Assembly: GCF_900108345.1 (NCBI RefSeq)
Contig: NZ_FNVV01000012.1
Location: forward strand, 905,852-969,851
Reading direction: 5' to 3'
Length of the DNA stretch: 64,000 bases
Source: Bacteroides ndongoniae
GTDB taxonomy: Bacteria; Bacteroidota; Bacteroidia; Bacteroidales; Bacteroidaceae
Both the position numbers and the translations under genes were made by a program. Shown here piece after piece: positions 1 through 64,000 of the stretch. The notes under the pieces were generated by a model. It was not told the DNA's origin, did no database searches, and was given only the letters and a program-made list of their open reading frames with translations. Every line of letters begins with the position of its first letter. The first letter of the stretch is position 1.

Positions 1-353
1 TTGGGCTCGACGGTGACGATGAACGGGTCGGCCTTGCGGTCCTTGAATCCGGCAGCCAGTGACTGGTACTTGTAGGCTTTGGTTCGCTCTACGCTTACGC
101 CTTTGCCGGCGCGGGTCAGGAAGTAGGTGCTCATCTTGGGCTCTTCACCGAACATCAGGGCATCGAGGGCGATGCCGTAGTGGCGGGCTATCTGCTGCAT
201 CATGCTTACGGAGATGTCGTGCTCGCCCGATTCGGCTTGTTCGTACTCCTGACGGTCGATGCCGCAATCGCTGGCCAGTTCTTCCGTTGTCAGTTCCATG
301 GCGTCGCGCAGTCCACGCAGACGCTCGGCTATTTGTTTAATCTGTTCGTCCAT
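1..353 (-). CDS. XRE-family transcriptional regulator, 3' end cut by window
   Basis: I translated this frame by hand. It starts MDEQIKQIAERLRGLRD at 353 and stays open for 117 codons to the window edge. Residues 5-65 have the shape of an XRE/Cro helix-turn-helix, with the elements TTEELASDCGIDRQEYEQAE and SVSMMQQIARHYGIALDALM. The segment after about residue 75 (STYFLTRAGKGVSVERTKAY) resembles the start of the cupin sensor found in XRE-cupin regulators, and the rest would lie outside the window. It is the last visible gene of the leftward arginine/proline operon, about 35 bp after proC. Its ligand is unknown. The HTH call is firm; the cupin call is inferred from a short stretch. Confidence 0.85.
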   Translation of the reverse strand, partial: MDEQIKQIAERLRGLRDAMELTTEELASDCGIDRQEYEQAESGEHDISVSMMQQIARHYGIALDALMFGEEPKMSTYFLTRAGKGVSVERTKAYKYQSLAAGFKDRKADPFIVTVEP

Positions 354-388
354 ACTGTTATTTAGTGGTTAGCTGTTAGTGTTTAGTA

Positions 389-1165
389 TTAAATGGTACT
401 GTTTTTTACCGCCTTGATAAGTGCCGACGTGAATCCGTCGTGCTCCAGGCTGTTGATGCCTTTGATGGTAAGTCCGCCGGGGGTGCAGACTTTGTCTATC
501 TCAAGTGCGGGATGGGTGTCGCCCTTTAGGATGAGTTCGGCGGCACCTTTGACGGACTGGGCCACCATCTTCATGCCGTCCTTGGGATAGATGCCCAGCT
601 CGATGCCCGCTTGCATGACTGCCTGGATGTACTTCAGGGCATAGGCAATGCCGCACGAGGTCATGGCCGTGGCAGCAGCAAACTTTTCTTCGGGCAGCAG
701 CATGGCCAGTCCCATTTCGTTGAAGATGTCGAGCACCAGTTGTTGCTGTTCGGCACTGGCGTGGGCACTGGCAATGAGTGTCATGCTCTGCATCTCGCTG
801 ATGGCGGTGTTGGGTATCAGGCGGAAGATGGGCATCTGAGGACATCCAAGCAGGTTCCAGATTTCGCCCAGACTGATGCCGGCGGCGATGGAGATGAGCA
901 TCTGCTGTTCGTTCAACTTGATTCCGCTGAGCACGTCGTGTACCAGCCAGGGTTTGACGGCCAGCAGCACGATGTCGGCCTGGCTGGCAGCCTGGCAGTT
1001 GTCGCTGGTGGTGCAGATGTCGGGATAGTCGGCCTTCAGGGCTTCTAACTTCTGAGCCGAGGGATTGGATACGATAATGTTGGCGGCAGGGATGATGGTT
1101 CCCTTGCACAGCCCGCGGGCGATGGCTCCTCCCATGTTGCCCGCACCTATGATTGCTATCTTCAT
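389..1165 (-). CDS. proC: Pyrroline-5-carboxylate reductase
   Basis: This 258-residue protein should reduce L-pyrroline-5-carboxylate to proline with NAD(P)H, the last step of proline synthesis. The N-terminus MKIAIIGAGNMGGAIARGL is the Rossmann dinucleotide motif expected at the start of ProC. The C-terminal part carries the family pattern near TPGGLTIKGINSLE, and the AVKPWLV segment is also typical. I chose the ATG at 1165; the frame is open to a TTG at 1177, but the family begins right at MKIAIIG. It follows argD in the same direction after a 320-bp gap containing a repeat cluster. A Bacteroides promoter box lies just upstream, so it may also be transcribed separately with the XRE gene. 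Confidence 0.95.
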   Translation of the reverse strand: MKIAIIGAGNMGGAIARGLCKGTIIPAANIIVSNPSAQKLEALKADYPDICTTSDNCQAASQADIVLLAVKPWLVHDVLSGIKLNEQQMLISIAAGISLGEIWNLLGCPQMPIFRLIPNTAISEMQSMTLIASAHASAEQQQLVLDIFNEMGLAMLLPEEKFAAATAMTSCGIAYALKYIQAVMQAGIELGIYPKDGMKMVAQSVKGAAELILKGDTHPALEIDKVCTPGGLTIKGINSLEHDGFTSALIKAVKNSTI

Positions 1166-1198
1166 ATCGTTGGTCAATTAAATTCTTTTCTCTTCGGG

Positions 1199-1206
1199 CA
1201 AAATTA
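1199..1206 (-). promoter_or_regulatory. Putative -7 box upstream of proC
   Basis: Reading leftward this is TAATTTTG, which matches the Bacteroides -7 consensus TAnnTTTG. It lies 33 bp before the proC ATG. No well-spaced TTTG -33 element is seen, so the call is tentative. Confidence 0.4.
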
Positions 1207-1312
1207 TACATTTTTTTTAGAATATACTATCAAAATGCTGTCTTTCCTTGCGAAAAAGCAGATGGAGGGGGAGTGGCCGTGAGCTTTGCGGAGGAAGTGC
1301 CTGAGGGGCTTC

Positions 1313-1414
1313 TGAGAGACACTTGTACGGCTCGCGAGAAACACAAGTGTGGCTCGCGAGCCGTGCAAGTGTGGAACAAATGGATTGCAAGTGTCGCTCG
1401 CGAGGGGGGCAGGT
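1313..1414. repeat. CTCGCGAG palindromic repeat cluster, copy 1
   Basis: Three units of the form ACTTGTACGGCTCGCGAG or its reverse complement occur here. The middle of the cluster is an imperfect long palindrome, with GGCTCGCGAGCC at its centre and GTGCAAGTGT or ACACTTGTAC arms. It fills most of the 320-bp gap between argD and proC. Six further clusters of the same family lie elsewhere in the window. It is not coding. Confidence 0.8.
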
Positions 1415-1488
1415 GGGGGAAAAACAAGGAGGATGTATACTTTATTTCTACACCCTCCTATGTATATAGTGCTATGTGCCGGCACCCA

Positions 1489-2613
1489 TTATCCCAGCAC
1501 CTTCTTGAACCGTTCCAGGAAGAGGTTGGCTTCGTCCATCGACAGGCACAGGGGCGGCAGCAGACGGATGACGTTGGTGCCGCTGACGCCGGTGAATACG
1601 TGCTGTTCCTTCAGCAGACGCAGGCGCAGGTCCTTGATGGGAGCGTCGAACTCCAGACCGATCATCAGGCCACGTCCGCGCACTTCCTTGATTTGCGGCA
1701 GCTTCTTCAGTTCGTCCAGCAGATACGAGCCTACGCGGGCGGCGTTGTCCACGAGGTTCTCCTGCTCCATCACGTCGAGCACGGCCAGTGCGGCGGCGCA
1801 AGCCAGGTGGTTGCCACCGAAGGTAGTTCCCAGCTGTCCGTACACGGGGGTGAACATGGGGTTGATGAGTACACCCGCCATGGGGAAACCGTTGCCAATG
1901 CCCTTAGCCACGGTGATGAGGTCGGGACGGATGCCCTGATGCTGGTGGGCGAAGAACTTACCGCTACGTCCGTAACCACTCTGGATTTCGTCGAGGATGA
2001 GCACGGTGTTGTTGCGCGTGCAGGCCTCGCGTACGGCGTGCATAAACTCGTCGGTAGGCAGCTGGATGCCTCCCACGCCCTGAATGCCTTCGATGATGAC
2101 GGCGCAGACATCGCCTTTGTCAATCTCGGCCACCATCGTGGCGGTATCATTCAGAGGCACGTAGGTGACGTGTCCGCAGTCGTTGATAGGAGCGATGATT
2201 TTCGGATTGTTCGTCACCTCCACGGCCAGCGATGTACGTCCGTGGAAAGCTTTGGCGCACGACACGACGCGCGTGCGTCCGTTGTAGAACGAAGCCAGCT
2301 TCAGTGCATTTTCGTTGGCTTCGGCACCGCTGTTGATGAGGAACAGTGAGTAGTCCTCGTAACCGCTGGCTTTGCCCAGTCGTTCGGCCACCTGCTGCTG
2401 CAGTTTGTTGATGACGGAGTTGGAATAGAATCCCAGTGTGGCCACCTGTTGGCTGATCATCTCCACATAGTGCGGATGCGCGTGGCCGATGGAGATGACT
2501 GCATGGCCGCCATACAGGTCGAGATATTCCGTACCGTTCTCGTCCCACACGTGGCAGCCTTTTCCTTTGACGATGTTGATGTCAAAGAGGGGGTATACGT
2601 CGAAAAGTTTCAT
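1489..2613 (-). CDS. argD: Acetylornithine/succinylornithine aminotransferase
   Basis: This 374-residue class III PLP aminotransferase should convert the N-acyl-glutamate semialdehyde made by ArgC into N-acylornithine, using glutamate as amino donor. Visible class III motifs are NSGAEANENALKLAS (about 94-108), FHGRTS (123-128), LDEIQSGYGRSG with Asp209, and ITVAKGIGNGFPMAG with the PLP lysine at 237. Length and start fit the family. It lies in the arg operon after the four-helix-bundle gene. B. fragilis is known to use succinylated arginine intermediates, so the substrate here may be N-succinylornithine; the sequence alone does not decide this. Confidence 0.95.
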   Translation of the reverse strand: MKLFDVYPLFDINIVKGKGCHVWDENGTEYLDLYGGHAVISIGHAHPHYVEMISQQVATLGFYSNSVINKLQQQVAERLGKASGYEDYSLFLINSGAEANENALKLASFYNGRTRVVSCAKAFHGRTSLAVEVTNNPKIIAPINDCGHVTYVPLNDTATMVAEIDKGDVCAVIIEGIQGVGGIQLPTDEFMHAVREACTRNNTVLILDEIQSGYGRSGKFFAHQHQGIRPDLITVAKGIGNGFPMAGVLINPMFTPVYGQLGTTFGGNHLACAAALAVLDVMEQENLVDNAARVGSYLLDELKKLPQIKEVRGRGLMIGLEFDAPIKDLRLRLLKEQHVFTGVSGTNVIRLLPPLCLSMDEANLFLERFKKVLG

Positions 2614-2616
2614 GTT

Positions 2617-3080
2617 TAAATGAAGAATTAAGAATGAAGAATGAAGAATTTTCCCGATGTGTTCCTGAGTTTATTCTTCATTCTTCTTCAGGTTATTTTT
2701 TACCGTTCGGATGGAGGAAACAAGCAGGGCGATGAGTTCGCCGCAGTCGTTTTCCATGCTTTCGAACGAATAGTCGTTTATGTATTGTGAGTCGTGAAGC
2801 AAATTGAGCCAGTAATCGGTTTCATTTGCTTCCTTCAGCGCTACGCTCAGTTTATTAATGAAGTCGGCTTGGCTTTGGGCAAACTCTGATTCACGAATCA
2901 GTGCGCCGATGGCCGTACCCGAACGAAGAATTTGTTTACTCAGCACGAACTCTTGTACCTCTTCTCTCAAGTACCTGTTCATGCCAATCACCCGCAATGC
3001 AAATGCATAGCTTTTGGCATGCAGCAACGAGTCTTTTCTGTTGCGTGAATTCTTCATTCTTCGTTCTTCATTCTTCATTA
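2617..3080. repeat. Four-helix-bundle cassette bounded by inverted AAGAATGAAGAAT arrays
   Basis: A tandem array of AAGAATGAAGAAT-type units lies at about 2619-2652, with an oppositely oriented partner at about 3051-3080. Together they form imperfect inverted repeats of about 34 bp around a 464-bp segment. A short extra inverted copy at 2671-2690 contains the stop codon of the enclosed gene. The right array contains the gene's start codon. The segment separates argD and argC, which are otherwise neighbours in the same operon. Confidence 0.75.
2671..3078 (-). CDS. Four helix bundle protein (TIGR02436-like)
   Basis: This 135-residue protein resembles the four-helix-bundle family first noted in 23S rRNA intervening sequences. 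Recognisable parts are KSYAFALRVIGMNRYL, SKQILRSGTAIGALIRESEFAQS (a longer stretch, about residues 43-65), ADFINKLSVALKEANETDYWL and SIRTVKNN. Members are small and mostly helical, and some relatives bind nucleic acid; no enzyme activity is known. The first codons (MKNEERRMKN) and the last (KKNEE-stop) are encoded by the flanking AAGAATGAAGAAT repeats. The start could be the ATG at 3078, which overlaps the argC stop, or the one at 3057. It has no evident role in arginine synthesis and looks like an insertion into the operon. Confidence 0.8.
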   Translation of the reverse strand: MKNEERRMKNSRNRKDSLLHAKSYAFALRVIGMNRYLREEVQEFVLSKQILRSGTAIGALIRESEFAQSQADFINKLSVALKEANETDYWLNLLHDSQYINDYSFESMENDCGELIALLVSSIRTVKNNLKKNEE

Positions 3081-4046
3081 AAATGCACTCGGCTTCAGCC
3101 TCAGTCCCACCGTCTCTTCGAGGTTGAACATCAGGTTCATGTTGTGAACGGCCTGGCCGCTGGCACCCTTCAGCAGGTTGTCGATGCACGAGATGATGAG
3201 CAGTTTGTCGCCGTGCTTTTCCAAGTGGATGAGGCACTTGTTGGTGTTCACCACCTGCTTCAGGTCGATGTTCTTGTCCACGATGTGCGTGAAGGAGTCC
3301 TTGGCATAGTATTCCTCGTACATGCGGCGGATTTCTTCCAAGGAAACTTTGGTTTTCACCACACAGGTGGCGAAGATGCCGCGCGGGAAGTCGCCACGGT
3401 AGGGGATGAAGTCAATTTCCGAGTCGAAGCTGTTCTGAAGCTGGCGCAGCGACTGCTTGATTTCGGGCACGTGCTGGTGTTCGAAAGCCTTGTAGACGCT
3501 GATGTTGTTGTTCCGCCAGCTGAAGTGACTCGTGGCACCCGGCTTCACGCCCGCTCCGGTGCTGCCTGTGATGGCGTTCACCATGATGTCGTCGTTCAGC
3601 ATCAGGTTCTTGGCTAGCGGCAGCAGAGCCAGCTGGATGCAGGTGGCAAAGCAGCCCGGATTGGCTACATGCTTGGCCGTGCACGTGGCGCGACGGTTCA
3701 GTTCGGGCAGACCGTAGATGAAGTCGTGGTCGTCGCTCTTCAGACGGTAGTCCATCGAGAGGTCGATGATTTTCAAGTCCTCGGGGACGTTGTGGCTTTC
3801 CATGAACTTGCGTGTGTCGCCGTGGGCGGTGCAGAAGAAGAGCACGTCAATCTCGTCCAGCGGCAACTGGTCGGTAAAGGTCAGGTCGGTCTCGCCGTAC
3901 AGACCTTCGTGTACGTCGGTTATTTTGTTTCCGGCGTTGCTCGCACTGTTGATGAAGACGATTTCCGCCTCCGGGTGGTTCAGCAGCAGACGGATCAGTT
4001 CGCCTGCCGTGTAGCCGGCCCCGCCGATAATTCCTACTTTTATCAT
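3078..4046 (-). CDS. argC: N-acetyl-gamma-glutamyl-phosphate reductase
   Basis: This 322-residue enzyme should reduce N-acyl-glutamyl phosphate with NADPH to the semialdehyde, the third step of arginine synthesis. The N-terminus MIKVGIIGGAGYTAGELIRL is the NADP-binding glycine motif plus the YTAGEL signature of ArgC. The catalytic cysteine is Cys132 in VANPGCFATC. GSTGAGVKPGATSHFSWRNN further supports the family. The start ATG follows directly from the motif. It sits between pspC upstream, with a 15-bp gap, and the four-helix-bundle cassette downstream, whose possible start overlaps its stop codon. Confidence 0.97.
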   Translation of the reverse strand: MIKVGIIGGAGYTAGELIRLLLNHPEAEIVFINSASNAGNKITDVHEGLYGETDLTFTDQLPLDEIDVLFFCTAHGDTRKFMESHNVPEDLKIIDLSMDYRLKSDDHDFIYGLPELNRRATCTAKHVANPGCFATCIQLALLPLAKNLMLNDDIMVNAITGSTGAGVKPGATSHFSWRNNNISVYKAFEHQHVPEIKQSLRQLQNSFDSEIDFIPYRGDFPRGIFATCVVKTKVSLEEIRRMYEEYYAKDSFTHIVDKNIDLKQVVNTNKCLIHLEKHGDKLLIISCIDNLLKGASGQAVHNMNLMFNLEETVGLRLKPSAF

Positions 4047-4061
4047 AAATAATCTGTGTTT

Positions 4062-4274
4062 TTACTGTCTAAAATAACGGTTTTCCTCTTCGGGCACAAT
4101 CAGTACCATCAGGAAATAAATGATGACGCCGGAAAAGGCGCTAAATATCGTAGCCAACGTATAGACGATGCGTACCAGTGAAACGTCAAGGCCGAAGAAC
4201 TCGGCCAGACCGGCGCACACGCCTGCGATCATGCGGCCGTTGCGTGGGCGTCGTAGTTTTTTGTCCGTGCTCAT
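4062..4274 (-). CDS. PspC-domain small membrane protein
   Basis: This 70-residue protein has the PspC layout. A basic N-terminus (KKLRRPRNGRMIAGVCAGLA) is followed by EFFGLDVSLVRIVYTLATIF and a membrane segment, FSGVIIYFLMVLIVPEE. Larger PspC proteins take part in envelope stress responses; single-domain versions like this are common in Bacteroidales and of unknown role. It lies within the arg operon, 7 bp after argG and 15 bp before argC, and is presumably co-transcribed. Nothing links it to arginine synthesis. Confidence 0.9.
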   Translation of the reverse strand: MSTDKKLRRPRNGRMIAGVCAGLAEFFGLDVSLVRIVYTLATIFSAFSGVIIYFLMVLIVPEEENRYFRQ

Positions 4275-4281
4275 ACGCTTG

Positions 4282-5496
4282 TCAGATGTTGTTCAACTCG
4301 TCCTTGTGCGTAGCATAGTAAGCGCGCAGCGGAGTCGACGAAACCTTGATGAAGCCCTTGGCATCCTCGGCTGTCCATCCCTTCTGCATCTCGCCATATT
4401 CGCCGAATTTGTTCTTCACCAGGTCGTCCTTGCTCTCTACGCCTACGGTGTGGAAGCCCAGCGGACGGAGTTCGAGGATGGCCGTACCGTTTACGTTGCG
4501 CTGGCTTTCGGTCAGCATGGCTTCGATGTCGCGCATTACGGGTTCCAGATATTGGCTTTCGTGCAGGAACATGCCATACCAGTTGGCTACCTGGTCCTTC
4601 CAGTACTGTTGCCACTTGCTCAGGGTGTATTTCTCCAGGAAGCGGTGTGCGCCGATAATCAGCATGGGGGCAGCAGCTTCGAAACCTACACGGCCCTTGA
4701 TGCCGATAATGGTGTCGCCCACGTGCATGTCGCGGCCGATGCCATAAGCAGCTCCGATTTCCTCTACTTTCTGAATAGCCTTGATGGGGTCGTCGAAGTG
4801 TTCGTCGTTCACGGCTTTCAGTTCGCCCTTCTCGAAGGTGAGGCGCAGTTGCTCGGTGCCCTCTTTGGTGCAGTGCTTCAGGTAAGCGCTCTCTGGCAAT
4901 CCCTGGGCAGAGTCGAGTATTTCACCGCCGCAAATGCTGGTTCCCCAGATGCCGACGTTGTACGAGTATTTCAGTTTGGCAAAGTCGGCGGCAAAGCCAT
5001 GCTTGTTCAGGTAGTCAATTTCTTCCTGGCGGCTCAAAGCCATGTCGCGGGTCAGGGTGATGATTTCCACACCCGGTGCCATGACAAGGAAAGTCATGTC
5101 GAAACGCACCTGGTCGTTACCGGCTCCGGTCGAACCGTGGGCGATGGCATCGGCACCGATTTCGTTGGCATAGCGGGCGATGGCCAGTGCCTGGAAGATG
5201 CGCTCCGAGCTGACGGAGATGGGGTAGGTGCCGTTACGCAGCACGTTGCCGTAAACCATGTATTTCAGACTCTTTTCGTAGTATTCGCGGGTGACGTCCA
5301 GTGTCACGTATTTCACGGCGCCCAGTTTGTAGGCGTTCTCCTCGTTGGTTTTCAGCTGCTCGGCACTGAATCCGCCGGTGTTGGCGCAGGCAGCATATAC
5401 TTCGTATCCTTTTTCCTTGGCCAGATACATCACGGTGAACGAAGTGTCCAGCCCGCCGCTGAATGCGACAACTACTTTTTTCTTCTTTGCTTCCAT
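4282..5496 (-). CDS. argG: Argininosuccinate synthase
   Basis: This 404-residue enzyme should join citrulline and aspartate using ATP to form argininosuccinate. The N-terminal VVVAFSGGLDTSFTVMYLA is the ATP-pyrophosphatase SGGLDTS loop of ArgG. HGSTGAGNDQVRFDMTF is the second family motif, and CGGEILDSA is also visible. It is the third gene of the leftward arg operon. The upstream gap of about 165 bp to the GNAT gene holds an inverted pair of AAGAATGAAGAAT arrays without a gene between them. Confidence 0.97.
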   Translation of the reverse strand: MEAKKKKVVVAFSGGLDTSFTVMYLAKEKGYEVYAACANTGGFSAEQLKTNEENAYKLGAVKYVTLDVTREYYEKSLKYMVYGNVLRNGTYPISVSSERIFQALAIARYANEIGADAIAHGSTGAGNDQVRFDMTFLVMAPGVEIITLTRDMALSRQEEIDYLNKHGFAADFAKLKYSYNVGIWGTSICGGEILDSAQGLPESAYLKHCTKEGTEQLRLTFEKGELKAVNDEHFDDPIKAIQKVEEIGAAYGIGRDMHVGDTIIGIKGRVGFEAAAPMLIIGAHRFLEKYTLSKWQQYWKDQVANWYGMFLHESQYLEPVMRDIEAMLTESQRNVNGTAILELRPLGFHTVGVESKDDLVKNKFGEYGEMQKGWTAEDAKGFIKVSSTPLRAYYATHKDELNNI

Positions 5497-5505
5497 AACT
5501 ATTGT

Positions 5506-5660
5506 ATTAAGAATGAAGAATTAAGAATGAAGAATGGCTTTGTCGCTCTTCTTTCCCTTTTCTTCATCGCTGTTTTTGCTTTATTTGTTGTTTCTTTGTC
5601 GAATGAATCCTGCGTCCTGAATCTGAAAATGCTTCATTCTTCATTTTTCATTCTTTATTT
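5506..5660. repeat. Inverted pair of AAGAATGAAGAAT arrays, no gene inside
   Basis: Units such as AAGAATGAAGAATTAAGAAT at 5506-5535 face reverse-complement units at 5632-5660. About 95 bp without a convincing ORF separate them. The pair lies between argG and the GNAT gene. It resembles the ends of the four-helix-bundle cassette nearby, but empty. Confidence 0.7.
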
Positions 5661-5663
5661 ATG

Positions 5664-6221
5664 TCAGATTCTGTCTTCTTCGTGCAGCGCGGGGTCGTAG
5701 AGCATGGCGGTGCAGATGCAGAACTTGCGATTCTTAGCCACCAGTATGTCGTGATTGATACATCCCTCGCAACCTTTCCAGAAGGCTTCATCGTCGGTCA
5801 GTTCGTTGAAGGTAACAGGCACGTAACCCAGCTCGGTGTTCATCTTCATAACGGCGGCGCCGCTGGTCAGACTGAATATCTTGGCCCAGGGCCATCGGAG
5901 GCGTGCCAGCTGGAAGGAGGCCTGCTTGATGCGTTTGGCCAGTCCCAGTCCGCGGTACTTGGGGTGTACAATCAGACCGGAGGTAGCTACATACTGCTTG
6001 TTTCCCCAGCTTTCGATGTAGGTGAAGCCGGCAAAGTCGTCGCCACACAGGGCAATGATGGCTTTTCCTTCCTTCATCTTGGTTGCTACATATTCGTGTG
6101 TGCGTTCGGCGATGCCGGTGCCGCGTACTTTAGCTGCTTCGCGTATGGTATCCAAAATCTTGTCGACGTAGACTTCGTGTGAAGCGTCGGCCACCATGAC
6201 TTCAATTTGTTTCGAATCCAT
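5664..6221 (-). CDS. GNAT N-acetyltransferase, likely first step of arginine pathway
   Basis: This 185-residue protein has a GNAT fold signature. Acyl-CoA-binding motif A is seen around GLIVHPKYRGLGLAKRIKQA, with a beta-strand IIALCGDDFAGFTYIESWG before it. It is the second gene of the arg operon, directly after argR. No classical ArgA or ArgJ is visible in the window. From its position I infer that it acylates glutamate (acetyl or succinyl) to start the arginine pathway; a tailoring acetyltransferase is the alternative. GNAT membership is solid, the substrate is inference. Confidence 0.8.
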   Translation of the reverse strand: MDSKQIEVMVADASHEVYVDKILDTIREAAKVRGTGIAERTHEYVATKMKEGKAIIALCGDDFAGFTYIESWGNKQYVATSGLIVHPKYRGLGLAKRIKQASFQLARLRWPWAKIFSLTSGAAVMKMNTELGYVPVTFNELTDDEAFWKGCEGCINHDILVAKNRKFCICTAMLYDPALHEEDRI

Positions 6222-6375
6222 TTCTCTCTTGATCAGTTTATTTCTTTTGTTCTTTTATATCGTTTACTTCTGTGTGTGTCGGCATCGGCCCTTGGCGTTT
6301 TTCGTTGGCGGGTGTGGCCCGTTGGGGACGCTCGTTGACGAATGCTTCTTTTCGGGGGTGCTTGCCGGCGTTCTT

Positions 6376-6849
6376 TTATTGGATGTTCGGTATGATGCTG
6401 GACAGGAACTGGCGTACTTCCTCGTGCGAGGTGTGTTCGTGCAGCACAAGCATGATGGTGTCGTCGCCTGCTATGGTGCCCAGTATGCCTTCGTACTCGC
6501 GGTTGTCAATGTCGTAAGCCATGCTGCTGGCATAGCCCGGGCGGGTGCGGATGACGGCAATGTTGGCCGAGAACTGAAGCGATACGAATCCGCTGTACAT
6601 CAGCATTTCGCTGGGACTCTGATCGTTGTTGCGCTTGTACATGATGTCGTTGGGCAACACGTACACGTACCGTCCGTTGATGTTGGCAGCTTTGGCTACT
6701 TTCAGTTGCTTCAGGTCGCGCGAGAGGGTTGCCTGCGTCAGTTCGAATCCTTCTTCTCCCAAGGCTTGCAACAGCTCGTCCTGCGAGCCGACTTCCTTGC
6801 TCGAAATAATCATCTTGATAGCATCTAACCGATTGGCTTTTTTCTTCAT
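6376..6849 (-). CDS. argR: Arginine repressor ArgR
   Basis: This 157-residue protein has the two ArgR domains. The N-terminal winged helix (residues 1-70) includes SSKEVGSQDELLQALGEEGF and TQATLSRDLKQLKVAK. The C-terminal oligomerisation and arginine-binding domain includes FSANIAVIRTRPGYASSMAYD and ILGTIAGDDTIMLV. It should sense arginine and control this operon, of which it is the first gene. The start at MKKKANRLDAIK fits the family. Its upstream region holds a promoter box and two direct copies of ATGCAAAAANNATG that could be operators. Confidence 0.95.
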   Translation of the reverse strand: MKKKANRLDAIKMIISSKEVGSQDELLQALGEEGFELTQATLSRDLKQLKVAKAANINGRYVYVLPNDIMYKRNNDQSPSEMLMYSGFVSLQFSANIAVIRTRPGYASSMAYDIDNREYEGILGTIAGDDTIMLVLHEHTSHEEVRQFLSSIIPNIQ

Positions 6850-6878
6850 CTTTCTGTATAATTATTCTTTCAACGCTG

Positions 6879-6886
6879 CAAAAGTA
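6879..6886 (-). promoter_or_regulatory. Putative arg operon promoter (-7 box)
   Basis: Reading leftward this is TACTTTTG, matching TAnnTTTG. It is 30 bp before the argR ATG. A TTTG is present on the same strand at 6910-6913, 23 bp further upstream, slightly longer than the usual 19-21 bp spacing. Confidence 0.5.
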
Positions 6887-6906
6887 GGGATTATTTTGGA
6901 AAGAAT

Positions 6907-6971
6907 ATGCAAAAATAATGATTTTTTATTCTGTTTTTGCCGAAAAGAAGATTATTTATGCAAAAACGATG
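6907..6971. promoter_or_regulatory. Two direct repeats ATGCAAAAANNATG upstream of argR
   Basis: One copy is at 6907-6920 and the other at 6958-6971, start to start 51 bp. The first overlaps the expected -33 region of the argR promoter. ArgR usually binds paired AT-rich boxes near its own promoter, so these are candidate operators. The match to the enterobacterial ARG box is poor. Confidence 0.3.
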
Positions 6972-6980
6972 CTTCTTTAT

Positions 6981-7667
6981 TCATTTTCTCGAAGTAATGT
7001 GGAAGCAGCCTTGCTTCAGTTCGTATTTGACGTAGCACTCGCCATTCTGTTTCAGGTCTCTCAGCACTTCGGACAGTACAAGTTTCAGTGTGTCGGCGCT
7101 GACGTCCTGCAAGGGGCGGCCGTCTTCGTCTTCTACTTTTTCGAAACGTTTCCAACTGATGTCGAACGTAGTGCCGTAGGAGTGGGCAGAATTGCTCGAA
7201 GCGTTAGTGTTGCGGCGGCGCAGGCGCTTCACGTCGTCCTGGGTGCGGAGGACGGAGGTGACGATGACTTTATTCGGATTCAGTCCTTTCGAGGTGAGCG
7301 AATCGAGGAAGTTGCTTCCGATGCTGTCGAGCAGATCGGCTGCGCCGGGCACGAGGTAGGGGATGGAGTGGGTGAGTGAGTCGACAGCGTAGAGGTCGTT
7401 GGTCTGGATGTGGCGAAGCTTCTCCTTCAGGGCTTCGGCTTCCTGGCGCGAGCCTAGGGGAGCGATGCCGATGGCGCGGGCCACTTCGAGGTGCTTGGCG
7501 TTGAGGTCGCCGAAGGAACGCTTATAGCTGACGACGCCCTTGATGTTGCGCGGTTCGTTCAGTTTGAGGGACATGTCTTTCTTTTTGCAGCTTCCCAGGG
7601 TGGACGTAGCTACGGTTGCCGCAAGCAACACGAGGGGGAGGTAGTGTGTAAATCTGTTCTTTTTCAT
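6981..7667 (-). CDS. DUF5715-type lipoprotein, peptidase M15-like
   Basis: This 228-residue protein begins with a lipoprotein signal peptide ending in STLGSC, with the lipidated Cys at about residue 27. The C-terminal half has the pattern VTSVLRTQDDVKRL ... SAHSYGTTFDISW ... CFHITS. This resembles the SxxHxxGxAxDI and terminal H-x-T metal-binding layout of M15 D-Ala-D-Ala carboxypeptidases. It is probably an envelope-anchored murein enzyme. The zinc ligands would be His and Asp of HSYGTTFD and the final His; I infer this by analogy. A TATCTTTG box lies 48 bp upstream, divergent from the truA promoter. Confidence 0.8.
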   Translation of the reverse strand: MKKNRFTHYLPLVLLAATVATSTLGSCKKKDMSLKLNEPRNIKGVVSYKRSFGDLNAKHLEVARAIGIAPLGSRQEAEALKEKLRHIQTNDLYAVDSLTHSIPYLVPGAADLLDSIGSNFLDSLTSKGLNPNKVIVTSVLRTQDDVKRLRRRNTNASSNSAHSYGTTFDISWKRFEKVEDEDGRPLQDVSADTLKLVLSEVLRDLKQNGECYVKYELKQGCFHITSRK

Positions 7668-7714
7668 TGCTTTGTTTTTGTGAATTTATATGCAAGTCTT
7701 TGCAAAAGTCACGG

Positions 7715-7722
7715 CAAAGATA
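7715..7722 (-). promoter_or_regulatory. Putative -7 box for DUF5715 gene
   Basis: Leftward TATCTTTG, a good fit to TAnnTTTG. It lies 48 bp before the start of the M15-like lipoprotein gene. Confidence 0.5.
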
Positions 7723-7744
7723 CTTTAATCCGCAGAAACTGCAT

Positions 7745-7752
7745 TATCTTTG
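7745..7752 (+). promoter_or_regulatory. Putative -7 box for truA
   Basis: TATCTTTG followed by CACCC, a typical Bacteroides promoter context. It leaves a leader of about 115 nt before the truA start and faces away from the DUF5715 promoter 23 bp to its left. Confidence 0.5.
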
Positions 7753-7874
7753 CACCCAAAATGCAGGGACAGGCTGACCGATGGCCGGATGCGGGACGAA
7801 TGCTTGCGAGCGGCTGGCAGGTTACGGACAGATGTCCTTTTCTTTTGAATCCTCTAATATAAAAAGGAAGAACT

Positions 7875-8639
7875 GTGCAACGATATTTCATCTATTTGGC
7901 TTACGACGGAACGGCCTATCACGGCTGGCAGATACAGCCCAACGGGGCAAGTGTGCAGGAGTGTCTGATGAAGGCGCTCTCGACGTTGCTGCGCCGCGAG
8001 GTGGAGGTGACGGGAGCCGGGCGCACGGATGCCGGGGTGCACGCCTCGCTGATGGTGGCTCATTTCGACAGTGAGCAGCCCCTGGACACGGCCTTCATGA
8101 CCGACAAGCTGAACCGTCTGCTGCCGCCCGACATTTCGGTCTACCGTCTGCGGGCGGTGAAGCCCGATGCGCATGCACGCTTCGATGCCACGGCACGCAT
8201 GTACAAGTATTACGTCACGACGGCGAAGGTGCCGTTCGACCGGCAATACCGTTGCCGACTGTTCCAACGGCCCGACTTCGACCGGATGAACGAAGCGGCG
8301 CGCCGCTTGTTCGACTATACCGACTTTACCAGCTTCAGCAAGCTGCATACCGACGTAAAGACCAACAACTGCCGCATCATGCACGCCGAGTGGACACAAC
8401 TGGACGAGGTGACCTGGGTGTTTACCATCCGTGCCGACCGCTTTCTGCGCAACATGGTGCGGGCCATTGTGGGCACGCTGCTCGAAGTGGGCCGCGGCAA
8501 ACTGTCGGTCGAGGGTTTCTGCCGGGTCATCGAGCAGAAGGACCGCTGCCGTGCGGGGACTTCCGTACCCGGCAATGCGCTGTTTCTGGTCGACGTGGCC
8601 TATCCCGAGGAACTGTTCTTGAAGGAAGAGGAGCGATGA
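7875..8639 (+). CDS. truA: tRNA pseudouridine(38-40) synthase TruA
   Basis: This 254-residue protein should isomerise uridines 38-40 in tRNA anticodon arms. The catalytic aspartate is Asp52 in [11 protein letters not shown], and the N-terminal [22 protein letters not shown] is the family start. [14 protein letters not shown] and [19 protein letters not shown] further support TruA. The start is a GTG at 7875; the only in-frame starts that keep the conserved N-terminus are near this point. It is followed 56 bp later by the DMT transporter gene. Confidence 0.96.
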
Positions 8640-8695
8640 GGCTCCTTTCCTTATTATATATGTAAGACTTACGTCTGTTAATTCGTTTTTTTATT

Positions 8696-9595
8696 ATGTG
8701 GTTATTGCTTGCTTTTCTTTCGGCTGCGCTGCTGGGCTTTTACGACGCCTTCAAGAAGCAGTCGTTGCGCGACAACGCCGTGTTGCCCGTCCTGTTTCTG
8801 AATACACTGTTTTCGAGCCTGATTTTCCTGCCTTTTATCGTGCTGTCGTTTGCGGCGCCCGAAGTGCTGCAGGGCACGATGTTCGAGATGCCCGTGGCAG
8901 GATGGGAAACGCATAAGTATATCGTTGTAAAGTCGTTCATCGTCCTCTCGTCGTGGGTGTTCGGTTACTTCGGCATGAAGCACTTGCCGCTCACCATCGT
9001 GGGACCCATCAATGCCACGCGTCCGGTGATGGTGTTAGTGGGCGCCATGCTGTTCTTCGGCGAGCGGCTCAACCTGTATCAGTGGGCGGGCGTGCTGCTG
9101 GCCGTGGCTTCGTTCTTCATGCTGAGCCGTTCGGGCAAGAAGGAGGGCATCGACTTCAGTCACAACAAGTGGATCTTCTTCATCGTGCTGGCTGCGGTGA
9201 CAGGTGCCATCAGCGGCCTGTACGACAAGTATCTGATGACCCGCCTCAACCCGATACTGGTGCAGTCGTGGTACAATGTCTATCAGGTGTTCATCATGTG
9301 CCCCGTTATCCTGCTGTTGTGGTACCCCAAGCGTAAGTCGAGTACGCCGTTCCGCTGGAAGTGGACCATTGTCTTCATCTCGCTGTTCCTTTGTGCGGCC
9401 GACTTTGCCTACTTCTATGCCTTGAGTTACGAAGATTCGATGATATCCATCGTGTCGATGGTGCGCAGGGGCAGCGTGGTGGTGTCGTTCCTGTTTGGAG
9501 CCTTGTTCTTCCGTGAAAAGAATTTAAAAAGCAAGGCTGTCGACCTGATTTTGGTGCTGATAGGAATGTTCTTCTTATATTTGGGGAGCAAATAG
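8696..9595 (+). CDS. DMT/EamA-family membrane transporter
   Basis: This 299-residue protein has about ten hydrophobic segments arranged as two five-helix halves, the EamA layout. Repeat-typical stretches are FGYFGMKHLPLTIVGPINAT and RPVMVLVGAMLFFGERLNL in the first half, with FREKNLKSKAVDLILVLIGM near the end. Such proteins export or exchange small metabolites; the substrate cannot be told. It follows truA on the same strand and may share its transcript. Confidence 0.85.
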   Translation: MWLLLAFLSAALLGFYDAFKKQSLRDNAVLPVLFLNTLFSSLIFLPFIVLSFAAPEVLQGTMFEMPVAGWETHKYIVVKSFIVLSSWVFGYFGMKHLPLTIVGPINATRPVMVLVGAMLFFGERLNLYQWAGVLLAVASFFMLSRSGKKEGIDFSHNKWIFFIVLAAVTGAISGLYDKYLMTRLNPILVQSWYNVYQVFIMCPVILLLWYPKRKSSTPFRWKWTIVFISLFLCAADFAYFYALSYEDSMISIVSMVRRGSVVVSFLFGALFFREKNLKSKAVDLILVLIGMFFLYLGSK

Positions 9596-9601
9596 GAGGG
9601 A

Positions 9602-9650
9602 AATGAAGAATTAAGAATGAAGAATTAAGAATGGAGAATGAAGGATGAAG
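9602..9650. repeat. AAGAATGAAGAAT tandem array
   Basis: Four or five direct, slightly diverged units of about 11-12 bp lie between the DMT transporter and the DUF3256 gene. It belongs to the family seen at the four-helix-bundle cassette. No inverted partner is seen close by. Confidence 0.7.
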
Positions 9651-9712
9651 ACTCGTTCATTTCCTCCCCCATCAACTATTAATTATTAATTGTAAACTAT
9701 TAATTAACCGTT

Positions 9713-10360
9713 ATGAACCGATTGATATTACTCGCTATAAGCTTGCTGGTGCTGCCCCTGTCGCTGCGTGCACAGCTGGCGAAAGACGTTTTCAAGGCCA
9801 TGCCCGATTCGCTGAATCTGCTGCTGACGTCGGTGAACCGTGCCGACTTCATCGACTTTCTGGAAAGCAAAATGAAGGCCGAAGTGACCAACCGCTTCGA
9901 CGGCAAGTCGGAGATGACTGCGCTGACGCCCGACTACATCCACATCCGCATGACGCCCCAAAGCACCTGGGAGATGAAACTGCTGCCGCTGACCGATAGC
10001 ACCAAGGTGGTGTGCACCGTCTCTACCGTTTGCGCCCCGGCGTGCGACAGCCACATCCGTTTCTACACCACCGACTGGAAAGAGCTGCCCGCTGCCGACT
10101 TCCTGCCCGCTCTGCCCGTGACGGACGACTTCATCGAAGCCGCCCCCGACTCGGCCGACATCTACGACTATCAGGATGCCCGCCGCCAGGCCGATATCCT
10201 CTTCCTGAAGGCTTCGCTTTCGCCCACCGATGCCGCGCTGACCTTCACCTTCTGCACCCCCGACTATATGGAAAAAGAAGCGGCGGACCGGTTGAAACCT
10301 TTTGTCCGCCGCCCTGTGGTTTATACCTGGAAAGAGGGGAAATTCGTCACTTTACCTTAA
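9713..10360 (+). CDS. DUF3256 family exported protein
   Basis: This 215-residue protein starts with a signal peptide, LILLAISLLVLPLSLRAQ. It contains stretches I associate with the DUF3256 family of Bacteroidales, such as VFKAMPDSLNLLLTSVNRAD and IHIRMTPQSTWEMKLLPL. The function is unknown. It is predicted periplasmic. Its last 14 bp overlap the end of the convergent yitT-like gene. Confidence 0.75.
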   Translation: MNRLILLAISLLVLPLSLRAQLAKDVFKAMPDSLNLLLTSVNRADFIDFLESKMKAEVTNRFDGKSEMTALTPDYIHIRMTPQSTWEMKLLPLTDSTKVVCTVSTVCAPACDSHIRFYTTDWKELPAADFLPALPVTDDFIEAAPDSADIYDYQDARRQADILFLKASLSPTDAALTFTFCTPDYMEKEAADRLKPFVRRPVVYTWKEGKFVTLP

Positions 10361-11237
10361 TCTTGTCGAACCCTTCGCCGTAGACTCCGATGACAGCACT
10401 CTGCGATACGAATGCCTTGGGGTCGATGTCCTTGATCAGCCGGAAGATGATGGGCGACTCGCTTTTCTTGGCCAGTACGAACAGCATCTTCACCTCGTGA
10501 CCCGTGTAGAAGCCCGAAGCGTGAATCACCGTCACGCCGCGGTGCGGATATTTATTGATGTGCTGTCCTATCTCCTCGTACTTGTCGCTGATGATGAAGA
10601 ACTGTACCGACTGGCGGGCACTGTTGACCACCTGGTCGAGCACAAAGCTACAGATGTAAAGGGTGACGTATCCGTAGACAACCTTTTCCCAGTCCTGCAA
10701 CGCGAAGTAACTGGATGAAATGATGATGAGGTCGCAGATCAGCATGACGCGTCCCAGCGTGATGTCGCGATACTTGTTAATGATGGCGGCGATGATATCC
10801 GTTCCGCCCGTGCTGCCGTTCGCCGAAAAGGCGATGCCGATGCCGCCTCCGCAGAACGAGGCACCGATGACGCAGGCCATGAAGGGCTGGTCGTCGAGCA
10901 GCACCAGACCCTCGGTCAGCTTCTGGATGACGGACAGGAAAAAAGTCAGAGTGAACACGGCAAAGATGGTCTTGATGCTGAACTTCCATCCCAGTATCCG
11001 TATGGCCAGCAGCAACAGCAGCACGTTGATGCCGAAGTAAGTGTACTGCACCGGAAAACCGGTAGCGAAATAGACGATGGACGCGATGCCCGGCACGCCT
11101 CCGGTGGTGATGTCGTTGGGCAGCAGGAATACGGTCCAGCCGATGCCGTACATGATCATGCCCAAAGCGATCATCAGATAGTCTTTCATTTCCCGCAGCA
11201 TATTCTGCCGGAGCGGGCTGGTTTCAGTTGCTTTCAT
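10347..11237 (-). CDS. YitT family membrane protein with DUF2179 domain
   Basis: This 296-residue protein has five to six membrane segments in the first 200 residues, with the YitT signature PNDITTGGVPGIASIVYFAT and a conserved FSANGSTGGTDIIAAI. A cytosolic C-terminal domain of about 80 residues follows (FFIISDKYEEIGQHINKYPH ... GEGFDKIKVK), matching DUF2179. The function is unknown, with transport suggested for the family. A CAAAGATA box on the opposite strand gives a promoter 38 bp upstream. Confidence 0.9.
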   Translation of the reverse strand: MKATETSPLRQNMLREMKDYLMIALGMIMYGIGWTVFLLPNDITTGGVPGIASIVYFATGFPVQYTYFGINVLLLLLAIRILGWKFSIKTIFAVFTLTFFLSVIQKLTEGLVLLDDQPFMACVIGASFCGGGIGIAFSANGSTGGTDIIAAIINKYRDITLGRVMLICDLIIISSSYFALQDWEKVVYGYVTLYICSFVLDQVVNSARQSVQFFIISDKYEEIGQHINKYPHRGVTVIHASGFYTGHEVKMLFVLAKKSESPIIFRLIKDIDPKAFVSQSAVIGVYGEGFDKIKVK

Positions 11238-11274
11238 ATGTATTCGTCAGATAGATAGCAGAAGCATTTTGCGG

Positions 11275-11282
11275 CAAAGATA
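11275..11282 (-). promoter_or_regulatory. Putative -7 box for yitT-like gene
   Basis: Leftward TATCTTTG, matching TAnnTTTG, 38 bp before the ATG. Confidence 0.5.
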
Positions 11283-11364
11283 TGGTAATTTTCTTTCCTA
11301 TGTTCGGGCAGGTACGGATTTCTTTCTGCGTCTTCTTTTTTTACTCTGTTTTTATCGCCTTTGT

Positions 11365-11466
11365 AGGACACTTGCCATTCATTTATGGGACACTTGCACG
11401 GCTCGCGAGCAATGCAAGTGTGGCTCGTGAGCCACACAAGTGTCTCTCGCGAGCACCACTTGTATC
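11365..11466. repeat. CTCGCGAG palindromic repeat cluster, copy 2
   Basis: Three units with CTCGCGAG or CTCGTGAG cores and CACTTGCAC or GCAAGTGTG arms lie between the yitT promoter and tRNA-Gly. The rest of this 311-bp gap is AT-rich with no gene that I can support. Confidence 0.75.
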
Positions 11467-11548
11467 ATTCAGAGATGGTGGGGGATTGGAATAGGCAGAA
11501 AAGAAAAATCAGATAGAAATCTTGCGATAACTATCTGATTCTCTTAAG

Positions 11549-11621
11549 AGCGGAAGACGGGACTCAAACCCGCGACCCTCAGCTTGGAAGGCTAATGCTC
11601 TATCAACTGAGCTACTTCCGC
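11549..11621 (-). tRNA. tRNA-Gly (TCC)
   Basis: The leftward strand folds into a 73-nt cloverleaf. The acceptor pair is GCGGAAG/CTTCCGC, the anticodon loop reads CTTCCAA with anticodon TCC, and the T-arm is GTCGCGGGTTTGAGTCCCG. No CCA is encoded. It is 9 bp after tRNA-Tyr and probably in the same transcript. Confidence 0.95.
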
Positions 11622-11630
11622 AAATTTATG

Positions 11631-11713
11631 TGGGCAAAGATGGATTCGAACCACCGAAGGCGTAAGCCAGCAGATTTACAGTCTGCCCCATTTGGCCACT
11701 CTGGTATTTGCCC
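11631..11713 (-). tRNA. tRNA-Tyr (GTA)
   Basis: The leftward strand folds into an 83-nt class II tRNA with acceptor GGGCAAA/TTTGCCC, anticodon GTA in the loop CTGTAAA, and a long variable arm. The size and variable arm fit tRNA-Tyr. Confidence 0.95.
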
Positions 11714-11764
11714 TTTGGCTTTCGAGCTACTCGGGTGAAGCACCTTTGTTTCTCAATTGCGATG

Positions 11765-11772
11765 CAAAGATA
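11765..11772 (-). promoter_or_regulatory. Putative promoter of tRNA-Tyr/tRNA-Gly
   Basis: Leftward TATCTTTG, matching TAnnTTTG. It lies 52 bp before the tRNA-Tyr 5' end, just after the ribH stop codon. Confidence 0.5.
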
Positions 11773-11775
11773 CGA

Positions 11776-12270
11776 CTATTTTTGTAAACTCCAAGCGAAA
11801 TCTATCATTTTTATTGCAGTAATTGCACATTCGTCGCCTTTATTGCCTAATTTCCCTCCGGCGCGGTCCTCGGCTTGCTCCATTGTATTGGTCGTAATCA
11901 GGCCGTAAATCACTGGTACATCGCCACTTGCGTTCAATTGTGCTATGCCTTGGGTCGCTCCCATGCAAACATAGTCAAAATGTGGCGTATCTCCGCGAAC
12001 TACGCAGCCCAATGCAATAACTGCGTCTACTTCGCTATATTCGATCAGCTGGCTGGCTCCGAAAGTCAGTTCGAAACTGCCCGGAACGGTTTTGATGAGG
12101 ATGTTTTCTTCTTTAGCTCCGTGTTTTTTCAGAGTTTTCACGGCACCTTCGAGCAGTGCGCCCGTGATGTTGTAGTTCCACTCGGAAACGACGATACCGA
12201 ATTTCATTTTCTCGGCATTGGGTACTGAGTTGAAGTCGTAGTCGGAAAGATTGTGGTAAGCTGTTGCCAT
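11776..12270 (-). CDS. ribH: 6,7-dimethyl-8-ribityllumazine synthase
   Basis: This 164-residue enzyme should condense 3,4-dihydroxybutanone phosphate with the pyrimidine precursor in the penultimate riboflavin step. Family motifs are [49 protein letters not shown] and [20 protein letters not shown], including the active-site [10 protein letters not shown] loop. Length is typical. It is the second gene after the TPR protein, with a hairpin-forming repeat between them. Confidence 0.97.
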
Positions 12271-12319
12271 AGGTGTTAAAATGTTATGGTTTTGAGTTTG
12301 GTTTAAGGCGGTTTGTATA

Positions 12320-12400
12320 AAGCGAAAGCACGGATTACACGGATACCACGGGGACTTCTCCTTTCCGTGTTTTTTCCATGTATTCCGTGCTTTCGGTATT
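12320..12400. repeat. Inverted repeat between TPR gene and ribH
   Basis: GCGAAAGCACGGATTACACG at 12320-12339 pairs with ATGTATTCCGTGCTTTCGG near 12377-12396, around a GC-rich inner segment. It is a stable hairpin of a repeat type seen once in this window. It has no T-tract on the ribH-proximal side, so it is not a clear terminator. Confidence 0.6.
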
Positions 12401-12432
12401 TCTTATATATAAGGTATATATGCTTCGCGCAA

Positions 12433-13116
12433 TTACTTCTTCATGAACTTGGCTTGCTCGATGTACTTATCGATGTTCATGGATTGGTAAGAACGGAAGT
12501 ATTTTTCCTTAATAGTGGTGTAAGCGTTGATGGCATCATCGTACTTGCCTTGCTTCACCAGGATTTCTCCGGCCTGTTGCAGATAGATGGGGCTGATGGC
12601 GTTGCTGTTGGCCTCTTCGGCTGCTTGCAGCAACAGCGATACGGCTTTGTCCAGCTGACCCAGCTGAGCGTAGCAGTTACCCATAGCACCTTTCATGGCG
12701 GGAGCTACCAACTGGTCGTTGCCGCTGAAGCTGTCGAGTGCTTTCAGAGCTTCTTCGTATTTGCCCAGGTGAGCGTAGCAAAGTCCTGCATAAGCCTTGG
12801 CCAGGTTGGCAGCGTCAGTTCCGCTGTATTCTTCGGCCACTTTCAGGAAGCCTTTGTAACCGATGCTGTCGCCGTTGAGGGCTTGTTCGTACTTGTCGGC
12901 TTCGAAATATTCCTGTCCTTTGAACAGGGCAGCCTGTGCTTTCTCTTCACGAGGTTGTGCATACAGATTCTTGTACATCACTACTCCGGCCACGATGATG
13001 ACGATTGCCAGCACGGCACCGATAATTGCTTTCTTGTTTTTGATGAGGAATGCCTCTGACTGTGTCAACGCATCTTCCACGTTCAGGGCTTCGTTGGTCT
13101 TTTTTTGTTCTGCCAT
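12433..13116 (-). CDS. Tetratricopeptide repeat membrane-anchored protein
   Basis: This 227-residue protein has a cytosolic N-terminus, one membrane helix at about residues 29-50 (AIIGAVLAIVIIVAGVVMYK) and then TPR-like helices. Examples are KAYAGLCYAHLGKYEEALKA, GNCYAQLGQLDKAVSLLLQA and AGEILVKQGKYDDAINAYTT. The layout resembles YfgM/DUF2133-type proteins, which work with envelope chaperones; the role here is inferred. It is divergent from recF, and a CAAAAGTA box at 13166 gives a promoter. Confidence 0.85.
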   Translation of the reverse strand: MAEQKKTNEALNVEDALTQSEAFLIKNKKAIIGAVLAIVIIVAGVVMYKNLYAQPREEKAQAALFKGQEYFEADKYEQALNGDSIGYKGFLKVAEEYSGTDAANLAKAYAGLCYAHLGKYEEALKALDSFSGNDQLVAPAMKGAMGNCYAQLGQLDKAVSLLLQAAEEANSNAISPIYLQQAGEILVKQGKYDDAINAYTTIKEKYFRSYQSMNIDKYIEQAKFMKK

Positions 13117-13165
13117 TTTTGATATATACTTTTTGTTATTATTCTTATGTAGGGAATTCGACCCG

Positions 13166-13173
13166 CAAAAGTA
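13166..13173 (-). promoter_or_regulatory. Putative -7 box for TPR-ribH unit
   Basis: Leftward TACTTTTG, matching TAnnTTTG, about 50 bp before the TPR gene. Confidence 0.5.
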
Positions 13174-13267
13174 AGTTTTTTATAGTTATCGGCGAAATTT
13201 AGCGGCATCTTTTTTTGTTTTGCTGCTGAAAACCTTTATTTTCGGCCCGCTTTTCCGCAAGAAGGCC

Positions 13268-13275
13268 TATCTTTG
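13268..13275 (+). promoter_or_regulatory. Putative -7 box for recF
   Basis: TATCTTTG lies 25 bp before the recF ATG, giving a short leader of about 18 nt. Confidence 0.5.
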
Positions 13276-13300
13276 TACGTCAACTTAGCGATAGATTTAC

Positions 13301-14413
13301 ATGATACTTAAGCGCATATCGATACTCAACTATAAGAATCTGGAGCAGGTCGAGCTGTCTTTTTCGCCCAAGCTGAACTGCTTTTTCGGACAGAACGGCA
13401 TGGGCAAGACCAACCTGCTGGATGCCGTCTATTACCTGTCGTTCTGTAAGAGCGCGGGCAACCCCATCGATTCGCAGAACATCCGCCACGATGCCGACTT
13501 TTTCGTCATTCAGGGGTTCTACGAAGCAGCCGATGGAAGTCCGGAGGAGATATACTGCGGCATGAAGCGCCGTCAGAAGAAGCAGTTCAAGCGCAACAAG
13601 AAAGAATATACCCGCCTGTCCGACCACATCGGCTTCCTGCCGCTGGTGATGGTGTCGCCTGCCGATTCGGACCTGATTGCCGGGGGAAGCGACGAGCGTC
13701 GCCGCTTTATGGATGTGGTTATTTCGCAGTACGACAAGGAGTATCTCGAAGCTCTGATACGCTACAACAAGGCACTGGCTCAGCGCAACGTCCTGCTGAA
13801 AAGCGAAACACCCGTCGAGGACGAGCTGCTGCTGGTTTGGGAGGAGATGATGGCACAGACGGGCGAAGTGGTATTCAGAAAGCGCGAAGAGTTTATCCGC
13901 GAGTTTATTCCTATTTTCCAGAACTTCTATTCGTTCATTTCGCAGGACAAGGAGCGGGTAGGGCTGACCTACGATTCGCACGCACGCGACGCCTTGTTGC
14001 TCGAAGTGCTGAAGGCCAGCCGCGAGCGCGACCGCATCATGGGCTATTCGCTGCGCGGGGTGCACAAGGACGAACTGAACATGCTGCTGGGCGACTTCCC
14101 CATCAAGCGCGAGGGCTCGCAGGGGCAGAACAAAACTTACTTGGTGGCACTGAAGCTGGCGCAGTTCGACTTCCTGAAGCGGACAGGCTCGACCGTGCCG
14201 TTGCTGTTGCTTGACGACATCTTCGACAAGCTTGACGCTTCGCGCGTGGAACAGATCATCAAGCTCGTGGCGGGCGACAGCTTCGGGCAGATATTCATCA
14301 CCGATACCAACCGCGAACACCTCGACCGCATTCTGCATAAGGTGGGCAGCGACTACAAGATGTTCCGCGTAGAGCGGGGCGAAGTATCGGAAATGGAGGA
14401 GGACGAAGCATGA
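13301..14413 (+). CDS. recF: DNA replication and repair protein RecF
   Basis: This 370-residue SMC-like ATPase should help load RecA at gaps. The Walker A motif is GQNGMGKTNLLDA (about residues 30-42). The signature region is EGSQGQNKTYLVALKLAQF, and Walker B is VPLLLLDDIFDKLD, followed by QIFITDTN. YSLRGVHKDELNMLLGDFP is typical of RecF. Start and length fit. The stop overlaps the next gene by 4 bp (ATGA), so the two are translationally coupled. Confidence 0.96.
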   Translation: MILKRISILNYKNLEQVELSFSPKLNCFFGQNGMGKTNLLDAVYYLSFCKSAGNPIDSQNIRHDADFFVIQGFYEAADGSPEEIYCGMKRRQKKQFKRNKKEYTRLSDHIGFLPLVMVSPADSDLIAGGSDERRRFMDVVISQYDKEYLEALIRYNKALAQRNVLLKSETPVEDELLLVWEEMMAQTGEVVFRKREEFIREFIPIFQNFYSFISQDKERVGLTYDSHARDALLLEVLKASRERDRIMGYSLRGVHKDELNMLLGDFPIKREGSQGQNKTYLVALKLAQFDFLKRTGSTVPLLLLDDIFDKLDASRVEQIIKLVAGDSFGQIFITDTNREHLDRILHKVGSDYKMFRVERGEVSEMEEDEA

Positions 14414-14700
14414 AACGGAACGATGCCGAACAGATAGGCAAGCTGATACAGCACTACCTGCGTCAGGAGTGCCTGGAGTCGCCGCTCAACGAACGGCGGC
14501 TCATCAACGCGTGGCCCGAAGTGCTGGGTCCGACCATTGCCTCGTACACGCGCGATCTTTATATAAAGAATCAAGTGCTTTACGTTCACCTCACCTCGGC
14601 TGCCCTGCGGCAGGAGCTGATGATGGGGCGCGACCTGCTGGTGCGCAACCTGAACCGCCACGTCGGTGCACAGGTCATCACCAATATTATTTTTCGTTGA
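14410..14700 (+). CDS. DUF721/DciA-like protein
   Basis: This 96-residue protein matches the DUF721 family, with RLINAWPEVLGPTIASYTRD and YIKNQVLYVHLTSAALRQEL. DUF721 includes DciA, a helicase-loading factor in bacteria without DnaC. Its coupling to recF (4-bp overlap) supports a role in replication. Whether this short version loads DnaB is inference. Confidence 0.88.
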   Translation: MKRNDAEQIGKLIQHYLRQECLESPLNERRLINAWPEVLGPTIASYTRDLYIKNQVLYVHLTSAALRQELMMGRDLLVRNLNRHVGAQVITNIIFR

Positions 14701-14776
14701 CCTGATTTACGTTGGTTTTGTTAAACAATGTTATAAGTTGGGCCTATAAAGGTTACAACTTATGTGTCTGATTTTG

Positions 14777-14784
14777 TACCTTTG
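14777..14784 (+). promoter_or_regulatory. Putative promoter of efflux operon
   Basis: TACCTTTG followed by CACCC fits TAnnTTTG. It lies 34 bp before a 28-codon leader ORF and about 280 bp before the TolC gene. Confidence 0.5.
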
Positions 14785-14817
14785 CACCCGCAAATCAGCA
14801 GGAAAAAGAAAGTCAGA

Positions 14818-14904
14818 ATGAAAATACGTTTTTACCACATCGCCATCCGTTATCAGAACAAGATACACGACTTCCATGCCTGGGGTGTGGCTGCTCTGAT
14901 TTAA
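14818..14904 (+). CDS. 28-codon leader ORF upstream of efflux operon
   Basis: The frame encodes a 28-residue basic, aromatic-rich peptide starting MKIRFYHIAIRYQNKIHDFH and ending in GVAALI. It starts directly after a promoter box and is followed by a hairpin at 14914-14934. I know of no family for it. Its place suggests a leader peptide whose translation controls the tolC-hlyD-MFS operon, but it could also be chance. The codon for each residue is ordinary. Confidence 0.4.
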   Translation: MKIRFYHIAIRYQNKIHDFHAWGVAALI

Positions 14905-14913
14905 TTCCTGTTT

Positions 14914-14934
14914 CTTCCGTCCGACGGGCGGAAG
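14914..14934 (+). terminator. Hairpin after leader ORF (attenuator candidate)
   Basis: CTTCCGTCCGACGGGCGGAAG folds into a GC-rich stem 10 bp after the leader ORF stop. It is followed by pyrimidine-rich sequence but no strong T-run. It could terminate or pause transcription before the efflux genes. Confidence 0.4.
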
Positions 14935-15064
14935 CATTTCCCATCCGATTTCAATTTCTTATTCAGGTTTTGCGGACTGTCCGGTGACAGGTCGTGTTGT
15001 CGCGTGCCGGCAGGAGGACCGGTGCCTTGTCCGTACAACCGTAACCCTTAACTTCAATTATTAC

Positions 15065-16393
15065 ATGTTTATGAGTTACAGAAAAGGACTCATGGTGCTG
15101 TGTGTGGCAGTGCTGTGCAGTCCGGGCCTTTACGCCCAGTCCGCTTCGTCGGGCCGCCTGTTGAGCGTCGATGAGATGTTCCGCCTGGCCGACGAAAACA
15201 GTAAGAGTATTCAAACCTATTCCACGGCCCGCGAGGCTGCCGACCAAGCGCTGCAGGCCGCCAAGGCACAGCGTCTGCCCGATGTCTCCGCCAGTCTGTC
15301 GGTCAGCTACCTGGGCGACGGCCGCTTGTGGGACCGCGACTTCAGCAACGGCACCAACATTCCGATGCCCCACTTCGGCAACAATTTCGCTCTTGAGGCG
15401 CAACAGGTGATTTACGCCGGTGGTGCGGTGAACAGCAGCATTGCCCTGGCCGAACTGGGCCAGCAGATGGCAGGACTGGACGCACAGAAGAACCGTCAGG
15501 AAATCCGTTTCCTGCTGATAGGCTACTACCTGAACATCTATAAGCTGGGCAATCAGCGTCAGGTTTTGCAGAAGAACCTGGAACTGGCCGAACAGGTAAT
15601 CCGCAACATGGAGGCACGCCGCAACCAGGGAACTGCCCTGAAGAACGATATCACCCGCTACGAGTTGCAACGCGAAACGCTGAAGCTGCAGCTGGCGCAA
15701 GTGGAAGACGCCCGCCGCATTATGAACCATCAGCTGGTGACCACCTTGCATCTGCCGGCCGGCACCGAGATTATCCCCGACACTACGTTGCTCTCGTCCG
15801 ACGTGCCCGCGCTGGCCGAAAGCGACTGGCAACAGATGGCCCTGCAAAGCAACCTGGCCTTGCAACAGAGTGGCCTTTCGGTCGAGATGGGCAAGCAGAA
15901 AGTGAAGCTGGAGCGTTCGGAGCTGCTGCCCAAAGTGGCGCTGGTAGCAGCCGAGCATCTGGACGGCCCCATCACCATCGAAGTGCCTGTGCTGGACAAC
16001 AACTTCAACTACTGTTACGTAGGCGTGGGCGTGAAGTACAATATATCGTCACTCTTCAAGAACAACAAGAAGCTGAAGCAGGCACGTCTGAACGCCCGCA
16101 AGGCGCAGGAAGAACACGAACTGGCAGCCGAGCAGGTGGAGAATGCCGTACAGGCAGGCTACGTGAACTTCCTGACCTCCTTCACCGACCTGCACACGCA
16201 GGAGAAGAGCGTACAGTTGGCTGACGAGAACTACCGCGTGACCAGCAACCGCTACGACAACGACCTGGCCCTGCTGACCGACATGCTCGATGCCGGCAAC
16301 ATGAAACTCAGTGCCGACCTGGCGCTGGTGAACGCGCGCATCAACGTTGTCTACAATTATTATAAGATGCGTTACATCACGCATACACTCTAA
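15065..16393 (+). CDS. TolC family outer membrane efflux protein
   Basis: This 442-residue protein begins with a signal peptide (MVLCVAVLCSPGLYAQS) and contains two OEP/TolC repeats with long helices. Examples are FRLADENSKSIQTYSTAREA in repeat 1 and LKQARLNARKAQEEHELAAE in repeat 2. NRYDNDLALLTDMLDAGNMK is typical of the family end. It should form the outer membrane channel for the HlyD-MFS pump encoded next. I chose the ATG at 15065 because the frame upstream of it lacks a signal peptide; the ATG at 15071 is equally possible. Confidence 0.92.
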   Translation: MFMSYRKGLMVLCVAVLCSPGLYAQSASSGRLLSVDEMFRLADENSKSIQTYSTAREAADQALQAAKAQRLPDVSASLSVSYLGDGRLWDRDFSNGTNIPMPHFGNNFALEAQQVIYAGGAVNSSIALAELGQQMAGLDAQKNRQEIRFLLIGYYLNIYKLGNQRQVLQKNLELAEQVIRNMEARRNQGTALKNDITRYELQRETLKLQLAQVEDARRIMNHQLVTTLHLPAGTEIIPDTTLLSSDVPALAESDWQQMALQSNLALQQSGLSVEMGKQKVKLERSELLPKVALVAAEHLDGPITIEVPVLDNNFNYCYVGVGVKYNISSLFKNNKKLKQARLNARKAQEEHELAAEQVENAVQAGYVNFLTSFTDLHTQEKSVQLADENYRVTSNRYDNDLALLTDMLDAGNMKLSADLALVNARINVVYNYYKMRYITHTL

Positions 16394-16437
16394 CCTTTCT
16401 TATTTCATATATTCAACAAACCATAATACTTAAAGTC

Positions 16438-17472
16438 ATGATTACAAGAACTGCAAAGAAACTGATATACAACATCGTCATCATCGGCTGCCTCGTGGCA
16501 GGACTGGTTTACGTCTGCTCGCGCTTCCTGCACCTGGGCCGTGTAGAATATACCGACAATGCACAGGTGAAGCAGCACATCACCCCCGTGAATACCCGCG
16601 TACAGGGCTTCATCAAGCGCATCTGTTTCGAGGAGTTCCAACCCGTACACAAGGGCGACACGCTGGTCATCATCGAAGATACTGAGTTCCGCCTGCGTCT
16701 GGCACAGGCCGAGGCCGACCTTGCCAATGCGCTGGCAGGCAGCAAGGCCACTACGGCAGGCATTGCCACCACGCAGAACAACCTGAGTGTGAGCGATGCA
16801 GGCATCGAGGAGGCCCGCGTGCAGATGGAGAATGCCCGCCGCGAACTGACCCGTTACGAGAAACTGCTGGGCGAGGATGCCGTCACCCGTCAGCAATACG
16901 ACAACGTGCGCACCACTTACGATGCTGCCAAGGCACGCTACGAGCAGGTACTCCGTGCCCGCCGCTCTACTTCGCTGGTAAAGGATGAACAGACCCACCG
17001 TCTGGATCAGAACGAAGCGGGTGTCCGCCTGGCCGAAGCGGCCGTAGAGCTGGCACGCCTGAACCTGTCGTATACCGTTGTGCTGGCCACCTGCGACGGC
17101 GTGACCGGCCGTAAGGACATCCACGAAGGCCAGTTGGTTCAGCCGGGACAGACGCTGGTGGACATCGTTGATGGCACCGACCTGTGGGTAGTGGCCAACT
17201 ACCGCGAGACACAGCTGCCCAACATCCACGAGGGAGCCGAGGTAGAGATTACGGCCGACGCCGTGCCGGGTATCGTCTACAAAGGTACGGTAGAGTCCAT
17301 CTCCGACGCTACGGGAGCCGCCTTCTCGCTCATTCCCCAGGACAACGCTACGGGCAACTTCGTCAAGGTAGAGCAGCGTGTCCCCGTGCGCATCAGCCTG
17401 CAGGGCAATCGTCCCGAAGACCTGCAACGACTGCGTGCCGGGTTCAATCTGGAGTGTGAGGTGAAATATTGA
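16438..17472 (+). CDS. HlyD/EmrA-type membrane fusion protein
   Basis: This 344-residue protein has one N-terminal membrane helix (about 9-27), a biotinyl-lipoyl-like half (YTDNAQVKQHITPVNTRVQG, IKRI), a coiled-coil hairpin of about residues 70-190 and a second half, LVQPGQTLVDIVDGTDLWVV. The VEYTDNAQV start is the EmrA pattern. It should bridge the MFS pump and the TolC channel. It lies 44 bp after tolC and 7 bp before the MFS gene. Confidence 0.93.
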   Translation: MITRTAKKLIYNIVIIGCLVAGLVYVCSRFLHLGRVEYTDNAQVKQHITPVNTRVQGFIKRICFEEFQPVHKGDTLVIIEDTEFRLRLAQAEADLANALAGSKATTAGIATTQNNLSVSDAGIEEARVQMENARRELTRYEKLLGEDAVTRQQYDNVRTTYDAAKARYEQVLRARRSTSLVKDEQTHRLDQNEAGVRLAEAAVELARLNLSYTVVLATCDGVTGRKDIHEGQLVQPGQTLVDIVDGTDLWVVANYRETQLPNIHEGAEVEITADAVPGIVYKGTVESISDATGAAFSLIPQDNATGNFVKVEQRVPVRISLQGNRPEDLQRLRAGFNLECEVKY

Positions 17473-17479
17473 GCAGACT

Positions 17480-19084
17480 ATGGGAGCACCGATTCTTAAC
17501 GGGCCGTTCACGATGCCCATGTTCCGCGAGTTTGTACCGCGCAAGATGCAGCCGTGGATTTATGTATTCTTCGCCGTTACCTTCCAGCTTTCCGGCGGGC
17601 TTTATTTAGGCGCACTCAACCAGATGGTGGGCGGCATGTCGCTGATGCGCGAAGACCTGCTGATGTGCCTTTACTCTAATTTGGCTGGCATGGCCATTTA
17701 CTTCCCGTTGCTGTTTCGCATGAAGTTTCGTTTTACCAACAAAACGCTACTCACGGCAGCCGCATTGGGCGTGTTAGTTTGCAACCTTGTGGCGCCCTAC
17801 ATCACCTTTCTGCCCCTGCTGTGGGCGGTGTGCTTTGTCGAAGGCATTTGCAAGATTCAGGGCACCTTCGAGTGTATGTCGAACATTCAGCTGTGGATGA
17901 CGCCCAAGCGCGACTTCACCGTCTTCTTTCCTCTGCTGCACATCATTATCCTGGGCAGCATGCAGCTGTCCGACCTGATGACCACCTGGTTGCTGCACCA
18001 CTATCATTGGACGTACATGCACCTGTTCATGGCAGGGTTGATGCTGGTGGACCTGCTGATACTTTCGACTTGTGTACGTCATTTTCGTTTCATGAAAAAG
18101 TTCCCGCTGGTGGGTATCGACTGGACAGGCGCGATGCTGTGGGCGGCCCTGCTGCTGCAGGTAGCCTACCTGTTCGACTATGGCGACTGGTACGACTGGT
18201 GGGACAGTCCCGTCATTTGCCGTCTGACTTGTTCCATTGTGCTGACGGCTTACGTCTGTGTGAAACGGATGCGCGCCATCCGCCATGCTTTTCTGGAACC
18301 CAAGATGTGGACTTACCGCTATCTGTGGCCTGTGTTGATACTGATTACTGTGGTCGAAGCCATTCTGGCCACGGAGCGTGTGCTGGAGGAAAGTTTCTAC
18401 GAAGGGGTGATGCACTATGCCGAGACCGTCAGCGTGCAGTTGGACTGGCTGGCGCTGGCTGGCATACTGGCGGGCTGTCTGTTTGCCTACTGGTGGATGC
18501 ACGTGCGCCGCTTCAACTACCTGCGGCTCCTTATCGTGGGCGTCATGGCATTGGTGTGCTACCTGGCAGGCTATTACTTCCAGTTTTCGGGCGAGATACA
18601 TCTGTCGCAGCTCTATCTGCCGACGCTGTGCCGCGGCTTCGGCTACGCCATACTGAGTGCCACGTTTATGGTTTGCTTGGAGGAGATTATGACCTTCCAG
18701 CACTTCTTCCAGGCACTCAGCGTCTTCAACATGCTCCACATGGTGGTGGGCGGCGTGCTGGGTTCGGCTCTTTACGGGCGTGCCCTTTCCTACTACATGA
18801 CGGACAACATGGCTCGCTACGGCAGTGCCATCGACCGCGTGTCGTTCAGCAGTTCGCCCTTCCCGTTAGGTGAATATATGGAGACGTTCGTTTCGCAAAT
18901 GATGGAAGTCAGCATCCGCCAGATATACGGGTGGGTGCTCTACGGCTGCATCCTGTTGCTGCTGTTGTTCCTGCTCTACGACATGCCGGTGCGGCGTTAT
19001 CTGAAGGAGATGCCCAGCTGGAAGAGTGTAGGGCGTGACGTCAAGAATTCCTTCTTCCGCTTCCGCTCGTTGCCCGACGAGTGA
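17480..19084 (+). CDS. MFS efflux transporter, DHA2/EmrB-like
   Basis: This 534-residue protein has about 14 hydrophobic segments and follows TolC and HlyD genes, the EmrAB-TolC arrangement. It is strongly diverged: classical EmrB motifs are hard to find. Recognisable parts are FFAVTFQLSGGLYLGALNQM at the N-terminus and AMLWAALLLQVAYLFDYGDW in the middle. Substrates of such pumps are usually drugs, bile acids or fatty acids; none can be named here. The last codons (FRSLPDE) lie within a 28-bp sequence that recurs at the end of the thioredoxin-like gene 977 bp downstream. Confidence 0.85.
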   Translation: MGAPILNGPFTMPMFREFVPRKMQPWIYVFFAVTFQLSGGLYLGALNQMVGGMSLMREDLLMCLYSNLAGMAIYFPLLFRMKFRFTNKTLLTAAALGVLVCNLVAPYITFLPLLWAVCFVEGICKIQGTFECMSNIQLWMTPKRDFTVFFPLLHIIILGSMQLSDLMTTWLLHHYHWTYMHLFMAGLMLVDLLILSTCVRHFRFMKKFPLVGIDWTGAMLWAALLLQVAYLFDYGDWYDWWDSPVICRLTCSIVLTAYVCVKRMRAIRHAFLEPKMWTYRYLWPVLILITVVEAILATERVLEESFYEGVMHYAETVSVQLDWLALAGILAGCLFAYWWMHVRRFNYLRLLIVGVMALVCYLAGYYFQFSGEIHLSQLYLPTLCRGFGYAILSATFMVCLEEIMTFQHFFQALSVFNMLHMVVGGVLGSALYGRALSYYMTDNMARYGSAIDRVSFSSSPFPLGEYMETFVSQMMEVSIRQIYGWVLYGCILLLLLFLLYDMPVRRYLKEMPSWKSVGRDVKNSFFRFRSLPDE

Positions 19085-19118
19085 CGGGTACGTGTTTGGA
19101 CCTGAAGTAAATGGAATG

Positions 19119-19385
19119 TTAACGCCCTACCTGATAATATTGTAAAATATCCCGCAAAATATCAGCCCATGATGCTTTTTTCTCCGGGGCGACAGTTTCG
19201 TGCAACCGTTCCTTGTTCAAGTCGTCCACTTTGGAGGATACTGCCTTTCCGTTTCCGGCGACCGTTGAGTCGGAAGAAAGGTAATGTGTTAGGTAAGGGT
19301 TGGTTGTGCTGGTGCTCTTTGCAGAATGGCAGGCAGAGAGGGCTAAGCAGCATCCTAACAGGCAAGCGTATATCAACTTCTTCAT
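19119..19385 (-). CDS. Small lipoprotein of unknown function
   Basis: This 88-residue protein has a lipoprotein signal, MKKLIYACLLGCCLALSACH, with the lipobox LSAC. The mature part is short and polar (KSTSTTNPYLTHYLSSDSTV ... SWADILRDILQYYQVGR). I do not recognise a family. It is convergent with the MFS gene, which ends 34 bp to its left, and divergent from the thioredoxin-like gene. It lies inside the low-GC segment bounded by 28-bp repeats. Confidence 0.65.
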   Translation of the reverse strand: MKKLIYACLLGCCLALSACHSAKSTSTTNPYLTHYLSSDSTVAGNGKAVSSKVDDLNKERLHETVAPEKKASWADILRDILQYYQVGR

Positions 19386-19530
19386 GACTATCGTATTTTT
19401 TGTAAAGTTAGTTGTTTTTTCGTGGCATGATGTTTAAAGTAGGTTAATTTGATTAAAGATGTTTATTGCAAATAACACTGGGCGTGTTTGAATTGTACCT
19501 TTACAACGTAAAGATTAAAAGTATCACGCT

Positions 19531-20061
19531 ATGAAGAAAGTCTTTCTTTTATTGATTCTCATGGCGCTTGGCGGAGTCTCTTACTCGCAGGTTCGGATAG
19601 TCGACAACGATTCTTTGAAGTCTGTCATTACTGCTTCCGACAAGCCTTATAAACTGATTTACGTTTTCTGTGATTACTGTCGTCCGTCTGTCGAACGTTT
19701 TCCGAAACTGTTGGAGGTGTTGAAAGGCAATTCGGATGTCGCTTTGTTTCCTATTTGCGCGCAAGGCTATGGGGAAGTAGCAGAGTATCTGAAAAGAAAT
19801 GGGTTTTCGGAAACAATCTACCTGATTAACCAAAAGCGGAAAATTAAAATGATCGATCTGTATAATCCGATTAAGTTTACTTGTAAACTTCTGCACAAGC
19901 AGTTGGATATTCCGACAGATAAGATGGGGGCTTCGGACTATTGTCTGTTGGATAAGGACAATAAGGTTGTTCTTCAGACCCATTGGGAGATGCCGGATAG
20001 TTTGTATTTCGGACAGCTGAAGGAGTATTTTGCTCGTTTCCGCTCGCAGCCCGACGAGTGA
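19531..20061 (+). CDS. Thioredoxin-like exported protein
   Basis: This 176-residue protein has a signal peptide, VFLLLILMALGGVSYSQ, and a likely thioredoxin-type active site in YVFCDYCRPSVERFP (CxxC at about residues 50-53). The predicted fold then runs through SDVALFPICAQGYGEVAEYL and a later YCLLDKDNKVVLQTHW. It is probably periplasmic. The redox role is inferred from the CxxC motif only. The gene is AT-richer than its neighbours. The end FRSQPDE mirrors the MFS end FRSLPDE because of the 28-bp direct repeat. A TACCTTTA box lies 28 bp upstream. Confidence 0.7.
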   Translation: MKKVFLLLILMALGGVSYSQVRIVDNDSLKSVITASDKPYKLIYVFCDYCRPSVERFPKLLEVLKGNSDVALFPICAQGYGEVAEYLKRNGFSETIYLINQKRKIKMIDLYNPIKFTCKLLHKQLDIPTDKMGASDYCLLDKDNKVVLQTHWEMPDSLYFGQLKEYFARFRSQPDE

Positions 20062-20107
20062 CGGGCGCAGGGCGGTGGAAGGCAGCATTTGTCTTTGTGT
20101 TTCAGTT

Positions 20108-20149
20108 AAGGCGTTTCTGCTTGCAAAAAGAGTCGGAAACGCCTTTTTC
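20108..20149 (+). terminator. Rho-independent terminator after thioredoxin-like gene
   Basis: AAGGCGTTTC at 20108-20117 pairs with GAAACGCCTT around 20137-20145 and is followed by a T-run. Confidence 0.75.
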
Positions 20150-20159
20150 TGTAACATGC

Positions 20160-20560
20160 CCTCCCGCTGAATTCCTCGAAACAGATGCCGGAACTGCATA
20201 AAACGGCGCTAAAACCGCATGAATATACGCTGCGGATGCCGGAATTGCATCTTTTTGCCGTCTGAAACGCTTGTGCGGAACGTGCTCTGTGCTTGTCCGG
20301 TTGCCGAACAACGCTTGTGTGGCTCGGCAACAATGCTTGTGCGGCTCGGCCGGAAGGTATGTTATAGGGAGGAACAAAGCTTTCGGCGGGGCATTCGGGC
20401 GCTTTTTTCGTCTGTTTTGGTTGTAAGTATTTCGCTATCTGTTTGGCTGATAGACGAATAGTGCGTGTGCGCTTTGAAAAAATCGGCTGCCCGTCCTTCT
20501 GGCCGCAAATACGCGATTCTCGCGGACTTGGGTGTGCAAAGTGTCAGAATGATAGTTGGC
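20160..20560. repeat. Long intergenic repeat R1
   Basis: This non-coding stretch shares at least four collinear anchors with 25660-26090: GCATGAATATRCGC (20217), CGCTTGTGTGGCTCG (20312), ATTTCGCTATC (20429) and AAATACGCGATTCTCGCGG (20507). Offsets between anchors are 95, 117 and 78 bp here versus 95, 138 and 77 bp in the other copy. It contains diverged units of the CTTGTGNGGCTCG repeat family (copy 3). It ends about 110 bp before the flavodoxin-like gene. Confidence 0.7.
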
Positions 20561-20610
20561 CCGTTTCTCCTTTTCTTCCGCCCATCGGGCCGTTTGTCCG
20601 AAATAATATG

Positions 20611-20618
20611 TATATTTG
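20611..20618 (+). promoter_or_regulatory. Putative -7 box for flavodoxin-like gene
   Basis: TATATTTG matches TAnnTTTG, 56 bp before the ATG at 20674. A TTTG at 20593-20596 is closer than usual. Confidence 0.45.
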
Positions 20619-20673
20619 CGGATATTCTCCGGATATTTATTCGTGGGAACGAAGGCTTAAAAACGGAAGCACT

Positions 20674-21249
20674 ATGAACATACTTATCCTGAATGCCAGC
20701 CCCCGTCCCAACGGAGGCATCGCGCGCATGTTGCAGGCCATGGAGGAAGAAGCCCTGGCGTGCGGAGCCCGGGTGGTGAACCTGCGTGTCGCCGACCTGA
20801 AGGTGCGTCCCTGTACGGGTTGCATGACCTGCCGTACCGCCCAGCGTTGCACCTTGCCCGAAGATGACGCCCAATGCGTGGTGCGCCTGCTGGGCGAATG
20901 TCAGGTGCTCGTCATCGGCGCCCCCTGCTATTGGGGCAACATGCCAGGCACCCTGAAAGTATTGTTCGACCGCATGGTTTATGGCCTGATAGAGCAAAGC
21001 GGCACCGGACTTCCGCGCCCGCTGCACGCCGGCAAGGACGCCGTATTAGTGTCCACCAGTACCACCGCTTTCCCCTTCAACATCCTGTTCCACCAGACCA
21101 GCGGCACCGTACGCGCCCTGAAAGCCATTCTGAAGTGGAGCGGCTTCCACATCTACCGCCGCATCGAGCGGGGAGGGGTGCGGCAGAAGCCCGTCGGCGA
21201 AAAAGATTTGAATCGTTGCAGGAAAGTGATGCGGAAGTTGTGCAAATAA
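20674..21249 (+). CDS. Flavodoxin-like NAD(P)H oxidoreductase / iron-sulfur flavoprotein
   Basis: This 191-residue protein starts MNILILNASPRPNGGIARML, the FMN-binding loop of NADPH-dependent FMN reductases. It carries a cysteine cluster, CTGCMTCRTAQRC at about residues 47-59, typical of the iron-sulfur flavoprotein subgroup. GAPCYWGNMPGTLKVLFDRM is the second FMN contact. It probably reduces quinones or other electron acceptors; the substrate is not known. The frame extends upstream to 20443 but that part lies in repeat R1 and has no family similarity, so I start at 20674. Confidence 0.88.
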   Translation: MNILILNASPRPNGGIARMLQAMEEEALACGARVVNLRVADLKVRPCTGCMTCRTAQRCTLPEDDAQCVVRLLGECQVLVIGAPCYWGNMPGTLKVLFDRMVYGLIEQSGTGLPRPLHAGKDAVLVSTSTTAFPFNILFHQTSGTVRALKAILKWSGFHIYRRIERGGVRQKPVGEKDLNRCRKVMRKLCK

Positions 21250-21253
21250 TCAC

Positions 21254-21261
21254 TACCTTTG
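21254..21261 (+). promoter_or_regulatory. Putative -7 box for ABC-F gene
   Basis: TACCTTTG fits TAnnTTTG. It lies 4 bp after the flavodoxin-like stop codon and leaves a leader of about 115 nt. Confidence 0.45.
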
Positions 21262-21385
21262 TGCCCTTGCAAACCGCGATGTAACTGTCCGGTTTTATAG
21301 GTTTTTGCCGTTTGCAGGTCCGTGCCCCCTTGCGAGGCTCCGGCTTGCAGGCCGAAAAACGTATCAACTTAAGATTATTGACTTT

Positions 21386-23389
<2,004 letters not shown>

Positions 23390-23437
23390 TGGCCGCCGGG
23401 TGAAGAACGGAAAACAACTTTATAAAACAGTATAACA

Positions 23438-25474
23438 ATGAACATGAAACATTTTCTTCCCGTTGCAGCGATCTGCCTGCTGGCAACATCGTGCAACACG
23501 GGCAAGCAGACGGCCGAACAGACAGCCGGCATTCAGCTTGCCAATCTGGATACCACGGCTCTGCCGGGTACCGACTTCTATCAGTATGCCTGCGGTGGCT
23601 GGATGAAAAACAATCCGCTGACTGATGAATATTCGCAGTATGGTTCGTTCACCGTGCTGGCCGAGAACAACCGCAAGCAGATTCAGGGTCTTATCGAAGA
23701 ACTGGCTGCCTCGCAACACGAAGCCGGCAGCGTGGCACAGAAGGTAGGCGACCTGTACAAGATTGCCATGGATAGCGTGAAGCTGAATCAGGACGGTGTT
23801 GCCCCCATTCAGGCCGAACTGAAGGAAATCGGTGCGATGCAGAGCAAGGAACAGCTTTATCCGCTGCTGGCACAGCTCTATAAGAAAGGCATCGCAGCCT
23901 ATCTGGCCCTCTACGTGGCAGCCGACGAAATGAATAGCAACATGAACGCTGTACAGATAGCCCAGTACGGACTGAGCATGGGCGACCGTGACTACTATCT
24001 GCTGGACGATGAGGCTACTACTAAAATTCGTGAGGCTTTCAAAGTACATGTGAAGAAAATGTTCGGTCTGGCCGGATATTCTGATGCCGACGCTGACCGT
24101 GCCGTGAAGGTAGTGATGGATGTAGAAACCCGTCTGGCACAGGCTTTCCGCTCGCGTGTCGATCTGCGCGACCCTCATGCCAATTATAACAAGATGTCGA
24201 TGGAAGACATCAAGAAGCAGTACTCCACCTTCGACTGGGATGCTTATCTGAAAGGACTTGACCTGAACGATGTGAAGGAAATCATCGTCGGACAGCCCGC
24301 TTCGCTGGAGGCTTCGGTGAAGATTCTGGACACACTGCCCCTGGCCGACCAGAGCCTGTACCTGCAATGGAAACTGATTGATGCCTCTGCCGACTATCTG
24401 AACGACGCGCTGAAGGAGCAGAACTTCGACTTCTACAGTCGCACGATGTCGGGCGCCCAAGAGATGCAACCCCGCTGGAAGACGGCTGTCGGTGTAGTAA
24501 GCTCTACACTGGGCGAGGCTGTCGGACAGATGTATGTCGAGAAGTACTTCCCCGCCGCAGCCAAAGAGCGTATGGTGACCCTCGTGAAGAACCTGCAGGA
24601 TGCACTGGGACAACGCATCCAGAACCTGTCGTGGATGGGCGATTCGACCAAGGTAAAAGCCCTGGAGAAACTGGCTACCTTCCACGTGAAGATAGGTTAC
24701 CCCGACAAATGGAAAGACTACAGCTCGCTCGAAATCAAGAACGACTCCTACTGGGCCAACATCGAACGTGCCAACCTGTGGAATCACGCCGAGATGGTGG
24801 CCAAGGCAGGCAAGCCTGTTGACAAGGACGAATGGCTGATGACGCCGCAGACCGTGAACGCTTACTACAACCCGACGACGAACGAAATCTGTTTCCCCGC
24901 CGCCATCCTGCAGCCGCCTTTCTTCGATATGAATGCGGATGACGCCTTCAACTACGGTGCCATCGGTGTGGTGATCGGACATGAGATGACACACGGATTC
25001 GACGACCAGGGCCGTCAGTACGACAAGGACGGTAACCTGAAAGACTGGTGGACCGAAGAAGATGCCAAGAAGTTCGAGGAACGTGCCAACGTGATGGTAG
25101 CCTTCTTCGACAGCATCGAAGTGGCTCCGGGTGTACACGCCAACGGCCGCATGACGCTGGGCGAGAACATTGCCGACCACGGTGGTTTGCAGGTAGCTTT
25201 CCAGGCCTTCAAGAACGCTACTGCCACGGCTCCGCTGGCCGTGAAGGACGGCTTCACCCCCGAACAGCGCTTCTTCCTGGCTTATGCCGGCGTATGGGCC
25301 AACAACATCCGTCCCGAAGCTGTGCTGCAGATGACCAAGATTGACGTTCACTCGTTGGGCAAATGGCGTGTGGACGGCGCACTGCCGCACATCGGTGCCT
25401 GGTACGATGCCTTTGGCGTGACCGAGAAAGATCCGATGTTCGTGCCGCAGGCCGAGCGCGTCTCCATCTGGTAA
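23438..25474 (+). CDS. M13 family zinc metallopeptidase (neprilysin/PepO-like)
   Basis: This 678-residue protein is a lipoprotein (signal ending LLATSC) of the M13 family. The zinc site is HEMTH at about residues 515-519 in VIGHEMTHGFDDQGRQYD, with ENIADHGG supplying the third ligand and DxxHxxG. The N-terminal M13 lid domain starts PGTDFYQYACGGWMKNNP. It should cleave oligopeptides at the envelope. Start and length are typical. A strong terminator follows at 25500. Confidence 0.96.
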   Translation: MNMKHFLPVAAICLLATSCNTGKQTAEQTAGIQLANLDTTALPGTDFYQYACGGWMKNNPLTDEYSQYGSFTVLAENNRKQIQGLIEELAASQHEAGSVAQKVGDLYKIAMDSVKLNQDGVAPIQAELKEIGAMQSKEQLYPLLAQLYKKGIAAYLALYVAADEMNSNMNAVQIAQYGLSMGDRDYYLLDDEATTKIREAFKVHVKKMFGLAGYSDADADRAVKVVMDVETRLAQAFRSRVDLRDPHANYNKMSMEDIKKQYSTFDWDAYLKGLDLNDVKEIIVGQPASLEASVKILDTLPLADQSLYLQWKLIDASADYLNDALKEQNFDFYSRTMSGAQEMQPRWKTAVGVVSSTLGEAVGQMYVEKYFPAAAKERMVTLVKNLQDALGQRIQNLSWMGDSTKVKALEKLATFHVKIGYPDKWKDYSSLEIKNDSYWANIERANLWNHAEMVAKAGKPVDKDEWLMTPQTVNAYYNPTTNEICFPAAILQPPFFDMNADDAFNYGAIGVVIGHEMTHGFDDQGRQYDKDGNLKDWWTEEDAKKFEERANVMVAFFDSIEVAPGVHANGRMTLGENIADHGGLQVAFQAFKNATATAPLAVKDGFTPEQRFFLAYAGVWANNIRPEAVLQMTKIDVHSLGKWRVDGALPHIGAWYDAFGVTEKDPMFVPQAERVSIW

Positions 25475-25499
25475 CAGCGTGGTGATGTAACCCTATACC

Positions 25500-25557
25500 G
25501 GGAGGGGAGGATTCTTCTTCGCAGACTGTCTGCGGCGGGGAATCCTCCCCTTTTTTT
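25500..25557 (+). terminator. Rho-independent terminator after M13 peptidase gene
   Basis: GGGGAGGATTC at about 25504 pairs with GAATCCTCCCC at about 25540, followed by seven T. An inner CGCAGACTGTCTGCG hairpin sits in the loop. Confidence 0.9.
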
Positions 25558-25659
25558 GTGCCTGTCGGCGGGTGGCGGCAAGGGGTGGAAGAGGATTTGA
25601 CGATGCGTTTGACGGATAATATATTTTGCTTTCAAAATGTCAGAAAACGGGCTTTTCGG

Positions 25660-26090
25660 CTGACAGACCTGTTTTGCAAAAACGGGCTGAAAGCGTCGGA
25701 AATGGGCGAAACCGGTGTTGAATCTGCATGAATATGCGCCCGTTATGCGGGTTTTATGTGTTTTTTGTCCCCAAAATGCTTGTTCGGCGCGCGCTCCGTG
25801 CTTGTTCGGAGCGGGAACTACGCTTGTGTGGCTCGCGAACCGTGCTTGTGTGGTTCGTCAGCAATGCTTGTTGCGCTCGACGGGATGGCTTTCCGGCGGC
25901 GAAAACAGGGCTTTCGGGGGAGTCGGAGGGGAGAAGTTTTTCTCTTTCGGATGTAAGGATTTCGCTATCGTGCTAAGAGGCAGCGAGATGCGGATTTTCG
26001 CTTCCAAAATCCGGAACGGTCGGGCCTTCGGACGGAAATACGCGATTCTCGCGGCGTTGGCCGAGCAAAGTGTCACATTGTCAAGGACGG
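25660..26090. repeat. Long intergenic repeat R2
   Basis: The second copy of the element described at 20160-20560, with anchors at 25726, 25821, 25959 and 26036. It contains diverged CTTGTGTGGCTCGCG units (copy 4 of that family). A reading frame of 193 codons crosses it but shows no family, and I do not call it a gene. The remainder of the 833-bp gap between the peptidase and purH holds a terminator and the purH promoter. Confidence 0.7.
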
Positions 26091-26255
26091 TGCCTGGCGT
26101 CGATCCCGGTGGCGAATCTGCCCTTCGGGCTTTCGTGACAGTGGCATTCGTAGCTGCCGGCCGCAAATGGGACGCTGTATGGGGGCTTGTCATTAAAAAG
26201 TATAATTTTATGCGATTAATTGTCTGTGTATGCGTCACCTTACGAACAAAATTTG

Positions 26256-26263
26256 TAACTTTG
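26256..26263 (+). promoter_or_regulatory. Putative -7 box for purH
   Basis: TAACTTTG followed by CGGC fits TAnnTTTG, 45 bp before the purH ATG. Confidence 0.55.
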
Positions 26264-26307
26264 CGGCATTATAGATTTAATTTGCGCGTAATTTAAATAA
26301 CTGAATC

Positions 26308-27834
26308 ATGTCCGAAACAAAAAGAATCAAAACAGCTTTGGTATCTGTGTACCATAAGGAAGGTTTGGATGAAATCATCACCAAACTGCATGAAGAAGGT
26401 GTAGAGTTCCTCTCGACAGGCGGAACCCGTCAGTTCATCGAATCCATGGGTTACCCCTGCAAGGCAGTGGAAGACCTTACCACATATCCCTCTATCCTGG
26501 GCGGTCGTGTGAAGACGTTGCATCCGAAGATTTTCGGAGGCATCCTGTGCCGTCGCGGACTGGAACAAGACATGCAACAAATCGAAAAATATGAAATTCC
26601 CGAAATAGACCTCGTCATCGTTGACCTGTATCCGTTCGAAGCCACGGTGGCCAGCGGCGCCGACGAACCGGCCATTATCGAGAAGATCGACATAGGCGGC
26701 ATCTCGCTGATCCGTGCGGCTGCCAAGAACTACAACGACGTAGTCATCATCGCCTCGCAGGCACAGTACCAGCCCTTCCGCGACATGCTGATGGAGCACG
26801 GTGCCACTACCTCGCTCGAAGAACGCCGCTGGTTTGCGAAAGAAGCCTTCGCCGTTTCTTCGCACTACGACTCGGCCATCTTCAACTACTTCGACGGCGA
26901 CGAAGGCAGCGCCTTCCGCTACTCGGCCAACAATCAGAAGACCCTGCGCTACGGCGAAAACCCGCATCAGAAGGGTTACTTCTACGGCAATCTGGATGCG
27001 ATGTTCGACCAGATACACGGTAAGGAAATCTCCTACAACAACCTGCTCGACATCAATGCTGCCGTTGACCTGATCAACGAGTTCGGCAACGACACCACTT
27101 TCGCCATCCTGAAGCACAACAATGCCTGCGGTCTGGCTACACGTCCGACCCTGCTCGAAGCCTGGAAAGACGCCCTGGCCGGCGATCCCGTTTCGGCTTT
27201 TGGCGGAGTGCTCGTCACCAATACCGTCATCGACAAGGCGACGGCCGAGGAAATCAACAAAATCTTCTTCGAAGTCATCATCGCTCCCGATTACGACGTG
27301 GATGCCCTCGAAATACTGGGACAGAAGAAGAACCGCATCATCCTGGTGCGCAAGCCTGCCGAGCTGCCCAAGAAGCAGTTCCGCTCGCTGCTGAACGGCG
27401 TGCTGGTACAGGATCGCGACCTGAAGATCGAGACTCCTGCCGACCTGAAAGTAGTGACCGTGAAGGCTCCTACCGCCGAGGAAATCGACGACATGCTGTT
27501 TGCCAACAAGATTGTGAAGAACAGCAAGTCCAACTCCATCGTGCTGGCCAAGGGCAAACAGCTGCTGGCAAGCGGTGTGGGACAGACCAGCCGCGTCGAT
27601 GCCCTGAAGCAGGCCATCGAGAAAGCCAAGAGCTTCGGCTTCGACCTGCACGGTGCCGTGATGGCCAGCGACGCTTTCTTCCCCTTCCCCGACTGTGTCG
27701 AGATAGCCGGCAACGAAGGCATCACAGCCGTTATCCAGCCGGGTGGAAGCATCAAGGACCAGCTGAGCTTTGACTACTGCAACGAACACGGAATCGCCAT
27801 GGTGACTACCGGATTCCGTCACTTCAAGCACTAA
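26308..27834 (+). CDS. purH: Bifunctional AICAR formyltransferase / IMP cyclohydrolase
   Basis: This 508-residue enzyme should carry out the last two steps of IMP synthesis. The N-terminal cyclohydrolase domain (1-200) is an MGS-like fold, with KTALVSVYHKEGLDEI and EFLSTGGTRQFIESMG. LGGRVKTLHPKIFGGIL is the family loop. The C-terminal transformylase includes ILKHNNACGLA (catalytic Lys-His) and LRYGENPHQKGYFYG. SDAFFPFPDCVEIAGNEGI is near the end. Start and length are typical. It precedes mreB, separated by a repeat array. Confidence 0.97.
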   Translation: MSETKRIKTALVSVYHKEGLDEIITKLHEEGVEFLSTGGTRQFIESMGYPCKAVEDLTTYPSILGGRVKTLHPKIFGGILCRRGLEQDMQQIEKYEIPEIDLVIVDLYPFEATVASGADEPAIIEKIDIGGISLIRAAAKNYNDVVIIASQAQYQPFRDMLMEHGATTSLEERRWFAKEAFAVSSHYDSAIFNYFDGDEGSAFRYSANNQKTLRYGENPHQKGYFYGNLDAMFDQIHGKEISYNNLLDINAAVDLINEFGNDTTFAILKHNNACGLATRPTLLEAWKDALAGDPVSAFGGVLVTNTVIDKATAEEINKIFFEVIIAPDYDVDALEILGQKKNRIILVRKPAELPKKQFRSLLNGVLVQDRDLKIETPADLKVVTVKAPTAEEIDDMLFANKIVKNSKSNSIVLAKGKQLLASGVGQTSRVDALKQAIEKAKSFGFDLHGAVMASDAFFPFPDCVEIAGNEGITAVIQPGGSIKDQLSFDYCNEHGIAMVTTGFRHFKH

Positions 27835-27837
27835 TCG

Positions 27838-28010
27838 ATAATGAAGAACGAAGAATGAAGAATGAAGAATTTCCATGCGGCGGCTCGTAGTGGCCTACCC
27901 GAATTCTTCATTCTCCATTCTTCATTCTTCATTCAAAAAGATTCTTCATTCAAAAAGATTCTTCATTCAAAAAGATTCTTCATTCTTCATTTATAATTCT
28001 TCATTTATAA
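27838..28010. repeat. Inverted AAGAATGAAGAAT arrays between purH and mreB
   Basis: Forward units at about 27838-27870 face inverted units from about 27901 to 28010. The inverted side includes a 17-bp motif, ATTCTTCATTCAAAAAG, repeated three times head to tail. The spacer of about 30 bp contains no ORF. Confidence 0.75.
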
Positions 28011-28011
28011 G

Positions 28012-29034
28012 ATGGGATTTTTCTCTTTTACACAAGAAATAGCGATGGACCTCGGCACAGCCAACACCATCATCACCGCCGGTGGCAAGATTGTGGTGGA
28101 CGAGCCTTCGGTTGTAGCACTGGACCGTCGTACTGACAAGATGATAGCCGTGGGCGAGAAGGCAAAGCTGATGCACGAGAAGACCCACGAGAACATACGC
28201 ACCATCCGTCCGCTGCGCGACGGCGTGATAGCCGACTTCTACGCCTGCGAACAGATGATCCGCGGACTTATCAAGATGGTGAACACTCGTAACCGCCTGT
28301 TCTCGCCTTCGCTCCGCATGGTGATTGGCGTTCCCTCGGGCAGTACCGAAGTCGAACTCCGTGCCGTACGCGACTCGGCCGAACACGCCGGCGGACGTGA
28401 CGTTTACCTCATATTCGAACCCATGGCGGCAGCCATCGGTATCGGTATCGACGTGGAAGCTCCCGAAGGAAACATGATTGTCGATATAGGCGGTGGCTCT
28501 ACCGAGATTGCCGTCATCTCGCTCGGAGGCATCGTGTCGAACAACTCCATCCGCATTGCCGGCGACGATCTGACAGCCGACATTCAGGAGTACATGAGCC
28601 GCCAGCACAACGTCAAGGTCAGCGAACGCATGGCCGAGCGTATCAAGATACACGTAGGCGCCGCCCTGACCGAACTGGGCGAGGACGCTCCCGAGGACTA
28701 CATTGTACACGGCCCGAACCGCATCACGGCCCTGCCTATGGAGGTGCCTGTCTGCTATCAGGAGGTGGCACACTGTCTGGAGAAGTCTATCTCGAAGATC
28801 GAGACAGCCATCCTCAGCGCGCTCGAGAATACGCCGCCCGAACTCTACGCCGACATCGTGCACAACGGCATTTACCTGGCCGGTGGTGGTGCCCTGCTTC
28901 GCGGACTCGACAAGCGTCTGACGGACAAGATCAACATCCCCTTCCACATCGCCGAAGACCCCTTGCACGCCGTAGCCAAGGGAACGGGCGTGGCGTTGAA
29001 GAACGTTGACCGCTTCTCGTTCCTGATGCGGTGA
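28012..29034 (+). CDS. mreB: Rod shape-determining protein MreB
   Basis: This 340-residue actin-like ATPase should organise lateral cell-wall synthesis under the membrane. Phosphate 1 motif is AMDLGTANTIITAGG and phosphate 2 is NMIVDIGGGSTEIAVISLGG. The adenosine motif is YLAGGGALLRGLDKRL. Start and length fit MreB. It is the first gene of mreB-mreC-mreD-mrdA-rodA. Confidence 0.97.
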   Translation: MGFFSFTQEIAMDLGTANTIITAGGKIVVDEPSVVALDRRTDKMIAVGEKAKLMHEKTHENIRTIRPLRDGVIADFYACEQMIRGLIKMVNTRNRLFSPSLRMVIGVPSGSTEVELRAVRDSAEHAGGRDVYLIFEPMAAAIGIGIDVEAPEGNMIVDIGGGSTEIAVISLGGIVSNNSIRIAGDDLTADIQEYMSRQHNVKVSERMAERIKIHVGAALTELGEDAPEDYIVHGPNRITALPMEVPVCYQEVAHCLEKSISKIETAILSALENTPPELYADIVHNGIYLAGGGALLRGLDKRLTDKINIPFHIAEDPLHAVAKGTGVALKNVDRFSFLMR

Positions 29035-29122
29035 TTTGTAAACGGATTAGTGAATGGATATTTGATAACACATCTGTCGGTTATCAACTATCCATTATCC
29101 ATTGTTAATTAGTATAGAACTC

Positions 29123-29965
29123 GTGCGGAATCTACTGAACTTCCTTCTTAAATACAATTACTGGTTCCTCTTTCTGTTGTTGGAGGTAGCCAGTTTTGTT
29201 TTATTGTTCCGCTTCAATCACTACCAGCAGAGTGTGTTCTTTACCTCGGCTAACGAAGTGGCGGGACGCGTCTACGAGATATCCGGAGGCATCAGCTCTT
29301 ACTTCCACCTCAAGTCGGTGAACGAAGACTTGCTCGACCGCAATCTGCTGCTTGAACAGCGTGTGGCACAGCTCGAAAAGATGCTGCGCGACAAGGGAGC
29401 CGACTCGGCGCGCCTCTACAGTCTGGACCACATGGAGGCAGGCGATTACCGCATCTTCAAGGCAAACGTTATCAAGAATACGCTGAACCGTGCCGACAAC
29501 TACATCACCCTCGATCAGGGTGCATCGGCAGGTATACGGCCCGACATGGGAGTGGTTGATGCAAACGGAGTAGTCGGCATTGTCTACAAAACCTCGCCTC
29601 ATTATTCGCTCGTTATTCCGTTGCTGAACAGCAAGTCGAGCATCAGTTGCAAGATTGTGGGCAGTGAATACTTCGGTTACCTGAAGTGGGAAGGTGGTGA
29701 CTCACGCTTTGCCTATCTGAAAGACTTGCCCCGTCATGCCGAGTTCAACCTGGGTGATACGGTGGTGACAAGCGGCTATTCGGCTGTGTTTCCGGCCGGT
29801 GTCATGGTGGGTACGGTGGACGATATGTCCGACTCGCACGACGGGCTTTCGTACCTGTTGAAGATAAAACTGGCTACAGACTTCGGTAAGGTGAGCGACG
29901 TACGCGTCATAGCCCGTAACGGTCAGGAAGAACAAAACAATTTGGAGGTAGAAGAAACGAATTAA
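29123..29965 (+). CDS. mreC: Rod shape-determining protein MreC
   Basis: This 280-residue protein has one membrane helix (YWFLFLLLEVASFVLLF), a coiled-coil segment (SVNEDLLDRNLLLEQRVAQL) and a periplasmic MreC beta domain with ADNYITLDQGASAGIRPDMG and GDTVVTSGYSAVFPAG. It should link MreB with the penicillin-binding proteins. The frame opens at a TTG at 29102, but the GTG at 29123 places the basic residue before the helix and is my choice. It is followed by mreD 7 bp later. Confidence 0.93.
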   Translation: MRNLLNFLLKYNYWFLFLLLEVASFVLLFRFNHYQQSVFFTSANEVAGRVYEISGGISSYFHLKSVNEDLLDRNLLLEQRVAQLEKMLRDKGADSARLYSLDHMEAGDYRIFKANVIKNTLNRADNYITLDQGASAGIRPDMGVVDANGVVGIVYKTSPHYSLVIPLLNSKSSISCKIVGSEYFGYLKWEGGDSRFAYLKDLPRHAEFNLGDTVVTSGYSAVFPAGVMVGTVDDMSDSHDGLSYLLKIKLATDFGKVSDVRVIARNGQEEQNNLEVEETN

Positions 29966-29972
29966 TACACCA

Positions 29973-30476
29973 TTGGTACACAATTATCTGCATAAAATAG
30001 GATGGTTCGTCGGCTTGCTGTTGTTGCAGGTGCTGATATTGAACAATATGCATATCGTCGGATATGCCACTCCCTTTCTGTACGTCTATCTGATACTGAA
30101 GTTCGAGTCGGAGACTTCGCGCAACGCGCTGATGCTGTGGGCTTTCTTTTTGGGCCTTGCCATCGACGTCTTTTCCGACACGCCGGGTATGAATGCTGCG
30201 GCAACGGTTTTTCTGGCCTTTTTGCGTCCGGTACTGTTGCGTCTGTTCACACCGCGCGATACGGTCGAAAGTTTTGTACCGGCTGTCCGCACCATGGGTA
30301 TTTCGCCTTTTCTGAAGTATCTTTCGTTCAGTGTGCTGGTCCATCATGCCGTGCTGCTCTCCATCGAATTCTTTTCGTTTGCCCATTTGGGCACGCTGTT
30401 GCTGCGCATCCTGTCGAGCAGTGTGCTTACAGTGGCGTGTGTCATGGCGGTCGAAGGTATACGGAAAAAGCGGTAG
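29973..30476 (+). CDS. mreD: Rod shape-determining protein MreD
   Basis: This 167-residue protein has five or six hydrophobic segments, the MreD layout, for example GWFVGLLLLQVLILNNMHIV and LMLWAFFLGLAIDVFSDTPG. Its place between mreC and mrdA supports the call. The start is a TTG at 29973, or possibly slightly downstream. It has no catalytic motif; MreD is an integral partner of the elongasome. Confidence 0.9.
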   Translation: MVHNYLHKIGWFVGLLLLQVLILNNMHIVGYATPFLYVYLILKFESETSRNALMLWAFFLGLAIDVFSDTPGMNAAATVFLAFLRPVLLRLFTPRDTVESFVPAVRTMGISPFLKYLSFSVLVHHAVLLSIEFFSFAHLGTLLLRILSSSVLTVACVMAVEGIRKKR

Positions 30477-30531
30477 TAGTCCGTTGGCCTGATCGTACAT
30501 TTACTCAATTATCTATTTACCCATTCGTTCA

Positions 30532-32397
30532 ATGAAGGACTATCAGTTAGAGAAACGGAAGTTTGTAATCGGCTTGGCGGCAGTGATTATTGTATTCATT
30601 TATATCCTGCGCCTCTTCGACCTGCAAATCATGACAGATGATTACAAGAAGAATGCCGACAGCAACGCTTTCCTGAATAAAATACAGTATCCTTCGCGCG
30701 GAGCCATCTACGACCGTAACGGTAAGTTGCTTGTATTCAACCAGCCTGCTTACGACATTACCTTTGTACCCCGCGAAGTGACACAACTCGATACGGCCGA
30801 CTTCTGCCGTGCCCTGAACATCACGCGCGAACAGTTCGACAAGCGCATGAAGGATGTGAAAAACCGGTGGATGAATCCCGGATATTCGAAATACACCCAT
30901 CAGACTTTTATGACACAGCTTTCGTCTGAGGAATGTGGTGTGTTTCAGGAGAAATTGTTCAAGTTCCCCGGTTTCTACATACAGCGTCGTACCATCCGGC
31001 AATACACCTACAACTCTGCCGGACACGTGCTGGGCGATATCGGTGAAGTATCCAAACGCGACATCGAGAAGGACGATTATTACATCCGAGGCGACTACAT
31101 CGGTAAGCAGGGAATAGAACGTTCTTACGAGACTTACTTGCGTGGCGAAAAAGGCGTGGAAGTGTTGCTTCGCGACGCCCACGGCCGCATTCAGGGGCAT
31201 TACATGGACGGTCAGCTCGATCGCCCTTCCATTCCTGGCAAGAACCTTACTCTGGGCATCGATATCGACTTGCAGATGCTGGGCGAACGGCTGTTGCAAC
31301 ATAAGATTGGTGCCATCGTAGCCATCGAACCCTCTACGGGCGAGATTCTCTGTATGGTATCGTCGCCCTCGTTCGATCCACATATACTGATTGGCCGTCA
31401 GCGCGGAAAGAATCATCGCCTTCTTCAGCTTGACAAGCGGAAGCCTTTGCTGAACCGTGCCATTATGGGAGCCTATCCGCCCGGATCGACATTCAAGACG
31501 ACACAGGGACTCACTTTCCTTCAGGAAGGCATCATACACGAAGAAACAACGTTGTATCCCTGTTCTCACGGTTTCAGCTACGGTAGTTTGCATGTAGGTT
31601 GCCACGGACACGCTTCGCCGCTTTCACTGGTGCCGGCCATTGCTACTTCGTGTAACTCGTACTTCTGCTGGGGCTTGTTTCGCATGATAGGCGACCGCAA
31701 GTATGGTTCACCCCAAAAGGCTTTGACCGTCTGGAAGGACTACATGGTTTCGCAAGGATTCGGTTACAAACTTGGCACAGACTTGCCGGGCGAGATACGT
31801 GGTTTCATCCCCAACGCCAGTACGTACGACAAAGTTTACCGCGGCTCGTGGAATGGACTTACCATTATCAGTATCGCCATCGGGCAGGGTGAAATTCTGG
31901 CTACACCTTTGCAGATTGCCAATCTGGGAGCTACGATTGCCAACCGTGGTTACTTCATAACGCCCCATGTGGTGAAGGAAATACAGGACAACGAACTGGA
32001 CAGTTTGTATCGCACCCGCCGCTATACGAGTATCGACCGCAAGTATTACGAAGATATTGTAGAAGGTATGCGGGCAGCCGTTACGGGCAGTACGGGTAGT
32101 GCTACCTGTCGTATGGTTGGAACCATTTTGCCGGGTGTAGAAGCCTGCGGAAAGACGGGAACGGCGCAGAACCGCGGAAAAGACCACTCCGTCTTTATGG
32201 GTTTTGCACCGATGGACAATCCGAAGATAGCCATAGCCGTGTATGTGGAGAACGGTGGCTTTGGGGCTACGTTTGGTGTGCCGATTGGTGCAATGATGAT
32301 GGACCAGTATCTGCATGGTAAGCTGTCGCCCGAGAACGAGAAACTGGCAGAAGATTTCAGCAATCGGGTTATCTATTACGGCGACGAAGAACGGTAG
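30532..32397 (+). CDS. mrdA: Penicillin-binding protein 2 (elongation transpeptidase)
   Basis: This 621-residue class B PBP should cross-link peptidoglycan during elongation. It has an N-terminal membrane helix (residues 12-31) and a dimerisation domain starting YPSRGAIYDRNGKLLV. The transpeptidase domain has active-site motif STFK in GAYPPGSTFKTTQGL, second motif SCN in ATSCNSYFCW and third motif KTG in EACGKTGTAQNRGKDH. Start and length are typical. A single-arm repeat follows before rodA. Confidence 0.96.
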   Translation: MKDYQLEKRKFVIGLAAVIIVFIYILRLFDLQIMTDDYKKNADSNAFLNKIQYPSRGAIYDRNGKLLVFNQPAYDITFVPREVTQLDTADFCRALNITREQFDKRMKDVKNRWMNPGYSKYTHQTFMTQLSSEECGVFQEKLFKFPGFYIQRRTIRQYTYNSAGHVLGDIGEVSKRDIEKDDYYIRGDYIGKQGIERSYETYLRGEKGVEVLLRDAHGRIQGHYMDGQLDRPSIPGKNLTLGIDIDLQMLGERLLQHKIGAIVAIEPSTGEILCMVSSPSFDPHILIGRQRGKNHRLLQLDKRKPLLNRAIMGAYPPGSTFKTTQGLTFLQEGIIHEETTLYPCSHGFSYGSLHVGCHGHASPLSLVPAIATSCNSYFCWGLFRMIGDRKYGSPQKALTVWKDYMVSQGFGYKLGTDLPGEIRGFIPNASTYDKVYRGSWNGLTIISIAIGQGEILATPLQIANLGATIANRGYFITPHVVKEIQDNELDSLYRTRRYTSIDRKYYEDIVEGMRAAVTGSTGSATCRMVGTILPGVEACGKTGTAQNRGKDHSVFMGFAPMDNPKIAIAVYVENGGFGATFGVPIGAMMMDQYLHGKLSPENEKLAEDFSNRVIYYGDEER

Positions 32398-32404
32398 GGG
32401 AAGC

Positions 32405-32446
32405 CAGGCCTCACCCCCGGCCCCTCTCCCAAGGAGAGGGGGGGAG
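32405..32446. repeat. Single CTCACCCCCGGCCCCTCTCC arm between mrdA and rodA
   Basis: The same repeat sequence as the arms inside the ABC-F gene, including the CCTCTCCCAAGGAGAGGG hairpin. No inverted partner is nearby. It starts 8 bp after the mrdA stop. Confidence 0.8.
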
Positions 32447-32521
32447 GATGTGATCAGTACTGAAGAAAGGTATAAGTGCAACTTAAAAACTTAAACGAAC
32501 TTAGAAATTCAAGATTTGACT

Positions 32522-33994
32522 ATGATAGAGAATTTGGCAACAAGGAGGGACAGCATCTGGAAGTCGCTTGACTGGGCGACGATTATCGTCTATCTGCTGC
32601 TGATTGTATGCGGTTGGTTCAGCGTGTGCGGGGCAAGCTACGATTACGGCGACCGCGATTTTCTGGATTTCTCGACCCGTGCAGGCAAGCAGTTCGTCTG
32701 GATTATCTGTTCGTTCGGACTTGGGTTTGTGCTGCTGATGCTGGACGATACGCTGTACGACATGTTTGCTTACCTTATATATATAGGCCTGATGTTGCTG
32801 CTTATCGTCACCATTTTCATTGCGCCCGATACGAAAGGGTCGCGTTCATGGCTCATATTGGGGCCTGTTAGCCTGCAGCCGGCGGAGTTTGCCAAGTTTG
32901 CTACGGCTCTGGCACTTGCCAAGTACATGAGTGCCTATTCGTTTACACTTCGGAATTGGAAGAAAGTGCTGATGGTGGCTTTCCTGATACTTTTTCCAAT
33001 GATGCTTATTATTCTGCAGCGCGAGACGGGTTCGGCACTGGTTTACCTGGCTTTTTTCCTGATGCTCTATCGCGAGGGAATGCCTGGAGTAGTGCTGTTT
33101 TCGGGTATCTGTGCTGTCCTTTATTTTGTAGTGGGCATTCGCTTTGCCGAAGAATGCATAGCCGACACGCCGACACCGATCGGCGAGTTTGCTGTGTTGC
33201 AGATGGTGTTGCTGTTTGCTGCGGGGATGGTGTGGGTGTACGAGAAACGTTGGGTGCCGGTACGCAATATGCTTATTGGCTCGGTAGGAGGAGTGCTGCT
33301 GGCATTCATCGTGTCAGAGTATATCGTTCCTTTCAACCTGGTATGGGCGCAGTGGGGGCTTTGTGCGCTTGCCGTGGGCTATCTGTTTTATCTTTTTCTG
33401 AGTGAGCGTCGCTGGTCTTATCTGCTGATAGGGTTGTTTGCTATGGGCTCCATCGGCTTTCTGTATTCCAGCGATTATTTCTTCAACAAGGTGTTGGAAC
33501 CCCACCAACAGGTGCGTATCAAGGTGGTACTGGGCATGGAGGAAGACTTGGCCGGTGCAGGATACAACGTCAATCAGTCGAAGATTGCCATCGGTTCGGG
33601 CGGTCTGACGGGTAAAGGATTCCTGAACGGCACACAGACGAAGTTGAAATACGTGCCCGAGCAGGATACCGACTTCATCTTCTGTACAGTAGGTGAGGAA
33701 GAGGGCTTTGTTGGCTCTGTCTTTGTTCTGCTGCTGTTCTTGACGCTGATATTGCGTCTTATTGCGCTGGCCGAGCGTCAGCAATCCCCCTTCGGGCGGG
33801 TGTATGGCTATTCGGTGCTGAGTATATTTCTGTTCCACCTCTTTATCAACATCGGTATGGTGCTGGGACTAACGCCTGTAATCGGCATTCCTTTGCCGTT
33901 CTTCAGCTATGGTGGCTCGTCGTTGTGGGGTTTTACGATTCTGCTGTTTATTTTTCTGCGGATTGATGCGGGTAGGAACCGCCGGCTTGTCTGA
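32522..33994 (+). CDS. rodA: Rod shape-determining protein RodA (SEDS glycosyltransferase)
   Basis: This 490-residue protein has about ten membrane helices and SEDS motifs, such as RSWLILGPVSLQPAEFAKFA and GLTGKGFLNGTQTKLKYVPE. QDTDFIFCTVGEEEGFVGSV and PLPFFSYGGSSLWGF follow. It should polymerise glycan strands with PBP2 during elongation. The ATG at 32522 is taken; an upstream TTG is possible. The last 47 bp overlap the end of the convergent gldH gene. Compared with E. coli RodA it has an enlarged central loop. Confidence 0.95.
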   Translation: MIENLATRRDSIWKSLDWATIIVYLLLIVCGWFSVCGASYDYGDRDFLDFSTRAGKQFVWIICSFGLGFVLLMLDDTLYDMFAYLIYIGLMLLLIVTIFIAPDTKGSRSWLILGPVSLQPAEFAKFATALALAKYMSAYSFTLRNWKKVLMVAFLILFPMMLIILQRETGSALVYLAFFLMLYREGMPGVVLFSGICAVLYFVVGIRFAEECIADTPTPIGEFAVLQMVLLFAAGMVWVYEKRWVPVRNMLIGSVGGVLLAFIVSEYIVPFNLVWAQWGLCALAVGYLFYLFLSERRWSYLLIGLFAMGSIGFLYSSDYFFNKVLEPHQQVRIKVVLGMEEDLAGAGYNVNQSKIAIGSGGLTGKGFLNGTQTKLKYVPEQDTDFIFCTVGEEEGFVGSVFVLLLFLTLILRLIALAERQQSPFGRVYGYSVLSIFLFHLFINIGMVLGLTPVIGIPLPFFSYGGSSLWGFTILLFIFLRIDAGRNRRLV

Positions 33995-34475
33995 CAAGGC
34001 GGATGCCGATGTCGTTGATGCCTGGCAGTGTTTCGTTGGGCAGGGTATGGATCAGTTTGAGGCGATAGGTGCCAGCACTGTCGATGCGGATGGTACCTGC
34101 CGGAAAGCGTGTCTGATACAGTCCGCCCCAGCCTTCGCCTTTCCAGTGCCCTTGTCGGTCGGCCAGAATGTAGTGCAGGCTGTCGGTTGTCGTCTGGCTG
34201 ATGCCCGGACCGCAGTAACACAGTCCTAATCCGATGTCCTGATACGGGTAACGGTTGGTGTTTCTGATTTCGATGTCGAGCCTGTAGTGCGTTTGCGAGT
34301 CGGGCACAGCGACGTCGAACACAACCGTGTCCTGCTTGCTCCAGCCCTCGCTGGGCAGGGAGTGGAAGTTATGGTATACAGCCTGCTTGTCGCATGCGCT
34401 TAGGGCACATACGGCAAGCAGTTGTAACAGATTCCGGCAGAATGCCGTCGGGTTAGTTTTGCGACGGCTGTTCAT
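33948..34475 (-). CDS. gldH: GldH family gliding-motility lipoprotein
   Basis: This 175-residue lipoprotein has a signal ending in ALSAC. The mature part matches GldH, with AVYHNFHSLPSEGWSKQDTV, IEIRNTNRYPYQDIGLGLCY and GTYRLKLIHTLPNETLPGIN. In Flavobacterium GldH is needed for gliding; in gut Bacteroidales, which do not glide, the role is unknown. The start ATG at 34475 lies 23 bp inside the end of the upstream ricT-like gene. Its end overlaps rodA by 47 bp. The upstream frame is out of family. Confidence 0.88.
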   Translation of the reverse strand: MNSRRKTNPTAFCRNLLQLLAVCALSACDKQAVYHNFHSLPSEGWSKQDTVVFDVAVPDSQTHYRLDIEIRNTNRYPYQDIGLGLCYCGPGISQTTTDSLHYILADRQGHWKGEGWGGLYQTRFPAGTIRIDSAGTYRLKLIHTLPNETLPGINDIGIRLVRQAGGSYPHQSAEK

Positions 34476-36069
34476 TGTTGCTTTGAGTTGGTTTGGCTTC
34501 CTGCCGTGGCTTAGGCTCCTGCTGGGGTTTTGCTTCCTGGCGGGGCTTGTCGCCTTGTTGTTTTCTTTCGCCTTGCTGGTTCTTCTCCTTCGGCTGGTTC
34601 TTTCGGGGCTGCTGTTGCGGACGTTCGCTGCCAGCGGGTTGCTTTTCAGCTTTGGGAGCTTTTTCGCCTTGAGGGGCATTGCCCTGCTGCGGCTGCGAAG
34701 CGGCTTCCTGCTGTTGTTTAGGGCGGTTGTTGCGTCCGTTTTTGCGCTTGTTTTCACCCGATTGACGCTTGTTGTTTTCGCCGGCTTCGCCGTTGTTTGG
34801 CTGCTTGGCCGGTTGTTTGGCGGCTACGGCTTCGGGTTGCTCGGCGTTTTGTGCGCGTGCGGGTTGCTGCTTGGCAGGTGCGGCAGCCTGCTGTGCGTTG
34901 TCCGGCTGACGGTTGGCATTGCCTTTTTTCTTCTTCTTGCGCGAGTTTCCGCCGCCGTTGTTCTCGCCGGCTTCTTTGGCTTCGGCATTGTTATTGCCTT
35001 TGGCTTTGCGGTTGCGGTCGAAACGGGTCAGGCTTTCCTGTTCGAGCAGGTCGGTTGACTTCTTGCTGTCGTTTCGGTTGGCTTCTTCGTGCAGACTGTC
35101 TGGCTTGATGCCACGCTTGTTCATGCCAATCACTTCGAAGGCACGGCGGCTGCTGATGGTTACCAGGTTGGCCGGGATGCTCTTGTCGGTGGAGTAGGTA
35201 ATCTGATTGCTCAGAATGTCGGCCTTGAAATAGTAGAAGAGACCGTCCTTGGTTTCGAGTTGGATTTCCTTCGAGGGCAGGCGCTTCTGGGCTTCCACGT
35301 AGCAGTCTACTTCGTAGTTCAGGCAGCACTTCAGCTTGGCACACTGTCCGGCCAGCTTCTGCGGATTGAGGGAAATGTCCTGGTAGCGTGCGGCGCTGGT
35401 CGATACGGAGACAAAGGTTGTCATCCAGGTGGCGCAGCACAGCTCGCGGCCGCAGGGACCGATGCCGCCTATACGTCCGGCTTCCTGCCGGGCTCCGATC
35501 TGTTTCATCTCGATGCGTACGCGGAATACTTCGGCCAGGACTTTGATGAGCTGGCGGAAGTCAACACGTTCGTCGGCTATGTAGTAGAAGATGGCTTTGT
35601 TGCCATCGCCCTGGTATTCGACGTCGCCTATCTTCATTTCCAGCTTCAGGTCGAGGGCTATCTGACGGGCACGGATCATGGTGCTGTGCTCGCGGCTCTT
35701 GGCTTCGTTGTATTTCTCCATGTCCACGGGCTTGGCCTTGCGGTAGATGCGCTTGATGTCGGCCTCGGACTTGAGGTTGGCTTTGCGCATTTGCAGGGGC
35801 ACGAGTCGTCCGGTCAGGGTTACGACACCGATGTCGTGGCCGGGAGTAGCCTCTACGGCTACGATGTCGCCCTTTTCGAGGGGAATTTTATTGCTGTTGC
35901 GGTAGTAACCTTTGCGGGTGTTCTTGAACTGCACTTCTACGTACTCGCTTTCTTCGGCATTGCCGGGAATGTCGGCCAGCCAGTCGTAGGTGTTCAGCTG
36001 CTTGTCTTGTCTGCCACAGCTTTTGCAGCAGAGGTTTCCGCTTCCGTTATGTAGTTTGAATTCATTCAT
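34453..36069 (-). CDS. PSP1-domain protein, RicT/YaaT-like
   Basis: This 538-residue protein has a PSP1 domain in its first 290 residues. The family cysteines are in RIGGIGPCGRELCCATWM and QCAKLKCCLNYE, and an N-terminal CCKSCGRQ cluster precedes it. In Bacillus, YaaT/RicT binds iron-sulfur clusters in the Y-complex for RNA processing. From about residue 330 the tail is low complexity, rich in Gln, Asn, Lys, Glu, Pro and Ala, for about 210 residues and has no domain. It overlaps gldH downstream by 23 bp and is preceded by holB. Confidence 0.92.
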   Translation of the reverse strand: MNEFKLHNGSGNLCCKSCGRQDKQLNTYDWLADIPGNAEESEYVEVQFKNTRKGYYRNSNKIPLEKGDIVAVEATPGHDIGVVTLTGRLVPLQMRKANLKSEADIKRIYRKAKPVDMEKYNEAKSREHSTMIRARQIALDLKLEMKIGDVEYQGDGNKAIFYYIADERVDFRQLIKVLAEVFRVRIEMKQIGARQEAGRIGGIGPCGRELCCATWMTTFVSVSTSAARYQDISLNPQKLAGQCAKLKCCLNYEVDCYVEAQKRLPSKEIQLETKDGLFYYFKADILSNQITYSTDKSIPANLVTISSRRAFEVIGMNKRGIKPDSLHEEANRNDSKKSTDLLEQESLTRFDRNRKAKGNNNAEAKEAGENNGGGNSRKKKKKGNANRQPDNAQQAAAPAKQQPARAQNAEQPEAVAAKQPAKQPNNGEAGENNKRQSGENKRKNGRNNRPKQQQEAASQPQQGNAPQGEKAPKAEKQPAGSERPQQQPRKNQPKEKNQQGERKQQGDKPRQEAKPQQEPKPRQEAKPTQSNNEQPSQN

Positions 36070-36125
36070 ATCGTTTGGTTGAATATAATGTTAGTTTTCA
36101 GGTTCTCAAGTGTGCGGGGTGTTGC

Positions 36126-37292
36126 TTATCCCGTTTTCAGCAGAACGATCATCTTCAGTGCGAAGTCGAAAAAGACCATGCGCGGGTTGACGTTCTGTTC
36201 GATGTGTATCTGCGCTTCGGTCAGTTCGTGAACGATGCCCATGACGTTGCGCTCGTTGACGAAGGGGGCGAAGCGTGTCGAAAAGTTCTCTTCCTGCAGG
36301 GTCATGTAGTTCATGTCCGGACGGTGGAAGTTGTAGATGAAGTTCTCGCGTATCATGCGCTGGCAGTAGTCCAGAAAACTTTTCTGGCGTTCGCGGCCGA
36401 TGGAGGCGAGTTGCTCGCTCCATTGCTTCATCTCACGTATCTTGCGCTGGTAGGACAGCCGCATCAGGCTGACGAACCAGTTGAAAAAAAGTTCGTTTTC
36501 TTCGTTCAGTTGGATGGCTTCGAGTGCCTTGATGAAATCGCCACCGGCCAGGTGGGCTATCTTTTCGCTGTCGACGGGTTGCACGCCGTACTTGCTTTGC
36601 AGGGCAGCGGCAATGTTGGCCTCGCTGATGCGGGGGATATTGATGCGCTGCGTGCGGCTTTGTATGGTGGGCAGTATCATGTCCGGCGTTTCGGTGATGA
36701 GCAGGAAGACGGTGCGTGCGGGTGGCTCCTCGAACAGCTTGAGCAGCTTGTTGGCACAGGCTTCGTTCATCTTTTCGGCCATCCAGACGATGGTCACCTT
36801 ATAGCCTCCCTCGCTCGACTTCAGGCTAAGCTTGCGGATGATTTCCTCGCTCTCCTGTGTGAAAATCTGCGCCTGCTTGTTTTCGGCATCCATGTCGTCC
36901 AGCCAGTGGCTGAGGTAGAAGTAGGGATTGGCGATGAGCTGCTGCCTCCATTGGGGCAGAAAGTCGTTGCAGACGGATACTTTGGGGCTCTTGGCCTTGT
37001 TGACGATGGGGAAGATGAAGTGGACGTCGGGGTGTACCAGTTTTTCCCACTTCACGCACGAAGGGCAGGTGCCGCAGGCATCGGTGGCGGTGCGGTTGGG
37101 GCAGCACAGGTAGCGTGCATAGGCCAGGGCGAGGGGCAGTTTGCCGCTGCCCACGGGGCCGCAGAAGAGCTGTGCGTGGGCGATACGTCCTTCCTGCACT
37201 TCCTGTATCAGGCGTCGTTTTACCTGCTCTTGTCCGATGATGTCGTTGAAACTGAACACGTTATTTAAATCCTTTTTTAGTGAATGAGGCAT
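36126..37292 (-). CDS. holB: DNA polymerase III subunit delta'
   Basis: This 388-residue clamp-loader AAA+ protein starts with FNDIIGQEQVKRRLIQEVQE and Walker A GPVGSGKLPLALAYARYL. The zinc module is CCPNRTATDACGTCPSC. Sensor-region residues appear as KVTIVWMAEKMNEACANKLL and PPARTVFLLITETPDMILPT. It lacks the usual KTT in Walker A (GKL). Delta' in other bacteria often cannot hydrolyse ATP. It lies leftward before the ricT-like gene. Confidence 0.92.
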   Translation of the reverse strand: MPHSLKKDLNNVFSFNDIIGQEQVKRRLIQEVQEGRIAHAQLFCGPVGSGKLPLALAYARYLCCPNRTATDACGTCPSCVKWEKLVHPDVHFIFPIVNKAKSPKVSVCNDFLPQWRQQLIANPYFYLSHWLDDMDAENKQAQIFTQESEEIIRKLSLKSSEGGYKVTIVWMAEKMNEACANKLLKLFEEPPARTVFLLITETPDMILPTIQSRTQRINIPRISEANIAAALQSKYGVQPVDSEKIAHLAGGDFIKALEAIQLNEENELFFNWFVSLMRLSYQRKIREMKQWSEQLASIGRERQKSFLDYCQRMIRENFIYNFHRPDMNYMTLQEENFSTRFAPFVNERNVMGIVHELTEAQIHIEQNVNPRMVFFDFALKMIVLLKTG

Positions 37293-37324
37293 GTCATTTC
37301 AGCTCCTTTTATGGGTGGATTCCA

Positions 37325-37353
37325 AATTCTTCATTCCTCATTCTTCGTTCTTC
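37325..37353. repeat. AAGAATGAAGAAT array between metF and holB
   Basis: Two to three inverted-orientation units (ATTCTTCATTCCTCATTCTT) lie immediately after the metF stop region and before holB. Confidence 0.65.
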
Positions 37354-37358
37354 CTTTA

Positions 37359-38312
37359 TTAATAAATCTGTCTGGCTACTTCTCGGATGCTGTCGGCTGC
37401 TCCTATCGAGTAGAAGTGCAGGCTGGGCACTCCGTGGTCGATGAGCTCGCGGCATTGCTTGACGCACCACTCGATGCCCACGTGGCGTGCCTCGTCGTCG
37501 TTGGTGCATTTCAGCAGTTCGTGGGTCAGCTCTTCGGGCAGGTCTACCTTGAAGGTCTTGGGTATCATGCTGAGCTGCGACAGCTTCTTGAAGGGCTTGA
37601 TGCCGGGAATGATGGGAATGGTGATTCCCTCCTGGCGGGCACGCTCTACGAAACTGAAGTACTTGCGATTGTCGTAGAAGAGTTGGGTGACGGCATATTC
37701 GGCGCCGGTCTCCATCTTCTTTTTCAGCCAGTACAGGTCGGTCTCCAGATTGGGGGCTTCTTCGTGCTTCTCGGGGTAGCAGGCTACGCCGTACGAGAAA
37801 GGCGTGCGGGTGATTTTCATCTCCGACCCGTCGACGAAGATACCTTTGTTGAAGTTGTTGATCTGCTGTTGCAGTTCGACGGCGTGGGCGTGTCCGCCCG
37901 GTTCGGGCACGAAGACAGACTCGTGCTTAGCCTTGTCGCCGCGCAGCACCAGCAGGTCGGTGATGCCGAGGAATTGCAGGTCGAGCAGTTGATACTCCGT
38001 GTCTTCCTGCGTGAATCCGCTGCACAGGATGTGGGGCACAACGGTGATGTTGTACTTGTTCTGTATGGCGGCAGCTACGGCCACGGTGCCCGGGCGGCGG
38101 CGCAAGCGGTTGCGTTGAAACAGTCCATTGCCCAGTTCTTTGTAGACGTATTCGCTGCGGTGGGTGGTGATGTTGATGTATTTGGGGTCGAATTCACGCA
38201 GCAAGTCGATGGTCTCGTACAGTTTCTCGATGCCCGTGCCTTTCAATGGCGGCAGTATCTCGAACGAGAAGGCGGTCTTCTGCGTGCTGTTTATCAGGTC
38301 GATTACTTTCAT
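37359..38312 (-). CDS. metF: 5,10-methylenetetrahydrofolate reductase
   Basis: This 317-residue FAD enzyme should make 5-methyltetrahydrofolate for methionine synthesis. Motifs are FSFEILPPLKGTG (the conserved Glu near the N-terminus), DPKYINITTHRS, VVPHILCSGFTQEDTEYQLL and the FYDNRKYFSFVERARQEG region. I start at MKVIDLINS (38312). The open frame runs to 38546, but that part reads through a repeat cluster. A TAnnTTTG box lies upstream. I see no SAM riboswitch in the leader. Confidence 0.96.
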   Translation of the reverse strand: MKVIDLINSTQKTAFSFEILPPLKGTGIEKLYETIDLLREFDPKYINITTHRSEYVYKELGNGLFQRNRLRRRPGTVAVAAAIQNKYNITVVPHILCSGFTQEDTEYQLLDLQFLGITDLLVLRGDKAKHESVFVPEPGGHAHAVELQQQINNFNKGIFVDGSEMKITRTPFSYGVACYPEKHEEAPNLETDLYWLKKKMETGAEYAVTQLFYDNRKYFSFVERARQEGITIPIIPGIKPFKKLSQLSMIPKTFKVDLPEELTHELLKCTNDDEARHVGIEWCVKQCRELIDHGVPSLHFYSIGAADSIREVARQIY

Positions 38313-38363
38313 CTTCTTTTCTTCTATTTCCTTTTGTCTGGTAACAGACTTGTACATTGGGAA

Positions 38364-38371
38364 CAAAAATA
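38364..38371 (-). promoter_or_regulatory. Putative -7 box for metF
   Basis: Leftward TATTTTTG matches TAnnTTTG, 52 bp before the ATG. Confidence 0.45.
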
Positions 38372-38454
38372 CGAAAAAGAAACGAGAAAACCATACGACT
38401 TCCCTACTTCTTGCTTTCGAGGCTTCCGGCAGGCATGTTTGCAGGGCGTTTGAG

Positions 38455-38556
38455 CCACACAAGTGTTGCTCGTGAGCCGTGCAAGTGTTGCTCGCGAGCC
38501 GTACAAGTGTCTCTCGCGAGCCGTGCAAGTGTCCCACAAATGCCATGCAAGTGCTG
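38455..38556. repeat. CTCGCGAG palindromic repeat cluster, copy 5
   Basis: Four or more units in tandem: GAGCCACACAAGTGTTGCTC, GTGAGCCGTGCAAGTGTTGC, GCGAGCCGTACAAGTGTCTC and GCGAGCCGTGCAAGTGTCCC. The cores are CTCGCGAG or CTCGTGAG. It lies in the divergent region between metF and the secreted protein at 38928. The rest of this 615-bp gap is AT-rich, with a TGTTTAGTTCA motif repeated at about 38646 and 38687. Confidence 0.8.
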
Positions 38557-38782
38557 CTGAAAAGCGGTTCGTCTGGGGTGGAAAAAGAGGCAAAATACTG
38601 CTGCGGTAGAAATAATATTGTAAAATTTTGCCGAGCCGGTTTTTCTGTTTAGTTCAAAATAAGTCCGGATAGTGTCACGTTTTGACTGTTTAGTTCAGAT
38701 TTCGGATTTTTCAACGTGTTTTGCTCCCCTTTCAGGGGCGAAAAAAAAAGGTTTCGAATTGCTAATTTTTTGGAAATTAGTC

Positions 38783-38790
38783 TATCTTTG
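38783..38790 (+). promoter_or_regulatory. Putative promoter of the three-gene secreted cluster
   Basis: TATCTTTG followed by CAAGG, a strong -7 match. It gives a leader of about 130 nt before the ATG at 38928. Confidence 0.55.
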
Positions 38791-38927
38791 CAAGGTCTAG
38801 ATTTCTCTGCTAAATGGTTTAATGGCAGTGAAAATAGACGTTTTGTGTATGCGAAGAGCATTTTTTGGCAGCATTGTTCCGTTATGGAATTTTAGAGGAG
38901 AGTTAGTTATTTCAAATATAAATAATT

Positions 38928-39422
38928 ATGAAGAAGATTATTCTATTGTTCGCCATTCTGCTGGCTTGCGTATTCGAGTCGTATGCGCAGAAAACAGTAT
39001 TTAAATTTCGTGATGCACAAGCACGTGCCGGTAATGCAGAAACTGAGGTTATTGTAAAGCCTACCGTAGTGGATGTAGAAATACAGAAAGAGAACGGTAA
39101 ATCTAAAAAGATCGTAGATACTTGGGTATTGAGCAAAGAAGAAGTAGAAATAGGAATGGAAGGAAAACTGGACAATATCCGTGCGTGGGGCACTTATCTT
39201 TCCGTTCAGAAACATCAGTGCGATGTTATTATGGGTGCTACGTTCAAGGTAGAAGATGATGAAGCATCTAAAGGATACACGGTAACTGTTGTTGGCTACC
39301 CGGGAGTGTTTACCAACTGGCATCCTGCTACCAAGGAAGATTTTGAATGGATACAGATTCAAAAGTCTACAGGAGGTAATGAGGAAAGCAAGAAAGCTCC
39401 CATCGTAAAGAACAGAAATTAA
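38928..39422 (+). CDS. Exported protein of unknown function
   Basis: This 164-residue protein has a signal peptide, IILLFAILLACVFESYAQ. The mature part contains VVDVEIQKENGKSKKIVDTW and VQKHQCDVIMGATFKVEDDE, and YTVTVVGYPGVFTNWHPATK. I do not recognise a family. The gene is clearly AT-richer than its neighbours. It lies 23 bp before the beta-barrel gene, so the two are likely one operon. Confidence 0.7.
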   Translation: MKKIILLFAILLACVFESYAQKTVFKFRDAQARAGNAETEVIVKPTVVDVEIQKENGKSKKIVDTWVLSKEEVEIGMEGKLDNIRAWGTYLSVQKHQCDVIMGATFKVEDDEASKGYTVTVVGYPGVFTNWHPATKEDFEWIQIQKSTGGNEESKKAPIVKNRN

Positions 39423-39445
39423 TACGAACTTAAAAACATATTACA

Positions 39446-40093
39446 ATGAAAAAGTTATTATCTATTATTGCTGCATTGTTAATTTGCATGGGCACTCAAG
39501 CTCAAATAGTTTCATCTCGTAGCTCAATTGTAAGAACCGAAAAACAATCAAGTAACACACAGTGGTTTGTACGTGGTGGTATGAATCTTATGAATTTGAG
39601 TGGCGATGCTGCAGAAGATCTGAAATCTAAGATGGGGTATAATGTAATGCTCGGCTTTACTAAAAATCTGGGGGCTCAAGGCGCTTATTGGGGAATGGAC
39701 TTTGGTTTGACCTCCAGAGGATTTAAAGTAGAGGGTGAAGGCGATGACATTAAAAGCATTGCTCATGCAGTTCAAGTTTCTCCTTTCACATTTGGCTGGG
39801 AATTTGATGTGACTGATGCGATTTCTATTGATCCCCATATCGGTGCGTTCGTATCTTGCGACTATACAAGTAAGATGAAGGGTGATGGCGAAGACATCAG
39901 TTGGTCTGATTTCGCTGATTACAGTGAAGTAGATTACAACCGTTTTGATGCAGGTCTTAACTTGGGTGTAGGAGTATGGTACGATCGCTTCAACCTTGAC
40001 TTCAGTTACCAACGTGGATTTATTGATGTATTTACCGATCTGGATGGTGTAAAATCAAGCAACTTCATGATTCGTTTAGGTGTAGCTTTCTAA
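39446..40093 (+). CDS. Outer membrane beta-barrel protein (porin-like)
   Basis: This 215-residue protein has a signal peptide (LLSIIAALLICMGTQAQ) and alternating hydrophobic residues giving about eight beta strands. It begins QWFVRGGMNLMNLSGDA and ends in an aromatic, SSNFMIRLGVAF, as outer membrane barrels do. It resembles the small OMP_b-brl family of Bacteroidales. Its substrate or partner is unknown. A strong terminator follows. Confidence 0.85.
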   Translation: MKKLLSIIAALLICMGTQAQIVSSRSSIVRTEKQSSNTQWFVRGGMNLMNLSGDAAEDLKSKMGYNVMLGFTKNLGAQGAYWGMDFGLTSRGFKVEGEGDDIKSIAHAVQVSPFTFGWEFDVTDAISIDPHIGAFVSCDYTSKMKGDGEDISWSDFADYSEVDYNRFDAGLNLGVGVWYDRFNLDFSYQRGFIDVFTDLDGVKSSNFMIRLGVAF

Positions 40094-40122
40094 TGCAATA
40101 TTAAACTCTAAATCATAACATT

Positions 40123-40190
40123 CAGCGTTCACACCTGCGTATGTCGGAATTGTTTTGAAGCATACGCAGGGTGAATGCTTTTTTTTATTT
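40123..40190 (+). terminator. Rho-independent terminator after beta-barrel gene
   Basis: AGCGTTCACACCTGCGTATG at about 40122 pairs with CATACGCAGGGTGAATGCTT at about 40161, followed by a T-run. Confidence 0.9.
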
Positions 40191-40196
40191 AAGGCA

Positions 40197-40916
40197 ATGA
40201 TTAAAAGACATTTTCTTATAATTATATGTTTACTTGCAGGATTTGTTTCTGCATCGGGACAAACATTCAGCGAACTAAAAACACAGTACCCTGTCAGTGC
40301 GGATGGCAAGAACTATGTCGTAAGTGGATTTATACCTTTCAGTGACATGTCGGATGAGACTATTTTTGCCAACACTTTATTATGGACCATAAACAATGTG
40401 TGTCCGGAGTTTAGAAAGGGCATACATGAACTGAATATAACGGCTAAAAGCTTTTATTGCGACTGGGTGTTGGGTTCAAATGCCGATTCCCAACAAAAGA
40501 ATGTATATTACTGCAAGGCCAAATTTCAAGTAAAAGAAGGAAAATTGATCTATTTCCTTTCTGACATTCTTATCGAATCATCAGTTTTAATGATGAAACG
40601 CCAGACACCTATGGAAAAATTAAAGCCTGAGAAGAAGGAATCGCATAAGGAAATAGTGGACGATTTTGTTCTGTCAGAATCGCAAGTCTTGAATAAACTT
40701 TTTGATTTCATAACTACCAATAAACTGAGTGCCATTACTCATTGGGATGATATTGCTATCAGCCGTCCCGTGAAGGGAATGACCGAAGAAGAATGTCTTA
40801 TGGCTTTTGGAAAGCCTCGTTCTGTTCAAGAGAATAACGGTGAGGTTCAATGGATGTATTCAGGTTCGTTCTATCTGTTTTTCCGTAACGGTAAGGTAGA
40901 AACAATTGTACGATAA
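40197..40916 (+). CDS. DUF4468-like exported protein
   Basis: This 239-residue protein has a signal peptide, FLIIICLLAGFVSASGQT. Its YVVSGFIPFSDMSDETIFAN and YYCKAKFQVKEGKLIYFLSD regions are reminiscent of DUF4468 beta-barrel-like domains of Bacteroidales. The C-terminal GMTEEECLMAFGKPRSVQEN and MYSGSFYLFFRNGKVETI resemble the SmpA/OmlA fold. It is probably periplasmic; function unknown. I start at the ATG at 40197, 7 bp after a terminator. A weak terminator-like hairpin follows. Confidence 0.65.
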   Translation: MIKRHFLIIICLLAGFVSASGQTFSELKTQYPVSADGKNYVVSGFIPFSDMSDETIFANTLLWTINNVCPEFRKGIHELNITAKSFYCDWVLGSNADSQQKNVYYCKAKFQVKEGKLIYFLSDILIESSVLMMKRQTPMEKLKPEKKESHKEIVDDFVLSESQVLNKLFDFITTNKLSAITHWDDIAISRPVKGMTEEECLMAFGKPRSVQENNGEVQWMYSGSFYLFFRNGKVETIVR

Positions 40917-40980
40917 CTAAACGGATATTCAATCAAGAAGAATATATGTTTGTATTCTTTTTGATATACTGTGTGAAAGA

Positions 40981-41017
40981 AATGCCGGAGGAACATACTC
41001 GTTGTTTCCCGGCATTT
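40981..41017 (+). terminator. Terminator-like hairpin
   Basis: AATGCCGG at 40980 pairs with CCGGCATT at 41008, with a short T stretch after. The rest of the gap of about 340 bp before fucP shows no gene that I can support. Confidence 0.6.
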
Positions 41018-41257
41018 TGCTGTCCGGATGTGGGCTGGGAGTGTCGCCGATCCCGCATCTTTGCTTCATGTGTTGTAAAACACTTCTTCGGATGTTGCTT
41101 TTCTGCGCGAAAATGCAGTTCTTTGCATCAGTATAGTTCAGCACAGATGAATCGTGGAATCCGCTGCCGGAAAACAGTCGGAAACCTCGATGAACACGAT
41201 GTGGAAACAGCTATGTATCTTTAGCAGAAATAATGAAGTAACAACAATCTAAGAACC

Positions 41258-42577
41258 ATGAACAAGAACAGTAATCAAACAAAAGAGTCTATTCTCAGCA
41301 AGGACGGAGTCAGTTATCTCATTCCCTTTATACTTGTAACTTCCTGTTTTGCCCTGTGGGGGTTTGCCAACGACATTACCAATCCTATGGTGAAAGCTTT
41401 TTCCAAGATATTCCGGATGAGTGTCACCGACGGAGCACTGGTGCAGGTGGCCTTCTATGGCGGATATTTTGCCATGGCCTTTCCGGCTGCCATGTTTATA
41501 CGGCGGTTTACTTACAAGGCCGGCGTACTGCTGGGACTCGGACTGTATGCCTTGGGCGCGTTTCTGTTCTTTCCCGCCAAACTGACGGGCGATTATTATC
41601 CTTTCCTGATAGCCTACTTCATCATGACCTGTGGACTTTCGTTCCTCGAAACGAGTTGTAATCCGTATATCCTGTCAATGGGTACTGAGCGGACGGCCAC
41701 ACGCCGTCTGAATCTGGCGCAGGCTTTTAATCCGATGGGGTCACTGTTAGGCATGTTTGTGGCAATGAATTTCATTCAGAATCGTCTGAATCCGATGGAT
41801 ACCGTCGAACGAAGCCAACTGACGCAGGCCGAGTTTGAGCAAGTGCGCGATTCCGACCTGGCAATACTTATCGCTCCTTATCTGGTGATTGGGGTCATCA
41901 TTCTGATTATGCTGTTGGTGATACGCGCGGTGCGCATGCCGCATAACGGCGACCAGTCTCATTCCATCGATTTCCTGCCCACGTTGAAACGCATTTTCTC
42001 CATCCGTCATTATCGCGAGGGCGTGGTGGCACAGTTCTTCTATGTTGGTGCACAAATCATGTGCTGGACGTTTATCATCCAGTACGGTACACATCTTTTC
42101 ATGTCGCAGGGTATGGAAGAGCAGGCAGCCGAGGTGCTTTCGCAAAAGTACAACATCGTGGCTATGGTGATATTCTGCATCAGCCGTTTCATTTGTACCT
42201 TTATGCTGAAGTATCTCAATCCGGGCACGCTGCTGAAGGTGCTTGCGCTGGTAGCTTGTGTACTGACTCTTGGAGTCATGTTCCTGCATAACATCTTTGG
42301 CTTGTATTGCCTGGTGGGCGTATCGGCCTGTATGTCACTGATGTTCCCCACTATTTACGGTATAGCCCTGAACGGCTTGGGCGACGATGCCAAGTTTGGT
42401 GCCGCCGGACTGATTATGGCCATTCTGGGAGGTTCGGTACTGCCGCCGGTACAGGCTGCTATCATCGACTGCAAGGTGCTGATGGGTATGCCTGCTGTCA
42501 ACCTGTCGTTTGTGCTGCCGCTGGTGTGCTTTGTGGTGATTGTGATCTACGGCCACCGCGTAAGGCGCATTCGTTAG
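41258..42577 (+). CDS. fucP: FucP-type sugar:H+ symporter (MFS)
   Basis: This 439-residue MFS protein has about 12 membrane helices and the FucP/GlcP signature. Key stretches are FALWGFANDITNPMVKAFSK, YGGYFAMAFPAAMFIRRFTY and LSFLETSCNPYILSMGTE. LAQAFNPMGSLLGMF also fits. It should import L-fucose or a related sugar. No fucose-degrading genes are nearby in this window, so the substrate is inferred from the family only. Confidence 0.9.
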   Translation: MNKNSNQTKESILSKDGVSYLIPFILVTSCFALWGFANDITNPMVKAFSKIFRMSVTDGALVQVAFYGGYFAMAFPAAMFIRRFTYKAGVLLGLGLYALGAFLFFPAKLTGDYYPFLIAYFIMTCGLSFLETSCNPYILSMGTERTATRRLNLAQAFNPMGSLLGMFVAMNFIQNRLNPMDTVERSQLTQAEFEQVRDSDLAILIAPYLVIGVIILIMLLVIRAVRMPHNGDQSHSIDFLPTLKRIFSIRHYREGVVAQFFYVGAQIMCWTFIIQYGTHLFMSQGMEEQAAEVLSQKYNIVAMVIFCISRFICTFMLKYLNPGTLLKVLALVACVLTLGVMFLHNIFGLYCLVGVSACMSLMFPTIYGIALNGLGDDAKFGAAGLIMAILGGSVLPPVQAAIIDCKVLMGMPAVNLSFVLPLVCFVVIVIYGHRVRRIR

Positions 42578-42653
42578 AAGGTCGGGTGCGGGCGGGGCAT
42601 AGCCTGTTCTTAAAAAGCAAGGGTAAAATTCGTTCCCTTTCGGGGAAAAACGC

Positions 42654-42661
42654 TACCTTTG
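42654..42661 (+). promoter_or_regulatory. Putative -7 box for metA
   Basis: TACCTTTG fits TAnnTTTG, 24 bp before the metA ATG. The short leader leaves no room for a riboswitch. Confidence 0.55.
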
Positions 42662-42685
42662 CCGATTAAAGAAAATCAATACGTT

Positions 42686-43603
42686 ATGCCATTAAATTTA
42701 CCCGATAAGCTGCCTGCCATCGAGTTGCTGAAGGAGGAGAACATTTTCGTCATCGATACCTCCCGTGCCACCCAGCAGGACATCCGCCCGTTGCGCATCG
42801 TCATTCTGAACCTGATGCCGCTGAAAATAACCACCGAAACAGACTTGATTCGACTCCTCTCGAACACCCCGTTGCAGGTGGAGATACAATTCATGAAAAT
42901 AAAGAGTCACACTTCGAAGAACACCCCCATCGAACACATGAAGGCGTTCTATACCGACTTCGAGAAAATGCGTGCCGAGAAGTTCGACGGCATGATTATC
43001 ACCGGTGCGCCGGTCGAGCAGATGGACTTCGAGGAAGTGACCTACTGGGACGAAATCACCGACATCTTCGACTGGGCACGCACGCATGTCACCTCGACCC
43101 TGTATATCTGCTGGGCCGCGCAAGCCGGACTTTATCACCACTATGGTGTGCCCAAGTATCCGTTGGACAAGAAGATGTTCGGCATCTTTGCCCACCGTCC
43201 GCTGCAACCGCTCCATCCCATCTTCCGCGGATTCGATGATGTATTCTACGTGCCCCACAGCCGCCATACCGAAGTCCGCAAGGAAGACATTCTGAAGGTG
43301 CCCGAACTGACGTTGCTCTCCGAATCGGACGATGCCGGCGTACACCTGGTGATGGCACGCGGAGGCCGTGAGTTCTTCGTTACCGGACATTCCGAATATT
43401 CTCCACTGACCCTGGATACCGAATATCGCCGCGACTTGGCCAAAGGCCTGCCCATCGAGATGCCCCGCAACTACTATGTGGACGACGACCCCGAAAAAGG
43501 TGTCCTTGTGCGTTGGCGTGCCCATGCCAATCTGCTGTTCTCCAACTGGTTGAATTACTTTGTATATCAGGAAACTCCGTATAACATCAACGAAATAGAA
43601 TGA
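42686..43603 (+). CDS. metA: Homoserine O-acyltransferase MetA
   Basis: This 305-residue enzyme should acylate homoserine for methionine synthesis. The family motifs are [20 protein letters not shown], the nucleophile region [15 protein letters not shown] with Cys142, and [11 protein letters not shown] with the His-Glu pair. Residue 111 is Glu (GAPVEQMDF). In this family a Glu at that position goes with acetyl-CoA use and a Gly with succinyl-CoA, so it is likely an acetyltransferase despite the MetA name. I start at MPLNLPDK (42686). The stop overlaps the U32 gene by 4 bp. Confidence 0.95.
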
Positions 43604-45483
43604 TCAGACAACGGAAAATCGAACTGCTGGCTCCCGCCAAGAATCTGGAATGCGGGATAGAAGCCGTAAATCACGGGGCGGACGCTGTCTATATCGGTGC
43701 ACCCAAGTTCGGTGCGAGGGCTGCTGCCGTCAACTCGCTGGAAGACATTGCGACCCTGACGGACTATGCCCACCTGTATGGCGTGCGCGTCTATGTGACG
43801 GTGAACACCATCCTGAAGGACGAGGAACTGCAGGAAACGGAACGCATGATCGATGCCCTGTACCGCATCGGCGTAGATGCGCTGATTGTGCAGGACATGG
43901 GCATCACGCGGCTCAACCTGCCACCCATCCCCCTCCATGCCAGTACGCAGATGGACAACCGCACGCCCGAGAAAGTGCGCTTCCTGGCCGATGCCGGTTT
44001 CAAACAAGTGGTATTGGCGCGCGAACTGTCGCTGCACGAGATTGAAGGCATCCACCGTGCCTGTCCCGACGTACCGTTGGAAGTATTCGTACACGGTGCG
44101 CTGTGCGTCAGCTACAGTGGGCAGTGCTATGTCAGCCAGGCCTGCTTCGGACGTAGTGCCAACAGAGGCGAGTGCGCGCAGTTCTGTCGTCTGCCTTTCA
44201 GTCTGGTCGATGCCGACGGAAAGGTGATTGTCCGTGACAAGCATCTCCTGTCGCTGAAAGACCTGAATCAAAGCGAACTGCTGGAGCAACTGTTGGACGC
44301 AGGCGCCACTTCGCTGAAAATCGAAGGCCGGCTGAAGGATGTGACCTACGTAAAGAACGTCACCGCAGCCTATCGGCAGAAGCTGGACGAAATCCTGGCA
44401 CGCCGTCCGGAGTATGCACGTGCTTCGTCGGGCCGGTGTCATTATACGTTTACTCCCCGTCTGGACAAAAGCTTCAGCCGTGGATTTACCCACTACTTTC
44501 TGCAAGGACGCGAGCGCGACATCGCCTCGTTCGATACCCCCAAGTCGCTGGGCGAGGCGATGGGAACAATGAAGGAACAGCGCGGCGGCTGGATCAGCGT
44601 GGCAGGTGTCAAGCCTTTCCACAACGGTGACGGCGTCTGCTATCTGGACGAACAGGGGCGTCTGCAGGGGGTCCGCATCAACCGTGTGGACGGCAACAAA
44701 CTGTATCCGGCGGGCGAAATGCCCCGTATACGTCCGCGCACGCCGCTCTTCCGCAACTACGACCAGGACTTTGAACGACTGTTGGGACGCAAGTCGGCCG
44801 AGCGGAAAATCGCCCTCGGCTGGGAATTGGCCGATACGCCCTGGGGATTTGCCCTGACGGCGACCGACGAAGACGGCTATCATGTTACCTTGGGATTTGC
44901 CAGCGACAAGCAGCCGGCACGTACCCCGCAGGCCGACAACCTGCGCACACAGCTGTCCAAGCTGGGCAACAGCCCCTTCGAAGTGGCAACGGACAAGAAG
45001 ACGGGTGCACCCGACATCGCGCTGCGTTTGTCGGACAACTGGTTCATCCCCTCGTCGGTGCTGACCGACTGGCGTCGTCAGGTGGTGGAGCGACTGACAG
45101 CCGTACGTCGCGCAGGTTACTGTCGCGAGCTGGCGGTGTGGAAACCTACCACTCACCGTTTCCCGGCCACTTCGCTGACATATCTGGGCAACGTGATGAA
45201 TGCCGCTGCTCAAAGCTTTTACCAGGAACACGGACTACAGTCCATTGATCCGGCGTTCGAGAAACAGTCGGTGCCCGAGGCTGTGCTGATGTTTTGCAAG
45301 CACTGTCTGCGCTACAGCATGGGCTGGTGTCCCACGCATCAGCACGGTCGTTCGCCCTATCGCGAGCCCTACTATCTGGTGGGAACCGACGGACGCCGCT
45401 TCCGGTTGGAGTTTGACTGCAAACGGTGTCAGATGAAAGTAAGCCTGGCTTCCGGCCCCACTTCCAAAGAGAGGGGAGAGTGA
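43600..45483 (+). CDS. Peptidase U32 family protein (RlhA/TrhP-like)
   Basis: This 627-residue protein starts with the U32 domain, [20 protein letters not shown] and [20 protein letters not shown]. The [13 protein letters not shown] run gives the four-cysteine iron-sulfur-type pattern. A DUF3656-like second half follows. Such proteins hydroxylate RNA in E. coli, so it may modify rRNA or tRNA. It is translationally coupled to metA. The final residues ([10 protein letters not shown]) come from a degenerate CTCACC-type repeat at 45453-45480, so the natural C-terminus probably ended near the CKRCQMKVS motif. Confidence 0.9.
45453..45480. repeat. Degenerate GAGAGGGG repeat at end of the U32 gene
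   Basis: GGCCCCACTTCCAAAGAGAG resembles the single arm at 32405 and the arms in the ABC-F gene, with several mismatches. It encodes the last ten or so residues of the U32 protein. Confidence 0.5.
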
Positions 45484-45510
45484 GAACGGCCAATGAAAAT
45501 GTATTGAAAG

Positions 45511-45540
45511 AAAGAATGAAGCATGAGGAATGAAGAATTT
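45511..45540. repeat. AAGAATGAAGAAT array at start of the zinc-ribbon gene
   Basis: Units AAGAATGAAGCATGAGGAAT and GAAGAATTT are slightly diverged. They supply the ATG and first residues of the open frame that follows. Confidence 0.6.
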
Positions 45541-46593
45541 GTAAAGGGAGAACGCACACTGAAGAGCATACTGACAGGCGGTCTGAAGAAGGTCGGCGAA
45601 ACTTTGTGTGCCTTTTCCCATTCTTTGTATACCCGGATCGGGTATATATTTTTTTTATTCTTCCTTTTCTCGCTGTCTTCCTGCCACTATCCGCGCATTG
45701 CGCTCGATTCGGAGGAACTGACGGGACGTCAGCGCGATTCGTTGGCATGTCTGTACAAGTACAATTATGCGTGGAACACCAATCTGGAGCTTCGGACCGA
45801 CTCGGTGGAGCTGGCCTGCCTGCCGGTGAAGGACAGCTACAAGACGCTCCACAAGGGCGACCGTGTGGTAGTGGCCGAGTTTGCCATTCATCCGGCCGAC
45901 TCGGTGGACTCGGTATGGGTGAAGCTGGCCCACACGCAAGAGGTGCAGGGATGGTTACGCCAAAGCGACATGAAGCGTGCCTTTGCGCCTACCGACAGCA
46001 TTTCGCAGGCCATCTACCTGTTTAGCGACACGCATGCATCCTATTTCGTCATCGTATTTGCGCTGTTCGTAGCCGTGTGGCTGTTCCGGGCATTCCGCAA
46101 GAAACAGCTGAAACTGGTCTACTTCGACGATATTGACAGTGTATATCCGTTGTTGCTCTGCCTGCTGATGGCCTTCAGTGCCACAATTTACGAGTCGATG
46201 CAGGTTTTTGTGCCCGCAACGTGGGAACACTTCTATTACAATCCGACGTTGTCGCCCTTCAAAGTGCCGTTCGTGTTGTCGGTGTTCCTCACCAGCATCT
46301 GGCTGTTCCTCATCGTGTTGCTGGCCGTGCTCGACGACCTTTTCCGCCAGCTTTCGCCAGCAGCTGCCGTATGCTATCTGTTGGGGTTGGCTTCGTGCTG
46401 TATCTTCTGCTATTTCTTCTTCATCCTGACCACGCACATCTACGTGGGCTATCTGTTTCTGGCTGTCTTTGTCTGGATATTTGTACGCCGGTTACGGCTC
46501 TCATTGCGTGCCGACCGCTACCGTTGCGGCAACTGCGGAGGTAAGATGATGCACAAAGGTGTATGCCCGCATTGCGGAGCGGTGAACGAGTAA
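45523..46593 (+). CDS. Membrane protein with C-terminal zinc ribbon
   Basis: This protein of up to 356 residues has a lipoprotein-like segment (FFLFFLFSLSSC), a soluble stretch and then about five membrane helices, and ends in a zinc ribbon: CGNCGGKMMHKGVCPHCG. No known family fits well. The apparent start ATG at 45523 is encoded by an AAGAATGAAGAAT array (MRNEEF). A TTG at 45625 would place the lipoprotein signal at the N-terminus and is an attractive alternative. It follows the U32 gene by 39 bp. Confidence 0.7.
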   Translation: MRNEEFVKGERTLKSILTGGLKKVGETLCAFSHSLYTRIGYIFFLFFLFSLSSCHYPRIALDSEELTGRQRDSLACLYKYNYAWNTNLELRTDSVELACLPVKDSYKTLHKGDRVVVAEFAIHPADSVDSVWVKLAHTQEVQGWLRQSDMKRAFAPTDSISQAIYLFSDTHASYFVIVFALFVAVWLFRAFRKKQLKLVYFDDIDSVYPLLLCLLMAFSATIYESMQVFVPATWEHFYYNPTLSPFKVPFVLSVFLTSIWLFLIVLLAVLDDLFRQLSPAAAVCYLLGLASCCIFCYFFFILTTHIYVGYLFLAVFVWIFVRRLRLSLRADRYRCGNCGGKMMHKGVCPHCGAVNE

Positions 46594-46704
46594 CGACAAC
46601 CTTGTTTCGGATGCTCGCTTTTTGAGTACTTTTCAGTTTTAATCTTCTGATAATCTGTTTGTTATTCCCGCAAACTGCGCAGCTCTGTTGTGCCCGGTTT
46701 GTAG

Positions 46705-46806
46705 AACACTTGTGTGGCTCGTGAGAGACACTTGTACGGCTCGTGAGCAACACTTGCACGGCTCACGAGCCACACTTGTGTTGCTCAAACGGTTTGCAAG
46801 TGGCTT
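46705..46806. repeat. CTCGCGAG palindromic repeat cluster, copy 6
   Basis: Three to four units of ACACTTGTGTGGCTCGTGAG type, with GTGAG or CACGAG cores. It lies between the convergent zinc-ribbon and TonB-receptor genes. It occupies much of the 330-bp gap, which contains no gene that I can support. Confidence 0.75.
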
Positions 46807-46923
46807 GAAAAGGGTAGATGTGGCGCAGGTGGACGGCGGGTAGAAAACACAGATTCCCGCCTGCAGCCACAAGCCCGGATGGGGGTAACGGCGACAGGCG
46901 GGAACCTATGAAATGTTTATTTT

Positions 46924-49374
46924 TCAGAAACGGCAGCGCAGGTCGATGCCTATCTGTACGGGGCGTCCCATCTGAGCGAAGCCGCGGCTCATGGTCTCGA
47001 ACCAGAAAGCCTGATAGCAGGTATTCAGCGCATTGTTCACCCACAGGGCTATCTGTCCGTTGCCTTTGTTCAGGCTGATGCGGCCGTTCAGGGTGCCGTA
47101 CAGGGCCTGACTGGCGTTGTTCTCCTCGGTCCAGTAGATGCGTCCGGCAGCTTTGTAGTGGGCGTTCAGGGTGATGTTGTCCAGCCAGGCACCTTTCTTC
47201 AGACCGATGATGTATTGGGCACCGATGTTGAACGTGTGTTTGGGCACGAAGGGCACGTAGCGGCCGTTGTAGTTCACTTCGTCGCTCACGACGTAGTCGG
47301 TAAATGTAGCGTAAGTGTAGCCGTAACTGCCGTTCAGCGTCAGGTCGTTGGTCAGCTGGGCGCGCAGGGCTGCTTCGGCTCCCAGGCTCCGGCTTTTTCC
47401 GGCATTCACGGTGATGCGTCCCAGTCCGCTGGCGGCGAAGCGCGAAATCTGCTGGTCGCGCGTGTCCATGTAGAAGGCGGCAAGGTCGGTCTGCAAGCGT
47501 CCGTCGAACAGGGTGAGGTGGGTACCTACTTCGTAGTTCCACGAATATTCGGGGCGGTAGAGGGTGGCTTGTCGTACGTCGGTTTCGGCTTTCTGTGCCA
47601 TGCCGTTCAGCATGCCGATGATCTTCTGTTTGGTGGCGTCGTCTATCATGCCCACGCCTTCGATGACGGGGATGGTGGCCGATGCCACGTCGCCCATGTT
47701 GGCGCTGCGCATGTCGGTCTGCAGCAGGTCGCTGAACATCTGTATGTTGTAGCCGCCCGAACGGTAGCCTTTGGAAACGCTGGCGTAAATGTTGTTGCGG
47801 CGGTCGAAGTCGTATTGCAGGGCTACTTTAGGCAGCAGCTGGATGTAGTCGTGGTTCAGTTTGCCGCGGTAGCTGAGGCTCTGGTCGAAGCGGGTTTCGG
47901 GCACCATGGGGATGACGCGGTCGCCTGGTGTCAGCTTGCCGCTGAGCGAGTAGGTGTGCGAATAGGTGCAACCAGTGTTGTAGTCCAGCTTCAGACGTTC
48001 GTAGTCCATGCGCAGACCCAGTGTGAGCGAGAGACCCTCGGCGCCGAAGAGGTCGTTGAAGGTGGACTGGTGGAAGAGGGCGGCGTTCAGCACGGGTGTG
48101 TCGAACACGCCGCTGATGGGCAATGTGCTGCCGCCAATCACGTCGCTGAACACGAATTGCATGGTCATGGGACCTTGCGAGATGGTGGGCAGGTAGCGGT
48201 TGGCATTGTCGTTGGTCATGCTGTTCAGCCATGCCATGCCGTCGCTCTGGAAGGTGACGGGGGCATCGGTGTGCAGCCATTGGTAGAAGGCACTGGCTCC
48301 CGTTGTCCATTGCCAGCGGCGGCCGGGCTTTGACTTCAGTACCAATTCTTCGCTCAGCGTCTTCGAGTTCTGCTTTTGCATCATGGTGTAGATGTTCTGT
48401 TCGGTGAAGTCCTGGTCCAGATCCATGTGGTCGTCGAGCAGCTGGAAGCCCGTCACGCTGCTCAGCACAAAGTTGTCGGCCTGGTGCTCCAGGTTCAGAC
48501 CGCCGTTCAGCAAGTTACGTTTGTAGCCGCTCCGGTGGTTGTAGGCGATGCGGCCGATGTAGTCGGCACGGTCTTCCTCGCCTTCGGTCACGCCGGTATA
48601 TTCGTAGGGATATCCGCCCTGATGGGTGTATTCGTAGTTCAGGGTGAAGTCCAGTTTCAGGTTCTCGTTGGGCAACAAGATGGCGCGCAGGCGTCCGCCG
48701 AACTCGTCGTCCTTGTCCACCCGTTCGTTATTGAGTGCTGCGTTCTTGAAGAACCCGCCCTTATGCTCGTAGAAGAAGTTGGCCGAGAAGGCAAACTGCT
48801 GGCTGATGCGATGGTAGTGGCTGACGCTGGCCTTGTAGTTGTTGTAGGTGGCGGCGCTCAGCGTGAGGTCGGTGCCCTGATAAGTGAAGGGCGATTTGGT
48901 GAAGACACGTATCAGTCCGCCCATCGTGTTGCGTCCGTACAGGGTACCCTGCGGGCCGCGCATCACGTCGATGCGTTCGATGTCGGAGTAGTTGAAGTCG
49001 AAGGCCGACTTGTCGATGAAGGGAATGTTGTCCACGTACAGTCCGACGGCGGGCGTGTTGATACGCGAACCGATGCCGCGCACGTAGACCGAAGTAGTCA
49101 GTTTCGAACCGTAGTCGGGGATGAACAGGTTGGGCACAAGGGCCGACAGGTTCTTGACCGACTGCACGGCGTTGTTGCGCATGTCGGCCTGCGACAGCGA
49201 TGTGGCCGAGAGGGCCTGTTGGCGCAGTCGGCTGTTCTCTTTCGGTGTGGCGATGACTACTACTTCTTCGATATCGACCACTTTGGTGGTGTCCTGTGGA
49301 ACTTCTTCTCCGCGGACTGTCTGCGTTGCTCCGATGGCCAGCAACGCCAGTACGTTCAGGATGATTTTCTTCAT
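46924..49374 (-). CDS. TonB-dependent outer membrane receptor
   Basis: This 816-residue protein has a signal peptide (ILNVLALLAIGATQTVRGEE), a TonB-box-like DIEEVVVIATPKEN, a plug domain (VKNLSALVPNLFIPDYGSKL and RGPQGTLYGRNTMGGLIRVF) and a 22-strand barrel. It lacks the N-terminal carboxypeptidase-like domain of SusC proteins and has no SusD partner, so it is not a typical polysaccharide-utilisation receptor. It more likely takes up an iron, cobalamin or metal complex. It is encoded leftward directly after the LuxR-type regulator. Confidence 0.93.
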   Translation of the reverse strand: MKKIILNVLALLAIGATQTVRGEEVPQDTTKVVDIEEVVVIATPKENSRLRQQALSATSLSQADMRNNAVQSVKNLSALVPNLFIPDYGSKLTTSVYVRGIGSRINTPAVGLYVDNIPFIDKSAFDFNYSDIERIDVMRGPQGTLYGRNTMGGLIRVFTKSPFTYQGTDLTLSAATYNNYKASVSHYHRISQQFAFSANFFYEHKGGFFKNAALNNERVDKDDEFGGRLRAILLPNENLKLDFTLNYEYTHQGGYPYEYTGVTEGEEDRADYIGRIAYNHRSGYKRNLLNGGLNLEHQADNFVLSSVTGFQLLDDHMDLDQDFTEQNIYTMMQKQNSKTLSEELVLKSKPGRRWQWTTGASAFYQWLHTDAPVTFQSDGMAWLNSMTNDNANRYLPTISQGPMTMQFVFSDVIGGSTLPISGVFDTPVLNAALFHQSTFNDLFGAEGLSLTLGLRMDYERLKLDYNTGCTYSHTYSLSGKLTPGDRVIPMVPETRFDQSLSYRGKLNHDYIQLLPKVALQYDFDRRNNIYASVSKGYRSGGYNIQMFSDLLQTDMRSANMGDVASATIPVIEGVGMIDDATKQKIIGMLNGMAQKAETDVRQATLYRPEYSWNYEVGTHLTLFDGRLQTDLAAFYMDTRDQQISRFAASGLGRITVNAGKSRSLGAEAALRAQLTNDLTLNGSYGYTYATFTDYVVSDEVNYNGRYVPFVPKHTFNIGAQYIIGLKKGAWLDNITLNAHYKAAGRIYWTEENNASQALYGTLNGRISLNKGNGQIALWVNNALNTCYQAFWFETMSRGFAQMGRPVQIGIDLRCRF

Positions 49375-49460
49375 GAGCTGATGTATTGTCTATTCAGGCC
49401 GCAAAGTAAAGGCAAATCGGCGGAACGTGCAATCCTCACTTATGAGGAAATCGGGGTGGG

Positions 49461-50078
49461 TCAGATGGCGTCGGCTTCCACATAGCCGTGCATCACGGCA
49501 TAGATGGTAAGCCCCGAGACGGACTTGATGCCCAGCTTCTCGGTGATGTTCTTGCGGTGGCTGATGACGGTGGTCAGACTGATGTTCAGACGGTCGGCTA
49601 TCTCTTTGTTGATGAGGCCTTTTACCACCAGTACCAGTACTTCGATTTCGCGCGCCGTCAGTTCGTGACCGGCGGGCATGTTGGCGGGTTTCTCTCCGAC
49701 GGGCATGGCGGGTGCGGGCAGCTTACCGGGATGCCCGTGTTTGTGTCCGTGGCCGTGCAGGTGTACGATGCTTCGTACAAGGTCCTTCTCGGGCTGGCAG
49801 ATGTTCAGTGTCAGCACGCCGGCCAGTTGCGGGTTGCCTTCGCCCGCTGCCAGCACAATGGTTTTGGGGCGCCGCGGCAGGAAGAAAACCGTATGCTCAA
49901 AATAGACCTGCGCCGAAACGAAGTAGTGCGCGTACATGTCGGGCGTGTCGTCTGCGAAGGCGGCAAACGAGGGGAACATGCGGATGACTGCACCCGGTAT
50001 GAGCTCTTCAAGCAGGCCGCACAGGCCTAGGCTGCTCAGTGTGTTCGGGTCGATAATGGCGATTTCGGGCGAGGGCAT
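49461..50078 (-). CDS. LuxR/NarL-type regulator with degenerate receiver and His-rich linker
   Basis: This 205-residue protein has an N-terminal receiver-like part (residues 4-100) and a LuxR HTH at 138-195 (LTAREIEVLVLVVKGLINKE, ISLTTVISHRKNITEKLGIK). The receiver keeps the first acidic pocket (IIDPNTLSS) but lacks an aspartate where the phospho-acceptor should be (about 48-60). Between the domains is HLHGHGHKHGH (106-116), an alternating histidine run that could bind metal. With the TonB receptor 87 bp downstream, it may be a metal- or heme-responsive regulator of it. This is inference. Confidence 0.85.
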   Translation of the reverse strand: MPSPEIAIIDPNTLSSLGLCGLLEELIPGAVIRMFPSFAAFADDTPDMYAHYFVSAQVYFEHTVFFLPRRPKTIVLAAGEGNPQLAGVLTLNICQPEKDLVRSIVHLHGHGHKHGHPGKLPAPAMPVGEKPANMPAGHELTAREIEVLVLVVKGLINKEIADRLNISLTTVISHRKNITEKLGIKSVSGLTIYAVMHGYVEADAI

Positions 50079-50254
50079 ACTTTGGAATTAATGATTGATG
50101 TGTCTGCAAAGAACGTCATTTTTGCGGAAACCGGCAAATGGCAGAAACAAAAATACCGGTGACAGGCTGATAAAGAATTTCCTCTAAAGCTGACTGACAT
50201 TCAGAATCGGGTGGAAAAAAGAACATAATTGTTTGCTTTTTGTGCATTCTTTAG

Positions 50255-50262
50255 TATATTTG
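50255..50262 (+). promoter_or_regulatory. Canonical promoter of DUF805 gene
   Basis: TATATTTG with a TTTG -33 element at 50232-50235, spacing 19 bp. This is a close fit to the Bacteroides promoter. It gives a leader of about 60 nt. Confidence 0.75.
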
Positions 50263-50328
50263 TATAATCTTTGTTGCTTATCACAATTAAGACGCAAAAC
50301 TTATTATTTACTTAAATTTAATATCATT

Positions 50329-50817
50329 ATGTTTAAAGCTCCTTTCTCTTTCGACGGACGTATTCGTAGAATCGAGTATTTTCTGTCTGCCGTTATCAGT
50401 TCTGTTTTTGGTGGTATAGCTATGGCGCTGGGCGTAGGAACCATGTTTTTAGGCGCAGCTTCCAATTCGGCTGGCGGTTTTGGTTTTGGTGTGCTGATTG
50501 GTTTCGTTGTCCTCATTGCCGATGCATGGTTCGGTCTGGCGCAGGGTGTGAAGCGTCTGCACGATGTTGACAAGTCCGGATGGTTCATTTTGCTGGGTCT
50601 TATTCCGCTTATTAACATCATTCTGGGTCTGTACATGCTGTTTGCCGATGGTACGGTAGGTCCTAACCAATATGGTCCCGACCCGAAGAACCGTATGCCT
50701 TACCAGCAACAGCCCTCTTCCATCAACGTAACAGTGAACGTAGGTGGCGAAAAAACAGCCAGTCAGGCTTCGCAGGCTCCTTCTTCAGCTCCCGCCGAAG
50801 GAGAAGAGGTAAAATAA
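50329..50817 (+). CDS. DUF805 family membrane protein
   Basis: This 162-residue protein starts with the DUF805 pattern, MFKAPFSFDGRIRRIEYFLS, and has three to four membrane segments. ADAWFGLAQGVKRLHDVDKS is followed by the membrane segment GWFILLGLIPLINIILGLYM. FADGTVGPNQYGPDPK also fits. The function of DUF805 is unknown. The last 45 residues are polar, rich in Ala, Ser and Gln. The ATG at 50329 fits both the family and the promoter. A large terminator hairpin follows. Confidence 0.92.
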   Translation: MFKAPFSFDGRIRRIEYFLSAVISSVFGGIAMALGVGTMFLGAASNSAGGFGFGVLIGFVVLIADAWFGLAQGVKRLHDVDKSGWFILLGLIPLINIILGLYMLFADGTVGPNQYGPDPKNRMPYQQQPSSINVTVNVGGEKTASQASQAPSSAPAEGEEVK

Positions 50818-50840
50818 CGTTCCTTCTGAGGAATTAAGAA

Positions 50841-50931
50841 TATCCGCAACTATCATTCGCAAAGGACAGGGCAATACGGGGTTTATCCGTTGCCTTTCCG
50901 AAGCTTTGAAGGAAGTTGCGGATATTTTTTG
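50841..50931 (+). terminator. Long hairpin terminator after DUF805 gene
   Basis: ATATCCGCAACT at 50841 pairs with AGTTGCGGATAT at about 50915, followed by six T. Inner GCAAAGGACAGGGCAA can also pair with TTGCCTTTCC. Confidence 0.8.
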
Positions 50932-50960
50932 TACAGGTATTTTATAGGCTGTATATAGTT

Positions 50961-52562
50961 TTAAAGAACTTCGCAATACTGTGCTGCCGCCTCGGCACAC
51001 CGTTCTCCGTCTACTCCGGCAGAGACGATGCCGCCTGCATAACCGGCTCCTTCGCCGCAGGGGAAGAGGCCGCGAAGGCGGACGTGTTGCAGGGTGTCGC
51101 GATCGCGTACAATGCGTACGGGTGCCGATGTACGGGTTTCGACGGCTATCATCACGGCTTCGTTGGTCAGGAAGCCGCGGGCATTGCGGCCGAACTGCTG
51201 GAAACCTTTGGCCAGGCGGTTGGCGATGAACGGAGGCAGCCAGAAGTGTAGGGGCGAAGCTATCAGCCCCGGAGCATACGACGACTCGGGCAGGTCGGCA
51301 CTGAGGCGGCGGTTCACAAAGTCGGCCATGCGCTGGGCTGGTGCCGTCTGACGGCGGTTGCCCTGCTGCCAGCAGAGGCGTTCAAGGTGTTCCTGCAGGA
51401 AAAGCATGTTCAAAGAAGAACCTCCTTCGCCTGTCTGTAGTAATTCTTCATTCTTCATTCCTAATTCTTCATTCTCCAAGTCTTCCGGTCTGATTTCCAC
51501 CACCATTCCGCTGTTGCTCCAGCGCGAGCCACGGTTGCTGGGACTCATGCCGTTCACCACAATCTGTTCGGGACCGCTGGCTGCGGGCACGATGAAGCCA
51601 CCGGGGCACATGCAGAAGCTATAAACGCCACGGCCTTCGACCTGCGTGACAAAACTGTATTCGGCTGCGGGCAGATACTTGCCGCGTCCGTTTTTGTTGT
51701 GATACTGTATCTGATCGATGAGGTGGGCGGGATGCTCCAGTCGCACACCTACGGCGATACCTTTGGCTTCTATCTCTACGTTGTTGGCGGCCAGCCAGCG
51801 ATAGACGTCGCGGGCAGAGTGGCCGGTAGCCAGGATGACAGGACCGAGGAATGTCTGTCCCGTGTTGGTTTCGATGCCCTTTACTTCATCGCCTTCGATG
51901 AGCAGGGCGTCCATACGGGTCTGGAAGTGAACTTCGCCACCGCACTGTAGGATGGTGTTGCGCATGTTTTCGATGACGCGGGGCAGCTTGTCGGTGCCGA
52001 TGTGCGGGTGGGCGTCCACCAGAATGGAGGTGGATGCGCCGTGCTGGCAGAAGATGTTGAGTATCTTGTCCACGTTGCCGCGCTTCTTGCTGCGGGTATA
52101 TAGTTTGCCGTCGGAGTAGGCACCTGCGCCGCCTTCGCCGAAGCTGTAGTTCGACTCAGGGTTTACGGCTTGCGTGCGGCTTATCTGGGCGAGGTCTTTC
52201 TTGCGTTCGCGTACGTCCTTGCCGCGCTCTACCACGATGGGGCGCAGTCCCAGTTCGATGAGGCGCAGGGCGGCGAATAGTCCGCCGGGGCCAGCACCTA
52301 CGACGATGACCTGGGGGCGGCCTTCTACATTATTATATACGGTGTGCCGATATTCGTCGTCTTTGGGCACTTCGTTGACGTAGGCACGTACGGTGAGGTT
52401 GACAAACACCGTCCGCTGGCGGGCGTCGATGCTCCGCTTCAGGATGCGGGTGGCGTTTATTTCTTTCTTGTTCAAGCCTTTTTCGTTGACCAGATAGTCA
52501 ATCAGGCGTTGTTCGTTGGCGGCTACTTCGGGTAGCACTCTGATGTTATATTCTTGTATCAT
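50961..52562 (-). CDS. FAD-dependent oxidoreductase of the COG2509 type
   Basis: This 533-residue flavoprotein has an N-terminal extension of about 90 residues, then the FAD motif VIVVGAGPGGLFAALRLIEL and VVERGKDVRERKKDL. GEGGAGAYSDGKLYTRSKK and VILATGHSARDVYRWLAANN follow, as in COG2509 proteins. The C-terminal part has GEGAGYAGGIVSAGVDGERC. The substrate is unknown. Residues about 360-375 (NEELGMKNEELLQ) come from an AAGAATGAAGAAT array inserted in frame. It starts 11 bp before the GxxExxY cassette. Confidence 0.92.
   Translation of the reverse strand: MIQEYNIRVLPEVAANEQRLIDYLVNEKGLNKKEINATRILKRSIDARQRTVFVNLTVRAYVNEVPKDDEYRHTVYNNVEGRPQVIVVGAGPGGLFAALRLIELGLRPIVVERGKDVRERKKDLAQISRTQAVNPESNYSFGEGGAGAYSDGKLYTRSKKRGNVDKILNIFCQHGASTSILVDAHPHIGTDKLPRVIENMRNTILQCGGEVHFQTRMDALLIEGDEVKGIETNTGQTFLGPVILATGHSARDVYRWLAANNVEIEAKGIAVGVRLEHPAHLIDQIQYHNKNGRGKYLPAAEYSFVTQVEGRGVYSFCMCPGGFIVPAASGPEQIVVNGMSPSNRGSRWSNSGMVVEIRPEDLENEELGMKNEELLQTGEGGSSLNMLFLQEHLERLCWQQGNRRQTAPAQRMADFVNRRLSADLPESSYAPGLIASPLHFWLPPFIANRLAKGFQQFGRNARGFLTNEAVMIAVETRTSAPVRIVRDRDTLQHVRLRGLFPCGEGAGYAGGIVSAGVDGERCAEAAAQYCEVL
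51441..51475. repeat. AAGAATGAAGAAT array inside the COG2509 gene
   Basis: TAATTCTTCATTCTTCATTC with a second CTAATTCTTCATTCTC unit. It is read through in frame as NEELGMKNEELL. The repeat is otherwise intergenic in the window. Confidence 0.8.
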
Positions 52563-52572
52563 ATGTTTTATT

Positions 52573-53030
52573 AAACGCAGATTATCGCAGATTATCGCAA
52601 ATTAAAGGACATATCTTCTTATGCCATTCTGCAAATTCATATTATAGAAATTAATAAGCAAGCCTAAATGAACTTGGCTCAATCTTAAATAAGTCATTAT
52701 CTGTGCTGTATGGATAGGTAAAATTTTCTCCACAGTTTTCAGTTCGATAATGATTTTGTTCTCTACTAAGATATCGATGCGGTAACCGCAATCCAATGTT
52801 ATACCTTTATATAAGACCGGTAAGGGCTTTTGCCGTTCGTAATGGATATTTTTTCCACTCAGCTCATAACACAGACAGGCTTCATACACACTTTCCAATA
52901 AACCAGGTCCCAGCTCTTTATGTACATTATATGCACATCCCAGTACTTGATAGGATAATTCGTTTGTTTCTTTATCTATATTTACCATAGTAAATTTACT
53001 TTGCGTCAATCTGCGTTAATCTGCGTTTTA
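52573..53030. repeat. GxxExxY cassette bounded by inverted CGCAGATTA arrays
   Basis: The left array is AAACGCAGATTATCGCAGAT and on to 52604. The right array at about 52997-53030 is its inverted counterpart, ending TAATCTGCGTTTTA. Both consist of two or three units of about 10 bp. They enclose a 458-bp segment holding one gene, whose stop codon is in the left array. The segment separates a flavoprotein gene and radA on the same strand. Confidence 0.8.
52602..52988 (-). CDS. GxxExxY protein, PD-(D/E)XK nuclease-like
   Basis: This 128-residue protein has the name-giving motif GLLESVY at residues 29-35. A later YRIDILVENKIIIELKTVE has Asp72, Glu82 and Lys84 in the PD-(D/E)XK arrangement, with a following QIMTYL. 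No function is established for the family; nuclease activity is inferred from the motif. I start at the ATG at 52988; a TTG upstream lies within the repeat. The stop codon lies in the flanking array. Its GC content is below that of its neighbours. It resembles a mobile insertion between the flavoprotein gene and radA. Confidence 0.88.
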   Translation of the reverse strand: MVNIDKETNELSYQVLGCAYNVHKELGPGLLESVYEACLCYELSGKNIHYERQKPLPVLYKGITLDCGYRIDILVENKIIIELKTVEKILPIHTAQIMTYLRLSQVHLGLLINFYNMNLQNGIRRYVL

Positions 53031-53035
53031 TATCT

Positions 53036-54403
53036 CTATCCAAACAGTGCCCTAAATGCTTCTTCCACCTTCCTCACCGGCACCAGTTCGATGCTCAGTT
53101 TCTTCGTGTTCAGCCCCTGCAGGTTGTATTTGGGCAGGAGGAACTGTTTGAAACCCAGTTTCTCGGCCTCGCCGATGCGTTGCTCGATGCGGTTCACGGG
53201 ACGGATTTCGCCCGAGAGACCTATCTCGCCTGCCATGCAGACGCCCGGCTCAATCTCCGCATCCATGTTGCTGGAGAGGATGGCGCTGATGACGGCCAGG
53301 TCGATGGCCGGGTCATTCACCTTGAGGCCGCCCGCAATGTTGAGGAAAACGTCTTTCTGCGCCAACTTAAAGCCTACACGCTTTTCGAGCACGGCCAGCA
53401 GCATGTTCATGCGGCGGATGTCGAAGCCCGTGGCCGAGCGTTGCGGATTGCCGTAGACGGCGGAACTGACCAGTGCCTGTGTCTCGATGAGGAAAGGACG
53501 TACACCTTCGATGGCCGAGGCGATGGCCACACCACTCATGCCTTCGTGATCCTGACTCAGCAGCAGTTCGGAGGGGTTGCTCACTTGGCGCAGACCGTCC
53601 TGACGCATTTCGTAGATGCCCAGTTCGGCGGTGCTGCCGAAGCGGTTCTTGATGCTGCGCAGAATGCGGTACATGTAGTGCTGGTCGCCCTCGAACTGAA
53701 GGACGGTATCGACGATGTGTTCCAGCACTTTGGGACCTGCGATGCTGCCTTCCTTGTTGATGTGGCCAATCAGGATGACTGCTGTATGCGTTTCCTTGGC
53801 GAAGCGCAGAATGCTGGCGGCACACTCGCGCACCTGGGCGATGCTGCCCGGCGAGGATTCCAGTGCTTCGGTCGAAATGGTTTGTATGGAGTCGATGATG
53901 ACCAGGTCGGGGCGTGTGTTCTTGATGTGGACGTAGATCTGTTCGAGCGACGTCTCGCACACGATGAGACAGTCCGACGATTGTTTCGTCAGCCGTTCGG
54001 CACGCAGTTTCAGCTGTCGCGCGCTTTCCTCGCCCGAGATGTAGAGGATGCGTTTCTCGGGCATCCGCAGGACGGTTTGCAGCACCAGTGTCGACTTGCC
54101 GATGCCCGGCTCTCCGCCTATCAGCACCAGCGACCCTTGCACCAGTCCGCCACCCAGTACGCGGTTCAGTTCGGCGTCGTGCAGGTCGATGCGGGGTTCG
54201 TCGGCCGCTTCAATCTCGTCTAGGGTGACGGGCTTGGACTTGACGGTCTCGATGCCCGAAACGGGGCGTTTATTGGTGGGCTCCTTGCGTACGATTTCTT
54301 CGACGAAGGTATTCCACTGTCCGCACGCGGGGCACTTGCCCTGCCATTTGGGCGACTCTTGTCCGCAGTTGCTGCATACGTAGACGGTTTTCTCTTTGGC
54401 CAT
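53036..54403 (-). CDS. radA: DNA repair protein RadA
   Basis: This 455-residue RecA-like protein begins with a zinc finger, CSNCGQESPKWQGKCPACGQ. Walker A is GGEPGIGKSTLVLQ, the RadA motif is KNRFGSTAELGIYE, and a Lon-like C-terminal domain ends it (VNDPAIDLAVISAILSS ... LPKYN). It should act in branch migration during recombination. It starts at MAKEKTVYVCSNC, which is typical. A TACCTTTG box precedes it. Its end is 5 bp from the GxxExxY cassette. Confidence 0.96.
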   Translation of the reverse strand: MAKEKTVYVCSNCGQESPKWQGKCPACGQWNTFVEEIVRKEPTNKRPVSGIETVKSKPVTLDEIEAADEPRIDLHDAELNRVLGGGLVQGSLVLIGGEPGIGKSTLVLQTVLRMPEKRILYISGEESARQLKLRAERLTKQSSDCLIVCETSLEQIYVHIKNTRPDLVIIDSIQTISTEALESSPGSIAQVRECAASILRFAKETHTAVILIGHINKEGSIAGPKVLEHIVDTVLQFEGDQHYMYRILRSIKNRFGSTAELGIYEMRQDGLRQVSNPSELLLSQDHEGMSGVAIASAIEGVRPFLIETQALVSSAVYGNPQRSATGFDIRRMNMLLAVLEKRVGFKLAQKDVFLNIAGGLKVNDPAIDLAVISAILSSNMDAEIEPGVCMAGEIGLSGEIRPVNRIEQRIGEAEKLGFKQFLLPKYNLQGLNTKKLSIELVPVRKVEEAFRALFG

Positions 54404-54431
54404 AATCGGAAGATTTAATGAATTGTGGCCT

Positions 54432-54439
54432 CAAAGGTA
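54432..54439 (-). promoter_or_regulatory. Putative -7 box for radA
   Basis: Leftward TACCTTTG, fitting TAnnTTTG, 29 bp before the ATG. Confidence 0.5.
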
Positions 54440-54442
54440 CTT

Positions 54443-54478
54443 TATTCACCACAGAGTACACAGAGTTTCACGGAGTTT
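54443..54478. repeat. CACAGAGTACACAGAGTTTCACGG repeat
   Basis: Degenerate tandem units of CACAGAG or CACGGAG lie between divergent radA and the carbonic anhydrase gene. It resembles the short tandem repeats elsewhere in the window but shares no sequence with them. Confidence 0.5.
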
Positions 54479-54561
54479 TTTTACTTTTGTTCGTGCGGTG
54501 CACGGGCCGACGGCAGTGTTCCGCGATGTGAATATGAACCGATTCTTTAACAACTGAAATT

Positions 54562-55104
54562 ATGATAGACGAAATTCTGAAATTCAACAAGCAGTTTGTG
54601 GCCGACAAGGGATACGAGAAGTACATCACGACGAAATATCCCGACAAGAAGATTGCCATCCTGTCGTGTATGGACACCCGGCTGACGGAGTTGCTGCCAG
54701 CGGCTTTGGGCATCAAGAACGGCGATGTGAAAATGATTAAGAATGCGGGAGGCATCATCTCGCACCCCTTCGGCAGTGTGATCCGAAGCCTGTTGGTAGC
54801 CATTTACGAGCTGGGCGTGACGGAGGTGATGGTGGTTGCCCATTCGGACTGCGGCGCGTGTCACATGAGCAGCGAGCAGATGATTGAGCACATGAAGGCC
54901 CGCGGCATCCATCAGGAGACCATCGACATGATACGTTTCTGCGGCGTGGACTTCGAATCGTGGCTTTACGGTTTTGGCGATACCGAGAAGTCGGTCCGCG
55001 AAACGGTCAGTGCCATCCTGAATCATCCGCTTATTCCGCACGACATTCGTGTGTCGGGTTACATCATAGACTCCGTAACGGGTGAGCTGACTCCCGTAGA
55101 ATAG
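54562..55104 (+). CDS. Beta-class carbonic anhydrase
   Basis: This 180-residue enzyme should interconvert CO2 and bicarbonate. Zinc ligands and the catalytic pair are Cys36, Asp38 and Arg40 in ILSCMDTRLTELL, plus His94 and Cys97 in AHSDCGACH. KMIKNAGGIISHPFGSVIRS follows between them. Start and length fit the small clade. It is convergent with the asparaginase gene; the gap holds a long palindromic repeat. Confidence 0.95.
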   Translation: MIDEILKFNKQFVADKGYEKYITTKYPDKKIAILSCMDTRLTELLPAALGIKNGDVKMIKNAGGIISHPFGSVIRSLLVAIYELGVTEVMVVAHSDCGACHMSSEQMIEHMKARGIHQETIDMIRFCGVDFESWLYGFGDTEKSVRETVSAILNHPLIPHDIRVSGYIIDSVTGELTPVE

Positions 55105-55133
55105 CTTCCTGAAGGGGTTGTGAGACCGGTTTG

Positions 55134-55240
55134 TGGGACACTTGCACGGCTCGCGAGCAACACTTGTACGGCTCGCGAGCCGTGCAAGTGTCCCACAAAT
55201 GTATTGCAAGTGTGGCTCGCGGCACTTGCAAGTGGGGTTC
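55134..55240. repeat. CTCGCGAG palindromic repeat cluster, copy 7
   Basis: The first 68 bp form a near-perfect long inverted repeat: TTTGTGGGACACTTGCACGG ... CCGTGCAAGTGTCCCACAAA, with CTCGCGAG cores on both sides. A further unit, GCAAGTGTGGCTCGCG, follows. It fills the gap between two convergent genes. Confidence 0.85.
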
Positions 55241-55251
55241 AAAAACGTTTT

Positions 55252-56289
55252 TTATACTGTGATTTCGCCGGCCAGCGGTCGCTTCATCAACTCTCTTACC
55301 TTGGCTGGTTCGTAGTCGTGTCCCAGCAGGAACATCAGCTTGGCCACGGCCGATTCGGTAGTGATGTCGTAACCCGACACGACGCCTGCGCTGATGAGTT
55401 GATAACCGGTTTCGTACCGCTCCATTTCGACGGTGCCCGAGCTGCATTGCGTCACGTTGACGATGACGATGCCCCGGCGGCTGGCATCGGACAGCAGCTG
55501 TAGGAACCACGGCTTGCGGGGAGCGTTGCCCGAACCGTAGGTTTCCAGTACGACGGCTTTCAGTCCTTCGGTGGCGAAGAGCGAGCGCACGACGTTCTCC
55601 TGAATACCGGGGAACAGCTTCAGAATGGCGATGTTGGTGTCGAGCAGGAAGTGCGGTTTCAGTTCGCGGCGGATGCCGTGGGGATGAATCTGCACATTAT
55701 TATATTTAATATGTATACCTGCCGAAGCCAGTACAGGATAGTTGTACGAGCGGAAGGCGTTGAAGTTTTCGGCATTGATTTTGGTTGTCCGGTTTCCACG
55801 CATCAGGTGGTTCTCGAAGAAGATACATACTTCGGGCACGATGGGGCGGCCGTTGCTGTGGCAGGCTGTGGCTATCTCGATGCTGGTCAGCAGGTTTTCC
55901 TTACCGTCGGTGCGCAGCACGCCGATGGGCAGTTGCGAGCCGGTCAGGATGACGGGCTTGTTCAGCCCTTCGAGCATGAAGCTCAAGGCCGAGGCCGTGA
56001 AGGCCATCGTATCGGTGCCGTGCAGGATGACGAAGCCTGTATATTGTTGGTAGTTGTCGCTGATGATGCGTACCAGCCTTCGCCACGCTTCGGGATCCAT
56101 GTCCGACGAGTCCATAGGCGGGTCGAACTGGTAAGTGTCGATACGGAAGGCAAACTTCTGGAGTTCGGGCACATGCTTTTGGAGCTGCTCCAGATTGAAG
56201 TTCTCCAGCGCGCCCGTTTCCGGATTCTCGATCATTCCGATGGTTCCACCGGTGTATATTAACAAAACGGAAGTGTTCTCTGGGGTCAT
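55252..56289 (-). CDS. ansA: Type I asparaginase
   Basis: This 345-residue enzyme should hydrolyse asparagine in the cytosol. It has VLLIYTGGTIGMIE with the first catalytic Thr, and FVILHGTDTMAFTASALSFM with the second. TGSQLPIGVLRTDGKENLL and AVVLETYGSGNAPRK also fit type I enzymes. No signal peptide is visible. I start at MTPENTS (56289), since the longer frame begins in a TTG without support. A TATCTTTG box lies 28 bp upstream. Confidence 0.94.
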   Translation of the reverse strand: MTPENTSVLLIYTGGTIGMIENPETGALENFNLEQLQKHVPELQKFAFRIDTYQFDPPMDSSDMDPEAWRRLVRIISDNYQQYTGFVILHGTDTMAFTASALSFMLEGLNKPVILTGSQLPIGVLRTDGKENLLTSIEIATACHSNGRPIVPEVCIFFENHLMRGNRTTKINAENFNAFRSYNYPVLASAGIHIKYNNVQIHPHGIRRELKPHFLLDTNIAILKLFPGIQENVVRSLFATEGLKAVVLETYGSGNAPRKPWFLQLLSDASRRGIVIVNVTQCSSGTVEMERYETGYQLISAGVVSGYDITTESAVAKLMFLLGHDYEPAKVRELMKRPLAGEITV

Positions 56290-56316
56290 ACGCTCGTTTC
56301 TTTCGGTTCTACTGTG

Positions 56317-56324
56317 CAAAGATA
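56317..56324 (-). promoter_or_regulatory. Putative -7 box for asparaginase
   Basis: Leftward TATCTTTG, fitting TAnnTTTG, 28 bp before the ATG. Confidence 0.5.
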
Positions 56325-56506
56325 ATGATATATATCGTAAATTCTAACAAAGTGTAAGAAAAGAACATCCCAATCTTCTTTCCGAGGACTGTAAACGGCA
56401 CAGTTTGTCAGTTGTGGATTCGGCATATTTCTGCATATTTTGGGCTCTTTCTATATTTTTATCGTAAAAAAGTGGCAAAAAGTGATAGAATGAACGTTTT
56501 TATTGT

Positions 56507-56514
56507 TACTTTTG
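56507..56514 (+). promoter_or_regulatory. Putative threonine operon promoter
   Basis: TACTTTTG followed by CAACAC fits TAnnTTTG. It places the transcription start about 25 nt before the leader peptide. Confidence 0.55.
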
Positions 56515-56547
56515 CAACACTTATCAGAAACGATAGAAACAAGAGCT

Positions 56548-56607
56548 ATGAACAAGTACTTCCAACATACCGTCACATCCATGTGGACCATGACCCTTAG
56601 GGGTTAG
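56548..56607 (+). CDS. thrL: Threonine operon leader peptide
   Basis: A 19-codon frame MNKYFQHTVTSMWTMTLRG starts 34 bp after the promoter box and about 140 bp before thrA. It contains four Thr and three Met codons in a short stretch. These are the end products of the aspartate family made downstream. A hairpin with a T-tract follows at about 56667-56709. This is the classical arrangement of ribosome-mediated attenuation, as in E. coli thrL, although the sequence is unrelated. It is too short for similarity to settle the case. Confidence 0.65.
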   Translation: MNKYFQHTVTSMWTMTLRG

Positions 56608-56666
56608 GGGATAGTATTTGTGTTTCTACGTGTTACACCATTTCAAAACAGCTTTATTTTTTTGAT

Positions 56667-56709
56667 GCGAGGAGAGAAGATCTTTTTTCTTTCGTCTCGT
56701 TTCCTTTTT
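56667..56709 (+). terminator. Putative thr attenuator terminator
   Basis: CGAGGAGAGAAGA at 56668-56680 pairs with TTCTTTCGTCTCG at about 56687-56699, including G-U pairs and two mismatches. A T-rich tract follows. It ends about 40 bp before thrA. Confidence 0.55.
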
Positions 56710-56747
56710 CAATTATCTATTATCGTCAATAAAAACAGTCTAATATA

Positions 56748-59180
56748 ATGAAAGTAATGAAGTTTGGCGGTTCGTCCGTAGGAACCGCAAGCAGTATCCT
56801 GAGTGTGAAGAAAATAGTAGAAGCAGTCGATGAGCCGGTCATCGTTGTCGTATCGGCCCTGGGCGGCATTACTGATAAGTTGCTCAATGCCTCGCGGCTG
56901 GCAGCGGCAGGCGACGCTTCGTACGAGAACGAATTCAAGGAAATAGTCTACCGCCACGTCGAGATGGTGAAGGAAATTATTCCGGCAGGCGAAGAGCAGG
57001 TGACCTTGCAACGCGAAGTGGGCGAGTTGCTCAACGAACTGAAGGACATCTTTCAGGGCGTATACCTGATAAAAGACCTGTCGCAGAAGACCAGCGACAC
57101 CATCGTAAGCTATGGCGAACGCCTGTCGTCGCTCATCGCGGCACGTCTGACAGGGGCCGAATGGCGCGACTCGCGTCAGTTCATCAAGACAGAAAAGAAA
57201 TTCTCGAAACACATTCTCGATGCCGACCAGACCTATCGCCTGGTGCGTGAGGCCTTCCGCGAATTGCCTCGCCGTACGCTGATACCGGGCTTCATTGCTA
57301 CCGACAAGACGACGGGCGTCGTGACCAACCTGGGTCGCGGAGGTTCGGACTACACGGCAGCCATTGTGGCCGCTGCGCTCGATGCCGACAGTCTGGAAAT
57401 CTGGACCGATGTGGACGGCTTCATGACCGCCGATCCGCGTGTCATCTCCACTGCCTACACCATCAAGGAGTTGAGCTACGTGGAAGCTACCGAACTTTGT
57501 AACTTCGGTGCCAAGGTAGTCTATCCGCCTACCATCTATCCCGTCTGCCACAAGAACATTCCTATTCTGATAAAGAACACTTTCAATCCCGAGGGCGAAG
57601 GTACCATCATCAAGCAGGAAGTTTCCGATCCGCAGAGTAAGGCCATCAAGGGTATCTCTTCGATCAACGATACGAGCCTCATTACCGTGCAGGGTCTCGG
57701 TATGGTGGGCGTCATCGGTGTCAACTACCGCATATTCAAGGCATTGGCCAAGAATGGCATTAGTGTCTTCCTCGTGTCGCAGGCATCGTCGGAGAACTCG
57801 ACATCCATCGGTGTGCGCAATGCCGATGCCGACCTGGCTTGCGAAGTACTGAACGAAGAGTTTGCCAAAGAAATTGTGATGGGCGAGATCTCGCCTATAC
57901 AGGCCGAGAAGAACCTGGCTACCGTAGCCATCGTAGGCGAGAACATGAAGCATACCCCAGGTATCGCCGGTAAGCTGTTCGGCACGTTGGGACGCAACGG
58001 TATTAATGTGATAGCCTGTGCGCAGGGAGCTTCGGAGACCAACATTTCGTTTGTAGTAGACAGCAAGTCGTTGCGTAAGTCGCTTAACGTTATCCACGAT
58101 TCGTTCTTCCTCTCTGAATATCAGGTACTCAACCTCTTCATTTGCGGCATTGGTACCGTGGGCGGCAGCCTGATACAGCAGATTCACAGCCAGCGGCAGA
58201 AACTGATGCAGGAAAACGGTCTGCAACTCAATGTTGTAGGTATCGCCGATGCCAGCAGAGCGATGTTTGCCCGCGAGGGGCTCGACTTGGCCAACTTCCG
58301 TGAAGAACTCGCCGCAAAGGGTAAGGAAAGCACTGTAGGCATTTTGCGCAACGAGATTATCGGAATGAATATCTTCAACTCCGTCTTCGTCGACTGTACG
58401 GCGAGTGCCGAAGTAGCTTCGCTCTACAAAGACCTGCTGCAACACAACGTATCGGTAGTGGCAGCCAACAAGATAGCCGCCTCGTCCGAATACGAAAACT
58501 ATCGCACGCTGAAGCAGATTGCCCGTCAGCGTGGTGTGAAGTATCTGTTCGAGACTAACGTGGGAGCCGGTCTGCCCATCATCAATACCATTAACGACCT
58601 CATCCATAGTGGTGACAAGATATTGAAGATAGAAGCCGTGTTGAGCGGTACGCTGAACTACATCTTCAACAAGATCAGTGCCGACATCCCCTTCAGCCGT
58701 ACCATTCGCATGGCGCAGGAAGAGCGCTATTCCGAACCCGATCCGCGTATCGACCTCAGCGGTAAGGACGTTATCCGCAAGTTGGTCATCCTGGCCCGCG
58801 AAGCCGGTTATCGCCTGGAGCAGAGCGACGTGGAGAAACACCTCTTCGTACCCGACGACTTCTTCGAAGGTTCGCTGGACGACTTCTGGAAGAAGGTGCC
58901 CAGCCTGGACGCCGACTTCGAAGCCCGCCGCAAGGTGCTCGAAGCCGAGCACAAGCACTGGCGTTTCGTAGCCAAGCTGGAGGACGGCAAGGCCTCGGTT
59001 GGTCTGCAGGAAGTAGGCATGGGGCATCCGTTCTACGGTCTGGAGGGCAGCAACAACATCATTCTGCTCACCACCGAGCGCTACAAGGAATATCCGATGA
59101 TGATACAAGGCTACGGTGCCGGAGCCAGCGTGACTGCCGCCGGCGTGTTTGCCGACATCATGAGCATTGCAAACGTATAA
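56748..59180 (+). CDS. thrA: Bifunctional aspartokinase I / homoserine dehydrogenase I
   Basis: This 810-residue protein fuses two enzymes. The aspartokinase half starts MKVMKFGGSSVGTASSILSV and has FIATDKTTGVVTNLGRGGSD and ALDADSLEIWTDVDGFMTAD. Two ACT domains (about 310-460) bind feedback ligand; SLITVQGLGMVGVIGVN and NLATVAIVGENMKHTPGIAG mark them. The dehydrogenase half starts with LFICGIGTVGGSLIQQI and has VVAANKIAASSEYENYRTL and ETNVGAGLPIINTINDLI. It commits aspartate to threonine and methionine. It heads the thr operon. Confidence 0.97.
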   Translation: MKVMKFGGSSVGTASSILSVKKIVEAVDEPVIVVVSALGGITDKLLNASRLAAAGDASYENEFKEIVYRHVEMVKEIIPAGEEQVTLQREVGELLNELKDIFQGVYLIKDLSQKTSDTIVSYGERLSSLIAARLTGAEWRDSRQFIKTEKKFSKHILDADQTYRLVREAFRELPRRTLIPGFIATDKTTGVVTNLGRGGSDYTAAIVAAALDADSLEIWTDVDGFMTADPRVISTAYTIKELSYVEATELCNFGAKVVYPPTIYPVCHKNIPILIKNTFNPEGEGTIIKQEVSDPQSKAIKGISSINDTSLITVQGLGMVGVIGVNYRIFKALAKNGISVFLVSQASSENSTSIGVRNADADLACEVLNEEFAKEIVMGEISPIQAEKNLATVAIVGENMKHTPGIAGKLFGTLGRNGINVIACAQGASETNISFVVDSKSLRKSLNVIHDSFFLSEYQVLNLFICGIGTVGGSLIQQIHSQRQKLMQENGLQLNVVGIADASRAMFAREGLDLANFREELAAKGKESTVGILRNEIIGMNIFNSVFVDCTASAEVASLYKDLLQHNVSVVAANKIAASSEYENYRTLKQIARQRGVKYLFETNVGAGLPIINTINDLIHSGDKILKIEAVLSGTLNYIFNKISADIPFSRTIRMAQEERYSEPDPRIDLSGKDVIRKLVILAREAGYRLEQSDVEKHLFVPDDFFEGSLDDFWKKVPSLDADFEARRKVLEAEHKHWRFVAKLEDGKASVGLQEVGMGHPFYGLEGSNNIILLTTERYKEYPMMIQGYGAGASVTAAGVFADIMSIANV

Positions 59181-59182
59181 AT

Positions 59183-59286
59183 AATGGAGAATGGACAATG
59201 GTTAATGGATCATTCGCAAATATCAAATATCGGTGCGGCAGCCATTTCCCATATTCCATTTTCCAATCTCAATGATCCATTAAAAA
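59183..59286. repeat. Spacer with inverted AATGGATCATT / AATGATCCATT
   Basis: The gap between thrA and the kinase-like gene holds AATGGAGAATGGACAATGGT tandem units and their inverted counterpart ending AATGATCCATT. It forms a hairpin. Similar sequence precedes mreC at about 29050-29105. Confidence 0.6.
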
Positions 59287-60540
59287 ATGAAACACATTAT
59301 CATATTAGGGGACGGCATGGCCGACTGGCCTGTTGACTCGTTGGGGGGCAAGACGCTGCTGCAGGCAGCCGACACGCCCAACATGGACCGGCTGGCCCGC
59401 ATGGGACGCACGGGCCGGCTGGTAACGGTGGCCGATGGTTTCCATCCGGGAAGCGAAGTGGCCAATATGTCTGTACTGGGTTATAATCTGCCGCGGGTGT
59501 ACGAAGGCCGCGGACCACTCGAAGCCGCCAGCATCGGTGTGGACTTGAAGCCGGGCGAAATGGCCATGCGCTGCAACATTATCTGCATCGAAGGCGACCA
59601 CATCAAGAACCACTCCGCCGGACACATCACTACCGAAGAGGCCGACGAACTGGTGCGCTACCTGCAAGAGCAGCTGGGCGACGACCGCATCCATTTCTAT
59701 ACAGGCGTGCAATACCGTCATCTGCTGGTAGTCAGAGGAGGGGACAAACGTATCGATTGCACACCGCCTCACGATGTGCCTCTGAAGCCGTTCCGCCCGC
59801 TCATGGTGAAGCCGCAGGCAGGCACCGAACACATTAGCGTGCCCGAAGGCAATGCCGACCTGACGCCGACACAAACGGCCGACCTGCTGAACGACCTCAT
59901 CTTCCGCTCGCAGGAATTGTTGAAGAATCATCCCGTCAACCTGAAACGCATGGCCGAAGGCAAGGACCCCGCCAACAGCATCTGGCCCTGGAGTCCGGGC
60001 TATCGTCCGCAGATGGAACCGTTCTCGCATACCTTTCCGCAAGTGAAGCGGGGAGCCGTCATTTCGGCAGTCGATCTGATCAACGGCATCGGCTACTATG
60101 CCGGTTTGCGCCGCCTGAACGTGGAAGGTGCTACCGGACTGTACGATACCAACTACGAAAACAAAGTGGCCGCCGCCCTTGAGGCATTGAAGACGGACGA
60201 CTTTGTCTATCTGCACGTCGAGGCCAGCGATGAAGCCGGACACGAGGGCGACATCGTACTGAAGATGCGTACCATCGAGAATCTGGACAAGCGTGCCGTA
60301 GGCCCTATCTACGAAGCCGTGAAAGACTGGGACGAACCGGTAGCCATCGCCGTGCTGCCTGACCATCCCACGCCCTGCAAACTGCGTACGCATACGGCCG
60401 AGCCAGTGCCTTTCCTCGTCTGGTATCCGGGCATCGAACCCGACGAAGTGCAGACCTTCGACGAAGTGGCTGCCTGCAACGGCATCTATGGGCTGATGAA
60501 GGAAGACGAGTTTATCAACGAATTTATGAAACAAGCATAA
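59287..60540 (+). CDS. Phosphoglycerate-mutase-like protein, proposed homoserine kinase
   Basis: This 417-residue alkaline-phosphatase-superfamily protein resembles cofactor-independent phosphoglycerate mutases of the archaeal type. Metal-binding motifs are IILGDGMADWP at the N-terminus and YLHVEASDEAGHEGD and AVLPDHPTP near the end. There is no classical GHMP thrB in this operon. The TIGR02535 group, found between thrA and thrC in Bacteroidales, has been proposed to be the homoserine kinase. Here it sits exactly there. The kinase role is family knowledge plus position. Confidence 0.9.
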   Translation: MKHIIILGDGMADWPVDSLGGKTLLQAADTPNMDRLARMGRTGRLVTVADGFHPGSEVANMSVLGYNLPRVYEGRGPLEAASIGVDLKPGEMAMRCNIICIEGDHIKNHSAGHITTEEADELVRYLQEQLGDDRIHFYTGVQYRHLLVVRGGDKRIDCTPPHDVPLKPFRPLMVKPQAGTEHISVPEGNADLTPTQTADLLNDLIFRSQELLKNHPVNLKRMAEGKDPANSIWPWSPGYRPQMEPFSHTFPQVKRGAVISAVDLINGIGYYAGLRRLNVEGATGLYDTNYENKVAAALEALKTDDFVYLHVEASDEAGHEGDIVLKMRTIENLDKRAVGPIYEAVKDWDEPVAIAVLPDHPTPCKLRTHTAEPVPFLVWYPGIEPDEVQTFDEVAACNGIYGLMKEDEFINEFMKQA

Positions 60541-60562
60541 GCAACTCACAGAAACAGAAACT

Positions 60563-61903
60563 ATGAAATACTACAGTACCAATAAACAGGAAAACAACGT
60601 CAGTCTGGAAGACGCGGTGGTAAAAGGGCTGGCAACCGACAAGGGACTTTACATGCCCGATGTCATCAAAGCCTTGCCGCAAGAGTTTTACGACCGGATA
60701 GATACGTTGAGCTTTCAGGAAATAGCTTATCGGGTGGCCGATGCCTTCTTTGGCGAGGACGTACCCGCCGATACGTTGAAGCAGATTGTATATGATACGC
60801 TGAGCTTCGACGTGCCGCTGGTCAAAGTTACCGACAACATCTTCTCGCTTGAACTGTTTCACGGCCCGACGCTTGCCTTCAAGGATGTGGGCGGCCGCTT
60901 CATGGCCCGTCTGCTGGGTTATTTTATCCGTAAGGAAGGCAAACGGCAGGTCAATGTACTGGTAGCTACTTCGGGCGATACGGGCAGTGCCGTGGCCAAT
61001 GGCTTTCTGGGTGTAGAGGGCATTCACGTGTATGTGCTCTATCCCAAAGGCAAGGTCAGCGAGATACAGGAAAAACAATTCACTACGCTGGGGCAGAACA
61101 TCACTGCCCTTGAAGTGGACGGTACCTTCGACGACTGCCAGGCACTGGTTAAGTCGGCCTTCATGGATCGTGAGCTGAACGAGCATCTGCAGTTAACTAG
61201 TGCCAATTCGATCAACGTGGCCCGTTTCCTGCCTCAGGCGTTCTACTATTTCTATGCCTATGCCCAGTGGGTAAAGCAAATGAAGGCACGCTTTGGCGAG
61301 GGCGAACAGCTTGCTGCGGTATTGTCGCGTGGTCCTGTAGTCTGTGTGCCCAGCGGCAACTTTGGCAACATCACGGCCGGTCTGTTCGGCAAGCGTATGG
61401 GACTTCCCGTCAGTCGCTTCATTGCTGCTAACAATCGTAACGACATTTTTTATCAGTATCTTCGCACGGGAATCTATACCCCCCGTCCTAGCATCGCTAC
61501 CATTGCCAATGCGATGGATGTGGGCGACCCCAGCAACTTTGCCCGGGTACTCGACCTCTACGGACATAGTCATGCAGCCATTGCAGCCGAGATCAGCGGA
61601 GCTACCTATACCGACGAGCAGATAGCCGACACTATGCGCTGTGTGTGGAAGGAGCATCAATACCTGCTCGATCCGCATGGCGCCTGCGGGTATCGTGCCC
61701 TTAGCGAAGGTTTGCAACCGGGAGAGACTGGTATCTTCCTCGAAACAGCCCATCCGGCCAAGTTTAAGGACACAGTGGAGGGTATTCTGGGCGAATCCAT
61801 CAGCATCCCCGAGAAGTTGCAGGCTTTTATGCGCGGCGAGAAACAGAGCATCCCGATGTCGAAGGAGTTTGCAGCTTTCAAGCAGTACTTGATGACGGTA
61901 TAA
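60563..61903 (+). CDS. thrC: Threonine synthase
   Basis: This 446-residue PLP enzyme should convert O-phosphohomoserine to threonine. The PLP lysine is Lys107 in HGPTLAFKDVGGRFMARL. VATSGDTGSAVANGF and CVPSGNFGNITAGLFGKRMG are the cofactor loops. Start MKYYSTNKQENNVSLEDAV is typical of the E. coli-like class. It ends the thr operon, 23 bp after the kinase-like gene. Confidence 0.97.
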   Translation: MKYYSTNKQENNVSLEDAVVKGLATDKGLYMPDVIKALPQEFYDRIDTLSFQEIAYRVADAFFGEDVPADTLKQIVYDTLSFDVPLVKVTDNIFSLELFHGPTLAFKDVGGRFMARLLGYFIRKEGKRQVNVLVATSGDTGSAVANGFLGVEGIHVYVLYPKGKVSEIQEKQFTTLGQNITALEVDGTFDDCQALVKSAFMDRELNEHLQLTSANSINVARFLPQAFYYFYAYAQWVKQMKARFGEGEQLAAVLSRGPVVCVPSGNFGNITAGLFGKRMGLPVSRFIAANNRNDIFYQYLRTGIYTPRPSIATIANAMDVGDPSNFARVLDLYGHSHAAIAAEISGATYTDEQIADTMRCVWKEHQYLLDPHGACGYRALSEGLQPGETGIFLETAHPAKFKDTVEGILGESISIPEKLQAFMRGEKQSIPMSKEFAAFKQYLMTV

Positions 61904-61914
61904 GAGATATGTAG

Positions 61915-61991
61915 AGACTGTTTGCAGAACAGTCGGAAACTTGGTCCGCCGATTTTCCTTATAAATCTTCAGAAAAGGAAAATTGGCGGAC
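61915..61991 (+). other. Two strong hairpins between thrC and the MscS gene
   Basis: GACTGTTTGCAGAACAGTC is the first stem, at about 61916-61934. The second is GTCCGCCGATTTTCCTT (61944-61960) with AAGGAAAATTGGCGGAC (61975-61991), a 17-bp stem with one G-T mismatch and a 14-nt loop. Neither has a T-tract at its right end. They could stabilise or process the transcript. Confidence 0.6.
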
Positions 61992-62093
61992 ATGCGTGAA
62001 GAGGATATTGCTTTTTTACGGAAAAACAGAGAGAAATGTGAACGAAAATGCTGCTTTTTTGTTAGTTTAGCATCAGTTATTAAAAAAAGAAGA

Positions 62094-62969
62094 ATGTATA
62101 TGTTATCTATTTTGTTAACGGCAGCGGCGACTGCTGAAAAAACTACAAATGAATTGAGCCGTTTGCAGGTGTTTGCGGAACAAATGTACGACTGGGGCAT
62201 CAATGCCGGTAAACACCTGATCAGTGCAATTATCATTTTCATAGTGGGACGTTTTCTGATCTCCTTCTTGCAACGGATGGTTGCAAATATCATGATAAAG
62301 AGGAAGGTAGATCCAGGTATACAGAGCTTTGTCAGGAATGTGATGAGTATTTTGCTGACAATTCTGTTGGTAGTGGCTATTATCGGAAAGCTGGGCATTG
62401 AGACTACCTCGTTTGCTGCTTTGCTGGCATCGGCCGGTGTGGCTATTGGTATGGCGCTGTCGGGCAATTTGCAGAACTTTGCCGGTGGACTGATTATATT
62501 GATTTTGCGCCCTTTCAAAGTGGGCGACTGGATTGAGAGTCAGGGTCAAGCCGGTACCGTGCGCGAAATTCTGATTTTTCATACTTTGCTGACTACTGCC
62601 GACAACAAGGTAATTTATATCCCTAACGGTTCCTTGTGCAGCGGAACGATTGTCAATTACAGCCGTGAAGAAAATCGTCGTGTAGAGTGGATAGTAGGTG
62701 TGGAATATGGAGAAGATTATGACAAGGTAGAGAAAACCGTTCGTAGCCTCATAGCTGCTGAACCACGTATTCTGACTACTCCCGAACCTTATGTGGCTTT
62801 ACATGCATTGGATGCCAGCAGTGTAAATGTGGTGATACGTGTGTGGGTGAAGACTTCAGACTACTGGAATGTCTATTTCGATATGAACAAGAACATTTAT
62901 GCCGAGTTCAATAAGGAAGGCATTGGCTTCCCGTTCCCGCAACTGACGGTTCACCAGGCCGCAGACTGA
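62094..62969 (+). CDS. Small-conductance mechanosensitive channel (MscS family)
   Basis: This 291-residue protein has two to three membrane helices. The pore helix follows the MscS pattern, ALLASAGVAIGMALSGNLQN, and the beta domain has GGLIILILRPFKVGDWIESQ and VIYIPNGSLCSGTIVNYS. It should release osmolytes on hypo-osmotic shock. I start at the ATG at 62094 (MYMLSILL); the open frame to 61983 includes hairpin sequence. An ATG at 62100 is also possible. A terminator-like hairpin follows. Confidence 0.95.
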   Translation: MYMLSILLTAAATAEKTTNELSRLQVFAEQMYDWGINAGKHLISAIIIFIVGRFLISFLQRMVANIMIKRKVDPGIQSFVRNVMSILLTILLVVAIIGKLGIETTSFAALLASAGVAIGMALSGNLQNFAGGLIILILRPFKVGDWIESQGQAGTVREILIFHTLLTTADNKVIYIPNGSLCSGTIVNYSREENRRVEWIVGVEYGEDYDKVEKTVRSLIAAEPRILTTPEPYVALHALDASSVNVVIRVWVKTSDYWNVYFDMNKNIYAEFNKEGIGFPFPQLTVHQAAD

Positions 62970-63000
62970 TTTGGTTGTGGAATCTTTTTCTGATTCAAAT

Positions 63001-63037
63001 AGTCCGGAAACATATTTCATCGAAGTGTTTCCGGACT
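63001..63037 (+). terminator. Terminator-like hairpin after MscS gene
   Basis: AGTCCGGAAACA pairs with TGTTTCCGGACT, a 12-bp stem with a short loop. The T-tract is weak. Confidence 0.6.
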
Positions 63038-63176
63038 TCCTATATAAATGCCTTTAGATGCTTATGTGCCTAGAAATAAGGATGATATAAAGACGCCTCT
63101 ATTTGCAGGGTATAATTTTAAATTATAAAATACTGTTAAAATATCGTTCTTCTATTGCGGATTAGAAATAAATGCC

Positions 63177-63184
63177 TACCTTTG
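63177..63184 (+). promoter_or_regulatory. Putative promoter of tRNA-Asp
   Basis: TACCTTTG followed by CAACC fits TAnnTTTG, 42 bp before the tRNA. No other gene lies in the gap before it. Confidence 0.6.
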
Positions 63185-63226
63185 CAACCGCAATCGAGAG
63201 AGATAGCAACAAAACAATGAAATAAT

Positions 63227-63300
63227 GGTGCGTTAGTTCAGCTGGTTAGAATACATGCCTGTCACGCATGGGGTCACGGGTTCGAGTCCCGTACGCACCG
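63227..63300 (+). tRNA. tRNA-Asp (GTC)
   Basis: A 74-nt cloverleaf with acceptor GGTGCGT/ACGCACC, anticodon GTC in the loop CTGTCAC, and T-arm CACGGGTTCGAGTCCCGT. No CCA is encoded. A terminator follows. Confidence 0.97.
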
Positions 63301-63324
63301 CGAAAGTAAATAAATAAGTTTAGA

Positions 63325-63365
63325 AAAGCTTCAATTCTATAGTAGAATTGGAGCTTTTTTTATTT
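63325..63365 (+). terminator. Rho-independent terminator after tRNA-Asp
   Basis: AAAGCTTCAATTCTA pairs with TAGAATTGGAGCTTT, then a run of T. It is a clear intrinsic terminator. Confidence 0.9.
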
Positions 63366-63603
63366 TCCTCGGTGGAAATGAAATTCTGTAGTTCTACGAA
63401 AATTAAGGGGGAATGGAATTGGATAGGTGTATTGACAGATGGAATGGAGCGATTTAAAACAAGTTGCGTTTAAATATTGTATGAATGTGGACAGTTTATC
63501 TTTGTTAATCCTGTAAGAACTGTTTTGTTCTTTGCGTGCTTTTGCTATTTTTGCCATAGAATTTTGTTGCTTTGTATTAACTTAACGTGAGTTCGATATA
63601 AAA
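63366..63603. other. AT-rich spacer between tRNA terminator and IS remnant
   Basis: I see no gene here. A possible IS982 end, AACGTGAGTTCGATAT, lies near 63585-63600, just after the transposase remnant's stop codon on the other strand. Confidence 0.4.
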
Positions 63604-63825
63604 TCAAAAAAAAGAAAGTTGTCTGTCATTGACAAAATTTATATCAATAGCTGGCTTCTTTTCAAAAAAGCAGTATGCTGCGATAGCCGACAAAGAGTTA
63701 GCTATAAAGTTATTGAATGAACGATGTCTGGAGTGCTCTATCTGTGCAATGTTCTTCAATTCGTCATTGACCGTTTCGATCAGGGCTCTTTTTCTGAGCA
63801 AGATCTTGTCGGCAATACTCATCAG
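63604..63825 (-). pseudogene. IS982-family transposase, C-terminal remnant
   Basis: The leftward frame encodes the end of an IS982-type DDE transposase: LMSIADKILLRKRALIETVN followed by DELKNIAQIEHSRHRSFNNF, then NSLSAIAAYCFFEKKP. The conserved Glu of the DDE triad is probably the one in ALIETVNDELKN. Only about 73 codons remain. The sequence to its right loses the IS982 pattern at about 63826, where a GTAAG end suggests that another element inserted. Confidence 0.75.
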
Positions 63826-64000
63826 GTAAGCTTCCAAAATTGGCGTATTGACTAGTATGTCCCTTTCCTTTACCTTCGTGCTAAACTTAAAACTCGAAAG
63901 ATTATGTTTAGCGAAAAAGATTTTGAAAGACTGTGGTTCCTCTACAAGACCGAGGGCGAACCCAAAGGAGTTTCCATCAACTCATTCTGTATTAGCAACA
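63826..64000 (+). mobile_element. Left end of a putative IS66-type element, cut by window
   Basis: GTAAGCTTCCAAAATTGGCG starts at 63826; IS66-family ends start GTAA. About 78 bp further a rightward ORF opens whose peptide resembles an IS66 accessory protein. The element truncates the IS982 transposase gene. The other end lies outside the window, so the family is inferred from the end and the ORF. Confidence 0.5.
63904..64000 (+). CDS. Putative IS66 accessory protein TnpA, N-terminus only
   Basis: The frame from the ATG at 63904 reads MFSEKDFERLWFLYKTEGEP followed by KGVSINSFCISN to the window edge (32 codons). The mix of a short helical start and SINSFC-type turn is typical of the small HTH accessory protein (TnpA/OrfA) of IS66-like elements in Bacteroides. 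The rest is missing, so only moderate support is possible. Confidence 0.5.
   Translation, partial: MFSEKDFERLWFLYKTEGEPKGVSINSFCISN

What the first reader, a model, noticed from the sequence alone, without database searches (positions are those of the whole stretch)
52573..53030. GxxExxY nuclease-like gene in a second, parallel cassette with a different repeat
Seen: inverted arrays of CGCAGATTA units enclose a 458-bp segment with one gene, whose stop lies in one array. The PD-(D/E)XK-like residues Asp72, Glu82 and Lys84 are present. The size (458 vs 464 bp), the inverted-array ends and the insertion between co-directional genes match the four-helix-bundle cassette, though repeat and protein differ. 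Inference: the two are members of one class of repeat-ended cassettes carrying nucleic-acid-acting small proteins.
Basis: partly seen in the sequence, partly recalled or inferred. Interest (0 to 1): 0.78.

Follow-up and report, generated by a model that had tools for sequence, protein, structure and literature searches.

The report
Operon-hopping cassettes with self-matched repeat ends
A small nuclease-like gene here sits in a cassette with inverted short-repeat arrays at both ends, an arrangement we find around two unrelated protein families in many bacteria, and these cassettes are likely small mobile elements that carry no known transposase.

Summary
The GxxExxY gene (52602-52988, minus) lies between inverted degenerate arrays, 52569-52606 and 52995-53032. 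All 2 GxxExxY and 4 four-helix genes of this genome have inverted arrays, each with its own unit. Among genus hits scored, arms recur in 17 of 19 GxxExxY and 23 of 28 four-helix rows, against 8 of 1434 genes in general. GxxExxY loci from many phyla mostly carry CACAGAG-like arms.

At radA the cassette is present in 5 of 30 same-genus loci read; others show a bare junction, an array without a gene, or another neighbour. Four-helix cassettes in cyanobacterial plasmids have clean empty sites at 91-95% identity; no target duplication is visible. Close protein relatives share the unit, even at some unrelated sites. Cassettes lie in sense orientation between co-directional genes (53 against 5), starting a few bases after a stop codon. 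Arm mismatches show no G-U bias, against upkeep as an RNA stem.

Best reading: a transposase-free class of mobile cassettes whose protein is predicted to recognise its own array, working like REPIN-RAYT without a HUH enzyme. Movement by the protein is inferred. Dispersed gene-less arrays fit only partly.

The parts
52569..52606 (-). 3' array arm of the GxxExxY cassette (units near CGCAGATTA(T)); holds the gene's stop codon
52995..53032 (-). 5' array arm of the GxxExxY cassette, inverted relative to the other; starts 3 nt after the radA stop
52602..52988 (-). GxxExxY / PDDEXK_3 gene (128 aa from ATG; ORF from TTG at 53009)
53036..54403 (-). radA, the gene upstream of the cassette
   Evidence: TIGR00416 588 bits
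50961..52562 (-). FAD-dependent oxidoreductase, the gene downstream of the cassette
   Evidence: hits below cut-off only, best TIGR00275 E 1e-6; its counterpart is annotated 'FAD-dependent protein' beside radA-GxxExxY in B. finegoldii
2615..2650 (-). 3' array arm of the four-helix cassette (AATGAAG units)
3048..3083 (-). 5' array arm of the four-helix cassette; holds the stop codon of argC
2698..3018 (-). four-helix-bundle gene (TIGR02436 / PF05635 23S rRNA-intervening sequence protein), HMM match
5506..5658 (.). inverted AATGAAG array pair without a gene (gap 93 nt)
27840..27933 (.). inverted AATGAAG array pair without a gene (gap 30 nt)
54446..54483 (+). solitary CACC-ended CACAGAG array just upstream of radA

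Best explanation
These are small cassettes of one gene between inverted arrays of short repeats, present or absent at the same operon junctions in related genomes, and they are likely mobile elements whose encoded protein (GxxExxY nuclease or four-helix protein) is predicted to recognise the array unit at its own ends. Shown: the arms; the match of unit to protein; the insertion points a few bases after a stop codon in sense orientation; the empty sites; and gene-less array pairs elsewhere. Inferred: that GxxExxY, predicted to be a small Cas4/lambda-exonuclease-like nuclease, binds the CACAGAG-like sites of the two arms, where the inverted arrays can be drawn out as a hairpin or cruciform, and cuts or resects there so that the cassette or a gene-less derivative can be copied or moved. 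Inferred too: that sense insertion at a junction lets the gene be expressed from the host operon, and that the four-helix protein, kin of the bAvd and 23S-IVS proteins, does the same job with a partner nuclease not yet known.
For: Arms: 6 of 6 in the own genome; 17 of 19 GxxExxY and 23 of 28 four-helix genus rows at score 15 or more; GxxExxY in named genomes of many phyla 52 of 79, against 58 of 624 mismatched pairs; 8 of 1434 genes in general. Unit follows protein: ten pairs at 70-85% identity score on average 1.0 (GxxExxY, 6) and 1.1 (four-helix, 4) of self, pairs at 30-50% about 0.3-0.4, orientation kept; four of those ten pairs are at different sites. Same junction reached by separate subfamilies. 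Empty sites: radA; Nostoc and Calothrix plasmids. Orientation 53 (+,+) against 5 (-,-) of 72; GxxExxY across phyla 30 against 2 of 46. No G-U excess: 81 of 192 transitions, CI 0.34-0.51. Dispersed arrays: AATTGAC counts rank 1, 3, 4 and 6 of 41 in the four genomes read to have that unit in a cassette (p 0.003 against other four-helix genomes); CACAGAG pairs in 35 of 82 GxxExxY genomes against 8 of 66 without. Nuclease fold.
Against: No movement, binding or cutting was observed. Own CGCAGATTA and AGCTACA units have no dispersed copies in the 464-kb sample, AGTTAAGG no more than its reversed control; G168, with neither gene, still has CACAGAG-type arrays. Genomes not seen to hold an AATGAAG- or AATTGAC-unit cassette can be rich in those arrays (G184 369 and 135, G163 176 AATGAAG). 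Six of the ten close pairs that share units also share the site, where common descent suffices; at 60-70% identity the picture is mixed (mean 0.6, single pairs 0.2-1.2). No target duplication and slightly ragged junctions do not look like a classic transposase. Order-level GxxExxY loci show arms at 16 or more in only 15 of 31. The radA and sufCD copies could be old insertions with losses; the tree does not settle it. Sense orientation is also usual for ordinary operon genes. As RNA the cassette folds with the arms as its outer stem (z -5.5).
Confidence: 0.5

Rival explanations
1. The arms act in RNA: they pair around the gene in the operon transcript and are cut by RNase III, as in 23S rRNA intervening sequences, so the cassette is removed or insulated from the mRNA; matching arms are kept by selection for pairing.
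For: The four-helix gene belongs to PF05635, the IVS protein family; the Coxiella IVS has a 28-bp terminal inverted repeat, heptamer repeats before its S23p start and RNase III excision (PMC4990558, passages); the cassette RNA folds with its arms as outer stem, z -5.5.
Against: No excess of G-U-compatible mismatches on the sense strand: 81 of 192 transitions. Units differ between cassettes although any pairing arms would do, and follow the protein. No Rfam match at 52300-53300.
Confidence: 0.16
2. The arrays are operator sites for autoregulation by the encoded protein; cassettes are inherited vertically with frequent loss and are not mobile in their own right.
For: Unit covaries with protein; same-site copies in several genus members at radA and sufC|sufD; in GxxExxY arms a fixed word recurs at 8-11 nt with variable linkers, as binding sites would.
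Against: Related cassettes with one unit at unrelated sites; one junction reached by separate subfamilies; clean empty sites in 91-95% identical plasmids; dispersed gene-less pairs.
Confidence: 0.16
3. The arrays are mobile or slippage-prone repeats spread by some other host activity, and the gene between them is a passenger.
For: For AATGAAG 16 array sites were found in the own 464-kb sample outside the cassettes, and gene-less pairs exist; G168 has GxxExxY-type arrays without the gene; two other ORFs also lie between inverted arrays (L145, L146).
Against: Few other genes have such arms (8 of 1434), unit and protein change together, and array abundance rises with presence of the gene.
Confidence: 0.17

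Closest known systems
REPIN-RAYT (REP sequences with a REP-associated tyrosine transposase)
   Same: Single-copy gene next to its own short repeats, dispersed inverted pairs without a gene, repeat type matched to the protein (PMC3116915, passages).
   Different: No tyrosine transposase: the proteins are PDDEXK_3 or PF05635; ends are tandem 7-10-mers instead of one palindrome; insertion between co-directional genes; the gene cassettes themselves are present or absent at a site.
23S rRNA intervening sequences (IVS) with the S23p / IVP gene
   Same: Same protein family for the four-helix type, about 430-470 bp, inverted ends, heptamer repeats next to the start.
   Different: Sits between protein genes, not in 23S rRNA; no sign of RNA-level selection on the arms; GxxExxY cassettes carry an unrelated protein.
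Cyanobacterial STRR and other dispersed heptamer repeats (TAACTGA, GGGACCG, GGGNATC)
   Same: Tandem heptamers at many, mostly intergenic, places per genome, without an established mechanism of spread (PMC4679880, PMC2700814, PMC4692102; passages).
   Different: The passages read describe arrays alone; here such arrays end a gene cassette, in 5 of 5 cyanobacterial four-helix loci fetched of 31 matching records, the five amounting to three independent cassettes. That STRRs are gene-less forms is untested.
Cas4 and lambda-exonuclease-like PD-(D/E)XK nucleases
   Different: 128 aa, alone in the cassette; its neighbours here are radA and an oxidoreductase. CRISPR context was not searched for.
bAvd of diversity-generating retroelements
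   Same: Four-helix family kin: bAvd profile hits below its cut-off for two of four own proteins; homology noted in PMC10053308 (passages).
   Different: No reverse transcriptase in the cassette.

Membership tests
GxxExxY (TIGR04256 / PF13366) | profile score over the curated cut-off | tested here: met
   158.4 against 35 bits; 151.4 against 22 bits
GxxExxY (TIGR04256 / PF13366) | catalytic-type residues D, ExK, QxxxY | tested here: met
   invariant in 34 of 34 aligned members
REPIN-RAYT | tyrosine (HUH) transposase encoded between the repeats | tested here: not met
   only PDDEXK_3 or PF05635/bAvd hits
REPIN-RAYT | dispersed inverted pairs of the same repeat | tested here: inconclusive
   clear for AATGAAG, CGCGGAC and AATTGAC; none for CGCAGATTA or AGCTACA in the sample
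REPIN-RAYT | repeat type matched to the protein | tested here: met
   cross/self about 1.0-1.1 on average in ten pairs at 70-85% identity, six of them at a shared site
23S rRNA IVS element | location inside 23S rRNA | tested here: not met
   between radA and an oxidoreductase; other own sites are protein genes; no Rfam match at 52300-53300
23S rRNA IVS element | encodes the PF05635 protein | tested here: met
   met for the four own four-helix cassettes; not for the GxxExxY cassette, which has PF13366
23S rRNA IVS element | RNase III excision of the transcript | not testable with these tools
   arms can pair as RNA; no RNA data
Insertion sequence or MITE with a transposase | target-site duplication | tested here: not met
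   none seen by eye at one Calothrix and one Nostoc site with empty counterparts; not testable at base level for the window cassette
Insertion sequence or MITE with a transposase | transposase gene, or one acting in trans | tested here: inconclusive
   none inside; a trans-acting one elsewhere was not searched for
Diversity-generating retroelement | reverse transcriptase beside the Avd-like gene | tested here: not met
   single gene between the arms in each of the six own cassettes; no search for a reverse transcriptase elsewhere
Cas4 | Cas4 profile and CRISPR context | tested here: inconclusive
   fold alike, weak profile hit E 0.0019; context here radA-oxidoreductase, CRISPR not searched

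The most novel reading that the evidence does not exclude
A transposase-free class of mobile elements found in many phyla: one small protein, either a Cas4-like mini-nuclease or an Avd/IVS-like four-helix bundle, reads its own short word in inverted arrays at both ends, drops the cassette in sense orientation just behind stop codons of core operons, and seeds the genome with gene-less array pairs. 23S rRNA intervening sequences and the unexplained heptamer repeats of cyanobacteria and Bacteroidetes would be products of the same machinery.
Probability: 0.37. Interest if true: 0.93.

Novelty: categorically new. Interest (0 to 1): 0.85.

Why it matters
Two widespread, little-studied gene families (in 82 and 105 of 148 genomes of this order) would gain a shared biology. 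The spread of dispersed heptamer arrays, for which the passages read give no settled mechanism (PMC4679880, PMC4692102, PMC2700814), and the origin of 23S intervening sequences (PMC4990558) would become testable with one protein and one DNA word. A protein of 110-130 residues that picks its own repeat and possibly moves DNA into operon junctions without a transposase would be a new mode of mobility and a compact DNA-recognition system. That the unit changes together with the protein offers a natural specificity series.

Tried and rejected
Rejected: arrays as general intergenic noise (8 of 1434 genes). Arms kept for RNA pairing, though RNA folding is possible, so held as a rival. A strict rule that a genome's dispersed arrays always match its resident cassettes: only partly true. 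Two further ORFs between inverted arrays (L145:16116-16856, L146:14516-15313) were not counted as cassettes: the first has no NCBIfam hit, the second resembles polysaccharide export proteins below their cut-offs, so chance placement of solitary arrays is likely. Monophyly of radA-site copies: unresolved. No PDB relative of GxxExxY by sequence. No Rfam hit at 52300-53300. The PADLOC scan gave only weak Cas4 hits for GxxExxY and none for the two four-helix proteins. Plasmid search for GxxExxY: 8 records, no empty-site pair tried.

Literature: 'GxxExxY' 2 papers (one by passages, the other by listing only), neither shown to concern repeats; 'TIGR04256' 0; TIGR02436, PF05635, PDDEXK_3, PF13366 2 papers (one by passages, one by listing); further searches, seen as listings. 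Apart from the heptamers and inverted repeat of the C. burnetii IVS (PMC4990558, passages), I found no report of inverted arrays around these genes; the library is open-access only, and no paper was read whole.

Limits: neighbour ORFs were called by a simple longest-ORF rule. Scripts dropped short flanks, rows below score 15, three rows of unclear strand and one duplicate (L102). Same-site copies were counted apart, so the orientation p-values are too small. Array-abundance tests ignore phylogeny, and five genus four-helix matches got no locus and were not read. The word counted was chosen after seeing the arms. On re-checking I lowered the main confidence from 0.52 to 0.50 and the novel case from 0.38 to 0.37, because six of the ten close pairs share their site.

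Full report
What is there. The window is G000:C10:905852-969851 of a 4.95-Mb genome. Between radA (53036-54403, minus) and a FAD-type oxidoreductase gene (50961-52562, minus) lies one gene, 52602-52988 from its ATG, a clear GxxExxY protein (TIGR04256, 158 bits) and PDDEXK_3 member. Two inverted array arms enclose it: 52569-52606 and 52995-53032, 38 nt, 87% complementary.

The whole genome has 2 GxxExxY and 4 TIGR02436 genes. All six lie between inverted arrays, and all six units differ: CGCAGATTA, CGCGGAC/CACGGAT, AGCTACA, AGTTAAGG, AATTATC/AATGGAG, AATGAAG.

How often. I scored the local alignment of the left flank with the reverse complement of the right flank (250 bp each). Order-level hits plus the own six: 15 of 31 GxxExxY and 24 of 33 four-helix loci reach 16, against 53 of 930 and 29 of 1056 mismatched pairs; 848 control windows in the same loci had a 99th percentile of 15. 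Genus-level rows: 17 of 19 GxxExxY and 23 of 28 four-helix reach 15; these include broken copies and one near-duplicate (L102/L103), one fragment (L114) was not scored, and five further four-helix matches got no locus. General control: 8 of 1434 genes in samples of five genomes, one of them the window gene itself.

GxxExxY loci from named genomes of many phyla (best 80 of 579 confirmed, one dropped as short; 300-bp flanks): 52 of 79 reach 15 and 38 of 79 reach 18, against 58 and 23 of 624 mismatched pairs. The word CRCRGAK occurs 5.9 times per kb in the 5' flank (sense) and 6.0 in the 3' flank (antisense), against 0.5-0.7 far away; the opposite strands are also raised, 2.0 and 3.0, as some loci hold several array pairs. 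Runs of two or more units were found in 60 of 80 5' flanks and 57 of 80 3' flanks; 230 of 235 spacings are 8-11 nt; AC precedes the outermost unit in 33 of 60 and 34 of 57, giving ends such as TTCACCACAGAG. Not every GxxExxY cassette follows this word: L100, L101, L104 and L111 have AGACATAAGAACA-like arms. Variable linkers between a fixed word look more like binding sites than like slippage repeats. Four-helix loci in cyanobacterial plasmids: 5 of 5 fetched, of 31 matching records, have inverted heptamer arrays; two are near-identical copies in one strain and two share a site, so three cassettes are independent.

Unit follows protein. Among 29 GxxExxY and 45 four-helix cassettes with arms, between-cassette arm similarity relative to self averages 1.0 (6 pairs) and 1.1 (4 pairs) for proteins 70-85% identical, about 0.6 at 60-70%, and 0.25-0.41 below 50%, apart from two GxxExxY pairs below 30%, also 0.39; the strand is kept. 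Six of those ten closest pairs share their site (L099/L103, L097/L113, L001/L095, L129/L130, L006/L138, L003/L115), four do not. Six related pairs at different sites that keep the unit are L120/L137, L122/L123, L136/L124, L099/L110, L103/L110 and L100/L111; their flanking ORFs share no similarity at E 1e-8, though L123 and L136 end soon after the cassette, so that only the upstream side was comparable there. Other pairs at 64-66% have different units (L120/L136, L137/L138, L018/L028). At one site, own and L095 proteins (70% identical, both at radA) have different units, while each one's two arms agree. The two arms thus change together.

Presence and absence. Of 39 same-genus genomes with radA, 30 loci were returned and read, own included. 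Five carry the cassette (own, L067, L072, L079, L091), ten have junctions of 6-49 nt without arrays, L084 has a lone arm, L090 has an inverted four-helix-type pair without a gene, and in seven the oxidoreductase was not found downstream. Calothrix: cassette between an integrase gene and the next gene; three plasmids at about 91% identity have 3 nt between stop and ATG. Nostoc: two occupied plasmids, two empty ones at about 95%, and one at 87% with a gene-less array pair. By eye no target duplication is seen; a few bases at the junctions differ.

Recurrent sites. The junction after cysD is occupied by L137 and by L044 and L063, from separate main clades of the four-helix tree; that after serC by L124 and L062, again separate; that before sdhB by L041/L116, L118 and L045 in different clades (the gene names were tested on L137, L124 and L116, the others linked by flank similarity; L041 and L063 fell below the arm threshold used for context). 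Own sites include sufC|sufD, an electron-transfer flavoprotein-like|acyl-CoA dehydrogenase-like pair, purC, pyrI and argC.

Orientation. In 72 cassettes with arms and enough flank, 53 lie (+,+) and 5 (-,-) relative to the cassette gene, 14 mixed or undetermined (p 3e-11 against random orientation, too small because same-site copies count apart). The 5' arm starts a median 3 nt after the stop (38 of 53 within 12 nt) and the 3' arm ends a median 8 nt before the next start. Cross-phylum GxxExxY: 30 against 2 of 46. Ordinary operon genes would show the same; I read it as dependence on the host promoter, through insertion preference or selection. That step is inferred.

DNA or RNA. If arms were kept as an RNA stem, transitions between them should be the G-U-compatible kind on the sense strand. 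They are not: 81 of 192, 95% CI 0.34-0.51 over 76 cassettes. This speaks for DNA-level matching, although the RNA would fold with the arms as outer stem (z -5.5).

Dispersed arrays. AATGAAG: 258 overlapping pattern matches in the own genome, none for the reversed pattern. In the own 464-kb sample, sites outside the cassettes (reversed control) were 16 (1) for AATGAAG, 7 (0) for the sufCD GxxExxY unit, 4 (0) for AATTATC, 3 (3) for AGTTAAGG, 0 for CGCAGATTA and 0 for AGCTACA; in G159 8 (2) and 0 (0), in G185 1 (0) for their own units. Over 41 genus genomes, AATGAAG matches have median 44 with any four-helix gene and 0 without (p 4e-4); AATTGAC matches are 27-201 in the four genomes read to have that unit in a cassette, against median 0 elsewhere (p 6e-4; p 0.003 against other four-helix genomes), with G184 (135) and G172 (30) high as well. 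CACAGAG pairs occur in 35 of 82 genomes with GxxExxY and 8 of 66 without (p 5e-5); the cassette's own arms contribute, but at 5 or more matches it is still 23 of 82 against 3 of 66. These tests ignore phylogeny. Against: G184 and G163 are rich in AATGAAG without that unit in a cassette that I read, and G168 has GxxExxY-type arrays without the gene.

Comparison. It works most like REPIN-RAYT, but the defining tyrosine transposase is absent. The four-helix half is kin to the 23S rRNA IVS, but sits in protein operons and shows no RNA-level selection. I therefore file it under neither. Since two unrelated proteins share one architecture and each known kind of mobile element tested here fails a defining feature, I rate the class categorically new, while the mechanism remains inferred.

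Noticed in passing
window 11400-11459, 20307-20350, 25815-25879, 38453-38553, 46705-46779, 55138-55180: Dispersed 22-bp arrays (ACACTTGCACGGCTCGCGAGCA type) with a TCGCGA palindrome; 39 non-overlapping arrays of period 22, of any sequence, in the 464-kb sample.
   Followed up: no
window 23010-23138: Inverted pair GCCTCACCCCCGACCCCTCTCCC, 57 nt apart, near-perfect; looks like a small inverted-repeat element.
   Followed up: no
window 51443-51475: An ATTCTTC heptamer array of the four-helix type lies inside the oxidoreductase ORF.
   Followed up: no
L145:9736-10132: Three alternating inverted copies of GTTACAGTATTACAGTTACAG without a gene.
   Followed up: no
L145:16053-16959: Inverted AATGAAG arrays enclose a 246-aa ORF without an NCBIfam hit; a further AATGAAG array pair stands at its end.
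   Followed up: partly
L331:1100-1360: A Nostoc plasmid holds a gene-less array pair at the junction where relatives have the four-helix cassette or nothing.
   Followed up: partly
L328: A 24.8-kb Bacteroides finegoldii record named plasmid carries asparaginase, radA, GxxExxY and the FAD gene, likely chromosomal; the GxxExxY arms are CACAGAG type.
   Followed up: no
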